From Candidatus Poseidoniales archaeon (GTDB lineage Archaea > Thermoplasmatota > Poseidoniia > Poseidoniales > Poseidoniaceae), in the NCBI GenBank assembly GCA_003602605.1, contig QQRW01000055.1, forward strand, positions 1 to 52,219: 52,219 nt of DNA, in the 5' to 3' direction. Of this stretch, positions 1 through 52,219 are shown piece after piece (position 1 is the stretch's first letter; every line of letters begins with the position of its first letter). The notes beneath the pieces are model-generated. The model made no database searches, was not told the DNA's origin, and saw nothing but the letters and a program-made list of their open reading frames with translations. The position numbers and the translations under genes are program-made.

Positions 1-353
1 GCGCTCATGAGAGATTCAACTGCACTTGGGTCTTCCAACTTCATCTTCACAATCCAACCTTCGCCGTATGGGTCGGTATTCATGAGTTCAGGTGTATCTT
101 CGAGAGCTTCGTTCACTGCAGTGATTTCTCCAGCAAGTGGTGCAAAAATTGGGGATGCGGATTTAACAGACTCGACGATAGCGAACTCGTCCATATCGCC
201 AAGAGTTTCACCTTCGCCGGGCAGTTCGATGTAGACAATATCTGTGAGAGCATCTTGGGCGTGGTCGGTGATTCCAATCACCACTTCATCACCTTCGACG
301 CGTATCCATTCGTGCTCTTTTGTGTAGTATTGACCTTCGGGAATATCGCTCAT
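1..353 (-). CDS. gcvH: Glycine cleavage system H protein, 3' end beyond the window
   Basis: Lipoyl carrier that shuttles the aminomethyl group between the P, T and L proteins of glycine cleavage in the cytoplasm. The first 117 codons are visible; the C-terminal end runs off the left edge. Family landmarks are an N-terminal YYTKEHEW, the lipoyl-lysine region ESVKSASPIFAP with K64 as the attachment site, and a later PYGEGWIVKM. I chose the ATG at 353. Upstream, the same frame stays open to a stop at 498-500 and reads like protein (for example APVYIGEFIKYRWLDEYGD), but it has no ATG or GTG; a TTG at 377 would add eight residues. Identity is nearly certain, the exact start less so. None of the other glycine-cleavage genes is visible here. 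Confidence 0.93.
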   Translation of the reverse strand, partial: MSDIPEGQYYTKEHEWIRVEGDEVVIGITDHAQDALTDIVYIELPGEGETLGDMDEFAIVESVKSASPIFAPLAGEITAVNEALEDTPELMNTDPYGEGWIVKMKLEDPSAVESLMS

Positions 354-558
354 ATTAACGTCTCCATATTCATCCAACCATCGGTATTTGATGAACTCAC
401 CGATGTAAACCGGAGCCTTTTCACCGTCTCTTACGGATATGCCTGTCCAATAAATGTCTGAAAAACGCTCAATTCGCCAATGAAACAGTCGCGGTTCTTA
501 TTAGCAGAACAAGTTCGCTCCAAAGCGAAGTCAAACGGCTTCAAGGGATGGGACCCTC

Positions 559-915
559 ATGAGCAGAGCATTTAGAGAAGGCGTAGCAAAAAACAAGCGA
601 GTACGAGCACCGGTTCGAAGAAGAAATTGGAGTCCAGTACGAGACTTACAAGGCCTCAAGGCCCGTACTCAAGCCACTGGTTCGCAGATGGGGCCACTTG
701 TTGAAATCCCTGCAATGGTCCGAATCGAAAACGAGCACTGGGTGTTTGAACGTATTGAAGAAGGCACACTGTACAACATCACACACAAACTCATACTCCA
801 TGAAGGAGATCAAGAGAAAGTAATCGGTGGGACAACGGACATGAGAACGGCGATGAAAGTTGCACAGTGCATGGCGCAGAAGGAAAACCGAATCGTAATG
901 ATTCAACCTGTTTGA
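559..915 (+). CDS. Unrecognised 118-residue protein with basic N terminus
   Basis: I do not recognise this family. The first 30 residues are rich in Arg and Lys (VRAPVRRR) with no hydrophobic segment, so this is not a signal peptide and could contact nucleic acid or ribosome. The rest looks like a small compact alpha/beta domain: strands around VRIENEHWVFERI and HKLILH, then a helix TAMKVAQCMAQ and a final strand NRIVMIQ. It is divergent from gcvH across about 205 bases and converges on the Sec61-beta gene with a 2-base gap. Coding is supported by a tidy ATG start and typical residue composition. Function unknown. Confidence 0.6.
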   Translation: MSRAFREGVAKNKRVRAPVRRRNWSPVRDLQGLKARTQATGSQMGPLVEIPAMVRIENEHWVFERIEEGTLYNITHKLILHEGDQEKVIGGTTDMRTAMKVAQCMAQKENRIVMIQPV

Positions 916-917
916 GT

Positions 918-1109
918 TCAGAACAAGCCCATAAACCATTGAACAACGCCTTGGTTGACAAGGTAAAAGAATGTCCCAACCCCGATGCACGCAGCGTAAA
1001 CCTGGAACGGAGTAATCTTCCAAGCGTCTTCCGATTCTTCGTCGAAATATCGAATAAGACCTGCAGCCTGTTGAATACCGCTACCGTCGGATTTCTTCTT
1101 TGAAGCCAT
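918..1109 (-). CDS. Preprotein translocase subunit Sec61-beta (SecG-type)
   Basis: Small tail-anchored subunit of the archaeal SecYE-beta protein-conducting channel in the membrane. The 63-residue product has the archaeal signature: a Lys/Ser/Gly-rich start (ASKKKSDGSGIQ), the conserved AAGLIRYFDEE segment, then one transmembrane helix near residues 36-60 (VYAACIGVGTFFYLVNQGVV). Length matches the family. The ATG at 1109 is preferred over an in-frame TTG at 1118, which would add only three residues. It stands alone and is convergent with the upstream unknown gene. This is one of the clear archaeal markers in the window. Confidence 0.92.
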   Translation of the reverse strand: MASKKKSDGSGIQQAAGLIRYFDEESEDAWKITPFQVYAACIGVGTFFYLVNQGVVQWFMGLF

Positions 1110-1165
1110 GTGGACCAATCTCTGCGAGTTGCCACCCCTTTATCAACGCGACGCGGCCGAGAAGT

Positions 1166-2032
1166 TCATTCTTCTTCGCTCTTCGCAGTTAAATCGACAA
1201 AAGCAATTTCATCTTCAGCACCATCATAGGTGAGTACATGCCCCTGCGGAATCTCATCTTCGAATCTCGCAGATGTGTCGTCATGGCCAACAGGGTCGGC
1301 CTCTATGAAATACGCTTCTGCCCTCGCTAACGCTCTTTCAAACGCAGGCGCATTGCCGTCAGCGAGAGCGCCCCGGGCTATATCTAAATCATAATGAGCG
1401 GAATCAAGTGAGAGCATTGCTTGTTCGTTGAAACCCTCATTCCCTTCTCTGGCTTGGCTAAGTCGCTTCTCAATTGCCTTGCCCTGCTCTTCCAGTGCAA
1501 ATAACTGTTCATCGAACACTGCCCGTGCCATTTCCAAACCCTCCTTCCAAGCTACTTCGTTCGACTTGAGAGATACTGCCCCGGTTTGCTTTGACAGGAA
1601 ACGAGTTGCTGCTGTTGAATGGGAAAACTCCCATGGGCGATGAGAAAGAGATGCCGATAAATCGTACATTAACCGAGCATACGATGCCGGCGCTCCTTCC
1701 AATTCAATTCTATTGAGGTATCCCGAATTGAAGAGTCCGAATCCCCAGTACGAACGCGAGGAAACCGCTACCCGCAAGTCTCCACTTTGCGTCAAGAAGG
1801 ACCACCGTTGCTCGTTGAATTTCGGCGGTTCAGAGAATACAGGCGTTTCTGGATGATCCAAATGTGCAAGAACATGTGTCGCTACATCGCCGAGATACAC
1901 GATTTTGCTCGGTAAAGTGAATGATTTTGCTCTAAGAAAGCCGGTGTCCAATTCCACTCTATGATTCGCTTTCGCTTTTCCAACTTGGGCATAGACAACA
2001 ATTGCATTGCTGACAGTGTCGTGTTTGCCCAT
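1166..2032 (-). CDS. Unrecognised 288-residue soluble protein
   Basis: I do not recognise a family. There is no signal peptide or membrane segment. The N-terminal half (about 1-110) looks like mixed beta structure with aromatic-rich strands (RSYWGFGLF). The middle, about 165-240, is strongly helical and charged (EEQGKAIEKRLSQAREG; ERALARAEAYFIEA) and could form a helical hairpin or coiled coil. The C terminus is acidic and ends in EEE. It starts with ATG at 2032 and ends 56 bases before the Sec61-beta start, so co-transcription with it on the minus strand is plausible. Function unknown; a link to secretion would be speculation. Confidence 0.6.
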   Translation of the reverse strand: MGKHDTVSNAIVVYAQVGKAKANHRVELDTGFLRAKSFTLPSKIVYLGDVATHVLAHLDHPETPVFSEPPKFNEQRWSFLTQSGDLRVAVSSRSYWGFGLFNSGYLNRIELEGAPASYARLMYDLSASLSHRPWEFSHSTAATRFLSKQTGAVSLKSNEVAWKEGLEMARAVFDEQLFALEEQGKAIEKRLSQAREGNEGFNEQAMLSLDSAHYDLDIARGALADGNAPAFERALARAEAYFIEADPVGHDDTSARFEDEIPQGHVLTYDGAEDEIAFVDLTAKSEEE

Positions 2033-2126
2033 GGTACTCGCACCTGTTCACGCACCATCAATCCAACGCATTGTTGCTAGCGTATCGGGAGAAGTATTGA
2101 TGAATCGCGCCCCGCATGGATAGTCA

Positions 2127-2131
2127 GGTGA
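2127..2131 (+). promoter_or_regulatory. Shine-Dalgarno site of the HhH/H1-like gene
   Basis: GGTGA lies 4 bases before the ATG at 2136. This is the archaeal anti-16S core and supports that start. Confidence 0.55.
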
Positions 2132-2135
2132 GCCC

Positions 2136-2669
2136 ATGGCTGGAAAGGGAGATTCGAAGATTGAGACATTAACTGCATTGCCTGGAATCGGCGCTGCAAC
2201 AGCGAAAAAGTTGGTATCTGCGAAGATAGATACGGTCTCAAAAGTGGCATCTGCAGGCTCCAAAAAACTCCAAGAAGCAGGCCTCAGTGCTGCGGTTGCT
2301 AGCAAAATAAGTGCTGCTGCTAAAGCCGCTGATAAAGCCTCAGGTGCTGCAAAGAAGGCAACAACGAAGGCCAAGTCTGCAGCCAAGTCGAGTGCCAAGA
2401 AATCCACTTCGGCAGCGAAGTCCGCTGCGACGAAATCAAAGTCGGCGGCAAAGAAGGCAACAACGAAGGCCAAGTCCGCAGCGAAGACCACCGCTAAGAA
2501 ATCCTCATCTGCGGCCAAGAAGGTAGCCGACAAGGTAGCCGAAAAGATAACTGGTGAGTCTTCCGGAAGCCAAACCGTTGAATCAACAAAATCATCCGAC
2601 GGTCGGAAGGGTGGCACGTTACGTATTCCACGCAGCGTCAAAGACATGCCATGGTTCAAAAAGAAGTGA
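2136..2669 (+). CDS. Helix-hairpin-helix protein with histone-H1-like Lys/Ala/Ser tail
   Basis: Probable DNA-binding chromosomal protein. Residues 10-60 form a helix-hairpin-helix (SAM-like) domain with the classic LPGIGAATAKKL hairpin and a second weaker unit (KLQEAGLSAAVASKI). Residues 63-140 are an extremely low-complexity Lys/Ala/Ser/Thr tail with AAKK/SAAK-type repeats, like eukaryotic linker histone H1 tails and bacterial H1-like proteins. The tail is followed by a polar linker and a distinct conserved-looking end, LRIPRSVKDMPWFKKK. The tail holds an exact 27-base direct repeat (2351-2377 and 2450-2476), so it probably grows by slippage or recombination. HhH binding to DNA is family knowledge; a chromatin role is inference. 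An L32e-like or nucleoid role are alternatives. Confidence 0.8.
   Translation: MAGKGDSKIETLTALPGIGAATAKKLVSAKIDTVSKVASAGSKKLQEAGLSAAVASKISAAAKAADKASGAAKKATTKAKSAAKSSAKKSTSAAKSAATKSKSAAKKATTKAKSAAKTTAKKSSSAAKKVADKVAEKITGESSGSQTVESTKSSDGRKGGTLRIPRSVKDMPWFKKK
2351..2476 (+). repeat. Intragenic direct repeat in the Lys/Ala tail (27 bp, two copies)
   Basis: Copies at 2351-2377 and 2450-2476 are identical, 99 bases (33 codons) apart and in the same reading frame. They encode KKATTKAK-type tail units. In-frame spacing suggests expansion by recombination inside the gene. Confidence 0.8.
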
Positions 2670-2722
2670 ATACGCTTCATTCAGGGGTTAGTATTGAAAA
2701 CCGTCACTGAACACATTGCCTC

Positions 2723-2905
2723 ATGCCTCGGCGTAAGTACGGTCGTTTACGTAAAACCGTCGAAATGCCTTCAAAAGAAAATTGTTCACGGTGCCGCTCA
2801 GGCAAATATTGTCCTATTGAAGGACACAGCGGTCAGGCAATTACACCACATCGGACATGGGCCGGCCCTTCGACGGTCAAAAAACGTAAACAGAAGCGAA
2901 AGTAG
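2723..2905 (+). CDS. Small basic protein with Cys/His cluster
   Basis: A 60-residue protein, highly basic, especially at both ends (PRRKYGRLRK and VKKRKQKRK). In the middle C21-x2-C24-x5-C30-x4-H35 could bind one zinc, which would fit a small zinc-ribbon or knuckle protein binding RNA or the ribosome. I cannot name the family. It starts with ATG and ends exactly one base before the stop of the convergent recombinase gene, so the two frames abut with no spacer. It lies 53 bases after the H1-like gene on the same strand and may be read with it. Coding status is probable because of its composition and the ordered Cys spacing. Confidence 0.6.
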   Translation: MPRRKYGRLRKTVEMPSKENCSRCRSGKYCPIEGHSGQAITPHRTWAGPSTVKKRKQKRK

Positions 2906-4003
2906 TCATTCAATTCCTACCGAACTTGTCGAAGGGGTTGTATCGACCAATTCATCGTTATCGTTCTCAGTTGCTGCAGCTGCGGCTTCAAGCGTTTGAC
3001 GTGTTGCTTGAGCTCTGTGATAGACTTCACGAAGGGTTTGGTCCGATATTTCCAGATAGACTCGGGTTGTTGCAATACTTGAATGGCCGAGAAGCCGTTG
3101 AATAGTTACCAAATCAGCGCCGCGTTCCAACAGGCCGGTAGCGAAATTGTGACGCAGTACGTGAGGAGTAAGTTTTCCCTTCGGCAAGTTTGCCTGAACA
3201 GCAAGTTTGTCCATGAGGCGCTGAACTCCACGAGGTTGTAGGCGCCGTCCTGCAGAATTGAGTAAGAATGCAAAGTCCTCGTTTCGAACTCTTGCCTCTC
3301 GAATTGGTATCCAAGCGTGTATTCGCTCAAGTGTTCTTCGAGTGAAGAGCACAAGACGGTCTTTGTCTCCCTTACCACCGTATACGCGAGCCGACCCGTC
3401 TTCAAGGTCAATATCATTCATGTCAAGATTACACACTTCACTTACTCGCAATCCTGTGTCGAGCATAATGGTGACCAGTATGGATGCAACAGGGTCTTCG
3501 CTTACTGCTGCTGCTTCCAAAACCATTGTCATTTCTCGGCGGTTGAGGGTTCGAGGTAAGCGCTTTCCAGCTCGCGCCCGCACCAGATGATCCGGCCAAC
3601 GATGGCCGAGCCATTTGAGGAGGTGCCGTGCTGCGGCGAGTCGAGCATTGTATGTGGTTGGGCGTAAATCTGAAAGGCCATGCGTCCATCTATCTATTCG
3701 GCCGCTAAGAGGTTCCATACGTTCAGCCAGCTCATAGACTGTAAGATTCTCATAATCGCTCTGACTAAGCACATCTTCGTTTGGTAGCGTGGTTTCAATG
3801 AGCGCTCTCAAACCACTTGCGTATGATTTTTGAGTGTTCTTTGACTTATTTTCAGCTTTCAGCGTTTGCATGTAGCAAGAAAGCCACGGCAAATCTTGCA
3901 TGTGTATAAGACGAGGCGGAAGGGCAACTGCGACGTCATTGAGCCTCATTTGGCTGGGCCTCAATGCCTTGCGCTTCCGCTCCGTTCCTTTTCTCGTATT
4001 CAT
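2906..4003 (-). CDS. xerA: Tyrosine recombinase, XerA/XerC-D family
   Basis: Site-specific recombinase, likely resolving chromosome dimers at a dif site. Starting at the ATG at 4003 it has 365 residues. An N-terminal SAM-like core-binding domain spans about 35-140 (LKAENKSKNTQKSYASGLRA); the catalytic domain follows. The full catalytic set is visible: R186 (TGLRVSEV), K211 (GGKGDKDR), H281 and R284 (HVLRHNFAT), H307 (LLGHSS) and the nucleophile Y316 (TRVYLEI). The open frame extends to 4087, but that extension lacks similarity. The C-terminal 35 residues are an Ala/Asp/Thr-rich tail. There are no transposase, att repeats or cargo around it, so a housekeeping Xer is likelier than a phage integrase. 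I could not spot a dif-like site. Confidence 0.9.
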   Translation of the reverse strand: MNTRKGTERKRKALRPSQMRLNDVAVALPPRLIHMQDLPWLSCYMQTLKAENKSKNTQKSYASGLRALIETTLPNEDVLSQSDYENLTVYELAERMEPLSGRIDRWTHGLSDLRPTTYNARLAAARHLLKWLGHRWPDHLVRARAGKRLPRTLNRREMTMVLEAAAVSEDPVASILVTIMLDTGLRVSEVCNLDMNDIDLEDGSARVYGGKGDKDRLVLFTRRTLERIHAWIPIREARVRNEDFAFLLNSAGRRLQPRGVQRLMDKLAVQANLPKGKLTPHVLRHNFATGLLERGADLVTIQRLLGHSSIATTRVYLEISDQTLREVYHRAQATRQTLEAAAAATENDNDELVDTTPSTSSVGIE

Positions 4004-4146
4004 TGGCGTTCCCCGCCTCTCGCCTGTGGCGAGTGTGCATCCCGTGCTCCGTAGAGCAGGTAACAAGAAGGTGAACTCCCATATCAAACCACCGCGCGAA
4101 TTGAGGATTCAACTCAACGGTATGAAGCCGTCCGTCAATCGCCGAA

Positions 4147-5373
4147 TCATGCTTTGGATTCTTCCGAATCTGGGAGATTAAAGGCCTTTTGAGGTACATC
4201 AAGCATGGCTTGTCGTAATGAATTTCGTAGTTCAGTGAGCTCTCCATAGCAGATCAACACGTCTTCGTATCGAAGTTGAATATCGTCACTTGGATTCCAA
4301 AGAAGACTGTTGTCTCGAGACAATGCAAAGACTGGGATCTTTGAGCTGGAATTGAACAGGTCTGCGAGTGGTTGGCCCACCAATTGCGGGTGATTCTTAA
4401 TTTGCAGAGAAAGCACACCAGAGCCTGGGACGGTGCGTAACAACTGGTCGAGGTCAACTTCTGAAAACGCCGTCTCGCTGGTTACATAATTGATGATTTC
4501 ACCCGCTACATTGACTCCACTTGCTTTCTCGATTCCTTCGAGCCCTGGAGATGAATTAACTTCGAGAACCAATGGCCCATCCTTCGCTTCCAAGAGGTCG
4601 ACTCCAGCGATATGGAGTCCAAGAACTCGTGCTGCCCTGCACGCAGCCTCTTCAAACTCAGGGGGTAACTCGACTTTCTCTACAGTCCCATTAAGGTGGT
4701 AATTACTTCTAAACTCGCGTCCGCGCGCCCTTCGGCGCATGCTGGCAACAACCCGATCTCCAACTACCAACGCACGAATATCCTTGCCGTGTGACTCAGC
4801 AATGTATTCCTGAATAAGAACGGCTCGACCTGTGAGTAACAAACCTTGGACAAGATTTCGTGCCTCACGAATTGTGTGGCGAAGGAATACACCTTGCCCT
4901 TGCGTCCCCTGAGTTACCTTGATGACAACAGGTAAGCCACCAACGAAATCGACTGCAGTTTCGACATCAATAATGTCACGAACGTATGTTGTTCGAGGTA
5001 CGGGGATCCGATTACGAGCGAGAATCTGCGAGGCGTGTAATTTGTCTCTGCTCTGTAGAATGCCAGCGCCGGTATTTGCAGTCCAAATACCAAGTTGTTC
5101 GAGGTGTCGCAAAACTGCAACGCCATGTTTGGTGATGGAGTGGCCTATTCGTGGAATAACTGCATCGTAGTTGAACGGTTTGCCGTTGTGCAAAATATCT
5201 ATTCGGCCATCGGCAACAAAAAGGGAGAACTTCATTGGGTCAGCAATGTAAGGGTCTAAGCCACGTTTTCTCGCCTCTTCAGCGAGCCTTCGTGTACTGT
5301 AGAGTCGAGGTCCACGCGAGAGAATCGCAAGTCTCAGTGCCGAATCTTGGAGCGAACCGTCATCATGATTCAT
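4147..5373 (-). CDS. RimK-like ATP-grasp ligase with C-terminal TrkA-C-like domain
   Basis: Predicted ATP-dependent carboxylate-amine ligase that adds an amino acid (typically glutamate) to a protein or small molecule. In the 408-residue form starting at 5373, residues 10-95 are the RimK pre-ATP-grasp domain (LAILSRGPRLYSTRRLAEEA). Residues 96-300 are the ATP-grasp, with KVTQGTQGQGVFL in the ATP loop, LIQEYIAESHGKDIRALVVG, and the Mg-binding end LEVNSSPGLEGIEKASGV. From about 325 a second module (IKNHPQLVGQPLADLF ... VFALSRDNSLLWNPSDD ... LRYEDVLICYG) resembles the RCK/TrkA-C ligand-binding fold of potassium transport regulators. A regulatory-domain fusion to RimK is unusual. Divergent from the next gene by 69 bases. 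Confidence 0.85.
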   Translation of the reverse strand: MNHDDGSLQDSALRLAILSRGPRLYSTRRLAEEARKRGLDPYIADPMKFSLFVADGRIDILHNGKPFNYDAVIPRIGHSITKHGVAVLRHLEQLGIWTANTGAGILQSRDKLHASQILARNRIPVPRTTYVRDIIDVETAVDFVGGLPVVIKVTQGTQGQGVFLRHTIREARNLVQGLLLTGRAVLIQEYIAESHGKDIRALVVGDRVVASMRRRARGREFRSNYHLNGTVEKVELPPEFEEAACRAARVLGLHIAGVDLLEAKDGPLVLEVNSSPGLEGIEKASGVNVAGEIINYVTSETAFSEVDLDQLLRTVPGSGVLSLQIKNHPQLVGQPLADLFNSSSKIPVFALSRDNSLLWNPSDDIQLRYEDVLICYGELTELRNSLRQAMLDVPQKAFNLPDSEESKA

Positions 5374-5442
5374 ACCGTTCCCCTCCATACACCTCGCTGT
5401 TCCTCCGCGCCTTTCAAGTGCTCGCTTGAAATCGGGGTAATC

Positions 5443-6438
5443 ATGTCCGATGAGGATGCAGCGGCTGCCAGTGAAGAAAATACTGCTGATGCAGACCAAG
5501 AAGAGGCAGCAGAGGCGCTCACTCTTGAACAACGCCAAGAAGAGCTCAAGAAATCTCGATGGAATGTTTTTTTGTGGCTCGGTATTGCTGTTCTAATGTT
5601 TTCATTTGCTCTTTTCCCAATGCCGTTTAGTGCAGATTACGATAATTTCACGAACTCTGCAGAGAAGGACATTGGCTTCGTTTGGGGCCCTTCTTTACCG
5701 GGGGATGATTTGTTTGACGCTTCCATGGACCTGGATGTCACCGCTTCAAGTCCGCCTCCGGAGTCGGGTAGTCTTATCGAAGCCTACGCACTCAAAGTTG
5801 ACAATTGTCAACAAAACCTCGGCGAGTTTACCGTGATTGCCAAGAACGGTACAGATTATGCTTACCAGCATCAAATCATGGATAAGACGCCAATTACCGG
5901 ACAGGAGTACACGTTCAAGTTCTCTTTGGACCCCGGTCAATATTGCATCATTGTCCAGTATGTTGATGCCAATGGAGACATCAACTCAAACCCAAGCAAT
6001 GACCTTACCGTCAAGGGCAAAGTGTGGTCCAGCCAAACGATTGGGGGGCTGTTCGGAATCATTTGCCTCTCCCTCTCAGGATTTGCTTTTATCGGAGCGC
6101 AAAAGCACGGCGCACATATCAAAGCTATTCTAGAGAATGGAGATGAATCGACAGAAGAAAAAGTGCTTGCTTCTGTTTCAGGTGCTCGAATCGCTTCAGG
6201 CCCTACTGGCGCGCCTCCGAGTGCTGGCCCGAGTGGTCCTCCTCCGAGTGCTGGCCCGAGCGGCCCACCACCGCAATCAGGACCCGCACCGACGGATACA
6301 ACGCCAGCATCTGTTGCAGAGGCAGTGTTTGAACCTGCAGAAAACGGTTATTTCTTCAAGAAAATGCCAGACGGCTCATACGATCAAACGGTCTACGTTC
6401 AAAATGCAGATGGCACATACGTGCCGCATCAAGGCTAA
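5443..6438 (+). CDS. Two-TM membrane protein with Pro/Gly/Ser-rich linker
   Basis: Unrecognised 331-residue envelope protein. An acidic Ala/Glu-rich cytoplasmic head (1-45) precedes TM1 near 49-68 (VFLWLGIAVLMFSFALF). An extracytoplasmic domain of about 130 residues follows, with two Cys (VDNCQQNLG, PGQYCIIVQYVD) that may form a disulfide in a beta-sandwich-like fold. TM2 lies at about 200-220 (GGLFGIICLSLSGFAFIG). The cytoplasmic tail contains imperfect SAGPSGPPP repeats and then an 'ENGYFFKKMPDGSYDQTVYV' module. I start it at the ATG at 5443; the frame is open to 5347, but that would overlap the divergent RimK start. Function unknown. Confidence 0.75.
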   Translation: MSDEDAAAASEENTADADQEEAAEALTLEQRQEELKKSRWNVFLWLGIAVLMFSFALFPMPFSADYDNFTNSAEKDIGFVWGPSLPGDDLFDASMDLDVTASSPPPESGSLIEAYALKVDNCQQNLGEFTVIAKNGTDYAYQHQIMDKTPITGQEYTFKFSLDPGQYCIIVQYVDANGDINSNPSNDLTVKGKVWSSQTIGGLFGIICLSLSGFAFIGAQKHGAHIKAILENGDESTEEKVLASVSGARIASGPTGAPPSAGPSGPPPSAGPSGPPPQSGPAPTDTTPASVAEAVFEPAENGYFFKKMPDGSYDQTVYVQNADGTYVPHQG

Positions 6439-6535
6439 TCGCCGTACTTTTGCCCATCGAAATCCATGTTTTACGAGATACATTTGGGGTCATACTTGAA
6501 AGGGAATGACGACAGGCATCATGTGAGGGTTTGGA

Positions 6536-8716
6536 ATGTCGAGTGAGGAAATCTCTTCTTTGACCGTTGCCAAACTCAAAGCACTGTGTATCTTGAACGA
6601 CCTACCAACGTCCGGGAAAAAATCCGAACTTGTTGAGCGACTTCTTGAGTTTGGCTTGTCCAAGAAGGAGGTCGGCTTGTCTCAGCAAGAGGCGGAGCAG
6701 GCGGCGGAAAAAGTTGCTAAATCCACTCCAAAAGAAGTGTTTGAAGAAGAAATTGTCCTTTCTCTTGAAGACGAAGACACGCTTACTCCAGCTGTTGAAA
6801 AGACAGTTGAAGAAGCGGACACATCGTCTCCGGAAATTCTTGATGCCGAGATTCTTGATGCCGACCTCGCTGACGACGAACCTGAAATTTCGACACCGTC
6901 TCTTGAAAAAGAGGTCGATAAGAGGGCAAAGTTAGAACATGCCCGAGAGAATCCTACCACGCTCATGGATATAATTCGAAAACCACAGGTGGCAGCGGTT
7001 CTTCTCGCTGTAATCATCTTAGGTGCGGGCGGATACTACTATCTGGACAATCAATTGGACTCGTTTACCGCAGATCAACTTCGATACGGAGACCGAATGC
7101 AGTACCAAATCTCTGGTGACCAGGACGGTTTAGCCACATTCCTTGCAACAGAAGGCTTTGTTGAGCTGGTTATGGATCAAATCGATACTGAAGATGATAT
7201 TTGCAAGATATCTGCCGAATTTGGAGGATCCGGTAGTCTTGAAATCACTGAAGGCGGTTCAAGCGAACTTGTCAATGAAGGTGGTTCAAAGGATCGTTTA
7301 GGGGCGGTTCGCGTAGTAGGCGGAATGGGTGCAGAATGGCTTTCAGTTGAAAATGTGAATACGAATTCACTGAACCCGTTCCGTGTGAACCGCCATCTTT
7401 CGATTGGTAACATTTGCGACATCGGTGCAATTACTGCTTCGGGTACAGCAGACCTTACTTCAACAACTCACACCGAATTGAGAAACCAAGACACCAAATC
7501 TACACAACTTGATTGGGGCTTTGATCTCCCATCTCCAATCGGTAAATACCAAGGGACAACAGTGAGTTACGGCGTTGGTGGATTACTTGGCGGCGTTGAA
7601 ACATTGGCGCCGGGACTTGCTCTTATGCTGCAACCTGTTGAAATCCAAGAGTTGTTTGCGAACGACCTCATCGACGACGGAGCGACTGGAAGCAACCTAG
7701 GGTGGGATTGGAGAGTTCTGGGTATCGATGAACTCAATGGTAATCCAGTATGGAAAATCGTAGCTACTCATCACGATATAGAAGCATATTGCCTCGGAAC
7801 TGCGACTATGAATCTGTGGGTCGAATCTGGAAATCCTTGGGCAGCCAAGCAGACGGTTGATGTCCGCATCTCGGAGAACCAAGCCAGCCAATCGGGCTGC
7901 TCACCGACCTCTCAGTTGCTCAACGATTATGTTCTTCCTGAAGGGGAATTAGAACTCCATCATACCTTTACGAAGACTTCACTTCAACGTGGCCAAAAGC
8001 AACTCGATTTGGGACTCACTTATGCATCAATACCGTTAGCTAACCAACTTGGCCCTTCCAGTGATGAATTGGAGGCTTGGGGAGATTACGACCTTCACAT
8101 GCCCGACGATACAGCTCTTCGACCTCACAGTTTTGAGGATGCCATTGCGTGCTTTGACTCCTGGCCAAATACCATTGCGCCTGGGGCAGCTAATGCGTTA
8201 GAGAATGAGGGATATATTTGGCGAGGTACGACCAAGCAAACCTCTTCGACAGTGACGCAATGGAATGTTTCTTGGGTTGCGTCCGATGAGCAAGCCGGAT
8301 GGGTTCAATTTAATTTGACTGGAACTCCAAATGCAGAGAATTGCCAGTATGATAAGCGCGGTGATCTTGACTCCACTGCCTTCAATCGCGATTCGATACC
8401 GAAAACCCTCAACATTACTTCTCTTGAGTCCCGGTTAACCGATTCTTCAAAGTATGGCGTTTTGGTTGGAGACGACCGATTCTTCTCTTCGTCCGGCGCA
8501 TACCAAGATGGTATTCAAGTCGGGTACCTCATCGCCGTGCCTGGAAACGACATCGGCTCTTTGTTGTCTCAAATTGGAGATGGCGGCGACGGCGCAGTAA
8601 CTCTGGACATGTCGAAAACATGGGATGAAGACGGCTTAAGCAAGCAGTTGAACTTGCTTGCAGATGCTGAAGAAGGTCGACTCATTGGCTGGAGTTTCAT
8701 TACTTCCCGTGTCTGA
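6536..8716 (+). CDS. Membrane-anchored protein with N-terminal SAP domain
   Basis: 726-residue protein. Residues 6-40 match the SAP motif (LTVAKLKALCILNDLPTSGK then ELVERLLEF), a helix-extended-helix normally used for DNA/RNA binding. An acidic linker (about 45-145) with DAEILDADLADDEPE leads to one TM at 150-170 (QVAAVLLAVIILGAGGYYYL). The remaining 550 residues are outside the cytoplasm, rich in Gly/Ser/Asp/Thr, with scattered Cys and no motif I recognise. Topology therefore puts a putative nucleic-acid-binding head in the cytoplasm and a large unknown domain outside. It is 97 bases after the previous envelope gene, possibly in the same transcript, and is convergent with the protease gene with no gap (8716/8717). 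Confidence 0.75.
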   Translation: MSSEEISSLTVAKLKALCILNDLPTSGKKSELVERLLEFGLSKKEVGLSQQEAEQAAEKVAKSTPKEVFEEEIVLSLEDEDTLTPAVEKTVEEADTSSPEILDAEILDADLADDEPEISTPSLEKEVDKRAKLEHARENPTTLMDIIRKPQVAAVLLAVIILGAGGYYYLDNQLDSFTADQLRYGDRMQYQISGDQDGLATFLATEGFVELVMDQIDTEDDICKISAEFGGSGSLEITEGGSSELVNEGGSKDRLGAVRVVGGMGAEWLSVENVNTNSLNPFRVNRHLSIGNICDIGAITASGTADLTSTTHTELRNQDTKSTQLDWGFDLPSPIGKYQGTTVSYGVGGLLGGVETLAPGLALMLQPVEIQELFANDLIDDGATGSNLGWDWRVLGIDELNGNPVWKIVATHHDIEAYCLGTATMNLWVESGNPWAAKQTVDVRISENQASQSGCSPTSQLLNDYVLPEGELELHHTFTKTSLQRGQKQLDLGLTYASIPLANQLGPSSDELEAWGDYDLHMPDDTALRPHSFEDAIACFDSWPNTIAPGAANALENEGYIWRGTTKQTSSTVTQWNVSWVASDEQAGWVQFNLTGTPNAENCQYDKRGDLDSTAFNRDSIPKTLNITSLESRLTDSSKYGVLVGDDRFFSSSGAYQDGIQVGYLIAVPGNDIGSLLSQIGDGGDGAVTLDMSKTWDEDGLSKQLNLLADAEEGRLIGWSFITSRV

Positions 8717-11700
8717 TTATTTCCATCGGTTTTGGTTTATTTCGGCGTTCCCCTGTGATCCAGGACGTCCGTACTGAGACAAACTTGGCGCAGCTTGTAC
8801 ATCTGTATACAGGGGAGGCATCGGCGGTGAGGCAAAGGCTTGCGGTGGTTGCTTAGGCCGGGACGGAGGTGGTTTGGGCCCTCTCCGAATGAACAGAAGT
8901 ACGAGCAACAGCACAACAACGACTGCGCACAATACCAAGGGGAGCATGTATTCATCCAACGGACTGTCAGAGTTTCCTTCATTCATGTCGGTTGCTGTCA
9001 TTGGATTCGCCTCCTCAGGGGCGGGCGGGTTCCACACGCTGTAGTAAACCATCCATGTTGTTTCGAAGTAGCCGTTTTCCTCGAAAACCACCGCTTTGTA
9101 TTCATATGGGCCCGCCGTTCCATTGTAGGTGCATAATTCCTCAGCCATCGAAGTGACTTGGTTTTGGCAATTGAATACCTGTTGATTCAGCGTAGGGCCT
9201 TCATCGAGAAGAGTTTGGTTGTAGAACCACTGAACAGTTAGATTAAGCCGGTTAACAGACTCTTCAGTCATGTTGAATGAAACACTAAGATTGAGATTTT
9301 CGCTGGTAGCGTTGATGATGACATACGGCGCTGATGGCACAGAAAGAATGAATGATTCCTTGTCGACCTGTTCATCGATAGCGTTGTCACAATCATCATC
9401 CAGTCCATTCCAAATTTCTGTAGCCTCCGGATACCTCAGAGAACTGTTGTCATCGCAGTCAGTGAACCAGTAGAAACCATCGTTGTCCGCGTCTGGGTCG
9501 TATACATTTGGATTTGAAAACGTTGTAAATACTTCCAAACCGTCATTGAGGCCGTCTGCATCGCTATCGTTGTCAAATGGATTCGTATTTAGTTCTAAGA
9601 ATTCAACCAAATCTAAGAGTCCATCATCATCTGCATCGGTGCCGATAAAGTCCTCATCTGTGGCACCATCGCAATCGTTATCGATACTGTCAAGGAGTTC
9701 AACAGCGTTCGGGGAAATTTCAGCATCCGTATCATTGCAATCTTGGAACCAATAGAATCCATCCATATCCGTATCGTTATCTTTGACCAATGGGTCACTT
9801 GAGTAGGTAAAGATTTCAAGGCCATCAATCAACAAATCTCCATCGGTGTCAGCTATCGAAACATTGGTCCCAAAGAGGTGATACTCAGCGAAATCGGACA
9901 AGCCGTCATTATCCGTATCGGTAATGTTGAATCCCTCGTCCCATTGACCATCGCAATTGTCGTCAATGCCGTTCAACAATTCTACAGCCCCAGGATAAAT
10001 CATCGGATTCGTATCGTTGCAATCTTCAAACCAGTAGAAACCATCTGAATCGAAATTCGGGTCTGCAACCAGGGGGTCAGTGCCATGAATCAATACTTCA
10101 GCACCATCGTTGAGTAAATCTCCATCTGTGTCAGCGTTCAAAGGGTCGGTTCCGTTGACAAAAATTTCAACACCATCGGAAAGGCCATCTCCATCTGTGT
10201 CGTCGATCAAGGGATTGGTCCCGTAGATGAGGACTTCATCACCATCACCAACTGTGTCGTCATCACTGTCGTAGTCATCAGGGTCGGTTCCATACACGTT
10301 TGATTCGTTGAAATTTGTGAGGTTATCGCCGTCCGAGTCAATGTCTAGTTCTGTGCCATAGAGAACTAATTCCCATGAATCAAGAGTGCCGAGGTTACCG
10401 GATTTCTTGTCTTCAACGGTGAGTGTCCATTCCCCCCTGCAGTCTTCATCCCAATTGTGAACCGTTGAAAATCTCCAGTTGTTGTAATCTGCGCCCCCGT
10501 CGTTGTGTTTTTCACTGAGTACGCTTTGAGTTCCTGACGGACTGGTAAGCACGATTTCTAAGTCACCGCGTGATTGGTGAGTGATGTCCACAATGACATC
10601 GACATTCTCCGCTCGTATCGGTTCTGAGACCATTGTGTTTACCGTGACCATGTTCGCATTGTTATCAGGTATGCTGCATTGTGAGCAGGGGAGCGTCCCC
10701 GTCGTGGCCGATGTTTCGTCATTTACAGTGGTCCAGTTTTCAGATAGCGTGACGGCAGCGCCGGCGTCAATAACACCAAACCCGTATTTGTGGCTGACGT
10801 CATGACCGGCGCCGTTGGTAGACCACGAATTTACACTTGCACTTGCATCGTTCTGACGCGATGTGTGAACCAAAATATGCTGCACATCTCTCCATGTTAA
10901 GTTGGCATTTGCCTCCAACATGAGGGCGATGACGCCGGATACAAGCGGGGTGGCCGAAGAAGTTCCTCCGAAGGTATCCGTGTAATCGTTCGAAGTATAG
11001 CCTCCTGACCCTTGATTGTCGGTGGTCGTAATCCCTTCGCCGTCGCCGTTTGATGGCGATGCAACAAGGATGTTTGCACCAGGTTCTGCGTAATACGATT
11101 GAACACCGTAGTGTGTGACGGCAGTTACAGCGATAGTGTAGCGTAGATTTGCATAACCGTCGTAATTTGAATTGTCGTTGTCATCAAGACCGTTCCCAGC
11201 AGCCCACGTAATGATGTTTCCTAGGCCGCCTCTGCCGAGCAATGCATCGTTTTCCATTGCAGCCATCATCAACGGCCCAGGCCCTTCAAGCGTTTCTCCA
11301 TCGTCACTAGGGCCCCATGAGTTGGAGTAGATGTCGATGTCTTGGCGCTCGTGGGCCAGTGCTGAGGATTCACGGACATCTGTTGTACTGCATGCAATGA
11401 GTTTCAAACCCGCTAGCCCGGCCATCGGTGCAGAGCCACTCACGCCGAGATTGTTGTCTCCAACGCCTGCAGCGACACCTGCAGAAGCAGTTCCGTGAGC
11501 CTTATTTGAGGCCGGAGAAGGATCGCCGTCATCTTGGCAGTAATCGTAATCGAGAGTCGATTCGTAATAATCGTCTAAATCAGGATGGTTCCAGTCCAAA
11601 CCATCATCGACGATTCCAATGACAATCCCTGTGCCTTTGTAGGCGTTCCAAGCTCCAGTGATGTTGACATCTTCTCCACTGACGCCGCTGGTTTGGCCTG

Positions 11701-12124
11701 TGTTTTGTAGGTGCCACTGATCCGGAAACTTTGGATCGTTAGGAACCCACCTCGGAAGCATCTGATTTTGAACCAGAGGGTAGGCCATCTCAATTTCACC
11801 GTTCAAGATTTGTTGTTCAAACATTTCAGGGGCTTCGAATGGATGAACATCGACGAGCCATGCTCCTTCAAGTTCACCCGCAGGTTGACCTTGTTCAGTA
11901 TGGGAGATGACAACCCATTGGTTGGCAGAGTTCAGTTCTTCAATTGAATAGGAGTCGAGGTTACTCTTCTGCAACAGCGCAGCCTGAAGTGAAGGAGAGT
12001 ACCCGTCAATGATTGCTTCGAAGTGAACATTTTCTGAATCCAAGGGGTTCGTTGATTCAATTGCTGACACCATTGGAGCCAGTATGGAGCATACCAACAC
12101 AAGGAGCAGTGCCGCAGCGCGCAT
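8717..12124 (-). CDS. Secreted subtilisin-like protease with P domain, Ca-binding repeats and C-terminal TM
   Basis: Extracellular S8 serine protease of 1135 residues, likely for degrading proteins outside the cell. A signal peptide covers 1-21 (AAALLLVLVCSILAPMVSA), then a propeptide. The catalytic triad is D173 (GIVDDGLDWNHPDL), H211 (HGTASAGVAAG) and S389 (GTSSATP), with the oxyanion Asn in AAGNG. Residues 489-591 form a kexin-type P domain (RGDLEIVLTSPSGT, WTLTVEDKKSG). Residues 594-918 hold thrombospondin-3-like DTDGDGLSDG repeats interleaved with three MopE-type DGFYWFxDCxD units. A TM near 1059-1080 and a Pro-rich cytoplasmic tail anchor it. I start at ATG 12124 because it directly precedes the signal peptide; the frame opens at 12175. 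Follows the CoA-binding gene by 31 bases. Confidence 0.93.
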   Translation of the reverse strand: MRAAALLLVLVCSILAPMVSAIESTNPLDSENVHFEAIIDGYSPSLQAALLQKSNLDSYSIEELNSANQWVVISHTEQGQPAGELEGAWLVDVHPFEAPEMFEQQILNGEIEMAYPLVQNQMLPRWVPNDPKFPDQWHLQNTGQTSGVSGEDVNITGAWNAYKGTGIVIGIVDDGLDWNHPDLDDYYESTLDYDYCQDDGDPSPASNKAHGTASAGVAAGVGDNNLGVSGSAPMAGLAGLKLIACSTTDVRESSALAHERQDIDIYSNSWGPSDDGETLEGPGPLMMAAMENDALLGRGGLGNIITWAAGNGLDDNDNSNYDGYANLRYTIAVTAVTHYGVQSYYAEPGANILVASPSNGDGEGITTTDNQGSGGYTSNDYTDTFGGTSSATPLVSGVIALMLEANANLTWRDVQHILVHTSRQNDASASVNSWSTNGAGHDVSHKYGFGVIDAGAAVTLSENWTTVNDETSATTGTLPCSQCSIPDNNANMVTVNTMVSEPIRAENVDVIVDITHQSRGDLEIVLTSPSGTQSVLSEKHNDGGADYNNWRFSTVHNWDEDCRGEWTLTVEDKKSGNLGTLDSWELVLYGTELDIDSDGDNLTNFNESNVYGTDPDDYDSDDDTVGDGDEVLIYGTNPLIDDTDGDGLSDGVEIFVNGTDPLNADTDGDLLNDGAEVLIHGTDPLVADPNFDSDGFYWFEDCNDTNPMIYPGAVELLNGIDDNCDGQWDEGFNITDTDNDGLSDFAEYHLFGTNVSIADTDGDLLIDGLEIFTYSSDPLVKDNDTDMDGFYWFQDCNDTDAEISPNAVELLDSIDNDCDGATDEDFIGTDADDDGLLDLVEFLELNTNPFDNDSDADGLNDGLEVFTTFSNPNVYDPDADNDGFYWFTDCDDNSSLRYPEATEIWNGLDDDCDNAIDEQVDKESFILSVPSAPYVIINATSENLNLSVSFNMTEESVNRLNLTVQWFYNQTLLDEGPTLNQQVFNCQNQVTSMAEELCTYNGTAGPYEYKAVVFEENGYFETTWMVYYSVWNPPAPEEANPMTATDMNEGNSDSPLDEYMLPLVLCAVVVVLLLVLLFIRRGPKPPPSRPKQPPQAFASPPMPPLYTDVQAAPSLSQYGRPGSQGNAEINQNRWK
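9371..10345 (-). repeat. Asp-rich thrombospondin-3-like and MopE-like coding repeats in the protease gene
   Basis: Protein-level repeats of the D-x-D-x-D-G-L type alternate with three about 40-residue units beginning DGFYWF and ending NxxDDxCDxxxDE. Such units are known calcium or metal binders and stabilise surface proteins. Confidence 0.8.
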
Positions 12125-12155
12125 GACAGTATCTCGGTGTGAGTCCACTTTAGCA

Positions 12156-12857
12156 CTATCTCCCGTGAGTTTCAACTTGGCCAGAGAGCCTTAAGGCGAG
12201 TTCGTTGAATCCTTCCTGCTCGGATTTAAGTGAGCGAATGTACCGAGGAATGGTATGGTTTGAATGAATCAAATCATCCATCGAACCAACCCACTCTAAG
12301 GCTTGGTTTGGTACTGAAAGAGACGCAGTATCTGAGGAATGGACACTCCATTCAGAACACCCATCACCGTTTTCTGAGGCAATTTGAAGGCACCACTGTT
12401 GAGGGAGAATAGAATTGTTGCAAACGAGGTCATGCCGTTCGGTAAAACGCACTAAGCAATCGTTTTCCACGTAATTTACACCCATGCTCTCAAGGGCTTG
12501 TCTCGATTCGTCGTCTTCAGCACCCAATTGGAACCATACCAGAGGAAAGTCTTCCTTATCGATACGCATGATGAGGTTACGTACTACTGCTCGGGCTCTT
12601 TCAGGTGCGAGAAATAGAACAACAATCTCGGGAACAACGCCTTCGTCAAGGGCAGGACGAATCGGAAAACCATCGATAGTGGCTCCTCCATCTTTTGGAT
12701 GAATTGGGGCGATAGCCCATCCTCGCTTTTTCAGTTCTGCGACAGCAGTGTGAGCCGGGCGTTCTCTGTTAAGTCCAGCACCGTATATATGAACGACTTT
12801 TGAGTCAGTAACAAGAGATGCCAATCGACCTTTATCCTCGTCTTCCCATGAATCCAT
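12156..12857 (-). CDS. CoA-binding (Rossmann) domain protein
   Basis: 233-residue cytoplasmic protein. Residues 15-140 match the CoA_binding_2 / YccU-like Rossmann fold: VVHIYGAGLNRERPAH as the nucleotide-binding start, KKRGWAIAPIHPK, PEIVVLFLAPERA and PLVWFQLGAEDDESRQALESMG, then NDCLV. The canonical family order (binding loop, V-P-NP, W-Q-G-x, C) is retained with substitutions. Residues 150-233 are an extra C-terminal segment of unknown role. The start ATG at 12857 is divergent from the nadC-like gene. CoA or another nucleotide could be bound; the reaction, if any, is unknown. Confidence 0.75.
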   Translation of the reverse strand: MDSWEDEDKGRLASLVTDSKVVHIYGAGLNRERPAHTAVAELKKRGWAIAPIHPKDGGATIDGFPIRPALDEGVVPEIVVLFLAPERARAVVRNLIMRIDKEDFPLVWFQLGAEDDESRQALESMGVNYVENDCLVRFTERHDLVCNNSILPQQWCLQIASENGDGCSEWSVHSSDTASLSVPNQALEWVGSMDDLIHSNHTIPRYIRSLKSEQEGFNELALRLSGQVETHGR

Positions 12858-12957
12858 GAATTATTGTCATTCGTTTCACTTAAGAAAACTTGTTCGATTA
12901 AACAGAGGAACCCTCCTCATCTGCATGTTTCAAGACATCAAACCTCTACGGCGTTGC

Positions 12958-13902
12958 ATGGGCGACTCTAAACGACCACCTCACGACCGTGGGCACGAAT
13001 TGTGGACTGCGGAAGCAGGTCCGTCGCGAATGCTTCTAGGAAGCATCGACCGGTGGGTTGGGGCATTGCTTGCAGATGACGGCATTACAATGCCTTTCAT
13101 GGGTGGTTCTCAAACAGTGTCTGCCACAATCTTGGCCCGTTCGGATGGAATCGTTGTTGGCACTTCTGCTGTCGATCATATGCTCCAAATTTGGGCTCCA
13201 TCGCTCAAAATTTCGTGGATGGCCGGTGATGGAAAGAAAGTTTCAAACGGTGATGAAATCGCTTCTTTATCCGGTGACAAAGAGACTCTTCTTGCTATGG
13301 AACGCAGTATTCTCAATCTTTTGGGGCAACTTTCCGGAATTGCAACAGAAGCGAAGCGCTGGTCAGCACGTGCCCCTGGGCAGATCGCATGTACTCGCAA
13401 GACGGTTTGGGGGCTCTTGGATAAATGGGCAGTCCACCTCGGTGGTGGCCTCACCCATCGACTTCATCGAAGTGATGCTACAATGCTCAAAGAGAATGAC
13501 TTAGCCACAATGTATGAAGAACACGCTTCACATGCAAATCGCATTGTTGCCTACCTTCAAGAATTCACTGGCGAAGACTGTGGAGCGTTTCTTGAAATCG
13601 AAGTTCGTGAGGACAAGGAAGCCATCATGGCCGCAGCCGCTTGGTCTCAACGCGATGAAACCAGCAACTTGCCAGAATTGGTCGTAATGCTCGATAATTT
13701 TGGTCCTGAGCGTTGCAAAGACATCGTTTCACAACTCAAAGATATGGGGCTGAGGGAAAACCTTTGGCTTGAAGCGAGCGGTGGTATTGTGTTTGAACAG
13801 CTCGATGATTGGCATGAAAGCGGTATTGATGTGTTGTCAACCAGTGCAGTGAACCGCGGGGTCCCCCCTCTCGACCTCTCTTTAATTGTCGATGGCGCTT
13901 GA
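12958..13902 (+). CDS. nadC: Nicotinate-nucleotide pyrophosphorylase (quinolinate PRTase)-like protein
   Basis: Predicted to convert quinolinate and PRPP to nicotinate mononucleotide in de novo NAD synthesis. The 314-residue form has the NadC order: a barrel-like N-terminal domain (LKISWMAGDGKKVSNGDEIA), LLAMERSILNLLGQLSGIAT, then TRKTVWGLLDKWAVHLGGG and HRLHRSDATMLKEND, and near the end LEASGGI and GIDVLSTSAVNRG. Two normally invariant spots differ: the usual K-D-N-H is KEND and the phosphate loop near 'THS' is NRG, so it may be a divergent member. The start at 12958 avoids overlap with the divergent neighbour; ATGs at 12925 and 12856 are alternatives. It precedes the pantoate ligase by 9 bases, suggesting a cofactor operon. 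Confidence 0.8.
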   Translation: MGDSKRPPHDRGHELWTAEAGPSRMLLGSIDRWVGALLADDGITMPFMGGSQTVSATILARSDGIVVGTSAVDHMLQIWAPSLKISWMAGDGKKVSNGDEIASLSGDKETLLAMERSILNLLGQLSGIATEAKRWSARAPGQIACTRKTVWGLLDKWAVHLGGGLTHRLHRSDATMLKENDLATMYEEHASHANRIVAYLQEFTGEDCGAFLEIEVREDKEAIMAAAAWSQRDETSNLPELVVMLDNFGPERCKDIVSQLKDMGLRENLWLEASGGIVFEQLDDWHESGIDVLSTSAVNRGVPPLDLSLIVDGA

Positions 13903-13911
13903 GGGAATACG

Positions 13912-14664
13912 ATGGTCGAAATTGCCGCAGACCCAACCCATCCTAGGTATCAGTCGTTGTTGATGCGACATCGCCTTGAAGAGGCAGAGAAAAAGGGCAT
14001 GCTTGCCGGGAGCGCCCTCATTGCTCACGGCCGTGGTGAAGCGTATGATTACCTGTTGGGTGAACAGACGATTCCCAGCGCTATGTCAGCCACTGAACAA
14101 GCACTGGCCCACCTTCTTGCTGCTCAACACCCAGTTATCAGTCTCAACGGGAATGCAGTTGCCCTTGCTGGAAAGGAGTTGCTCCATCTTGCTGATCGAT
14201 TAGGATGCCCAGTTGAGATTAATATCTTCTATCGAACTCCCGAACGCATGGATGCATTGATTGAACATTTGTCGGAACTCAAAGACGCACACTCTTACGA
14301 TGTTGAAATTTTGGGAGCACAGCCTGATGCTAGGATACCCGGCTTGGAAGGCCCTCGCGCGAATTGCGTCAAGCGAGGAATCTTTGACTCGGATGTTCTC
14401 TTGGTCCCTCTTGAAGACGGAGACCGTTGTGAAGCATTGATGGCCATGGGTAAAACAGTGCTCGTAATCGACCTTAATCCACTTTCTCGCACGGCACAGA
14501 TGGCTTCTGTTACGATGGTTGACGAACTTTCTCGCGTCGTTGAAAACATGAACACTCTCATGGCCGCAGATGAACTTCCGGAGTTTTCCAATGAATACAA
14601 CAATGAGCACACTCTTCAGGATGCGCTTGATCACATCAAGAATTTCCTAACTGCAAGGAACTGA
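13912..14664 (+). CDS. 4-phosphopantoate--beta-alanine ligase (archaeal CoA pathway)
   Basis: Joins 4-phosphopantoate and beta-alanine, using ATP, to give 4'-phosphopantothenate in the archaeal-specific CoA route that replaces bacterial PanC/CoaA order. The 250-residue product carries the family landmarks: HPRYQSLLMRHRLEEA near the start, ALIAHGRGEAYDYLLGE, PVISLNGNAVALAGKEL, and VEINIFYRTPERMDALIEHL. Length fits the family. It lies 9 bases after the NadC-like gene, so the two probably share a transcript and supply two cofactors. It ends 20 bases before the stop of a convergent dehydrogenase. This family is confined to archaea, making it a strong lineage marker. Confidence 0.92.
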   Translation: MVEIAADPTHPRYQSLLMRHRLEEAEKKGMLAGSALIAHGRGEAYDYLLGEQTIPSAMSATEQALAHLLAAQHPVISLNGNAVALAGKELLHLADRLGCPVEINIFYRTPERMDALIEHLSELKDAHSYDVEILGAQPDARIPGLEGPRANCVKRGIFDSDVLLVPLEDGDRCEALMAMGKTVLVIDLNPLSRTAQMASVTMVDELSRVVENMNTLMAADELPEFSNEYNNEHTLQDALDHIKNFLTARN

Positions 14665-14684
14665 AGAAATCAGCTTTTACTGTT

Positions 14685-15869
14685 TTAGAATCGTTCTTGA
14701 AGTTTGGTAGAAAGTCGTGAAGCAATGCTTTCACCGATGCCGGAGCATGTTGCAGTCCCACCGAGATCGTAGGTGAGGCCTTTTCCTTCACGGAGATGGT
14801 CAGCAACACTCTCGTCGATAAGGCTTCCAATCTGAATCAGTTGCTCGTCGTTGTTCTTTCGACCAAGCCAGTCCATCATGAGTTGGATTGAGTTAATGCT
14901 GGCAATTGGATTGACTTTATTCATCCCTGCATATTTTGGTGCCGAACCGTGAACCGGTTCAAAGAATGCATTGTCATCGCCAATGTTTCCGGATGCCGCC
15001 ATACCCATTCCTCCTTGCAGGACAGCGCCGAGGTCAGTGGCTATATCGCCAAACATGTTGGATGTGACGACAACATCGTAACTTTCTGGGCTTCGAGTGA
15101 GCCACTGGGTGAAGGCATCGATGAATCCGTAATCGAGTTCGGTTCCAGGATAGTTTTCTGAGACTTTCTCAAAGGTTCGTCGGAACAATTGGCAACCCCG
15201 TGTTACGTTGGATTTGTCGATGCATGATACGCGCTTCTTACCATCGATTGGAGCTCCGTTTCGAGTTTCTGCAATTTCGAAACCCATTCGAATCAATCGC
15301 TCGCTACCGTGCTCTGATATTGGTCTTGGGTCGTAAGCAATTTCTCCTTGAAGGCCGGGAAATGTCATTTCAGGAGGTTCATATGGAGTACGGCCCATCG
15401 CTCGATCAGCACTTCGTCGCAGAAGTGAATGGTACAGTCCTTCGGTGTTTTCTCGAAGAATGGTCATGTCGACCATGCCCGGCTCCCAAATTTGGGTGAA
15501 CTTGCCGTGAACTTTGTGAGGAACGCCTTCATACAACTTGATTGGACGTAGATTGGCGTACAAATCCAGACCGCTGCGTAGGCCGAGAATAACTGAGCCA
15601 CCAGCGAGGTCACCGTTTGGAAGGAATGCGCCGGGATGGCCAATTGCGCCGAGGTAGAGAGCATCGGCTTCTTCACGGCAGAAATCAAAGGAACCTTCTG
15701 CCCATTCATGGCCTGTTTCAACATAATGTTGCCCACCACAGGGAATCACGGTTTGTTCGAATCCTTGGTTTGTGTGTTGCTCTATCGTGTTGAGAATGCG
15801 TTGAGCCTCTATCGCAACTTCTCGCCCAGTTCCATCGCCCGGTAAAATGCCAATTCGATAGTCAGCCAT
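14685..15869 (-). CDS. Isopropylmalate/isocitrate-type beta-decarboxylating dehydrogenase
   Basis: NAD(P)-dependent oxidative decarboxylation of a (2R,3S)-hydroxyacid; the exact substrate is uncertain. The 394-residue protein has the family start [14 protein letters not shown], a [12 protein letters not shown] phosphorylation-loop segment, [15 protein letters not shown], the metal and substrate region [11 protein letters not shown] with [21 protein letters not shown], and the coenzyme loop [18 protein letters not shown]. The NTEGLY form is closer to isocitrate/homoisocitrate/tartrate-type members than to the ELTGG form of classical LeuB. No leuA, leuC or leuD genes are nearby to settle the role. 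The ATG at 15869 fits the MADYRIG start; the open frame begins six residues earlier. Confidence 0.87.
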
Positions 15870-16094
15870 GTTTTTTCGCACGGGCAACCCCTACATGAAT
15901 GCGCCCCTCGTTGAGCGATGATTTTCGGTTTCGCAGGGCTACTCTTTTTGCCGGTCGGTCATCCGATGAGGCCGGTGACCAATGGAATTGTTTGGAACCT
16001 TGGAACAGAGGTCTGTGTCCCTGTTTTTCAGTGGAACCCAAGGTCATTTGTGGAAGAGAGTATTCATAGGCTGTCATTGGGGAGAGTATTGAAC

Positions 16095-16748
16095 ATGAGC
16101 GACAAAAAGCACAAGATTTCTGAGGACCAGATTTCTGTCGAACTCATGCCCGCAGAAGTTCAACGCTTGACTGAAATCATGCGAGGAGTTAATCCAGATT
16201 GGAACCTTGAAGCATGGTTATCTGACCAGGCAAATGCAATGCTTGAACTCGTTCACGCGGACCTGCATCGAGAGCGGATGGCCATCGAACAGCGTTTGCA
16301 CAGGTTGCAAGCAATTGAACAACGTTTTCACGACGATGAAGGGGCGGAATCCGATTCGGACCCGAATCAGAGAAACATCTTCGATTGTTTTGATCTCCAA
16401 GTTGACTCGAGCCTCAAGGGATTAGGTGAGCGAACAGCGGTGAGCGAGGACGCGAAAAAGACCACTCCCTCAGTCGATGAAGTCATGCATCCTGCCAACA
16501 ATTTCATCGAACTGCTGCCGGATGATGAAAGCGACGATCCCTTGCTCGCCGTAGTCTGTCAAATGCTCCTTATTCATGTAGAATCTGAGTTAGCTAAAGG
16601 CCTCCCTTGCGCTACGCTCGAGACAATTTTCAAGGAACTCAACTCCAGCGGAATAAGTCCAGAAGAAATCGATGAAGCATTGGATTATTCTCTCATGAAC
16701 GGTACGCTTATCGAAATTGATGACGATTGTTTCGTGCCTCTGCAATAA
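16095..16748 (+). CDS. Unrecognised 217-residue protein, helical with acidic linker
   Basis: No family recognised. After a polar start (SDKKHKISEDQ), residues 20-80 are a charged helical region (HRERMAIEQRLHRLQAIEQRF) likely to form a coiled coil. An Asp/Glu-rich linker follows. The C-terminal 75 residues (LAVVCQMLLIHVESELAKG, LETIFKELNSSGISPEEIDE, then a short beta-like end) resemble a small winged-helix or helical bundle, but this is weak. The open frame extends upstream to 15918; I use the ATG at 16095 because the upstream part is atypical. The 225 bases between 15870 and 16094 contain the divergent promoters and a 9-base direct repeat GAGAGTATT at 16056 and 16082. Confidence 0.6.
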   Translation: MSDKKHKISEDQISVELMPAEVQRLTEIMRGVNPDWNLEAWLSDQANAMLELVHADLHRERMAIEQRLHRLQAIEQRFHDDEGAESDSDPNQRNIFDCFDLQVDSSLKGLGERTAVSEDAKKTTPSVDEVMHPANNFIELLPDDESDDPLLAVVCQMLLIHVESELAKGLPCATLETIFKELNSSGISPEEIDEALDYSLMNGTLIEIDDDCFVPLQ

Positions 16749-16786
16749 GCGGTAATTTGACACCCCCGCACCCTCTGCCCAACACC

Positions 16787-17101
16787 ATGGCGACACGTAA
16801 AGAGAGCGCGCAGCGACTCCTCGATTCGTTGAAATCCAAGAGGAAATTGCGAAACAGGGTGATTTTTTCAGCAAGCCAAGCTGTGGTTGTAAGCGGCCTA
16901 ATTTGGTACTTCACTTCTCAATGGCAATTTGCTGTTGCGGCGATTTTCGTCATTGGAGTATTTATCCAATTTGCGTACGAGCGGATGACGATTAGCATCG
17001 AAGCAAGCCGCATTAAGGCTCTCGCAGATCTCGGTTGGAAAGAAGATTCTCTCAGCGATGAAGAGTACATTGTTCGAATTGAAAAAGCACTCAACGGCTA
17101 G
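16787..17101 (+). CDS. Small two-TM membrane protein
   Basis: 104-residue unrecognised membrane protein. A basic head with SAQRLLDSLKSKRKLRNR precedes two close TM helices at about 26-44 and 49-66 (AVVVSGLIWYF; FAVAAIFVIGVFIQFAY). A soluble C terminus follows with ALADLGWKEDSLSDEEYIVRI. The ATG at 16787 is chosen because the frame upstream overlaps the previous gene's end. It is followed after 8 bases by another two-TM protein of similar layout, so the two may form a complex or have arisen together. Confidence 0.65.
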   Translation: MATRKESAQRLLDSLKSKRKLRNRVIFSASQAVVVSGLIWYFTSQWQFAVAAIFVIGVFIQFAYERMTISIEASRIKALADLGWKEDSLSDEEYIVRIEKALNG

Positions 17102-17109
17102 GGGATTCA

Positions 17110-17808
17110 ATGGAGAATCCAGGTGATTTTTTCATTCGGCACTACTTTGCCGAAGAGAAACTGCAGCGCCAACACCGCCTTTACATCCGTCTTTTAGCAT
17201 CGATTCTAACGGTTTTTGTTTTTGCAGTCATGCAAATGTACCGCAGTTCTCTTATTGAATCGTCCATCTTCGCTCTTGTTTCGATTTCTATCGTCTTCTT
17301 CATTCGCTTTCGCTCAATCCGTAGAGCACGCGAGCGAGAAGAGGCGTTGTTCAATTTGCTCGAAGTCGACCCCGCCGTTTTCGACCACCCTTCTCGCATG
17401 GAAATCGCACTGAAGGCAGCGCAATCGGGTTCTTTTCAAACACTCCTAGTCTCGAAAACTCAGCGCCGAAACCGTGGTTCAGATGAAAAGGGCTTCACAT
17501 CGGGCAAGACAGCATCTCTTCTCGATTCTGCTTTGGAACGCCGGGATGCTTCGCTTTCTGACGGCAACTTCGATGGTCTTGAAGGCGACTTAAGGCCTTC
17601 TGAACTCTTGGTTTCAGAAGCCAATGTTCGTTATGAGCAGATTGCTCGACAACGCTGGAAAGATTCCGAGTCGAACGACCAAGACCTCATTGAAGCGGGT
17701 GTTGAACGTCTCGGCGATTTGGTTCGAACAGATTGGTTTGAGAAAAATGCCAAGGATGGTGCTGTAGAAGCATTGATGGAATCCAAGAGCGATGACGAGC
17801 CTGTTTGA
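17110..17808 (+). CDS. Two-TM membrane protein with charged cytoplasmic tail
   Basis: 232-residue unrecognised protein. Two TM helices lie at about 27-43 and 51-66 (LLASILTVFVFAVMQMY; IFALVSISIVFFIRF). A 165-residue soluble tail, rich in Arg, Glu, Asp and Ser, then includes EVDPAVFDHPSRMEIALKAA and ends in SKSDDEPV. It starts 8 bases after the preceding small membrane protein and shares its head-two-TM-tail plan. Probably one transcription unit (16095-17808). Function unknown. Confidence 0.65.
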   Translation: MENPGDFFIRHYFAEEKLQRQHRLYIRLLASILTVFVFAVMQMYRSSLIESSIFALVSISIVFFIRFRSIRRAREREEALFNLLEVDPAVFDHPSRMEIALKAAQSGSFQTLLVSKTQRRNRGSDEKGFTSGKTASLLDSALERRDASLSDGNFDGLEGDLRPSELLVSEANVRYEQIARQRWKDSESNDQDLIEAGVERLGDLVRTDWFEKNAKDGAVEALMESKSDDEPV

Positions 17809-17844
17809 GGCAACCCCAATAAGTACGACCTTCTAGCCTCTCAT

Positions 17845-18591
17845 ATGATGACGACCGCTATTTTAGTAGCAGGCGGTCATGGAAGCCGGTTGTATCCATT
17901 CACCCGTTACACTCAGAAAACACTGCTGCCTTTGTACAACAGACCAGTAATTGATTTTGCACTCGGAACGATTCGTCGAGCCGGAATCAAAGACATCACC
18001 ATCATTTCCAACGAATTTATCGGTCAAATTGCACAGCATGTCGGCGCTGGTTTTGATGGAGAAAAAATCCATTATGTTCTCGAGGAAGAACCACGAGGTG
18101 TTGCGGCTGCACTCAATCTTGCCCGACCGTACAATGAGGATTGTCGGTTATTGGTTTACTTCTCCGATAACATCACAACGCTCGAATTAAAGGAAGAAGT
18201 CACTCGCTTCAATACATCTAATGAAAGCCCCGGCTGCGTGCTTCTGGCCCGAGAAGAGCAGAATCCTGAAGCATTCGGAGTCGCTATAACAGATGATGAG
18301 GGTAACATCACAGACATTGTGGAAAAGCCACAAAACCCTCCTTCGAATCTTGCAATTGGCGGGATATATCTGTTTGATGAGAACTTTTGGCAGTATTTGG
18401 ACCATGCTGTCGAGGAATGCGGTGAATCAGTCTCAATTTCTGATGTTACTCGACAATATGTCCGCCAAGGTAAGGCGAAGCTCCTCTCAGTAGGGCAAGA
18501 AACTTGGGTTGATTGTGGCACACACGACTCTTTGTTGCTCGCCTCTCAAATGGTGAAGGACGGCAAATTAAATCCGAACCCTCACCGTTGA
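17845..18591 (+). CDS. Sugar-1-phosphate nucleotidyltransferase (glucose-1-phosphate thymidylyltransferase-like)
   Basis: Makes an NDP-sugar from a sugar-1-phosphate and NTP for glycan or S-layer/lipid glycosylation. The 248-residue product has the NTP-transferase signature ILVAGGHGSRLYPFTRYTQK, the second half of the site RPVIDFALGTIRRAG, EEEPRGVAAALNLA, YFSDNI (Asp-containing Mg site), EKPQNPPSNLAIGGIYLF and DCGTHDSLL. It lacks a C-terminal left-handed beta-helix, so it resembles the short RmlA type. ATGs at 17845 and 17848 are both possible starts. It leads a three-gene sugar cluster with the dehydrogenase at 18634 and the GtrA-like gene at 19460. Confidence 0.88.
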   Translation: MMTTAILVAGGHGSRLYPFTRYTQKTLLPLYNRPVIDFALGTIRRAGIKDITIISNEFIGQIAQHVGAGFDGEKIHYVLEEEPRGVAAALNLARPYNEDCRLLVYFSDNITTLELKEEVTRFNTSNESPGCVLLAREEQNPEAFGVAITDDEGNITDIVEKPQNPPSNLAIGGIYLFDENFWQYLDHAVEECGESVSISDVTRQYVRQGKAKLLSVGQETWVDCGTHDSLLLASQMVKDGKLNPNPHR

Positions 18592-18633
18592 TCAAACATT
18601 ACAATCAAAGCCTGCCGTCGCTGGCCTACATTC

Positions 18634-19458
18634 ATGAAGATCGGCATCATTGGCGCTGGGATGGTCGGCGGGGCAATCGAACATTGTTTTTCGGATGCTC
18701 ATGAACTGTTCGTTCACGACCCAGTACGAGGCACAGAACTTTCCATTGTCACGGATAATGTCGACTTTGCTTACATCGCTGTCCCAACTCCACCGCACCC
18801 AGACACCGGCGCTTGCGATACACGAATAGTTGAATCGACTCTGGATGCCTTGCCCGAAGGGTTCACTGCGGTTATCAAAAGCACCGTTGTCCCAGGAACC
18901 ACTCAACGCTATCATGAACAATATCCTCATCTTAAAATCGCTTTTTCACCGGAGTTTTTGGTCGAACGCCGTCGCCTTGAGGACTTTGCTAATCAGGATA
19001 TTCTGGTTTGCGGAACACACCATTCAGACGTTGCTGAACGAGTCTTTGAACAACATCGACAAGCAGGAGTTCTACGCCGGGACCAAACCTTCCACGTCAC
19101 CCCTACCCAGGCTGAACTGGTCAAGTATACCAAGAATACATTTTATGCCATGAAAGTCACATTTGCCAATCAATTGTATGACATTTGTCAAGCAATGGGC
19201 GAAGATTGGTACACGATTCGAGACATGATTACCGCCGAACAAGCTCAACCGATTGGACCATCTCATTTGGATCCGATTTTCGGTCTCAATCGTGGTTTTG
19301 GCGGCAAATGCCTACCGAAAGACTCCCTGGCTCTTGGCGTTCTCGCTGATGAGTTGAATTGTAAATACGATTGGATGGATGCTATGCAAACTGACAATGC
19401 CCGCTTGCGAAAAGTACTGACTGGAAAACCCAGTGATGTCGTTACGAACGACGATTAA
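18634..19458 (+). CDS. UDP-glucose/GDP-mannose dehydrogenase family protein, short form without C-terminal domain
   Basis: Likely oxidises an NDP-sugar alcohol to the uronic acid, or a related two-step oxidation. The 274-residue product has the Rossmann start [53 protein letters not shown], the helical middle [19 protein letters not shown], and the catalytic thiolate C226 in [10 protein letters not shown]. Family members normally run to about 400-450 residues with a third, UDP-binding domain; here the protein stops about 45 residues after the active Cys. The stop is clean and the next gene starts 2 bases later, so this looks like an evolved short form, not a frameshift. A different substrate or a partner supplying the third domain is possible. 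Confidence 0.85.
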
Positions 19459-19459
19459 T

Positions 19460-19897
19460 ATGGAAAACAACTCAGTATTCTCGCAACTCGCTCCTAGGGG
19501 TTCCCTGCAGAGGTTTACTCTCGCCGGTGGTTTCAACAGTGCTGTGTTTTTTTTAATGTGGGAATGCATTCGATTCTTTCTTGATGATGACAAAACGAGT
19601 ATTCGTATTGCTTGGGCGGTGGCATGGGCGGCAACGGCGTTCATGGCTCATTTCATCCATCGGTGGTTCACTTTTGACAACCGGAAATCAATGCAATGGA
19701 CCATTGGTTCATCCATCGGCGCCTATGCGTTTAGTCTCGCAGGTTCCACTTACACCATTGGATTGTTTGCTAACGAACAAGGAGACACTTTGCGCTTGCT
19801 TGGTATCGCCAACATGCTTGCTTGGGGATTGATTATCTGGGCCATCATGCGTCTATTCGTGTTCCAGTATCGAGTTGAAAAGACTCAAACGGCGTGA
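19460..19897 (+). CDS. GtrA-like four-TM membrane protein
   Basis: 145-residue membrane protein with about four TM segments (FTLAGGFNSAVFFLMW, IAWAVAWAATAFMAHFI, IGAYAFSLAGSTYTIGLF, IANMLAWGLIIWAIMRLF) and the GtrA-family features of an N-terminal RF-x-x-x-G-G-x-N and an H-R-W-F-T-F motif after TM2. GtrA-like proteins help move lipid-linked sugars across membranes; with the two upstream sugar-nucleotide genes this fits a glycosylation unit. ATG at 19460 follows the upstream stop by one base. Its 3' end overlaps the convergent DUF2237 gene by 13 bases. Confidence 0.8.
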   Translation: MENNSVFSQLAPRGSLQRFTLAGGFNSAVFFLMWECIRFFLDDDKTSIRIAWAVAWAATAFMAHFIHRWFTFDNRKSMQWTIGSSIGAYAFSLAGSTYTIGLFANEQGDTLRLLGIANMLAWGLIIWAIMRLFVFQYRVEKTQTA

Positions 19898-20247
19898 GTT
19901 TCCAACAATTCGAGCGGCACGATAAGAAGCGCTTTTTCATGCGTTGCTTCAAGGTCAATAGGACACCCTTTGCCAGCATTGAGTGCTGCCAACCATGTTC
20001 GGGCGCAGACACACCACGAATCGCCCGGTTTGAGCCCCGGAAAGGAGAATTGCGGCGCAGGCGTGATCAAATCGTTGCCTTGTGACTTGGCGAATTCGAG
20101 AAATTCTTTGTTTACGACGCAGCACACTGTATGTGAGCCACGGTCATTTTGATCGGTGTTACACTTACCGTCACGATACCATCCAGTGTTCGGGTCGCAG
20201 GAACATGTGTCGAGCGGTTGTCCTAATACATTCAAACTCGGATCCAT
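19885..20247 (-). CDS. DUF2237 (COG3651) family protein
   Basis: 120-residue conserved protein of unknown function. It matches the family end to end: NVLGQPLDTCSCDPNTGWYR, CNTDQNDRGSHTVCCVV, EFLEFAKSQGNDL, FPGLKPGDSWCVCARTWL and LEATHEKALLIVPLELLETHAV. The many conserved Cys could bind metal, but no role is established. I use the ATG at 20247; the open frame reaches a GTG at 20265. It overlaps the GtrA-like gene tail-to-tail and is divergent from the TerB-like pair. Confidence 0.9.
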   Translation of the reverse strand: MDPSLNVLGQPLDTCSCDPNTGWYRDGKCNTDQNDRGSHTVCCVVNKEFLEFAKSQGNDLITPAPQFSFPGLKPGDSWCVCARTWLAALNAGKGCPIDLEATHEKALLIVPLELLETHAV

Positions 20248-20384
20248 GTACTTCACAACCGACACTCAGTCATCAACTCTTGCATAACACCTCGTCTTTG
20301 GAATCATCCTTTAGGTTGCAAAATGCGGGTGAACGCGCAAGAACCGGCGTTGGGTTCTAAGTCTATGTCCGCTACGGCAGTGTA

Positions 20385-20816
20385 ATGCTACCGGATACAG
20401 TACACAAACTTCCCCGAGATGAACGCTTCGCTTATGCTCGCCTGTTGGCGTTCATGGCTCGTGTTGATAACGAACTCACCGTTGATGAGATGGCTATGTT
20501 TGAACAACGGTTGGGGACTGCGTTATTGTCTCCTTCACAACGAAAGATGATTCGAAATGCTTTGAAAACACCACCTTCGCTTGAAGAATGCCTCGATGGC
20601 ATGGGTGAGGAAGCAGGACGTCTCGCACTTCGAGATGCAACCTTAATGGCGGCAGCTGATGGCGATGTAGACGATGACGAAAAAGAAGTCTTGCTACAAA
20701 TTGTCGAACATTTTGGCCTGGCCCCGGACTCAATGGAACGGTTGCTCAAGTGGACTTCCCAAGGATATGTATGGATGCAGAAGGGCTACGACATTCTGAA
20801 CGAGATTTCGGAGTGA
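20385..20816 (+). CDS. TerB-like domain protein, first of a tandem pair
   Basis: 143-residue all-helical cytoplasmic protein. Two acidic, EF-hand-like turns recall the TerB/DUF533 fold, whose paired acidic loops bind metal: ARVDNELTVDEMAMFE near 25-41 and MAAADGDVDDDEKEVLLQIV near 88-107. The alanine-rich helix GRLALRDATLMAAADG is typical. ATG at 20385. Its last four bases overlap a GTG start of the second copy (GTGA), which indicates translational coupling. TerB proteins are known from tellurite and phage-resistance gene sets; the role here is not shown. Confidence 0.7.
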   Translation: MLPDTVHKLPRDERFAYARLLAFMARVDNELTVDEMAMFEQRLGTALLSPSQRKMIRNALKTPPSLEECLDGMGEEAGRLALRDATLMAAADGDVDDDEKEVLLQIVEHFGLAPDSMERLLKWTSQGYVWMQKGYDILNEISE

Positions 20817-21247
20817 AGTCTGTGTATCTCGATTTAGCGGTGGACTTCGCTCAAGAAGACGTCACTGGATACGCTGAACTAATGGTCATCGTTGCTTCGG
20901 CAGACGGCGCCCTTGTCAAAGAAGAAATGGCCATAATCGAAGCACTCATGGGCCGTTGTATGATGCACCCCGAGATGAGGGTGAACATCCGAAACATGCT
21001 TGAAAACCCTCCTGCTTTGGATTTGGTCGTATCAAGATTGAATCCAGTCGTCCTCAAAATCGCTCTTCGTGATGCCATGCTTGTAGCGGCTGTCGATGGC
21101 GAATACGACGATTCTGAAATTAAAATAATCAAGGCTTTGGCTAAAGCTGCTGGTGTGCGGAAAAAGGAACTTTCTGCTCTGTTTGAATGGGTTAAATCCG
21201 GTTGGGAATGGCACAATGAAAGTTTCCAACATTTGGGTCTGTTGTGA
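20813..21247 (+). CDS. TerB-like domain protein, second of a tandem pair
   Basis: 144-residue paralogue of the previous gene with the same plan: IVASADGALVKEEMAIIEAL as the first acidic turn and LVAAVDGEYDDSEIKIIKAL as the second, followed by the matching end ALFEWVKSGWEWHNE (compare RLLKWTSQGYVWMQK in copy one). I start it at the GTG at 20813, inside the GTGA overlap; an upstream in-frame ATG at 20750 would give a long overlap and breaks the match in length between the copies. The pair sits directly upstream of a DNA methyltransferase. A tandem duplication followed by divergence is likely. Confidence 0.7.
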   Translation: MKSVYLDLAVDFAQEDVTGYAELMVIVASADGALVKEEMAIIEALMGRCMMHPEMRVNIRNMLENPPALDLVVSRLNPVVLKIALRDAMLVAAVDGEYDDSEIKIIKALAKAAGVRKKELSALFEWVKSGWEWHNESFQHLGLL

Positions 21248-21331
21248 ATTTCAAACCACGCGATTTTGCACCCCTCTCGCGAGGGTCACATTCAAACCGG
21301 ACAAGCCAGCCCGCTAGGTTGGGTGGGACTG

Positions 21332-23326
21332 ATGCAGAGCGGAGTAAGCGGATGGTATGCACGACTGGATCGATGTCTTGAAAACCGCACAGAGCAAATC
21401 CATATTTGGCTTGCTGCGTGGGAGAAATCACTCCTTGTTCACCAACCAATCGCCGCCCTTTTACCCGAAGACTGGCCAACATTACCTGCCAATCTTCTCA
21501 CCGATCCGGGACATGTCCTCGACCACCTTCTTGCTCGTCACGATGCTGAGGCGGACGGCCGCTCACCTCGAGGAGCACACCCAACACCTCCGCGCTTGGC
21601 AGATGCTGTCATCGCATCCGAACTCCTTGAGAGCCTTACACGGCCGAAGACGCCTACTCAACCATCCTCAATGCATCTCAACAACCTGCCACCTGGCTTC
21701 CGACAACACCTCGAAAAGTTGAACCTCCCTCAACATGCCAAAGAACCCGAAGTCGACGATGAAGTTGAATTCGAGCGTGTAGAAAAGGGAATGCGCACAC
21801 TTAGTGGAATCCCTCTGCCCGTTGCAGATACATCCTGCGGCGGTGGTATTTTCCACGCACGCCTGATTCGCCGTCATGCTGAAAGCCACTCAGACAGCAC
21901 AGAAGAGAAGAAGATTGCAGACACACGAATGTTGCTGTCCTCATTCCAACTTCTTGACAACGATGAATTGGTCGTTACCTCAACTCGTCAACGCCTCCTC
22001 TTGGAATGTATTCGATTTGATTTAGTAAGTCTCAAATCGGACAAGCCAGGCTGCCTTCCTCGCAAGGAAGCTGAGGATTTGTTTGACCTTGCAGTTCGCC
22101 AAGGCGATACTCTCCAAGGCGATTGGCCGTGGAAACAAAGTCCGAGCCTAATCGTGACCAACCCTCCATGGCTGCGAATTAAAGACCGGTTTAGAGGGAT
22201 GGAAGAGGGAAGCAGGCTGCGCCGAGAACTGGGTGAGCAACTTCGCGCCCTGTCTGATAATGGAGTGCAACGATACTCAACAATGAGAGGCAATGTCAAT
22301 TTGTATCGTTTATTCATCGAGCGCGGACTACAGATCTTAGAAACTGGAGGCCGTCTACGCCTAATCGCTCCCGATAGCATCCTTCGTGAGCAATCTTCAC
22401 ATCCACTTCGCCAACTTTTGGTTGAAGGCCACGGCTGGAGCGATATCTGGGCCATTGAAGAAGCAAACCACTTGTTCCCGGGTATGACTCAAGGCGTCGC
22501 AGTACTCGGAATCTCGGCTAAAGTTAAGTCTGAAAAATTGGTTGTCTTCGGACCGATCAGCCGTGCTGACCTGCGTCGTGATCAGCAAGGCCTATCCAAT
22601 CGAGTCCCTTCTTTTGAAATGGAAACGGAACGCTGGGTTGCTTGGGCCAAAGATACCTGGGCAATCCCCCGTCTTCCTCGTGACCGTGTCGAACGTAAGC
22701 AAACGCTTGAGATTCTCGACCGTCTTGCTCGCCTCCCACGAATGGGTGAAGCACAACACACTATCGCAACAAACGGCCACACTGTCCGAGTCCGCGTCGG
22801 AGAGATTGACCAAACTGCACATTCCAAGTCGATTGAAACCTGGGTCAAAGGCAGAGGCTCCCGTCCTTTCATCCGCGGCGTTCACTTTTCAGAAGACGAA
22901 GACGGACAAGTTTTCGTCCGTCACCCTGCCTTCAGAACCGACATCCCCTCCAGAGCCAATGAACGACAGTTAGCAATGTGGTGCGGTGGAACGGACCCGA
23001 AATACGGCCCTCGGCTTGCCTGCCAAGCCATCGTCAATGCACATCAAGAGCGTCGGCTACGATGGGCTGTTATTCCGGCTAACTGTGTTCTCGGCAACAG
23101 TGTAAACCACATCGAACTTCACCCCGATATCCAAGCTCGATTGATCAACAGCCACGGTACTCTAGAAAAGGCGCTTCATTGGATGTGTGAATTGTTGAAT
23201 GCCAAAGACCTTGACGAATGGGCTCGTGCTTGGTCTGCAAACAACAACGTCAACAATTATGAATTGGAAATGCTTCCACTTGAAGTAACGTCTGAACTTC
23301 CGGAATTCGTTATTTCAGCGCAGTAA
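21332..23326 (+). CDS. Eco57I-type DNA adenine-N6 methyltransferase, no visible nuclease
   Basis: Predicted SAM-dependent gamma-class DNA methyltransferase of 664 residues. Seen in order: GAHPTPPRLADAV (motif X, usually YTP), VADTSCGGGIF (motif I, the SAM site), VTNPPW (motif IV, adenine-N6 catalysis, N277), RGNVNLYRLFIERGL and GGRLRLIAPDSILRE. The C-terminal 280 residues resemble a target-recognition region (AIPANCVLGNSVNHIEL is a typical Eco57I-family end segment). I see no PD-(D/E)XK or other nuclease motif at the N terminus and no REase gene next to it, so it is either a solitary methylase or part of a non-classical system. ATG 21332 is preferred over a TTG at 21266. It follows the TerB pair by 84 bases. 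Confidence 0.85.
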   Translation: MQSGVSGWYARLDRCLENRTEQIHIWLAAWEKSLLVHQPIAALLPEDWPTLPANLLTDPGHVLDHLLARHDAEADGRSPRGAHPTPPRLADAVIASELLESLTRPKTPTQPSSMHLNNLPPGFRQHLEKLNLPQHAKEPEVDDEVEFERVEKGMRTLSGIPLPVADTSCGGGIFHARLIRRHAESHSDSTEEKKIADTRMLLSSFQLLDNDELVVTSTRQRLLLECIRFDLVSLKSDKPGCLPRKEAEDLFDLAVRQGDTLQGDWPWKQSPSLIVTNPPWLRIKDRFRGMEEGSRLRRELGEQLRALSDNGVQRYSTMRGNVNLYRLFIERGLQILETGGRLRLIAPDSILREQSSHPLRQLLVEGHGWSDIWAIEEANHLFPGMTQGVAVLGISAKVKSEKLVVFGPISRADLRRDQQGLSNRVPSFEMETERWVAWAKDTWAIPRLPRDRVERKQTLEILDRLARLPRMGEAQHTIATNGHTVRVRVGEIDQTAHSKSIETWVKGRGSRPFIRGVHFSEDEDGQVFVRHPAFRTDIPSRANERQLAMWCGGTDPKYGPRLACQAIVNAHQERRLRWAVIPANCVLGNSVNHIELHPDIQARLINSHGTLEKALHWMCELLNAKDLDEWARAWSANNNVNNYELEMLPLEVTSELPEFVISAQ

Positions 23327-23435
23327 TCCAGTAAATCACGGCGAACTTCTTACGGGTTACAATCCGTTATGGATGGTGAAGAGTACAACATCATTTATTA
23401 CTGATAAGCCACTGGAGCGTATGTAGCGATTGTTC

Positions 23436-23443
23436 GAGGTGAG
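23436..23443 (+). promoter_or_regulatory. Shine-Dalgarno site of the THEP1 gene
   Basis: GAGGTGAG ends six bases before the ATG at 23450, a strong archaeal ribosome-binding site that fixes this start. The 123 bases before the gene hold nothing else I can identify. Confidence 0.6.
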
Positions 23444-23449
23444 TAGAGA

Positions 23450-24031
23450 ATGGGCATTCATCCGAAGATCGGTATTACAGGTTTACCACGTAGCGGCAAA
23501 TCTGCTGTTATGGAAAAAGTACTCGAAATGCTCGGCGATGAGCGAACTCGTGAAATAAAGATGCGAGGTAGTTTGACTGAAGCTCCAATTATCGGAGGAA
23601 TGCGAACTGAACCCATCATGGACGGGAGCGAGCGGCTTGGGTACAGCGTTTTCAACATCGTTACCGGCGAAAATGCAATTATGGCTCACAAAAACATTGA
23701 CTCGCGACTACGTGTACTTGGCTACGGTATCGACACTGCAGCACTGGAGAAAATTGCCATCCCGGCAATCGAATACGCTCGCGATGAATGCGAAGTACTG
23801 GTCATAGACGAAATTGGAAAATTTGCCGTCGAAAGTGAAGCATTCGTCAATGTAGTTCGAAGCGCACTGGAAGTGGATAAACCAACCCTCCTCACTCTTC
23901 ACAAGAAGAGCCGTCACCCTTTGCTTCAGGACATTCGTCGACGTGATGACGGTCGTATTTTGGAAGTAACTCCAGTTAATCGCGCTCTCTTACCTTACAA
24001 AATTCACAAGTTGATGCGTGAAACCTATTGA
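23450..24031 (+). CDS. THEP1-type nucleoside-triphosphatase
   Basis: Cytoplasmic NTPase of the archaeal/eukaryotic THEP1 family, hydrolysing NTPs with low specificity; its cellular role is not settled. The 193-residue product has a Walker A at 11-18 (GLPRSGKS), a family-typical beta stretch (GSERLGYSVFNIVTGENAIM), NIDSRLRVLGYGID, and a Walker B with catalytic acid EVLVIDEIGKF. It ends with LTLHKKSRHPLLQDIRRR and an Arg-rich end. Length matches. Followed 45 bases later by a small membrane protein gene on the same strand. Confidence 0.88.
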   Translation: MGIHPKIGITGLPRSGKSAVMEKVLEMLGDERTREIKMRGSLTEAPIIGGMRTEPIMDGSERLGYSVFNIVTGENAIMAHKNIDSRLRVLGYGIDTAALEKIAIPAIEYARDECEVLVIDEIGKFAVESEAFVNVVRSALEVDKPTLLTLHKKSRHPLLQDIRRRDDGRILEVTPVNRALLPYKIHKLMRETY

Positions 24032-24076
24032 TGAACTGGCCGTTGGTTTCATTGCCTTGTTCCTCCACGGTTGACT

Positions 24077-24415
24077 ATGAGCAACCCCTCTCAAGCGGCA
24101 TCGACGCTCCTGCTTGGCACTGGAGTTGGTTGCTTCCTTATTGCCGGTTTTGGATTTGTCCAAGGTCGAATCTCTCTCGAAACATTGAGTACAGGGCTTG
24201 TTTTCCCGGTATTCGGCGCAGTGCTTGTTGCAGCTTCACGTTCAATACGCTCAGGAGAGGGATTCTTCGCTTCCGCTTTTCCTTCTGAAGACGACGATAT
24301 GCTTGTCGAACGCGTTCATCGTGATCTTGAGTCGACACGAAAAGAGGAGAGCATGGGTTCAGCATGGGCAGAACTTGAAGCTGCAGTCCTTGAAACTGAA
24401 CTGAGTGAAGAATAG
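24077..24415 (+). CDS. Small two-TM membrane protein
   Basis: 112-residue unrecognised protein. TM helices at about 9-27 (TLLLGTGVGCFLIAGFGF) and 36-55 (STGLVFPVFGAVLVAASR) are followed by an acidic cytoplasmic tail (SEDDDMLVERVHRDLESTRK) that ends ETELSEE. ATG 24077 is preferred to a TTG two codons earlier. It resembles the other short head-TM-tail proteins of this window in plan only. Convergent with the next gene by 3 bases. Confidence 0.6.
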   Translation: MSNPSQAASTLLLGTGVGCFLIAGFGFVQGRISLETLSTGLVFPVFGAVLVAASRSIRSGEGFFASAFPSEDDDMLVERVHRDLESTRKEESMGSAWAELEAAVLETELSEE

Positions 24416-24418
24416 CGC

Positions 24419-25918
24419 TCACAGATTTCCTTCTGTTGATTTTAATTGTGTGCGAACATGCAACGTCAAACCTATGGCTGCTATTGCGCCCGGAATCCAT
24501 CCAACCCACAATGCTGCTAAGAACGGAATATTCCATCCAAACGGCAAGGCTGAAGCAGCCAATGTTGCTGCCAGCAATGGATACAAAACAAACGAATACG
24601 AGGGTGAGGCCACGTCTTTCTCGATGAGCCACGATGCCACTGAAGACAGCGGTAATACAACCCATATTGCAGGAATCAGAAGTACTGCGTACGAGGTAAA
24701 CATGCTCATGATGACTGGGGCATACAGGAGCGTCATTTTCATCCACCATATTTCGGGTCGAGGGGCAGCATCAAAGCCGAGAGCGGGCATGAATTGAACC
24801 AGCATCATGGACGAGATGGCAACTGAAGACATCCAAATGCCGTAGGTAGAGGGTCCAAGGTCACTTCCAAACTCGGTTAACTGATTCATGTGAAGCAGCG
24901 TGAGCAACAACACGGCGAGAGCCATAACAACGGCGAGTGCCATCATACTGAGACTACGCCCCTCTCCATGGTTCAATTCCGCGTCAGAACGAACTGCTGG
25001 TTGAAGGATGACTGCAAAACAGATTCCAAGGTGGATGGACAGTACGAGCGGTAATGTCATGCTTTGCTCGTGTAACTGGCCGAACCATTCTGTTTCAAAG
25101 TCGATAACCGCCGTGAGGTAGACAAGGGCACTTACGCTCAAGAGCAGAACCTTCAATCTCGCTCTACTGGCAAGTTTCTGGAAGTTAGGGCCGGCGAGGA
25201 AGAGTGTCGTTACAGCGAACAATTCTCCTCCAAACATGAGAAGACCTCCGGTGAGGACAATCGGTGTAAAACTCATCCATTCCGGAACAGGGCCGATTAT
25301 TCCAGTAGGGAATGCTGTAGGTTCAGAATACGCTTGTTCAGGGAAAAACAGCGTTGTTGACACGAGGGCAAAGGAGGCAGTGAACATCATCAGCCTGTTT
25401 CGGAATTTTTGACGCAAATCCAGTCGAGTCGAAGAAATACTTGGTAGATGTTCGCTCAACACAGCAAAGAGGAACACAATCAACAAGACGATTTCAATTC
25501 CGCCGTCTCCCGTGAACATCAGTTTGAAGTCTGCGGAAGAGGATGTTCCGGTACCGAGGTGTTTGGCGACTTCAAGATGGCTCGTATCGCGAGCATAGAT
25601 TGCTTTGAAACGGTAAAGGACCATGACAGTCAATTGAATCGGGGGGAGCCATCGAACGGCGAGAACGATGTACTTCCATGCTGGCGTGGCTTTTCTTTCT
25701 GCATACCGTTCGATTGAACCCATCCAAATCCAAGCGAACAAGCCGATGACCAGCGCGGGCAAAAACCACGGCATCTCATCGCCCAACATAGTTTGGACGG
25801 AGGGGATGAAGCCCTTGAGGATGGCGGAAGCAACATAGATGGGAGGCAGAACCCACAAACATGTCGCGCGATCTTTGGCAGGAGCAAGATCTTCTTGCCG
25901 TAGCGCGCGATACACCAC
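24419..25918 (-). CDS. Polytopic membrane protein, about 11-12 TM
   Basis: Unrecognised integral membrane protein of up to 499 residues with roughly a dozen hydrophobic stretches (for example IEIVLLIVFLFAVLSEHL, VLLLSVSALVYLTAVI, MMALAVVMALAVLLLTLL, VIMSMFTSYAVLLIPAIW). No transporter signature is evident. The start is uncertain. GTG codons at 25918 and 25915 lie inside the divergent NSUN gene, which begins at 25861. A TTG at 25858 would remove the overlap and keep the first TM, while the first ATG would delete that TM. With either choice, the two divergent promoters must lie in coding sequence. Confidence 0.65.
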   Translation of the reverse strand: MVYRALRQEDLAPAKDRATCLWVLPPIYVASAILKGFIPSVQTMLGDEMPWFLPALVIGLFAWIWMGSIERYAERKATPAWKYIVLAVRWLPPIQLTVMVLYRFKAIYARDTSHLEVAKHLGTGTSSSADFKLMFTGDGGIEIVLLIVFLFAVLSEHLPSISSTRLDLRQKFRNRLMMFTASFALVSTTLFFPEQAYSEPTAFPTGIIGPVPEWMSFTPIVLTGGLLMFGGELFAVTTLFLAGPNFQKLASRARLKVLLLSVSALVYLTAVIDFETEWFGQLHEQSMTLPLVLSIHLGICFAVILQPAVRSDAELNHGEGRSLSMMALAVVMALAVLLLTLLHMNQLTEFGSDLGPSTYGIWMSSVAISSMMLVQFMPALGFDAAPRPEIWWMKMTLLYAPVIMSMFTSYAVLLIPAIWVVLPLSSVASWLIEKDVASPSYSFVLYPLLAATLAASALPFGWNIPFLAALWVGWIPGAIAAIGLTLHVRTQLKSTEGNL

Positions 25919-27651
25919 TCACCAATCTTGCTAAGAACCTCGGCTATGATCTTGAAAAATGGATTCCAATGGCTACGACCTCGCTTCCTGAGACGCTCAG
26001 AATCACGACTGCTCGCCACGATCGAGCATGGACGGAATCTCTCCTTAGAGAACTTGGAGGAGCGCCGTTGCCTTGGGCCGAAGGTGATTTTGCATGGCAG
26101 ATGCCGTTTGCACGTGGCCAAGCGCCGGACGAGCGAAGCAAGTATATTCTCAGTTTGCTGCATGAATCCGGTCGTATCACTCGACAGGAGGCAGCAAGTA
26201 TGCTTCCAGTTGTTGTATTGGACCCACAACCTGGGCAACTTATTCTTGATTTGTGCGCGGCTCCGGGTTCCAAAGCAACTCAAGTCGCTGAAGCAGTGGC
26301 GCCAAGCGGCGTAGTCGTTGCAAATGAGCCGGTATCAGGTCGCGTGAACATGCTCGTGTCAAACAGAGGGCGTCTCTCAACCTCTAACATGCTCATCAAT
26401 CAACAAGACGGGCGCCATATCGGACGAATACCTCCTCCCGGCTACGACGGCATCATTGCCGATGTTCCGTGTACTGGCTCAGCAACCTCGCGTAAGAATC
26501 GAAATGTTTGGTGGAAATGGTCGCCGAAGGAAAGCCGTACATTGTTTCGACTGCAAGTCGAAATCACCACTCGTGGTGCCAGTTTACTACGGCCAGGCGG
26601 CCATCTCGTTTACTCGACTTGCAGCATAGACCCCTGTGAAAACGAAGCGGTCGTCGCTCAACTGTTGCGCCAACTTCCTTACCTCGAACTCGTAGACATT
26701 GATGAATCCAGATTAAATGGGCTCAAATTGCGTGAGGGTTTGAGCGATTGGGATGTCCTCGACAAAGAATCAAATCCGCTCCCGAGAAGCGAAGAAGTGC
26801 CTCGTACTACGTTTTTACAACCTGTTCACATGAGTCCCGCTGCTCGCTGTCATTGGATGGAATCGCTGGATGAAGACATCGATGAAGCGCAGGAAATGAA
26901 AATAGAAACACAGTTGTCAAAATGTCGCCGACTCGTCCACCATGACAACGACACAGGTGGTTTCTTTGTTGCAAAGTTTCGACACCGACCCGAGGCAACT
27001 CCTGAAGGAATCGCTCGGACATTCATTCGTCGTCGCCAACCAACCCCCGAATCGGGCTGGGAGCCGTTGGTTCTCGATCAGCCGCATACGAACCGTCACA
27101 CCATTTACGCTGCACCTCAGGAAATTATCAACGAAGCCTCGACTCGGTACGGTATTGCCTCAGATGAAGTTTCATGGTGGGTTCGTGGAAAGCGCCTCAA
27201 CATTGCACCAAAACTGGTCTATGAACGGATTTTCAACCAAAAATGTCCGAACAAGAGAGGCAATCTCTGGCCTGAGGGAACATTTCATCCACTCAAACTT
27301 ATTCATGCTGGTTTGCCAGCATTTACCAAAAAGAGAGGCGATTGGCGTTCAAGACAGGAAGCGGTTCCTGCGCTTCATCCACTGATTACTGCATCTAAAA
27401 TCCCTGTCTCGCCTGAAACGCTACAACGTTTACTCACCGGTTGGGCACCGTTGATGGAAGACTACAATGACGAGTTCGATCCCATCACAATCGATGGGCC
27501 GCTGTTGCTATCTTGTGAACTCTCGGGAGGCGAGGAACTCATTTCAGCATGGGCCGGGGCGAGATTGACCCTCATGATGGATGAGAAGGGTAGAGATATT
27601 TTACGATTAAAATTAGCAATGCCGTTTCAGCATGAAGAAGAGGAAGAGTGA
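25861..27651 (+). CDS. NOL1/NOP2/Sun family RNA (cytosine-5) methyltransferase, NSUN2/Trm4-like
   Basis: Methylates cytosine C5 in tRNA (or rRNA) using SAM. The 596-residue product has the full set of motifs: SAM-binding LILDLCAAPGSKATQ (127-141), ADVPCTGSATSRKN with C204, and LVYSTCSIDPCENEAVV with the nucleophile C254 at the TC dipeptide. The early HDRAWTESLLRELGG and the long distance to the C terminus match the NSUN2/Trm4-like layout rather than RsmB. The C-terminal 250 residues (PAFTKKRGDWRS ... LISAWAGARLTL) probably form a PUA-like RNA-binding part. It starts head-to-head with, and possibly overlapping, the membrane-protein gene and is followed 4 bases later by a secreted-protein gene. 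Confidence 0.9.
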   Translation: MSRDLWQEQDLLAVARDTPLTNLAKNLGYDLEKWIPMATTSLPETLRITTARHDRAWTESLLRELGGAPLPWAEGDFAWQMPFARGQAPDERSKYILSLLHESGRITRQEAASMLPVVVLDPQPGQLILDLCAAPGSKATQVAEAVAPSGVVVANEPVSGRVNMLVSNRGRLSTSNMLINQQDGRHIGRIPPPGYDGIIADVPCTGSATSRKNRNVWWKWSPKESRTLFRLQVEITTRGASLLRPGGHLVYSTCSIDPCENEAVVAQLLRQLPYLELVDIDESRLNGLKLREGLSDWDVLDKESNPLPRSEEVPRTTFLQPVHMSPAARCHWMESLDEDIDEAQEMKIETQLSKCRRLVHHDNDTGGFFVAKFRHRPEATPEGIARTFIRRRQPTPESGWEPLVLDQPHTNRHTIYAAPQEIINEASTRYGIASDEVSWWVRGKRLNIAPKLVYERIFNQKCPNKRGNLWPEGTFHPLKLIHAGLPAFTKKRGDWRSRQEAVPALHPLITASKIPVSPETLQRLLTGWAPLMEDYNDEFDPITIDGPLLLSCELSGGEELISAWAGARLTLMMDEKGRDILRLKLAMPFQHEEEEE

Positions 27652-27655
27652 GTAC

Positions 27656-28894
27656 ATGCGAAGAAAGATACCAGTATTGGCTGTTCTTCTCTGCATTCTT
27701 CTCTTTCCACAAGCTGCTACGGAAACTGCAGATGGTTATGACTTGGTCGCCTCAACGCCACTGCCTGAGCAACGCTCTGCAGACACAGTCCTTTACGAGC
27801 ATTTTTTGCCTCTTGAAGGGCCTTATGAAACAGAATCAAATGAAGATTTAATCCAACTCTCATGGTGGAAGTGGAGCGATGAGACAAACTCCGATTGGCC
27901 GGATGACGATGCGAAAGCGAGACTCGGGGAACTTGGCCTTAGTGATGATACAACCATGATTTTTAACGAGCAGAAAGTTGAGAATGTCACGATTGCAGAT
28001 GGACTGGCAACCGGTCTTGAGAGCGCCCGTCAACAAACCGTTCTAACCCTTGAAGGTAGTATCGATATATTGAGCGATGAACTCGGCCAGTGGTCGATTC
28101 GAATCCCAGTTCAAATGATGCCGCTTGTCAACATGAGCGATAACACTGTGCTGTACATCTTCATCACCGAAGACACTGCGACTGACCAACATGGAAGGAC
28201 AACAAAACATTTGGTTCGAGATATGAAACCTGAACTTGGTTTTTCAAACAAACAAGGTAACATGACCGACACAGAATGGTTGGTGACAGCAGATCATTTG
28301 ATGGCTGCAGGCGTTGATTTAGAACAGAACCCTTACGGCTGGCACATCACTTTAGCATTCTTTGGTGAAGTTGAAGGAGAATCAACAAACCGTTTGTTGG
28401 CGTTGTACCATTCTCCACTCCCCAACAGGTGGCATGCCAGTACTCCCGGTAATTTTGCTCTCCCTCTCTTCCTTCTCATCTTCGCCAGTGCAATTGCGGC
28501 TGGCGCAGTTTCCAACGCTATGAAACGAGAGAAAGGTATGCCGCGATTGAGTGCTGAATGGAAGACAATTCAACCTCCAGTGGCTCGTTTTACATTTAAT
28601 GCAGGGAATCTCCCACTCCAACTAAAGTCATGTGTTGCCGAATTACCTTGGGGGATGAAAGGTGGATTCAAGATAAAGCAAATACCAGCGGATTCAGAAT
28701 ACGAATTCGTGGTGCGTTTCAAAGAAATACATTCAGCCGATTGTCAAGTTTCTTTTGGACTTGAAGTCGATGAACTCGGGACTTGGACGCAATATCTGCG
28801 TTTGACATCCCCCCTCTTCCTTTCAGAGGGCGGCGAGGGAAGTGTTGAAATTGACGAACCTGGAGCAGCGGGCGGAGAGCATCATGACGCTTGA
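27656..28894 (+). CDS. Secreted/membrane-anchored protein of unknown function
   Basis: 412-residue envelope protein. A signal peptide covers about 1-22 (KIPVLAVLLCILLFPQAA). An extracytoplasmic region of about 250 residues follows with acidic, Asn/Thr-rich composition and no motif I recognise. A TM lies near 270-290 (FALPLFLLIFASAIAAGAV). The cytoplasmic C-terminal 120 residues look like a beta-sandwich (PPVARFTFNAGNLPLQL ... EYEFVVRF). I start at ATG 27656, 4 bases after the NSUN stop; the frame begins earlier inside NSUN. The last 11 bases overlap the Lrp start, so the three genes are likely co-transcribed. Confidence 0.65.
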   Translation: MRRKIPVLAVLLCILLFPQAATETADGYDLVASTPLPEQRSADTVLYEHFLPLEGPYETESNEDLIQLSWWKWSDETNSDWPDDDAKARLGELGLSDDTTMIFNEQKVENVTIADGLATGLESARQQTVLTLEGSIDILSDELGQWSIRIPVQMMPLVNMSDNTVLYIFITEDTATDQHGRTTKHLVRDMKPELGFSNKQGNMTDTEWLVTADHLMAAGVDLEQNPYGWHITLAFFGEVEGESTNRLLALYHSPLPNRWHASTPGNFALPLFLLIFASAIAAGAVSNAMKREKGMPRLSAEWKTIQPPVARFTFNAGNLPLQLKSCVAELPWGMKGGFKIKQIPADSEYEFVVRFKEIHSADCQVSFGLEVDELGTWTQYLRLTSPLFLSEGGEGSVEIDEPGAAGGEHHDA

Positions 28895-29348
28895 TGAAAC
28901 AGACCGAGCATTGCTGTCAGCCATGTTGGAGGACGCTCGAATAAGCCAACGTGCCCTTGCTCGCAAGGTTGGCATCGCCCAAGGGACCGTTCTCAATCGA
29001 ATCCGCCGCATGGAAGAACTTGGTATCATCAAAGGATACAGCGTTCTTCTTGACCCCGCCTCCATGGGTTGGAGCATGACCATCATGGCTGGTTTGCGAA
29101 TTGTCAAAGGACGGATGATTGATGTTCAAAGAAAAATAGCTGCTGACCCACGAGTTTTTGCTGTCTATGACGTCACCGGCGATTGGGACTCAATGGTTTT
29201 GGCTCGCGTAAAGGACCGGGAAGACCTCGATGATTTGACAAAGACAGTGTTTACGCTCGACGGCGTTTCACGTTCATACACGCATGTTGTCCTTAACACC
29301 GTCAAAGAGGACGGAATGCCCAAACCTCCTTCGCCTTCGAACGATTAA
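28884..29348 (+). CDS. Lrp/AsnC family transcriptional regulator
   Basis: Predicted DNA-binding regulator that senses amino acids. Residues 3-50 form the AsnC-type helix-turn-helix (DETDRALLSAMLEDARISQR then ALARKVGIAQGTVLNRIRRM). Residues 65-145 form the RAM effector domain (MTIMAGLRIVKG ... VFAVYDVTGDWDSMVLARV). The 154-residue form starts at ATG 28884, overlapping the end of the upstream gene by 11 bases; the open frame reaches 28842. Its stop overlaps the convergent Toprim gene by 4 bases. The regulated genes cannot be told from sequence; amino-acid genes such as the Liv cluster are 12 kb away. Confidence 0.9.
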   Translation: MTLDETDRALLSAMLEDARISQRALARKVGIAQGTVLNRIRRMEELGIIKGYSVLLDPASMGWSMTIMAGLRIVKGRMIDVQRKIAADPRVFAVYDVTGDWDSMVLARVKDREDLDDLTKTVFTLDGVSRSYTHVVLNTVKEDGMPKPPSPSND

Positions 29349-29824
29349 TGTCCATTGGAATCTTCCATGTCGATGAAAGGCAGGAGATCCACTGCAAGGC
29401 TCTTAAGGGATTCAACAACACGAGTTTCAGGTTTGAGCGCTTTCAACAACTGATTACGCAATGCATCGCATACCTTCACATCCATTGCCTCCAACCGTTC
29501 AGTAAGTGATTTTTGTAACCGCCCACCTGTTCGGTCCCAATCCATGAGCAAACACATTGAGGGCCCACCTTGTGCATCTCGAGTGCCGTATGTTTCGTAG
29601 AGGTAAGCGATGAATCGGTCAAGCCCCCAACCCCGATTCAATACTTCAATTGGGCCGGTGAAATCCAGCGCTTCCAATGCATAACGATCTCTTTTTCCCT
29701 CGATGATGACGGGCCACCCGTGACGGTTTTTCGCCCTCGCTTCCCCAAGTGCGATGCCAGCGATTTCAAACCGTTCCGCTGCGTTTCCACTACCAAGTGG
29801 AGAGCGATGCTTCTGATCCCTCAT
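29345..29824 (-). CDS. Toprim domain protein
   Basis: 159-residue protein with a Toprim fold: a conserved glutamate in VIIEGKRDRYALEALDF and the D-x-D of LLMDWDRTGGRL, then a helical end. This is the small archaeal Toprim family linked to DnaG-like primases and RNA-maturation nucleases; catalysis on nucleic acid is expected but unproven. ATG at 29824 overlaps the YggU stop by four bases (ATGA read on the minus strand), so the two are translationally coupled. The 3' end overlaps the Lrp gene. Confidence 0.8.
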   Translation of the reverse strand: MRDQKHRSPLGSGNAAERFEIAGIALGEARAKNRHGWPVIIEGKRDRYALEALDFTGPIEVLNRGWGLDRFIAYLYETYGTRDAQGGPSMCLLMDWDRTGGRLQKSLTERLEAMDVKVCDALRNQLLKALKPETRVVESLKSLAVDLLPFIDMEDSNGH

Positions 29825-30144
29825 TCATCTTCCCCCAATGCAGCTTGAAGCCGCTCTACAAAACGCTCTGCATGCGTCGATTGTATGCGTATTTTCTTCA
29901 CCCGGGATGTCAAACCACTGATGATCTGCAGTTGATTCTTGGGGACGCCGAGTGCCGTTGAAAGGACGTGCAGGACAGCATTGTTTGCCATTCCTTTTTG
30001 CGCTTGAGCGCGAACCGCAATACTCACGCATCCTCTCCACTCGTTCACGCCAAGGATGCCCTGCCGCTTTGCTCCAGGTTGTACCTCTACATCAACCGTA
30101 ACCGCACCATCGAAGGTGGATTGGAGGTAGTGTGAAGCGCTCAT
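29821..30144 (-). CDS. DUF167/YggU (UPF0235) family protein
   Basis: 107-residue conserved protein of unknown function. Matches the family in DVEVQPGAKRQGILG, the substrate-like region SIAVRAQAQKGMANNAVLHVL, and GVPKNQLQIISGLTSRVKKIRI. ATG 30144 is chosen; a TTG one codon earlier is also possible. It is followed by the Toprim gene with a four-base overlap and is divergent from the cytochrome oxidase operon across 219 bases. Confidence 0.85.
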   Translation of the reverse strand: MSASHYLQSTFDGAVTVDVEVQPGAKRQGILGVNEWRGCVSIAVRAQAQKGMANNAVLHVLSTALGVPKNQLQIISGLTSRVKKIRIQSTHAERFVERLQAALGEDE

Positions 30145-30185
30145 CAATCGTTACAAAACGGGGCCATATTTCAACTTGCCAACCT

Positions 30186-30222
30186 TTGGCGCCCTCCGGC
30201 GCAAAAAACAATGCTTAATAAG
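30186..30222 (+). promoter_or_regulatory. Candidate promoter region of the cox operon (GC hairpin plus TATA-like CTTAATAAG)
   Basis: The 219 bases between YggU and CoxB hold a 5-bp GCGCC/GGCGC inverted repeat (30189-30202) with flanking T/A runs and, just downstream, CTTAATAAG (30214-30222), which resembles an archaeal box A. Transcription starting about 25 bases later would leave a leader of about 120 bases. Promoter strength and the role of the hairpin are unknown. Confidence 0.35.
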
Positions 30223-30363
30223 GGCCTAATTTGGGGTTAAACTGTAGCGGACTAAACGCTGCACTGTGAGCATGCCGAAAGGTTGCTGAACAGAACCCAA
30301 GCCATGCCGTATTCTCCAAGGGTTTAAGGCAGGTATCACCGGCCCTCTCTTTGAGGGTAATCT

Positions 30364-31326
30364 ATGCCTGCTGAAGACACTGTTTTCAATGTCCTGTATG
30401 ACAAATATATGTTTTGGAGTATCGTAGTTGGTATCCTCACCTTTGGGTGGATGTTTATCGCAATGCTGCGCTACCGCGACGGTGTCGAGCCAGTTGAAAA
30501 CATGGAAAAATACCACATTGAAGTCGGTTCATTCCCTGTCGATAGCCACAACACCAAGCTCGAAGTTATGTTCTATGTCTTGCCGACCATTCTCGTAGTT
30601 TGGCTCACGATGATGGCATTGGCTTCAAACACTGCAGTATGGACAATACCTGCCGACGAAGACACATTCAACGTCGATATTATCGGCAAGCAGTGGTTCT
30701 GGGAATTCCATTACCAAGAGGATTTAACTTGGGAAGACATATCTTCGGATATTGATGTCAACTGGACTGGCAGTATGCTCATGGTTCACACCCATGGAAG
30801 CGAAGCAACCAATGTCACTGTTGAAATTGATGGCGTTGAAACCGATTACTCAATCGATTTGGCTGCAGAGATGCTTACCTTATCGAACATGTATTTCGAT
30901 CGTGAACTGCACAGCGTCATTACCGTCTACGATGCTGATGACCAACTGCTTCACACATGGGAGCACTTGCCTACTGGCACGATTCTTTCATCTGCTGGTG
31001 GACAACATCTGATTATTCCTTGCGACGAAAGCATTACTCTTGATTTGTTTTCACGCCCCCACGATGACTCAAACCCAGCCTATGTCGGCGTACAACACTC
31101 ATTCTGGCTCCCAGAGTGGGGCGTCAAAGAGGATTTAGTCCCCGGACTTGAGGCTGGAACCGTTATGACATTCTTCCCCAACGATGCGGGAACATTCCCT
31201 ATTCGGTGCGCTGAATACTGCGGCCTTGACCACTCGAAGATGATTGGCAACATCGATATCGTTGCTCGTGATGGTAAAACTTGCGAATACGATAGTTGGA
31301 CACAAAGACAAGGAGAGGGATACTGA
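30364..31326 (+). CDS. coxB: Cytochrome c oxidase subunit II with large insertion
   Basis: Accepts electrons through the CuA centre in the periplasm-equivalent space and passes them to subunit I. The 320-residue protein has TM helices at about 16-36 and 66-88, the electron-entry aromatic stretch GKQWFWEFHY (109-117), and all CuA ligands: H245 (VQHSFW), C282, C286, H290 and M293 in CAEYCGLDHSKM. The spacing W113-H245 is 132 residues, whereas mitochondrial subunit II has about 55 between the matching W106 and H161. So about 75 extra residues sit inside the cupredoxin domain, ahead of the first CuA ligand. No cytochrome c domain is fused. First gene of the operon; its stop overlaps the CoxA start by one base (TGATG). 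Confidence 0.93.
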   Translation: MPAEDTVFNVLYDKYMFWSIVVGILTFGWMFIAMLRYRDGVEPVENMEKYHIEVGSFPVDSHNTKLEVMFYVLPTILVVWLTMMALASNTAVWTIPADEDTFNVDIIGKQWFWEFHYQEDLTWEDISSDIDVNWTGSMLMVHTHGSEATNVTVEIDGVETDYSIDLAAEMLTLSNMYFDRELHSVITVYDADDQLLHTWEHLPTGTILSSAGGQHLIIPCDESITLDLFSRPHDDSNPAYVGVQHSFWLPEWGVKEDLVPGLEAGTVMTFFPNDAGTFPIRCAEYCGLDHSKMIGNIDIVARDGKTCEYDSWTQRQGEGY

Positions 31327-33647
31327 TGATGAAGCGTTTCTCAATCCTCGCCCTCGTCCTCATGATGCTCGTTGCAGCACCGCAGTTTGAAGCCATGCCA
31401 ACTGGAATTGGTAGTTCAGCAGATGGAGGATGCAGTTGCCACGGAGGCGCAGCTGCAGACACTCAAGTCATTGTTACTGGTTTGCCTGAAACATTCAATG
31501 CAAGTGAAACATACTCGTTTACCGTAACCGTTCAAAACGACGTCATGGAGTTGTACAACGATGGCGTTACTGAAGCAGATGGTACTGGATGGAACGGCCA
31601 TGCTGGTGGATTCCGTATTCTTTCAACCGGTGGAATGGTTTCCACTGTCGATGAGTCGCTCAGCCATGAGATGGACGGCGGCTTGACTCACACTGCGGCA
31701 GGTAATGCCGTTCGAACTTGGGACTTTGAATGGGTCGCTCCAGCAGACGATTCCAAGGTTGTTGAATTCACCATTTACGGTAACGCCGTGAACGGTGGTG
31801 CAGGCTCCGGTGGAGATTACTGGAATCAAGCGGATCTTGTTATTCCCGGAATCAACGCTGACGATGTTGGACCAACCGCTCGTGCACTCGTAGTTCTTCT
31901 TACTGCGATTGGCCTTTCACTCGGTATGATTCTTCTCGGTGTCATGTGGGTATTCTACACACGCTCACCTAATACATTCACGATTGCAAACTTCTGGTCC
32001 TACCTCAAACCATGGTTGACCACAACAGACCACAAAGAAGTTGGAATTCTCTACTTCTTGTACGGTTTCACGTTCTTCTTAGTTGGAGGAGTTCTCGCCC
32101 TCTTGTTCCGTATTCAATTGGCACTGCCAGAAAACATGTTCTTGACCGAGTCTGAATACAACTCGTTCTTTACCTTGCACGGAACAACCATGATTTTCTT
32201 GGCTGCAATGCCTATGATTGCTGGTTTCATGAACTATGTTCTTCCATTGCAGATTGGTGCAAAGGACCTTGCGTTCCCGCGCATCAACGCAATGGGTCTA
32301 TGGATCTTGGTTTTCTCTAGCCCGCTGATTTACACCGGTATTTGGTCCGGCGAAGGTGCTGACATTTCTTGGGTTATGTACCCGCCATACTCTTCTCTAA
32401 CGGAATCGAACCTCGGCCCAGAGATGGCTCAATACGGTTCGAACCCTGGAACGACTGCATTTATTTCTGGTATCTTGATGCTCGGTGCTTCATCGACATT
32501 AGGTGGTGTAAACTTCATCACGACCGTGTTCACCATGCGCGCCCCCGGTGTCGGATGGATGAAGATGCCATTGTTCTCTTGGTCCGTCTTCGTGAGTGTT
32601 TTCATGCTCTACATGTCACTTCCAGCATTTATCATCGGTGTTGCATTCCTTCTGTTCGATCACACGATAGGAACTGTTTTCTTTACCTCGGGTGGAGACA
32701 GTTTGTTGTTCCAGCATCTGTTCTGGTTCTTCGGCCATCCTGAAGTGTATGTCGTTATTGTCCCAGCCTTCGGTATCGTTTCCGAGGTCCTGGCAACCAG
32801 TGCACGCCGCTCAATCTTCGGATACAAATCGATGGTCATCGCTATGGCTGGAATTGGAGTTGTTGGTTTCATTGTCTGGGGCCACCACATGCTCACTTCA
32901 GGTATGGATCCATTTTGGAGAGCAGCTTTCATGATTACCACAATGGCTGTCGCGATACCCACCGGTGCGAAGATCTTCAATTGGCTTGCAACCATTTGGG
33001 GTGGTAGCCTTGTCATGCGAACACACACTCTTTGGTCGCTTGGTTTCCTCGTTACATTCACCCTCGGCGGTATTTCTGGAATGTTCTTCCCTGTTGCAGG
33101 TATGGACATGCACTTCCACGATTCTTACTTTGTTGTTGCACACTTCCACTATGTCTTCATCGGAGGTACTGTCTTTGCACTGTTCTCCGGTGTCTACTAT
33201 TGGTTCCCTAAGGCGACCGGAAAGAAGTTGGACGAAACGCTTGGTCTCTGGCACTTCTTGATTGGTTTCTCTGCCTACAATGCTACATTCTGGCCTATGC
33301 ACGCCCTCGGAATTATGGGTATGCCTCGTCGAACGCACAGTTACACCGTTGAGAGTGGCTTTGCAGAATACAACATGGCTGTGAGCATCTTCTCATTCAT
33401 CTTTGGACTAAGCCAACTCCTCCTGGTTTGGAACATCATTAAGTCGAACAGAAGCGGGGAGCCTGCAGGAAACGATCCATGGGGCGGTTGGTCTCTCGAA
33501 TGGGCTACAACCTCTCCTCCGCCTACACCTTCATTCCACGATATACCTACTCAAGGTGACATGAACGAATTGTACGGCCACCACTCTTCGAAGCCCTCAA
33601 TCGGCGAGAAAATGTGGAAGGCTACTCCAAAGGGGGCGGAAGAATGA
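31326..33647 (+). CDS. coxA: Cytochrome c oxidase subunit I (A1 type) with N-terminal secreted Reeler-like domain
   Basis: Catalytic subunit reducing O2 and pumping protons. The 773-residue protein has a signal peptide (1-23) and then an about 155-residue exported domain beginning ADGGCSCHGG. That domain has features of the Reeler/choice-of-anchor type (TYSFTVTVQ, NGHAGGFRI, WDFEWVAPADD, GDYWN). An extra TM (about 184-210) links it to a complete subunit I. Ligands: heme a H285 and H608, heme a3 H606, CuB H471, H520 and H521, and the cross-linked Y475. E473 in GHPEVY marks the A1 subtype; D-channel D314 with N303 and N321 is present. The fusion is in one unbroken frame, and the start ATG overlaps the CoxB stop. 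The role of the exported domain is unknown; its C-x-C-H could bind metal or heme. Confidence 0.94.
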   Translation: MMKRFSILALVLMMLVAAPQFEAMPTGIGSSADGGCSCHGGAAADTQVIVTGLPETFNASETYSFTVTVQNDVMELYNDGVTEADGTGWNGHAGGFRILSTGGMVSTVDESLSHEMDGGLTHTAAGNAVRTWDFEWVAPADDSKVVEFTIYGNAVNGGAGSGGDYWNQADLVIPGINADDVGPTARALVVLLTAIGLSLGMILLGVMWVFYTRSPNTFTIANFWSYLKPWLTTTDHKEVGILYFLYGFTFFLVGGVLALLFRIQLALPENMFLTESEYNSFFTLHGTTMIFLAAMPMIAGFMNYVLPLQIGAKDLAFPRINAMGLWILVFSSPLIYTGIWSGEGADISWVMYPPYSSLTESNLGPEMAQYGSNPGTTAFISGILMLGASSTLGGVNFITTVFTMRAPGVGWMKMPLFSWSVFVSVFMLYMSLPAFIIGVAFLLFDHTIGTVFFTSGGDSLLFQHLFWFFGHPEVYVVIVPAFGIVSEVLATSARRSIFGYKSMVIAMAGIGVVGFIVWGHHMLTSGMDPFWRAAFMITTMAVAIPTGAKIFNWLATIWGGSLVMRTHTLWSLGFLVTFTLGGISGMFFPVAGMDMHFHDSYFVVAHFHYVFIGGTVFALFSGVYYWFPKATGKKLDETLGLWHFLIGFSAYNATFWPMHALGIMGMPRRTHSYTVESGFAEYNMAVSIFSFIFGLSQLLLVWNIIKSNRSGEPAGNDPWGGWSLEWATTSPPPTPSFHDIPTQGDMNELYGHHSSKPSIGEKMWKATPKGAEE

Positions 33648-34942
33648 GCGGACACGGTTCTCACGTTGAAAACGGAATTTGGATGCGCGCTGCCATGATG
33701 GGAGGAATCATCCTTGCCATTGGTGTACTGTTGTTTGCAACGCTCGGCATCGCCTTGGCAGATGGTAAGCACGAAACCTGGAAGCAGTTGGAAGACGACT
33801 ATCATCATGAAGAAGAAGTACTTGCAGCTCAAGGCAACATCACAGAGGAGCAAGCAAAGCATCTCGATCATCTGCATCACGAAGAAATTGATGCACACCT
33901 TTCCTACCTTACTTACCGGGTTGCTGGCATTACCATCTTGCTGATGTCGATTACCTATGCTGCATTCATTGGTATTGGTGGTTTCCTAAACGCCAGTAAA
34001 CCACAAGCAGACCATGGAGACGGACATGATGACGAACATGAACATCATGGCTCAGCTTCACCGATTGTATTTGCCTTTGGTATAATGCTGTTTTTGATTG
34101 GTTTCCCAGACTTTGCCGTTGCTTGTAAGGCGATGCTAAGTTCAGATGTTACTGCGGATCTTAGTATGCTCGCAGTAAGTATGCTTGGATTGGTTACCAT
34201 TGTCATTGGTGTATCCAATTGGTGGTTCGAGGACTTACCTTTCGTTGGGCACGGAGAGCAAATTGCAACCTCGTATCCATTCGAAGGCGAACACATCCGC
34301 AAAGCAGGATTGTGGGTCTTCATTATGTCTGAAATTATGGTTTTCGCAACTTTCTTTTCTTCGTATCTCCGTATGCGCACAGAATGGTGTACTGACTGGG
34401 CTATTCGTGACGGTGTTGAGGCTTGTAAGGATGTTCCAGAAGGCACTGTTGTTACCGCATCGGATTTACTTCGTTACGATGTCGGAACTTTGATGCCAGG
34501 TGCTATCAACACATTTGCACTGATTATTTCATCATACACCATTGTATTGGCACTCAAGACGGCAAAGAATGCAAACTGGAAACCTTCTACTGGATTTATG
34601 GGCAAACTTATGCCCACCCGCCAAGCAGCAGTCCGAAATTATTTGATTGCTACACTCCTACTTGGTTCGCTGTTCATCGTTCTCAAACTCGTTGAATGGA
34701 GCCACTTGGTTGCAGAAGGCTTCGACATTGGAACCGTTCAGGGTTCAATTTTCTACATCGCAACTGGTGCGCACGGACTGCACGTCTTCATTGGCTTGCT
34801 CGTTATGCTGTACTTGGTATTCAAGGCCGACACAGTTGGCTTTGACGAAGACAATGCACAGGGTATCGAATACTTCGGTCTCTACTGGCACTTTGTCGAC
34901 TTGGCTTGGGTTGTAATCTTCCCAGCATTCTATCTGTATTGA
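33644..34942 (+). CDS. coxC: Cytochrome c oxidase subunit III with His-rich N-terminal extension
   Basis: 432-residue subunit III, stabilising the oxidase and its proton uptake. The C-terminal part (about 139-432) has the normal seven helices with RKAGLWVFIMSEIMVFATFF, TGAHGLHVFIGLLVML and YWHFVDLAWVVIFPAFY. Ahead of it are about 135 extra residues with two more TM helices (14-39 and 92-114) and two His/Asp/Glu-rich loops: DDYHHEEEV and LDHLHHEEIDAH between the helices, and DHGDGHDDEHEHHG after them. Such loops suggest copper or zinc binding, but that is inference. ATG overlaps the CoxA stop (ATGA). Nine-residue spacing to the next gene includes a Shine-Dalgarno site. Confidence 0.92.
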   Translation: MSGHGSHVENGIWMRAAMMGGIILAIGVLLFATLGIALADGKHETWKQLEDDYHHEEEVLAAQGNITEEQAKHLDHLHHEEIDAHLSYLTYRVAGITILLMSITYAAFIGIGGFLNASKPQADHGDGHDDEHEHHGSASPIVFAFGIMLFLIGFPDFAVACKAMLSSDVTADLSMLAVSMLGLVTIVIGVSNWWFEDLPFVGHGEQIATSYPFEGEHIRKAGLWVFIMSEIMVFATFFSSYLRMRTEWCTDWAIRDGVEACKDVPEGTVVTASDLLRYDVGTLMPGAINTFALIISSYTIVLALKTAKNANWKPSTGFMGKLMPTRQAAVRNYLIATLLLGSLFIVLKLVEWSHLVAEGFDIGTVQGSIFYIATGAHGLHVFIGLLVMLYLVFKADTVGFDEDNAQGIEYFGLYWHFVDLAWVVIFPAFYLY

Positions 34943-34947
34943 GGTGA
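34941..34947 (+). promoter_or_regulatory. Shine-Dalgarno site of the subunit IV gene
   Basis: GAGGTGA, partly inside the CoxC stop codon, lies 4 bases before the ATG at 34952. Confidence 0.55.
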
Positions 34948-34951
34948 AAAA

Positions 34952-35314
34952 ATGGGCGAACATGTTGAATTTATGGGCAAAGACATCTACTTCTGGAATT
35001 TTATCGTTTTGATGTTCTTCACTCTTTTTGAAGTAGGTGCGGTTTTTTTCGAAGTTATTCCAGGGACCGATATTGAAATCACAAAATCCGCAGTATGGGC
35101 GATTCTTATTATTGTTGGAATCATCAAAGGCTACGGAATTGCAGCTTATTTCATGCACTTGAAAGACGATCCACGCATTTACACTCGAACTGCGCTGTTC
35201 CCGGTTCTATTCGTTCTTCTGATGCTTTGGGGTATTGGTCTATCCAACCCTGCTGGCGTTACTGACTTGCCAAGTTGGTGCACCCCGAACTGGGATTATG
35301 CAACTACTCGTTGA
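34952..35314 (+). CDS. Cytochrome c oxidase subunit IV-like (prokaryotic CoxD/CyoD type)
   Basis: 120-residue small membrane subunit with three TM helices (FIVLMFFTLFEVGAVFF, VWAILIIVGIIKGYGIAAYF, LFPVLFVLLMLWGIGL). The conserved AAYFMHLKDDPR after TM2 identifies the prokaryotic subunit IV family, which helps CuB loading or complex stability. It sits fourth in the operon as in many bacterial sets. A polar tail with one Cys follows TM3. Confidence 0.88.
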   Translation: MGEHVEFMGKDIYFWNFIVLMFFTLFEVGAVFFEVIPGTDIEITKSAVWAILIIVGIIKGYGIAAYFMHLKDDPRIYTRTALFPVLFVLLMLWGIGLSNPAGVTDLPSWCTPNWDYATTR

Positions 35315-35368
35315 ACACTTTGACAACTCTTCAAAGGATTGATAATGCACCGTTGTTGGGCTTTATTC

Positions 35369-36910
35369 ATGGACAGGAAAGTTTTCGTTAGCCTAGCAAT
35401 GGCTATCCTTCTCTTGATCGCATCAGCTCCGCTCGCATCAGCTTACAAGGGACATCAACTCTCTCGTGCTGAAGTTGTTGACTTTACATTGGTCGACCAG
35501 AACAATGAAAACTTCACTTTTTCACAAAGTTTCTCCGATGTTCATGTCATTGCATTTATTTTCACACGGTGTCCAGATGTTTGCCCTGTAATCACCCAGT
35601 CGCTCAAGTTGGTACAAGATGGTCTTTCAAATGAAGATGCTGAAAAAGTGGAATTTGTCTCGATTACAGTAGACCCAAGTTACGATACTCCTGAACAACT
35701 CAAACTTTTTACAGACTATCACAACATTGACTGGCCACATCTTAGCGGCGACAAGGATGTTCTCAAGGACGTGTACAATTCTTTCGGGATTATCGTTGAG
35801 GAAGAAGTTATTGAGGCACATGTTGCAAACGCAGACCCGACCGTAACTTATGTGGACACCAATGGAAACTCAAGCGAAATGATGTTCGCTCCGAACGGTT
35901 GGACTATGAATGAGATTCTCGCTGATGAGGCAAACTGGACAATCAACGCCACATACGGCCAATACGGTCATTTCATCTCTGGAATAAACGGCGTTGAATC
36001 TCCTTCTGACATGTCGTGGTACTGGTCTCTCAACATTTTCAATGAATCATCCGGTTCTTGGGAAGAATCTATGCAAGGCATCGACTCAATTGATGGGCTG
36101 GAGAACAGTGATTTGCTTTGGGCAGCTTCCACAGCCAACACTTCTCTTATTCATGCCCCAGAAGGAAATGAATCCTCGCCTTCGATTACAGTTCTCTATC
36201 CAGACAATACAAGTCAGAACCATTCGCTTCAAGCCGACTTCAATGCTTACCATCTTACGAAGGGTGCCTTTTCGAGCGTCGGAATGAACTCAACGTTCAG
36301 CAACGGAAATTACGGCCACATGCTCACCTCAATCGATGATGTGAGCAGCCCCAGTGACTGGTCCTGGTACTGGTCCCTTTACACTTGGAACATGACCAGT
36401 AACAGCTGGGATGAATCGATGGTCGGCGTCGACGATCTTGTCGAACCCACATACATTGCTTGGGCACCAAATTCGACGAGTACTTCTGACATTCCTATGC
36501 CAGAATCACTGCGTCCAACCGATATCATGGCCCCCCAAGTATGCGATGGCCATGGATGGGAGATGGGCTCTGGAGAAGGCAAACACTGTATGTGTGATGA
36601 GGGCTTTGAATGGGGCGAAGATGACCGATTGTCCTGTGTGTCAATCGAGGAAACGGATGTTGAGTATACGGTTGGTCACTCTACAATTACTTTCATCATG
36701 GATGGAATGAAGCCGAAAATCGCTTGGAGTGGAGATTCCTGGAAAGCGGATGATTTCCGTGCAGATCTTGAGCAGGTGATCGCTTCTCAGTCTTCCTCAG
36801 ACTCCTCGAACCCACTTCCGGGTATGACTTTCCTCATCGCAGTAACCGGTTTGACTTTTGCCGCAGCGGTTGTTCATATTGGTTCAAAGGTTGAACGAGA
36901 TGAAGCGTAA
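35369..36910 (+). CDS. Sco1/SenC-like copper chaperone with repeated C-terminal modules and TM
   Basis: Likely delivers copper to CuA during oxidase assembly. Signal peptide 1-25; thioredoxin-like Sco domain about 30-185 with the metal site C68-PDV-C72 (TRCPDVCPV) and the third ligand H151. Unlike ordinary Sco proteins (about 200 residues) it continues with two related modules, GHFISGINGVESPSDMSWYW (201-220) and GHMLTSIDDVSSPSDWSWYW (316-335), each about 60 residues with a W-x-E/D-S-M end, like DUF4430-type ligand domains. An EGF-like Cys cluster (C392, C407, C409, C423) and a TM at about 484-504 follow. ATG 35369 directly precedes the signal peptide; 35345 is another candidate. Last gene of the cox operon, about 55 bases after subunit IV. 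Confidence 0.88.
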   Translation: MDRKVFVSLAMAILLLIASAPLASAYKGHQLSRAEVVDFTLVDQNNENFTFSQSFSDVHVIAFIFTRCPDVCPVITQSLKLVQDGLSNEDAEKVEFVSITVDPSYDTPEQLKLFTDYHNIDWPHLSGDKDVLKDVYNSFGIIVEEEVIEAHVANADPTVTYVDTNGNSSEMMFAPNGWTMNEILADEANWTINATYGQYGHFISGINGVESPSDMSWYWSLNIFNESSGSWEESMQGIDSIDGLENSDLLWAASTANTSLIHAPEGNESSPSITVLYPDNTSQNHSLQADFNAYHLTKGAFSSVGMNSTFSNGNYGHMLTSIDDVSSPSDWSWYWSLYTWNMTSNSWDESMVGVDDLVEPTYIAWAPNSTSTSDIPMPESLRPTDIMAPQVCDGHGWEMGSGEGKHCMCDEGFEWGEDDRLSCVSIEETDVEYTVGHSTITFIMDGMKPKIAWSGDSWKADDFRADLEQVIASQSSSDSSNPLPGMTFLIAVTGLTFAAAVVHIGSKVERDEA

Positions 36911-36973
36911 GGCTCATAGCGAGTTGACAACCGACCTGCATTTGCGATATCGGGGTCTCGCATCCCGAACACT

Positions 36974-37056
36974 GCAGAGATCGCATAGCCCGGTAGTGCG
37001 GTGGACTTGAAATCCACTGTCCCTTGGACACGGGGGTTCGAATCCCTCTCTCTGCG
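36974..37056 (+). tRNA. tRNA-Ser (anticodon TGA)
   Basis: Cloverleaf folds fully: acceptor GCAGAGA/TCTCTGC (36974-36980 with 37049-37055), D stem GCA/TGC, anticodon stem GTGGA/TCCAC with loop CTTGAAA (anticodon 37008-37010), and T stem GGGGG/CCCTC with loop TTCGAAT. The long variable arm GTCC-CTT-GGAC is typical of serine tRNAs, and the discriminator base is G. CCA is not encoded. No intron. Confidence 0.96.
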
Positions 37057-37123
37057 CCTTTCCGATTTTACCGATTTGTGCTGGCTTCTCAACGGAAGAG
37101 TTCTCAAACTAAAGCGCACCTCG

Positions 37124-38602
37124 ATGTTCATGCGCAGGGCTCGATTCGCCGCCTTCCTCGTTCTCAGCATGGTCTTAGCAGGCTGCTTAGGTCCTACGAC
37201 TGCCTCATGGGGCAAGGACAGTGGCGCAGTGCATGTCGATTTGAATCAAGAGTCCACGACCATTACCACTTCACTCGGCTCAGAGAGTCAAACATTCACA
37301 GGTATCGAACCGATTGGATGTGCGACTGAAGAAGGAGAACTTGGAACGAACACCTCAACACCAGTTTCTTTCCCCGGTTATCTCGCATCAAGTGCCATTT
37401 ATTCCTCTCACTCTGATGCAGATGTCAGTGGCTTGGACTTCGCCGTGACAGCCAGTGTAGCCATTGAACAAATGTCTTCTTCATTTGCCGAGTCTGTTGT
37501 TGAGGGCGAAGGTTCTCGAATCGATTTGAAGAGTTGGTTGAACCCGCTTCAACCCAAAACAGGAATGGGCACGGTTAATCTGGAAAAAATTAATTCTGAC
37601 ACAGAATCGAAATGGTATGTTCTCGGTCTTATTCCTACCACGGAGAACATCCAAAATGGCATGTTAGCGGTCGATGAATGGCATCAATCCATTACCATCT
37701 ACGGCTATCTTGTTCAAATGGAATCCTCGAACAGCAATTCTTTTGGTACTTTTAATTCACAAGAAGCCAATGCAGATTGCAGTATCAAAATCAGTTCAAG
37801 CAACAACGAACGCCTCTATGTCCTTGTTACATCCATCGAACTCGGTGACTCAACCGTGAGTTCGAGCGGTGAAGCCAGTGATGAATGGGTTCACGGAGAT
37901 GTTCCAGTTTTCACCCGAGGCGGCTACAAATTTTTCTTCATAATCGTAGGTATTGGCGGTGGAGTAGGTGCTTTCATTTTGTCAAAGATGTTTGTTCTTC
38001 AAGGAGCCAAATCTTCGATGAAAAACCTCATCGGAAAATCGGGCATGGACGCCGTTAAACAAGTCAAAAAGGACGTCAAATCGGCAAAAGCATCGGGATT
38101 GACTTCTCCGAGTGACCGTCAGAGGGAATCCAGGAAGCAAGCACAAAAGTCATACAATGAACCGAAGAGTAAATCCTCAGAACCAGCGCTTGCTGGATTC
38201 GACCTTGATAGTGTACTCTCGTCAAGCCCGAGTACCAGTTCAACCAATGAATTCGGCGGTGGCAAGTCTTCTGTTGTTAAAACAGAGGAATCCAAAGAGA
38301 TGGAGAGGGATTTCACGAAGCCTACTTCTGAGTTTACACCGCCATCAAACCGCATTACAGTTCCTCCGCGTCAATCCTCGGCGAACATCACTTCCAGTCA
38401 ACCAACATCCCAACCAACTGAACACTTTACTTCGGCCGCTCCAAAATCGAAAGCCACATCAGGCCCTCCAAAGCGCAAAACCGTTCGTAAAAGAAAGGCT
38501 GCAGTCAAACAGGAACAGCCCGAAGTGACCCCAGAACCTCAGCAACAAGAGAGGCAAACATACGACGAACCCGACGAGGATTTTTCTGATTTCTCATTCT
38601 AA
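37124..38602 (+). CDS. Lipoprotein with single TM and charged cytoplasmic tail
   Basis: 492-residue envelope protein. The signal ends in a lipobox LSMVLAGC with C21 as the likely lipid anchor. The exported region (22-270) is Ser/Thr/Glu-rich without a motif I know. A TM lies near 275-297 (FFFIIVGIGGGVGAFILSKMF). A long cytoplasmic tail is low complexity: Lys/Ser/Pro/Glu-rich with PPKRKTVRKRK and an acidic end PDEDFSDFSF. Having both a lipobox and an internal TM is unusual. I place the start at ATG 37124 (or 37130), not at the open frame that begins inside the tRNA gene. Its stop overlaps the convergent lipid kinase by 4 bases. Confidence 0.75.
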   Translation: MFMRRARFAAFLVLSMVLAGCLGPTTASWGKDSGAVHVDLNQESTTITTSLGSESQTFTGIEPIGCATEEGELGTNTSTPVSFPGYLASSAIYSSHSDADVSGLDFAVTASVAIEQMSSSFAESVVEGEGSRIDLKSWLNPLQPKTGMGTVNLEKINSDTESKWYVLGLIPTTENIQNGMLAVDEWHQSITIYGYLVQMESSNSNSFGTFNSQEANADCSIKISSSNNERLYVLVTSIELGDSTVSSSGEASDEWVHGDVPVFTRGGYKFFFIIVGIGGGVGAFILSKMFVLQGAKSSMKNLIGKSGMDAVKQVKKDVKSAKASGLTSPSDRQRESRKQAQKSYNEPKSKSSEPALAGFDLDSVLSSSPSTSSTNEFGGGKSSVVKTEESKEMERDFTKPTSEFTPPSNRITVPPRQSSANITSSQPTSQPTEHFTSAAPKSKATSGPPKRKTVRKRKAAVKQEQPEVTPEPQQQERQTYDEPDEDFSDFSF

Positions 38603-39657
38603 TTGGGTACGCAGATCTGAACAGCATTCGATAGAACTTCCATCTGCAGTGGGGTGGAACCAATGTTTTCGCCATCGACATTTATTGCTGCGGGGGCGGG
38701 AGTATCTATCCTCAGTGTTTTGAACTTGTGATAATCAACGCGTGGATGAAACACGTGCCTACCTTCACTTTTGAGCATTCCAAATGCTTTGAGAACATCA
38801 CGGCGTGTCATCTTCTTCAGTATCCCGATATCCATCATGCCATCATCAAGAGACGCTCCAGGGGCCAGCGGTAGCATTGAACCTCCAGTTTGGCTGTTTT
38901 GTATCAAAAAGAGCGTGTAGTCGTCTTCCATTGTCGTGCCATCGAGAGTGAGAGTAGCATGACGGCGGTTGTTGGCCATTATTGCCATAAGAATCCCGAC
39001 ATCGTAACGGATCGGACCCATCCAACGCATGCGCTCAGCCTTGATAGTTGAATCTACACCGAGTCCCCAGGTAACGAGGTTATGGCTGTAGCGCACAGTA
39101 CGACCTTTTTCGGAACCTGGTAGCCCCTCTACCATTTCTACTCTAGCTAGATCGAGGTTTTGCCATGTGCCTTTGAGAATACCTTGAACTGCCTGTTCTG
39201 TTGATGTTAATCTTAGGTCATTTGCCACCGAATTACCGGTGCCGGCAGGGATGAGGGCGAATCTTTCGCTTTGTTCGGAGGTTGCCTTCATACGGCCTGT
39301 AATCACTTCAGAAAGACTCCCATCGCCCCCAACTACTGCAAAAATATCGTTTGGATGGGCTTGAATTGATTCAGCGATCTCGATCAAGTGACCACTGTGG
39401 GCTGAAAAATGGATTTCCACTGACTTACCTTCGCTTTCAAGTATTTCCTTGACTTTTTCACCAATTCTTTGACCTTTTTTCTTACCTGAGAAAGGATTTA
39501 CAAGCAGATGGATGCATCCTATGTCCGTATTCTGCACAGGCTTTTGAGTGAAAACAGGAGAATAAACAGGTTTGTGTACGCCTTTTTTCTTCTTAGAAGA
39601 TGAGTCCGGCTCGAACTCAAGCGCAGCGGGTACTTGGCCCGTTCCTTCGTTTGGCAT
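38599..39657 (-). CDS. Diacylglycerol/lipid kinase family protein
   Basis: Predicted ATP-dependent lipid kinase, perhaps for archaeal ether lipids or diacylglycerol-like substrates. The 352-residue product has LLVNPFSGKKKGQ, the nucleotide loop VVGGDGSLSEV, IPAGTGNSVANDL and the C-terminal beta domain ending with INVDGENIGSTPLQMEV, all in DAGK/YegS order. The first 45 residues form a Lys-rich extra head (SSKKKKGVHK). ATG at 39657 is clear. It is divergent from RibD across about 200 bases. Confidence 0.87.
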   Translation of the reverse strand: MPNEGTGQVPAALEFEPDSSSKKKKGVHKPVYSPVFTQKPVQNTDIGCIHLLVNPFSGKKKGQRIGEKVKEILESEGKSVEIHFSAHSGHLIEIAESIQAHPNDIFAVVGGDGSLSEVITGRMKATSEQSERFALIPAGTGNSVANDLRLTSTEQAVQGILKGTWQNLDLARVEMVEGLPGSEKGRTVRYSHNLVTWGLGVDSTIKAERMRWMGPIRYDVGILMAIMANNRRHATLTLDGTTMEDDYTLFLIQNSQTGGSMLPLAPGASLDDGMMDIGILKKMTRRDVLKAFGMLKSEGRHVFHPRVDYHKFKTLRIDTPAPAAINVDGENIGSTPLQMEVLSNAVQICVPN

Positions 39658-39792
39658 AACCTAATGTGGCGTGTTCTTGCTTTCAAGCCTTCTCTCCTAG
39701 CGCCTAATTGTTAATTGATTCATAGTGGGTGAGAATCCAACCAATATGCATAAATGATACTTTTTTTGTCCAATAAGGTCCGCAGTTCACGC

Positions 39793-39800
39793 TTTTAATA
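39793..39800 (+). promoter_or_regulatory. Candidate TATA box (TTTTAATA) for ribD
   Basis: TTTTAATA matches an archaeal box A. Transcription should start about 25 bases later, near 39822-39826. An ATG at 39806 would be upstream of that, so the box supports the RibD start at 39857. Confidence 0.45.
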
Positions 39801-39856
39801 CTGTAATGGTATTTGGAAAAGCAAGAAGTCTTGAACTCGGCCGGATTGGACTGCAC

Positions 39857-40906
39857 ATGGCGAACGCTTGGACCGTTGCTGATCAGCAGTTCATGCAAAG
39901 GGCACTTGATGTCGCTGAACGGGGCAGAGGGAAGGTGAGTCCGAACCCTTTGGTTGGCTGTGTTTTGGTAAAAGATGGAGCTATTATCGCTGAAGGTTGG
40001 CATGACCATCTTGGTGGGTTGCATGCAGAACAAATGGCCATTCATGATGCAGAATCGAACGGCCATTCTCCGAACGGTTCAGTCGCTTACGTCACACTCG
40101 AGCCCTGCAACCATTTCGGTCGAACGCCTCCGTGCACTGAAGCATTGATGTGGGCCGGCGTGAAGGAGGTTATTGTTGCCCATTACGACCCGAATCCTAC
40201 TGTGCGTGGAAAGGGAATCCAAGTCCTACAAGACGCTGGCATTGAAGTCCGTCAAGGTCTGCTTGAATCCGAAGCATCGGTTCAAATGAGCTCTTTTTTG
40301 CATTGGTGCGAACATCGACGCCCCCTAGTGACGGTCAAATTGGCAGTTGATGCTAACGGTTCTGTGGACGATAGACGCCTCGATGCTCAGCGTTTTACCT
40401 CAGAGGCTTGCTTGGACCGAGTTCACATGTTACGCAATGAGTGTGATGCCGTTTTAGTGGGTGTTGAAACCGTAATTCGTGACGACCCATTGTTGACCGT
40501 TCGTCGAGTTCCTTGTGAACGGCAGCCGTTGCGAGTGGTTATTGATCCGAACAATCGAGCACCATCGACTGCTAAGTTGTTTGCTGACGGTATTGAAACT
40601 CTACACATGAAAGAGGATTTTTCCTCTCTATCAGCTCTTCTCAATTTGCTAGGCGACCGAGAAATCCAACGGCTCATGGTCGAAGGCGGACCAAAGACAG
40701 CATCTTCCTTCCTGGACCAGGGCCTTGTCGATGAGTTTTACTTCATCCAAAGCCCAGTCGTTCACACAGAACCTGTTCCTTCAAACATAGATGCGAAGCG
40801 CCTCTCGGCTGCCGGCCTCACCCTTATTTCTTCAGAACAATGGGGTGACGAAGTTCTTCATTTCTGGTCGAGGTTGAATACGCCTACACAAAACCCTCGG
40901 AGTTGA
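39857..40906 (+). CDS. ribD: Bifunctional riboflavin biosynthesis protein RibD (deaminase-reductase)
   Basis: Deaminates and then reduces the pyrimidine intermediate of riboflavin synthesis. The 349-residue protein is the bacterial-style fusion. The N-terminal deaminase has the zinc ligands H56-A-E58 (GGLHAEQM) and C84 and C93 (EPCNHFGRTPPC) after SPNPLVGCVLV. The reductase part begins RPLVTVKLAVDANGSV and includes CDAVLVGVETVIRDDP and LMVEGGPKTASSFL. Archaea usually have a separate reductase and no RibD-type deaminase, so gain from bacteria is likely, but no other riboflavin gene is adjacent to show it. The start at 39857 is supported by the TATA position. Confidence 0.92.
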   Translation: MANAWTVADQQFMQRALDVAERGRGKVSPNPLVGCVLVKDGAIIAEGWHDHLGGLHAEQMAIHDAESNGHSPNGSVAYVTLEPCNHFGRTPPCTEALMWAGVKEVIVAHYDPNPTVRGKGIQVLQDAGIEVRQGLLESEASVQMSSFLHWCEHRRPLVTVKLAVDANGSVDDRRLDAQRFTSEACLDRVHMLRNECDAVLVGVETVIRDDPLLTVRRVPCERQPLRVVIDPNNRAPSTAKLFADGIETLHMKEDFSSLSALLNLLGDREIQRLMVEGGPKTASSFLDQGLVDEFYFIQSPVVHTEPVPSNIDAKRLSAAGLTLISSEQWGDEVLHFWSRLNTPTQNPRS

Positions 40907-40910
40907 GAAC

Positions 40911-41420
40911 TTGCACATTCTTCAGAGTACCCACGAGGATATTGAAGCTATACTTGCATTGTACGACGAAGCAACTGCTTTGCAGGCTTCGAAAGGCATG
41001 ACGCAATGGCCAAAGATTGACAGAAGCTTGGTCGAAATGGAAGTCGATGAAGGCCGTCAATGGAAAATGATGGAACAGGGTCAGATTGTTTGTGTTTGGG
41101 TTGTTGCCTTTGAAGATCCTCAAATTTGGGGTGAAAGAAAAGACGAGCCATCACTCTTCATCCACCGAATTGCCAACCACCCCCTTCACAGAGGTAGAGG
41201 TCTTGTTGGGGAACTTGTGGGCTGGGCTAAGTCGTATTGTTTACAGCAAAACCTTCGCTTTATTCGCCTCGACACGGTCGGATTCAACGAGGCACTTATT
41301 CGAGTTTATACAAGCCACGGGTTTACTGCTTTGGAGCCGATTCTACTCGACGACGCTACCGGCCTCCCGTCTCATTACCACGACGGCGAAGTCTACCTTT
41401 TTGAAATTCGGTTGAACTAA
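40911..41420 (+). CDS. GNAT family N-acetyltransferase
   Basis: 169-residue predicted acetyl-CoA-dependent acetyltransferase of unknown substrate. The core shows LFIHRIANHPLHRGRGLVGELVGWA, which contains the RGxGxVG acetyl-CoA loop, then RFIRLDTVGFNEALIRVYTSHGF, the usual final alpha-beta. Starts with a TTG at 40911 four bases after the RibD stop; no ATG is available near the conserved N-terminal part. Co-transcription with ribD is likely. Confidence 0.82.
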   Translation: MHILQSTHEDIEAILALYDEATALQASKGMTQWPKIDRSLVEMEVDEGRQWKMMEQGQIVCVWVVAFEDPQIWGERKDEPSLFIHRIANHPLHRGRGLVGELVGWAKSYCLQQNLRFIRLDTVGFNEALIRVYTSHGFTALEPILLDDATGLPSHYHDGEVYLFEIRLN

Positions 41421-41478
41421 TGTCTGTCTTGTCGAATCATTTCAATAGATAATCTACCCTTCATTAACGGTGTAATGT

Positions 41479-41507
41479 CTATAAGGGGAAGCCTGTTGAA
41501 ACGGCTT
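41479..41507 (+). promoter_or_regulatory. Candidate promoter and overlapping interrupted palindrome upstream of the duplicated binding protein
   Basis: CTATAAG (41479-41485) resembles a TATA box. Just 3 bases downstream lies an inverted repeat, AAGCC-T-GTT (41489-41497), GA, AAC-GGCTT (41500-41507), covering the expected start of transcription and ending 13 bases before the ATG. It could be an operator for a repressor or a stem in a very short leader. Identity of any regulator is unknown. Confidence 0.45.
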
Positions 41508-41520
41508 AGGAAGACTAATT

Positions 41521-43764
41521 ATGAATAGAAAAATACTGACCGCCCTACTAGCATTGACGTTTATGTCTGCTGCACTTGCAGGCTGTACAAGCAACGATGA
41601 TACCGATGATACCGATGACACAACAAGCGATGTCGTCAAGATTGGATTTTTGAACCCGGCAACAGGACCATTGGCTCAAGATGCTGCTGGTTTTGAATAC
41701 GGTGCACTTCAAGCTGTTATTGACTTGAATGCTGCACAATCCGACACCGTTTTTGAAGCGGTTGTCGCAGATTCCGGTTGCGACGGTACCGTTGGTGCCG
41801 CAGCCGCACAATCACTTGTCGACGCTAACGTTGTCGCTGTAGCAGGAGCAGCTTGTTCCGGTGCTTCAATGGCTGCAAACGCTGTGTTGTCTGCTGCAGG
41901 AATCCCTATGATCTCCTACGCTTCAACCAACCCAAGTTTGAGTGACGCTAGTGCTTACCCGGATTTCTTCCGTGTTGTTCCTAGCGATGCTATCCAAGGG
42001 CCTGCTGCTGCAGCAATGATGGTTGACTCTGGAGCAACCAACCCAGCAATTCTTCACATGACCAACGACTACGGCTCTGGATTTGCTGATGCAATCGAAG
42101 ATGCATGGACTGGCGCCGTCTGTGCAAAGATCGGATACGCAGAAACCGCAACAAGCGTTGCTTCTGAAGTTACACAAATCGCTGACGCAGGTTGCGACTC
42201 CATCTTCATGGTCTCTTACGTTACCGATGCTGCAATGATTCTCAACGAAGTCGCATCCCAGAACATTTCTGCTCTGCTCTTCTCTGGCGACGGACCTGCT
42301 GGCGAAGGATTGCTCGTTGAACTCAGCGACGACACCGTTGCAAGCAACCTCAAGGTAACCGCACCTCGTGCAGGATCATCCTTTGGTGACTTCGAAGCGC
42401 GTTACGATGCTGCAAACATTCCAAGTATCAAGCAATACGTTCTCACCTCATACGATGCAGTTTCCATTATTGGAAAGGCATACAACACCGACTCTGCTGA
42501 CATGGATGCATCCATCCGTGCAGTCGGAACCGGATACGAAGGTGCAAGTGGACTTCACACCTTCTTGGAAAACGGCGACGTTGGTGGCGCAGGTTACGAT
42601 ATCTGTACCTACACAGCAACCACTTCTGAAGATGGCGCTTACGCATGCAACTCCTATTGGACTGTTGCAGACGGCGTTACTACCCCTAAGACCGTTGTCA
42701 AACTCGGTTTCATGAACCCACTAACCGGTCCTCTAGCACAAGACGCTGCTGGATTCCAATACGGAGCACAGCAAGCAATCGTTGACCTCAACGCTGCATA
42801 CGGCGCTATGGGATACGAATACCAACTCGTCGAAGTTGACTCTGCCTGTGACGGTACCGCTGCTGCAGCTGCAGCACAAACCCTCGTCGACTCAGGAGTT
42901 ATTGCAGTCGGTGGCGCAGCATGTTCTGGCGCAACCATGGCCGCAAACGCTGTTCTTTCCGCTGCAGGTATCCCTATGATTTCCTACGCTTCTACCAACC
43001 CAAGCCTCAGCAACGCAACTGCTTACCCTGACTTCTTCCGTATCGTTCCATCCGATGCTATCCAAGGGCCAGCCGCTGCTGCAATGATGGAAGCAATGGG
43101 CGCAACCAACCCAGCAATCATTCACATGACCAACGACTACGGTTCTGGATTCGCTGACGCAATCGAAGATGCTTGGAACGGAACACTGTGCCAAAAGATC
43201 GGATACGCAGAAACCGCAACAAGCGTTGCCTCTGAAATTACACAAATTGCTGATGCAGGATGCGACTCCATCTTCATGGTGTCCTACGTTACTGATGCAG
43301 CAATGATTCTCAACGAAGTTGCAGCACAAGGCGTTACTGCTATGCTCTTCTCCGGCGATGGACCTGCAGGCGAAGGACTCCTCACTGAACTCAGTGACGA
43401 CAGCGTTGCTCACGACCTCTACGTGACCACACCTCGTGCAGGATCTTCTTTCGGAGACTTCGAAGCACGCTACGATGCCTCGAACATCAGTTCAATCAAG
43501 GCATACGTCCTGACCAGCTACGACTCAATCATGATGCTTGGAGCAGCTCACCAACTTGACAGCTCAGCAATGTCGACTTCAATTGCAACCACAGGAACTG
43601 CATACGAAGGCGCAAGCGGACTTCACACCTTCTTGGCCAACGGCGACGTTGGTGGAGCAGGATACGATATCTGTGGCTACGCTGCTACCGGTGCTGACGA
43701 TGGTACATTCACCTGTACCAAGTACTGGACTGTTGCAGGCGGCGTTCAAGACAACGCTGCTTGA
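41521..43764 (+). CDS. ABC transporter substrate-binding lipoprotein with two tandem LivK-type domains
   Basis: Extracytoplasmic receptor of a hydrophobic/branched-chain amino-acid (HAAT) or related amide importer. Lipoprotein signal with lipobox SAALAGC (C22) and an Asp/Thr linker. Domain 1 (38-387) and domain 2 (392-744) are each complete Peripla_BP_6 folds, aligned nearly without gaps. Long stretches are identical (AAGIPMISYASTNPSLS, AIQGPAAAAMM, MTNDYGSGFADAIEDAW, IADAGCDSIFMVSYVTDAAM). Each starts V-V-K-[IL]-G-F and keeps paired Cys (CDGT and ACSG). One-domain proteins are the rule, so a two-domain form is unusual. The duplication looks recent or conserved by gene conversion. Gene precedes the fused permease by 84 bases. 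The substrate is not shown by sequence. Confidence 0.93.
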   Translation: MNRKILTALLALTFMSAALAGCTSNDDTDDTDDTTSDVVKIGFLNPATGPLAQDAAGFEYGALQAVIDLNAAQSDTVFEAVVADSGCDGTVGAAAAQSLVDANVVAVAGAACSGASMAANAVLSAAGIPMISYASTNPSLSDASAYPDFFRVVPSDAIQGPAAAAMMVDSGATNPAILHMTNDYGSGFADAIEDAWTGAVCAKIGYAETATSVASEVTQIADAGCDSIFMVSYVTDAAMILNEVASQNISALLFSGDGPAGEGLLVELSDDTVASNLKVTAPRAGSSFGDFEARYDAANIPSIKQYVLTSYDAVSIIGKAYNTDSADMDASIRAVGTGYEGASGLHTFLENGDVGGAGYDICTYTATTSEDGAYACNSYWTVADGVTTPKTVVKLGFMNPLTGPLAQDAAGFQYGAQQAIVDLNAAYGAMGYEYQLVEVDSACDGTAAAAAAQTLVDSGVIAVGGAACSGATMAANAVLSAAGIPMISYASTNPSLSNATAYPDFFRIVPSDAIQGPAAAAMMEAMGATNPAIIHMTNDYGSGFADAIEDAWNGTLCQKIGYAETATSVASEITQIADAGCDSIFMVSYVTDAAMILNEVAAQGVTAMLFSGDGPAGEGLLTELSDDSVAHDLYVTTPRAGSSFGDFEARYDASNISSIKAYVLTSYDSIMMLGAAHQLDSSAMSTSIATTGTAYEGASGLHTFLANGDVGGAGYDICGYAATGADDGTFTCTKYWTVAGGVQDNAA
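41632..43752 (+). repeat. Tandem intragenic duplication of the binding-protein domain
   Basis: Copies span about 41632-42681 and 42694-43752, offset 354-356 codons. DNA and protein are strikingly similar over most of their length, with drift chiefly at the start, in loops and in the final 30 residues. Direct in-frame order points to unequal recombination. Confidence 0.9.
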
Positions 43765-43848
43765 GACCATAGGCACTTGAGTTCCACGGCTTTTTAGCCC
43801 CTGGCTGAGAAGTCTTGATGAACACAAAAGTGCGGAGGCTTTGTTAGG

Positions 43849-46800
43849 ATGGAATCAGAAACGGTAACAGAACCCTCTGGTTCCATCCTACACCGCTGGC
43901 GAGAGATGTCAAGGCTACGCCGTCGCTTACTGATCGCAGCTGTCGTATCGCTGGATGCAATCATTGGCTTGCTCTACCAATCAGGTATCGGTAATGGCCT
44001 TGATGCACTTTTGTTTGGCAATCTACCGAACGATATGGTGTGGCTTGGACAATCTGTCCAACTCATCTCAATGGGCTTCTTGCTGGTGAAAGTCATCTTC
44101 GACGATGTACAGCACGGTATGCTTCGCTCTATCTTGATGGTGTTTTCACCCCTCTTTTTGCTGCTCACGGTGCTGTTCACTATTGAACTGCTCCTGGTTG
44201 GCCTTGATACGAGCGCTGTGATCTACCTCAATTTGAGCTCCATTGGATTCAGTACGCTGACATGGTCTTCGACGTATCTAGCAATAGCCGTTGGTTGTAC
44301 GCTCACCTACAGTGTACAACGGTATGGAAATTTCGCTCAAAGCGAATTCTTCATGCTCGGCATGTATGTTGCAGTCATGATTATGTGGATGGATTATTTC
44401 TTCCCGCTTGTCTCAACCCCAAAAGACGGCGTCCTCGTGTGGTCAGTTCTGCTTTGGACGCTCGTTGGAGCATTCGTTCTAACAGGTTTGGCTGGCGTCA
44501 TCATCGACCGCCTTGTCTTCCGTGGTTTCCGTGACCGCAAATCAAGTGCTGATGTCATGATGATCGCCTCGCTCGGTGTAGCACTCATTCTTCGTGCTAT
44601 CGTTTACCTTCGCTTTGGTGCTGGAACCAAATTGTTTGAGCCGGATATTGATTGGCGCATCGCGCGTGAACAACGGTTTGAGGCTCCGACTATTTTGACG
44701 AAACTCAACCTTGGCGACCGATCACTTGCCACTGGAGAGACTTATTCTTACGGTGCATGTGAAACGACTGGAACTGCCCAAGATGGCAGTCCTATTTACG
44801 AGAAGATTACAACCGAGGGCACAAAACCGCTTACAGACATCTATTCTGTCGGTTCCGATTGTGTCACAGATTTGACAGCGAACTATACCTACTATAACGC
44901 GGCAATGCCGTTCGTGATTTTTGCTTCCGTCGGGCTTCTTCTTCTTTTGTTGACAAAGACTCGTCTAGGCCGCCGAATGCGTGCGGTTGCAGACAATCCT
45001 GAGCTTGCAGCAAGTTGTGGAATTAACGTCGAGCGGGTTCACATGACCAGTGCTTTCCTTTCAGCAGGTATCTCAGGAATCGGCGGCGCAATATTTGCGA
45101 TGACGATACGCTACAGTCCTGAGACTGGATTCACTCTTCTCTTGCCTGCCTTCGCCGTAATCGTCTTAGGTACTATTGGTTCAGTTCGAGGCGCTGTTAT
45201 TGGAGCGCTCTTGATTGGTTTTGTACGTTCTGTATCTTCTCCGATTCTTATGGGAATCGGGACGCCATTGGAACGTTCGAATTATGCCAATTTAGCAGAA
45301 GTCATGCCGTATGTCATGATTATTGCGATTCTGCTCATCATGCCCAAAGGAATTGGTGATGCATATGACAATTGGAAGATTAAGCGCATACGCACCCGTG
45401 CTGAAGAAGATTTCACGCCGGACACAAAGCGGGCTTCTATACTCGGTATTTTCTTTGCTCCGACCGGACTGCACCATTTCAGTGTTCGAAACAGCCTGCG
45501 TGGACAGCGGTACGCTCTTTCCACTGTCTTCGCCTATCTCGTTTACAAGTTCAGCTCGTTTGTCAAAGAGAATTCTATTGCGAACGATTCTGTGATGGAA
45601 AAACTGACTGGGGGCGATTCATCGCTGTCGATCGCTCATGCGCCGAGTAATCTCTTGGCAGAACAACAAGAGGCTTGGCTCACACTCATGCAGTTTGAAC
45701 AAGGCATCGTTGGCGTCATGGCAAACACGGGAGTCCTTGTTTGGCCAACCGTGCCAATTATCCTCTATTTGATCGCATGGTGGGAGGCCTATCATGTCCT
45801 TCAGGACAAAGAACTCAAACCCTCGACCAAGATTTCCGATTTCACATCTGAAGTTTCATTGCGTTACTCCAAGATCACTGAAGGTGCTGGAAAGGCTTGG
45901 CGTAAGTTGACTGATGGAATTGATGCTAAAATTGGCTTCATCGCCGTTCATGCTCACAGTTTGACTCAATCCACAACGAGTAAACTTTCAGAAACATATG
46001 TCGAGAGGCGTACATCTCTTCTCGAGAAGTTCCGTATGCCGTATGGACGCGAGAGCGAAAAAGGCTCTTGGTTGTTGTTTGGAGTACTTGCTGTTGTTAT
46101 GGCGGCGCTTATCTTCTGGCTTCCCGTGGCTGATTCCGATCAAGCAACATTCGTCAAGACACTGCAGTTATCCAACGTCATGGTCACATTCGCTATTTTT
46201 GCAATATTAGCACTCTCCCTCAATCTTCAAACCGGAATCACCGGACAGTTGAATTTCGGTGTCATCTTCTTTGCCTCGATTGGTGCCATCGTTGTTGGCA
46301 TACTAACTGCTCCTAAGGAGTTGCATGGTTACGACTGGCCGATCGTCTACGCTGTACTTTTCTCAATGGTAGTTGGCGCAATAGCAGGCTGGTTCCTTGC
46401 CTATCCTACTGCCCGTCTACGAAGTGATTATTTCGCAATCATCACCATTTCTTTGGGTGAAATCGTTCGTGTTCTGCTCAGTGGAGAACCCCTTCTGCGA
46501 GCAGGTTCATGGGGAAGTGCGGTGGGAATTTCCCGTTACAAGCTCCCGTTGCAAGAACGTTGGTTCTGCGGTTCCACTACCCCACTCGATGCGAGCGGCG
46601 TCCCACTTTCGCCGAATGCTTGTTCCAATACTGAAGGAATTGATAGCATGGCTGCAACTGTTGGTGAATGGCTCAGCCTTGGACAACCTGCACCGTACAT
46701 GTTCGTCTTGGCAGTCATTGGGATTCTTGGACTAATCGTTACTTGGTGGCTACTCAATACTGTGCTTGCTTCTCCATGGGGACGCATTCTGCGTGCCATT

Positions 46801-47460
46801 CGTGAAGATGAAGAAGTTGCGCAGCACCACGGTCACGATGTCTTGCGACACAAAGCTGCTAGCCTAGCGCTGGGTGCATCAATCGCTGCCTTCGCAGGGG
46901 CACTTTGGGCCTGGAAACTATCTGGTTTCCAACCGTCTTTCATGTCTCCTTCAAAGACAACATTCCTCGTTTGGGCTGCCTTCATTATTGGCGGTGTTGG
47001 TAACAACAAGGGTATGCTCATCGGCGCATCGATTATTGTCCTCATGGAATTCGTATTCAACGTCTTAGTTGCTGCCCAAGGCAGCTCAGACCTCCCACTT
47101 AACGAAGTCGCTGCCACTATGGATGGCTGGTTTAACTGGCTGGTTATCGAGCAGGTACAAGCAATGTGGATTTGTTTTGCTGTTATGCTTCTTGCCCATC
47201 TGGTCAAGTGGGATTCTGTTCGAGAGACATTCTTCTGGCTTGCTACGATCTTTGCGTTAGCTTCATTCTTCTTTGACGAGCGTTCGATTGAAGAAGTATT
47301 CCCAACCGGTACCATCCGAGCTGGAATGGCGTACGTCAAGGTCTTGCTTGTGGGCGCTCTTATCGTATTTTCACTTCGCTATAATCCGAAAGGTCTGCTT
47401 CCAGAAGTACCTTTCAGGCCAGAACATCCAAACGCTGTAAAGGGGGTTGAAGAACAATGA
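43849..47460 (+). CDS. LivH-LivM fusion ABC permease
   Basis: A single 1203-residue membrane protein containing both inner-membrane halves of a Liv-type importer. The LivH part has VGCTLTYSVQRYGNFAQSEF and FFMLGMYVAV near 155-180 and RLGRRMRAVADNPELAASCG near 372-391, and ends by about 520 (LLIMPKGIGDAYDNW). A linker of about 230 residues, with amphipathic segments and a few hydrophobic helices, follows. The LivM part starts near 740 and has LALSLNLQTGITGQLNFGVI near 785-805, TISLGEIVRVLLSGEPLLR and RAIREDEEVAQHHGHDVLR, the LivM-type EAA-like coupling loop. Usually these are two polypeptides. The first 130 residues are an extra three-TM segment. A 25-residue LivH-side loop (GACETTGTAQDG) is exported. 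Stop overlaps the LivG start by four bases. Confidence 0.92.
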   Translation: MESETVTEPSGSILHRWREMSRLRRRLLIAAVVSLDAIIGLLYQSGIGNGLDALLFGNLPNDMVWLGQSVQLISMGFLLVKVIFDDVQHGMLRSILMVFSPLFLLLTVLFTIELLLVGLDTSAVIYLNLSSIGFSTLTWSSTYLAIAVGCTLTYSVQRYGNFAQSEFFMLGMYVAVMIMWMDYFFPLVSTPKDGVLVWSVLLWTLVGAFVLTGLAGVIIDRLVFRGFRDRKSSADVMMIASLGVALILRAIVYLRFGAGTKLFEPDIDWRIAREQRFEAPTILTKLNLGDRSLATGETYSYGACETTGTAQDGSPIYEKITTEGTKPLTDIYSVGSDCVTDLTANYTYYNAAMPFVIFASVGLLLLLLTKTRLGRRMRAVADNPELAASCGINVERVHMTSAFLSAGISGIGGAIFAMTIRYSPETGFTLLLPAFAVIVLGTIGSVRGAVIGALLIGFVRSVSSPILMGIGTPLERSNYANLAEVMPYVMIIAILLIMPKGIGDAYDNWKIKRIRTRAEEDFTPDTKRASILGIFFAPTGLHHFSVRNSLRGQRYALSTVFAYLVYKFSSFVKENSIANDSVMEKLTGGDSSLSIAHAPSNLLAEQQEAWLTLMQFEQGIVGVMANTGVLVWPTVPIILYLIAWWEAYHVLQDKELKPSTKISDFTSEVSLRYSKITEGAGKAWRKLTDGIDAKIGFIAVHAHSLTQSTTSKLSETYVERRTSLLEKFRMPYGRESEKGSWLLFGVLAVVMAALIFWLPVADSDQATFVKTLQLSNVMVTFAIFAILALSLNLQTGITGQLNFGVIFFASIGAIVVGILTAPKELHGYDWPIVYAVLFSMVVGAIAGWFLAYPTARLRSDYFAIITISLGEIVRVLLSGEPLLRAGSWGSAVGISRYKLPLQERWFCGSTTPLDASGVPLSPNACSNTEGIDSMAATVGEWLSLGQPAPYMFVLAVIGILGLIVTWWLLNTVLASPWGRILRAIREDEEVAQHHGHDVLRHKAASLALGASIAAFAGALWAWKLSGFQPSFMSPSKTTFLVWAAFIIGGVGNNKGMLIGASIIVLMEFVFNVLVAAQGSSDLPLNEVAATMDGWFNWLVIEQVQAMWICFAVMLLAHLVKWDSVRETFFWLATIFALASFFFDERSIEEVFPTGTIRAGMAYVKVLLVGALIVFSLRYNPKGLLPEVPFRPEHPNAVKGVEEQ

Positions 47461-48242
47461 AACCTCTTCTATCTGTGAAGAATCTGAGGATGGAATTTGG
47501 CGGTTTGGTTGCTGTCAAGGATGTCTCTTTTGAAGTCAAGAAAGGCGAATTCATAGGACTCATTGGTCCAAACGGATGCGGTAAATCGACAACGTTCAAT
47601 TGCATCAGTGGTCTTTTGCAGCAAACCTCTGGTAAGGTAGAGGTGTTTGGAGAAGACGTTTCACACAAGCGACCGGACCAAATTCAAAAACTCGGGATGA
47701 CTCGAACATTCCAACACACTCGACTTTGGAAAGACATGACTGTGATTGAAAATCTCCTGGTTCCTCCAAGAAAACAATTCTCTCCAAATCCATTCCTCTC
47801 GTTGTTCCGAGGTCGTTCGAGGCCTGCTGAAAAGAAACGTCTTGCTGACGCATTCGCCGTCTTGGACCAACTTGAAGTCCCACACATGGCTCACAACATG
47901 GCTGGAGAACTTTCAGGTGGACAAAGCAAACTTGTCGATATTGGACGCTCGATGATGGGGAGTCCAGACCTACTGTTGCTTGACGAGCCGGTCGCGGGTG
48001 TAGCAGGCCCTCTTGCCATGAAAATCTTCACCAACTTACGAGAATTAGTGGATACGACTGGTATCTCTGTTCTCGTGATTGAACACAACATGGATTTCAT
48101 TCTCCGCCAAGGCGTAGATCGTATCGTTGTGATGAATGAAGGTGAAGTTCTCATGGTCGGTACTCCCGATGAGGTCAAATCGAATCGCGCCGTCATTGAG
48201 GCATATCTCGGCGGAGCCAGTGATGGAGGCGAAGAAGAATGA
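47457..48242 (+). CDS. livG: ABC transporter ATP-binding protein LivG
   Basis: First of two ATPases driving the Liv-type importer. The 261-residue protein has Walker A GPNGCGKST (37-45), Q-loop TRTFQHTRLW (Q86), the signature LSGGQSKLVDIGRSMM (152-167), Walker B DLLLLDEPVAGV (171-182) and the switch His H210 in VIEHNMDFI. The Arg/Phe-rich insert NPFLSLFRGRSRPAEKKR is typical of LivG. ATG overlaps the permease stop (ATGA), and the LivF start overlaps its own stop, so the three are translationally coupled. Confidence 0.95.
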   Translation: MKPLLSVKNLRMEFGGLVAVKDVSFEVKKGEFIGLIGPNGCGKSTTFNCISGLLQQTSGKVEVFGEDVSHKRPDQIQKLGMTRTFQHTRLWKDMTVIENLLVPPRKQFSPNPFLSLFRGRSRPAEKKRLADAFAVLDQLEVPHMAHNMAGELSGGQSKLVDIGRSMMGSPDLLLLDEPVAGVAGPLAMKIFTNLRELVDTTGISVLVIEHNMDFILRQGVDRIVVMNEGEVLMVGTPDEVKSNRAVIEAYLGGASDGGEEE

Positions 48243-48958
48243 CCCGTTTACTCGATGTCAAAGGCTTAACTGCTGGATACGGCAGCGTGCAGATCCTGTA
48301 CGGAATCGACCTTCATGTCGATGAAGGCGAATTTGTCACGATCATCGGCCCAAACGGCTGCGGTAAATCGACGTTCATCAAGGCCTTGTTCGGAATTGCC
48401 ACCTACTACGACGGTGATGTATCGTATGCTGGTGAGTCGATTGAGAAGCTTCGAACCGACCAACTGGTCAACAAAGGAATTGCTTACGTTCCTCAAGTCA
48501 ACAATGTTTTCCCCACATTATCGGTTGAAGAAAACCTACAGATGGGGGGAAATGCATTGCCGAATCGACTGTTGAAAGAACGAATTGAACGGGCACTCAA
48601 CATGTTCCCTGACCTTCGCTCCCGTGAACACGACCTTGCAGCATCCCTTTCCGGAGGAGAACGACAAATGCTTGCAATATCCCGAGCGCTCATTTCAGAC
48701 CCGTCTTTTCTGCTTCTTGATGAGCCAACAGCGGCTTTGTCCCCATTGTATCAACAACAAATCATCGAACGTATCGATAACTTGCGAAAGGAAGGTATCA
48801 CCGTTCTTATCGTTGAGCAAAACGCTCGTCTGAGTCTTGCTCGTTCCGACCGAGGCTACATCTTTGCCAATGGTAAAGTGGTACACACAGGTGATGCAGA
48901 TTACATCTTGAACGACCCTGAGATCGGTGAATACTTCTTGGGTTCACACGATGACTGA
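48239..48958 (+). CDS. livF: ABC transporter ATP-binding protein LivF
   Basis: Second ATPase of the importer, 239 residues. Walker A GPNGCGKST (37-45), Q-loop YVPQVNNVFPTLSVEENL, signature LSGGERQMLAISRAL (137-151), Walker B FLLLDEPTAALSP (157-169) and the usual glutamine in VEQNARLSL where LivG has His. This H/Q difference between LivG and LivF is normal. The end is convergent with the TauE/SafE-like gene with 2 bases between. Confidence 0.95.
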   Translation: MTRLLDVKGLTAGYGSVQILYGIDLHVDEGEFVTIIGPNGCGKSTFIKALFGIATYYDGDVSYAGESIEKLRTDQLVNKGIAYVPQVNNVFPTLSVEENLQMGGNALPNRLLKERIERALNMFPDLRSREHDLAASLSGGERQMLAISRALISDPSFLLLDEPTAALSPLYQQQIIERIDNLRKEGITVLIVEQNARLSLARSDRGYIFANGKVVHTGDADYILNDPEIGEYFLGSHDD

Positions 48959-48960
48959 AA

Positions 48961-49710
48961 TCAAATGTATTCGAAAGCCACCAGTGCTTCATGTACATAC
49001 ATCAGTCCACTGAGTACGATGGCGACGAGAATGCCAATTCGAATACGTTCTGATTTCCATTTTTTGAGCCATCGTTTACCCAGTTGTACACCTAAAATTG
49101 CTGCGAGTACAAGACCAACAATGAGCCAACCCGCTTCAAGGATCTGCCAGCCTTCAAGGGCCACATACACCGGAATTCTCGTCACATCAACAACCAGAGC
49201 AAGGACAGCTGCCGTAGCCGCATATTCTGCTTTGTCTGGTAATCGTTTCTGTAGAAACATGGCACGTAATGCACCTTGGTGTCCTGTAAGGCCCCCGAAG
49301 AATCCTGAACCAAAACCACCGATTCTGTCTTCAGACTCTGGCAATCGGATTTTTGTCCAGCGTTCAGTGACGGAGAGAACTGGCAAAACAACGAGCGCTA
49401 CTCCGACGAGTAACAACAACAAATTTGATTCAAAAACCGTGTTTAATGTGGCCCCTAAGAGCGCTCCAATCACCATGGCCCAGCCGAATCTTCGAACAGA
49501 TGAGTAATCCACACTCTCTCGAAGTACCTTCAATTTCCATGCATTATGTGAGCCGTGAACAATTGCAACGACGGCCACGGCTTCATGAGGCTCCAGCCAG
49601 AGAAAGACCACTGGCGTAATCATCGTTGCAAGACCAAAGCCTGCTGGAACAGTCAGTGCCGCTGCAAGAAATGTTGCTGCAAGGCTGAATCCAAGCAACC
49701 CCACATCCAT
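48961..49710 (-). CDS. TauE/SafE (DUF81) family membrane transporter
   Basis: 249-residue predicted anion exporter, often for sulfite/sulfonate-type compounds, substrate unknown here. About eight TM helices; the family repeat begins LLGFSLAATFLAAALTVPAG and FGLATMITP, with HEAVAVVAIVHG and NAWKL, then the second half GFFGGLTGHQGALRAMFLQK. ATG at 49710 matches the hydrophobic start; the frame opens seven residues earlier. It lies tail-to-tail with LivF. Confidence 0.85.
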   Translation of the reverse strand: MDVGLLGFSLAATFLAAALTVPAGFGLATMITPVVFLWLEPHEAVAVVAIVHGSHNAWKLKVLRESVDYSSVRRFGWAMVIGALLGATLNTVFESNLLLLLVGVALVVLPVLSVTERWTKIRLPESEDRIGGFGSGFFGGLTGHQGALRAMFLQKRLPDKAEYAATAAVLALVVDVTRIPVYVALEGWQILEAGWLIVGLVLAAILGVQLGKRWLKKWKSERIRIGILVAIVLSGLMYVHEALVAFEYI

Positions 49711-49869
49711 GATACAGGTATGCGAATCCATATCATAAAATTACGGCAATGAAGGTACGATTTTCTGTCTTACCGGGCAAAGAAACGCTTCGACAGCACA
49801 GATGAAGACAAAACCGCAGGTCTACTGAATAAGCGCTGTATTGATGAAGTCCCTCTGCATCCGAAAGAC

Positions 49870-50706
49870 ATGCAGATTGGTCACACCACCGCTGATGGTT
49901 CACAAGCCTATACCCAAACGATTCCTCAATTCGGCCTTGGCGTCTTTTTGATGTCAAAACCAGGCGAATGCAAATCCTCGGTTTTAGCAGCCCTCAAGGC
50001 AGGTTATACGCACATCGATACGGCAAGTATGTATGCCAACGAGCACGAAGTTGGTCAAGCCCTCAAAGAAGCGGGCGTCGAGCGCTCTTCAGTTTTCATT
50101 ACTACAAAGTTGCGCCGTGGTCATGCAGTTGGTTACGAGGATACGCTAGAGCACTGTAAGAAATCATTGGAGTTGCTCGATGCGGAGTACATTGACCTGT
50201 ATTTGGTGCACGCACCACCTGAAGATCCGGAACACCGTGCCCCAGTATGGAAGGCAATGGAACACTGCCTTGAGCAAGGATGGGTCAAAGCAATCGGCGT
50301 CTCAAATTACGGACCTGCTCACCTAGAAGCAATGAAGGAGTACGCCACCTACATGCCTTCGGTCAACCAAGTTGAGTTCAATCCTTGGCTGCAACGACCG
50401 CACCTCAAACAAGCTACTGAAGGCGTAGGTGCAAAACTCATGGCGTATTCACCGCTTGCCCGGGGGCACAAAGTCGACGACCCTGAGCTGGGCGCTATTG
50501 CTGAACGCCTCGGTTGTACTCCGGCGCAAGTCGCCATCAAGTTCTGTTACGATGAAGGCTGCATCACCATTCCAAAGTCGAGCAATCCTTCTCGGATCAT
50601 CGAAAACCTCGCATCGCTTGATGTTGATATCTCTGGCGAAATGGATGCGATTCGCGCACTTGAATGCAACTATGTTTCGGGTTGGGACCCGACAACTCAG
50701 CCTTGA
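49870..50706 (+). CDS. Aldo/keto reductase
   Basis: 278-residue NADPH-dependent carbonyl reductase with a TIM barrel. The catalytic tetrad is complete: D50 (HIDTASMY), Y55, K80 (TTKLR) and H114 (LVHAP). Cofactor and substrate region includes AIGVSNYGPAHLEAM, NQVEFNPWLQ, AYSPLARG and TIPKSSNPSRIIENL. Physiological substrate unknown. The reading frame is open upstream of the ATG back to a stop at 49750, but without another ATG. It starts a short cluster with the cupin and Rieske genes on the same strand. Confidence 0.92.
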   Translation: MQIGHTTADGSQAYTQTIPQFGLGVFLMSKPGECKSSVLAALKAGYTHIDTASMYANEHEVGQALKEAGVERSSVFITTKLRRGHAVGYEDTLEHCKKSLELLDAEYIDLYLVHAPPEDPEHRAPVWKAMEHCLEQGWVKAIGVSNYGPAHLEAMKEYATYMPSVNQVEFNPWLQRPHLKQATEGVGAKLMAYSPLARGHKVDDPELGAIAERLGCTPAQVAIKFCYDEGCITIPKSSNPSRIIENLASLDVDISGEMDAIRALECNYVSGWDPTTQP

Positions 50707-50741
50707 GTTAAGCCAAAATACGGGCCATTGTATCCTCATTC

Positions 50742-51101
50742 ATGGCGAAAGTCAATCTCGAGGAAAAGTTCAGCGCATTTTCTGACCATTGGTCACCGCG
50801 TGTTATCGCTGAAATGAACGATTATCAGTTCAAGCTTGCCAAGATGGAAGGTGAGTTTGTGTGGCACAATCATGTCGATACCGATGAAGTATTCATCGTC
50901 GTCAAAGGTTCGATGTGCATTGAAATGGAGCATGAAACCGTTCGGCTGGATGAAGGCGAAATGTACGTCGTTCCCAAGGGCGTGATGCACAAACCGTATG
51001 CTGCAGAAGAATGCCATGTGCTGTTGGTTGAGCCTCGTGGCGTCGTGAATACTGGTGATGCAGAAGGGGAACTTACTGCAGAAAACGACGTCTGGATTTA
51101 G
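50742..51101 (+). CDS. Cupin-domain protein
   Basis: 119-residue single cupin. The metal-binding motif 1 is visible as WHNHVDTDEVFIVVKG (H, H, E) and motif 2 as GEMYVVPKGVMHKP (final His). Members act as small metal enzymes (isomerases, dioxygenases) or sugar-binding proteins; no substrate is indicated. It lies 35 bases after the aldo/keto reductase and 34 bases before the Rieske oxygenase start, so the three may act together on a small molecule. Confidence 0.85.
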   Translation: MAKVNLEEKFSAFSDHWSPRVIAEMNDYQFKLAKMEGEFVWHNHVDTDEVFIVVKGSMCIEMEHETVRLDEGEMYVVPKGVMHKPYAAEECHVLLVEPRGVVNTGDAEGELTAENDVWI

Positions 51102-51135
51102 GCGTGCTAACAGTCAAGACCGTGTGAGGAATGTG

Positions 51136-52209
51136 ATGACTATGTCGGAGACACTCATTGATGCCGACATCCGCAAAGCACGCACGCTTCCGTCTCGGTT
51201 TTACACCGACCCACTCGAATTTGAACGGCTCAAGAGGGTCTTCACTGGATGGCAATTTGCAGCCCACACATCAGAACTGGAAACACATTCCATGCTACCT
51301 CTTACGCATATTGAAGCCATAACTGGAGAATCAGTCTTGCTTTTACGAGACAAAGAAACGCGTTGCCTTTCCAATGTATGTACGCACCGAGGAATGCGCT
51401 TAGCACTCGAAGCCTGTACGAAGAAAACGCTGCAGTGCAGATACCACGGCCGCACCTTCAATCTCGACGGCACTTTCCGCCACATGCCGGAGTTTGAACA
51501 GGCCATTGGATTCCCGAGTGAAGAAGACAACCTCCATCAATTTCCGCTCAAACAGTGGTTGGGGATGTATTTCACATCCCAAAAAGAAGTACCGGATTTG
51601 CCGTGGAATCTGTTGGAAGAACGGTTGGGATTCGTATCGCCTACCTCGTTCACGCACGACTCTCATCGTGATCGAGATCATACGATTGACGCCAATTGGT
51701 TGCTTTACATCGACAATTATCTCGAAGGGTTTCACATTCCTTATGTTCATCCTGAATTGAACCAAGCGCTCGATTATTCGGGCTATACTACCGAGACCTT
51801 TGACGGTGGAGTGCTGCAGATCGGCAAGGCGGTTGAAGGCGATGTCAAGTTCGAATTACCGCCAGGACATCCTGATGAAGGTCAAGACATTGCAGCGTAT
51901 TACCTGTGGCTGTTTCCGAACATGATGTTCAATTTCTACCCCTGGGGATTGTCGGTCAATGTGGTCATACCTGTCTCACACAAGCAGTGCCGTGTACTCT
52001 ACCGCGGTTATGTCAGCGATGCTGAACTTGCCAGTCAAGGCGCAGGTTCAGTGCTTGACACGGTTGAGGAGCAAGACCAATGGGTAATCGAAGAAGTGCA
52101 GAAAGGCATGGCTTCCAGAGCCTATGATCGCGGGAGGTATTCGCCTACACGAGAACAAGGCGTGCATCATTTCCATCGAATTTTAAGCCAGTTGTTTGTT
52201 GAAGAGTAG
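51136..52209 (+). CDS. Rieske-type oxygenase, alpha subunit
   Basis: Terminal oxygenase with a Rieske [2Fe-2S] cluster and a mononuclear iron site that uses O2 to hydroxylate or demethylate its substrate. Cluster ligands are C82-x-H84 (NVCTHRGMRL) and C101-x2-H104 (QCRYHGRTF). Catalytic iron ligands lie in IDNYLEGFHIPYVHP (H200 and H205), with a C-terminal Asp (EEQDQWV). The 357-residue length is that of ring-hydroxylating dioxygenase and choline/carnitine-monooxygenase alpha subunits. No ferredoxin or reductase gene is in view, so its electron source is unknown. ATG 51136 is preferred; 51142 is also possible. The gene is complete at the right end. Confidence 0.9.
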   Translation: MTMSETLIDADIRKARTLPSRFYTDPLEFERLKRVFTGWQFAAHTSELETHSMLPLTHIEAITGESVLLLRDKETRCLSNVCTHRGMRLALEACTKKTLQCRYHGRTFNLDGTFRHMPEFEQAIGFPSEEDNLHQFPLKQWLGMYFTSQKEVPDLPWNLLEERLGFVSPTSFTHDSHRDRDHTIDANWLLYIDNYLEGFHIPYVHPELNQALDYSGYTTETFDGGVLQIGKAVEGDVKFELPPGHPDEGQDIAAYYLWLFPNMMFNFYPWGLSVNVVIPVSHKQCRVLYRGYVSDAELASQGAGSVLDTVEEQDQWVIEEVQKGMASRAYDRGRYSPTREQGVHHFHRILSQLFVEE

Positions 52210-52219
52210 AGCATCGGTA

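Follow-up and report, generated by a model that had tools for sequence, protein, structure and literature searches.

The window, by which we mean the whole stretch of 52,219 nucleotides analysed (contig QQRW01000055.1 of a Candidatus Poseidoniales archaeon), encodes a substrate-binding lipoprotein in which two LivK-type domains follow one another behind a single lipid anchor, and this gene is a real, old and selected tandem receptor. With a probability of about 0.6, we read it as the receptor of a Liv-type (HAAT) importer whose two domains would be equivalent, bind the same ligand and raise receptor number on one anchor, following a duplication separate from that of the sister family. The receptor ORF is the first of its operon, with a fused LivH-LivM permease, LivG and LivF downstream (Table 1). 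An earlier note made from the DNA alone had proposed two tethered binding domains sharing one lipid anchor; this is borne out, the domains being LivK-type and the gene neighbouring a Liv-type permease and its two ATPases.

Table 1 Features of the tandem receptor gene and its operon, in positions of the window.
Feature	Position	Strand	Basis
Tandem substrate-binding lipoprotein, 747 aa, two Peripla_BP_6 domains	41521..43764	+	ORF list, Pfam, alignment
Signal peptide with lipobox ALAGC, Cys22	41521..41586	+	by eye in translation
Asp/Thr-rich spacer, lipid anchor to domain 1	41587..41631	+	by eye
Binding domain 1, residues 38-388	41632..42684	+	Pfam, PDB sequence search, alignment
Short interdomain linker, residues 389-391 by the limits chosen	42685..42693	+	alignment limits
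Binding domain 2, residues 392-747, 77% identical to domain 1	42694..43761	+	Pfam, alignment
LivH-LivM permease fusion, 1203 aa, two BPD_transp_2 stretches (best: residues 774-1074)	43849..47460	+	Pfam
LivG-type ATPase, ABC_tran + BCA_ABC_TP_C	47457..48242	+	Pfam
LivF-type ATPase, ABC_tran	48239..48958	+	Pfam

Residues 38-388 and 392-747 align over 351 positions, 269 identical (77%) and 301 similar, with one 2-residue gap and a score of 520 bits, so that the repeat is almost gapless, as the earlier note had described it. Its description of the two domains as nearly identical is too strong, given 77% of residues and a match at 51% of 90 variable fourfold sites; the tandem itself stands. The DNA repeat has a spacing of 1068 nt (78% over 300 nt and 80% over 153 nt), and nucleotide identity over the aligned domains is 0.746. 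Peripla_BP_6 matches the receptor in two stretches at 224.3 bits (curated cut-off 31.7), and the best PDB sequence relatives of domain 1 are 3ipc (E 1e-20), 3ip5 (E 4.6e-20) and 1usg (E 5.4e-19), all amino-acid binding proteins of the LivK type. Inspected by eye, the N terminus carries the only signal peptide and lipobox, with neither ahead of the second half, which bears out the claim of a single lipobox for both domains; ALAGC at Cys22 fits the usual lipobox motif. The receptor is a separate ORF with its own lipobox and has no covalent link to the permease.

The protein thus shares with LivK, LIVBP and leucine-binding protein (LBP) its Pfam family, scoring above cut-off, its PDB relatives, an operon with LivH, LivM, LivG and LivF parts (BPD_transp_2 and two Liv-type ATPases) and the ligand-anchor positions. 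It differs from them in having two domains per anchor, fused permease halves, and Asp in place of both Trp18 and Glu226; one binding domain per polypeptide is typical of LivK proteins without defining them, and here there are two. About 260 residues of the permease span the LivH/LivM join without a Pfam match (window 45376-46158, no known domain above cut-off). Directly upstream of the receptor lies a GNAT acetyltransferase ORF (window 40911-41420), which is also found at seven complete loci of the two genera discussed below, at the single-domain locus of G059 and at the cut locus of G289.

The window genome is 86% complete and holds no second match to the receptor at E ≤ 0.001. In its genus (g1), the two-domain gene is present in G005 (97% identity to the window protein), G031 (96%), G073 (92%) and G125 (90%); a contig-cut copy occurs in G289 (91%), a distant tandem in G007 (46%), and a single-domain version with the same operon in G059. 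A second genus (g11) has the orthologous tandem complete in five genomes and cut in a sixth (G244). On the question of one versus two domains in orthologues, raised in the earlier note, these four further g1 genomes and five g11 genomes have two. Could the tandem have been created by the assembly? The nearest relatives among the matches listed (L120-L128, L130) carry MAG in their titles, as would suit an artefact. Against this, the complete gene recurs in both genera, and the BP6-BP6 arrangement is also found in L182 and L186, whose titles do not mention MAG and which we take to be single-cell genomes. We regard an artefact as very unlikely, to the point of being negligible, because four genomes of the same genus share the gene at 90-97% and its halves disagree at roughly half of the variable fourfold silent sites. 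The receptor system is patchy within the genus, since only 3 of 34 other same-genus genomes in a first sample gave a match; many genomes of that sample are incomplete.

Between the halves of one protein, dS is 0.92-1.53 and dN 0.19-0.25 across ten genomes (dS about 0.9 in the window gene), comparable to the divergence between g1 and g11 (dS of orthologous halves 0.91-1.47, three pairs). Orthologous halves within g1 match at 66-82% of variable fourfold sites (four pairs), against the 51% between the window halves. In the tree without the chimaeric G059, the 10 first halves and the 10 second halves form separate clades (supports 85/96 and 96/91) with parallel genus structure; with G059 included, the first halves remain a clade and the second halves become a grade. 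In a reduced set of 60 chosen domains, the supports for first and second halves were 100/94 and 87/75. The first tree excluded the cut G289 and any domain no longer than 180 aa; the second excluded G289, G059 and at least 11 paralogue domains (name tags 4p, 15p and 21p). A silent-site run test found no conversion tract in the window gene (p = 0.84), and gave uncorrected p values of 0.043 (G108), 0.046 (G094) and 0.060 (G061) in three of the ten genomes. Mean silent identity between halves is 0.48 within a genome versus 0.43 across genomes, a slight excess that may reflect shared composition or old conversion. For the window gene, the recent duplication or ongoing gene conversion put forward in the earlier note is unsupported by silent-site runs, clade structure or dS. 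The duplication seems to have occurred at or before the g1/g11 split, because first and second halves group by position across both genera, with dS as between genera. Complete homogenisation of a still older tandem, followed by long divergence, would be expected to give an identical domain tree.

A wider tree places the window halves and the single-domain proteins of G211, G072, G065 and G049 in one clade (support 100/100). The window belongs to a family labelled Poseidoniaceae (f1); in the sister family, labelled Thalassarchaeaceae (f2), the halves lie apart, with second halves in one clade and first halves in two groups. In the AU test, forcing f2 first halves to group with those of the window clade lowers the log-likelihood by 132 units (p 2.6e-34), and doing so with the second halves lowers it by 121 (p 3.6e-6), for groups named after the tree was seen and with outgroups left out. 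The window-clade duplication thus appears to be separate from that of the sister family, as the AU test rejects both joint arrangements; a single ancestral duplication common to the order is rejected to this extent, for the window versus f2. Full homogenisation in one lineage could produce the same tree pattern, and doubling from a single-domain ancestor is regarded as simpler. Relations among the other tandems (g13/g15, G007, G057, f3 and Chloroflexi) are poorly resolved, leaving the number of independent duplications unfixed, and homogenisation could mimic some of them. Outgroup rooting yielded a domain from 3 of 5 outgroup loci, and the root was discarded because the outgroups failed to cluster together and sat on branches of 3-8 changes per column.

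The single domain of G059 (L050:7864-9261) shows one switch from half-1 to half-2 type. At 112 sites that tell the halves apart in G000, G005, G031 and G073, the left 53 comprise 49 of half-1 and 3 of half-2 type, and the right 59 comprise 57 of half-2 and 1 of half-1 type, the switch falling inside a near-identical stretch of about 60 bases. G059 (probably CM001443.1) is a chromosome put together from short-read metagenome data, so natural deletion by recombination and a mis-join are both possible. Unless G059 is an assembly error, two domains are not indispensable, since this g1 genome has the operon with a single-domain receptor.

To compare the pockets we used pocket positions of LBP, which we presume to apply here. 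The window halves differ at 1 of 27 columns around these positions (Q/A at LBP position 275). Both keep S79, T102, D121, Y150, Y202, Y276 and the C53/C78 pair, and both have Asp at positions 226 (Glu in LBP) and 18 (Trp). Both pockets appear intact at these positions, so the dead pocket in one half that the earlier note had considered is not seen. Asp18 is common to the window clade and the f1 single-domain proteins, apart from an Asn in G049; in most other relatives the residue is Tyr or Phe, and in one it is Leu. Position 18 would point to another ligand preference for the window clade, and the ligand may be something other than a branched-chain amino acid, because Trp18 of LBP is Asp here. 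Both halves are under similar purifying selection, with dN/dS of 0.06-0.15 for half 1 and 0.06-0.13 for half 2 (eight genome pairs) and 180 of 351 columns invariant in 20 domains.

Working by homology, two Venus-flytrap domains on one lipid anchor would form the receptor of a Liv-type (HAAT) ABC importer. Both would bind the same amino-acid-type ligand or ligands, load independently of each other and alternate at the one fused LivH-LivM permease; pairing them would mean more receptors per anchor close to each permease, without wider specificity. GlnPQ offers a parallel, likewise having two tandem amino-acid binding domains with a short linker and one importer; as reported in PMC8025302, its domains bind independently and non-cooperatively, and longer linkers slow transport. 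GlnPQ differs in that its domains are linked to the permease and, according to the same paper (PMC8025302), differ in specificity, whereas those of the window are LivK-type, sit on a separate lipoprotein and have matching pocket positions. In a sequence search the GlnPQ domains matched SBP_bac_3-type sequences.

The specificity difference described for GlnPQ in that paper (PMC8025302) is one reason to weigh a division of labour, in which the halves would differ in ligand preference or affinity, or one would dock while the other captures or senses. Residues are disjoint between the 10 first and 10 second halves at 20 of 351 columns, with 14 of these falling near residues 41-108 and 305-322, and for this reason the halves may differ in partner or affinity; nucleotide identity of the window halves also falls to 0.54 at codons 270-300. 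However, the 27 inspected pocket columns agree throughout the 10 genomes except at 275 (10/10), in G061 at 122 and in G125 at 277, and we consider a division of labour unlikely. Somewhat less probable again is a neutral tandem duplication that persisted by chance, the presence of two domains bringing no benefit. Loss by recombination seems possible, as the single half-1/half-2 switch in G059 illustrates, and single-domain operons also occur in f1 g14 and f2 g2. Strong purifying selection on both halves across two genera argues against neutrality, as does the recurrence of separate tandem clades. We favour two equivalent domains that would raise receptor number. The window gene, its single-domain relatives and the recombined form make up a natural series bearing on the role of a second tethered receptor in uptake at very low substrate.

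PF13458 matches were found in 54 of 243 genomes of the phylum. By hand tally, 28 of the 40 matched genomes within the class encode both domains in a single frame, 6 have a complete single domain and 6 a cut or broken gene; outside the class 0 of 14 have a two-domain frame, in keeping with the expectation that one domain is the norm elsewhere. In the class, G059, G211 and G299 each have their two BPD_transp_2 matches in a single frame (G374 gave no match), and the permease fusion is independent of the tandem, because single-domain members carry it too. Outside the class a fused permease was seen in 0 of 11 genomes with two BPD_transp_2 matches; two more had one match and one had none.

A survey of loci covered the best 80 of 195 confirmed relatives; because the query itself had two domains, the counts lean towards proteins with two. 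The 79 loci comprise 45 SBP_bac_3-BP6-BP6 frames (6 cut), 31 BP6-BP6 frames (3 cut; in L162 the SBP_bac_3 part is in another frame) and 3 single-domain frames (1 cut). Within the same set the permease frames include 67 LivH-LivM fusions (2 cut) and 4 LivH cut by contig ends, and in one locus LivH and LivM occupy two frames. No relative was confirmed in the viral contigs searched. Among the matches listed, five tandem loci carry Chloroflexi-type labels (one SAR202, one Chloroflexi, three Dehalococcoidia), three of them with a fused permease. DNA identity of the halves is 98.9% in L159, 94.3% in L189 and 80.9% in L172, the halves of all three grouping by genome, and 53% in L173 and L185; for L159 and L189 the halves may plausibly have been duplicated or converted recently. 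Ten flanking ORFs scanned on these contigs gave no match above the curated cut-off, and misbinning or contamination is possible.

Other forms of the receptor were observed in passing. L078:2002-5163 and L076:9745-12903 combine a LivK-type domain with an SBP_bac_5 (peptide-type) domain in one frame. In L083:8086-12351, L084:3879-7409, L085:4719-7880 and L089:7499-9940, one or two LivK-type domains are followed by thrombospondin type 3 repeats, with TSP_3 above cut-off only in L084 and L089. L060:7097-9559 is a tandem receptor with a C-terminal membrane anchor (PGF-CTERM above cut-off), and L100:64-2670 has a C-terminal anchor that looks similar by eye.

The three-domain receptor of the sister family is more novel than the window tandem. 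The f2 homologues are mostly about 1030-1120 aa, and over the first 300 residues their match to SBP_bac_3 runs in swapped order; for the L073 piece, residues 13-189 align with 61-246 of a solved relative and residues 212-260 with its positions 13-61. By Pfam, SBP_bac_3 positions 37/38-131 followed by 1-39 occur in one frame in 14 of 15 f2 genomes, with no SBP_bac_3 in the 5 f1 genomes searched. A polar amino-acid permease family scores above cut-off in 14 of the same 15 f2 genomes and 0 of the 5 f1 genomes, all 20 being hand-chosen, mostly for having a homologue. The C part precedes the N part in 45 of 45 frames holding both (best 80 of 195 relatives). In L073:5880-9038 and 44 further frames of that set, two LivK-type domains come after an N-terminal, circularly permuted SBP_bac_3 domain, and a fused LivH-LivM lies downstream wherever the contig extends far enough. 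All five permuted domains compared match the unpermuted relative L207, encoded by G058 on another contig, in two swapped pieces at 50-59% identity. We infer that the permuted domain may be the remnant of a tandem SBP_bac_3 pair after loss of its first and last parts. The f2 contigs L018, L019, L020, L021, L024 and L028 end inside the receptor gene, as expected of short-read assembly of repeats.

A precedent for permutation is TpMglB-2 (Tp0684), a tethered binding protein with a natural circular permutation (PMC4990184). It differs in being a stand-alone glucose-binding lipoprotein of Type I/Cluster B (PMC4990184), the f2 domain being an SBP_bac_3 fused to two LivK-type domains. A limited search of open-licence literature did not find the tandem LivK-type lipoproteins of the group or the permuted SBP_bac_3 fusion described. 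The permuted domain raises the question of one receptor serving two importer classes. A tentative answer, to which we give well under even odds, is that receptor number is evolvable in Poseidoniia: LivK domains would have doubled several times separately, and in f2 a permuted glutamine/glutamate-type domain would have been added, giving a three-bead receptor that hands two amino-acid classes to the Liv permease or serves the polar-amino-acid permease in trans. If true, this would break the usual pairing of one SBP class per permease class. If livK of ocean plankton is this three-domain protein, a main nutrient receptor has an architecture masked by single-domain annotation.

Two further variants were seen around the SBP_bac_3 domain. 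In L074:3819-7709, inspected by eye, the lipobox gives way to a motif with a Cys pair, then a membrane helix and a stalk of Asp-rich repeats, ahead of the permuted domain. L207:3-2678 carries its unpermuted SBP_bac_3 domain together with four LDL-receptor class A repeats in one frame.
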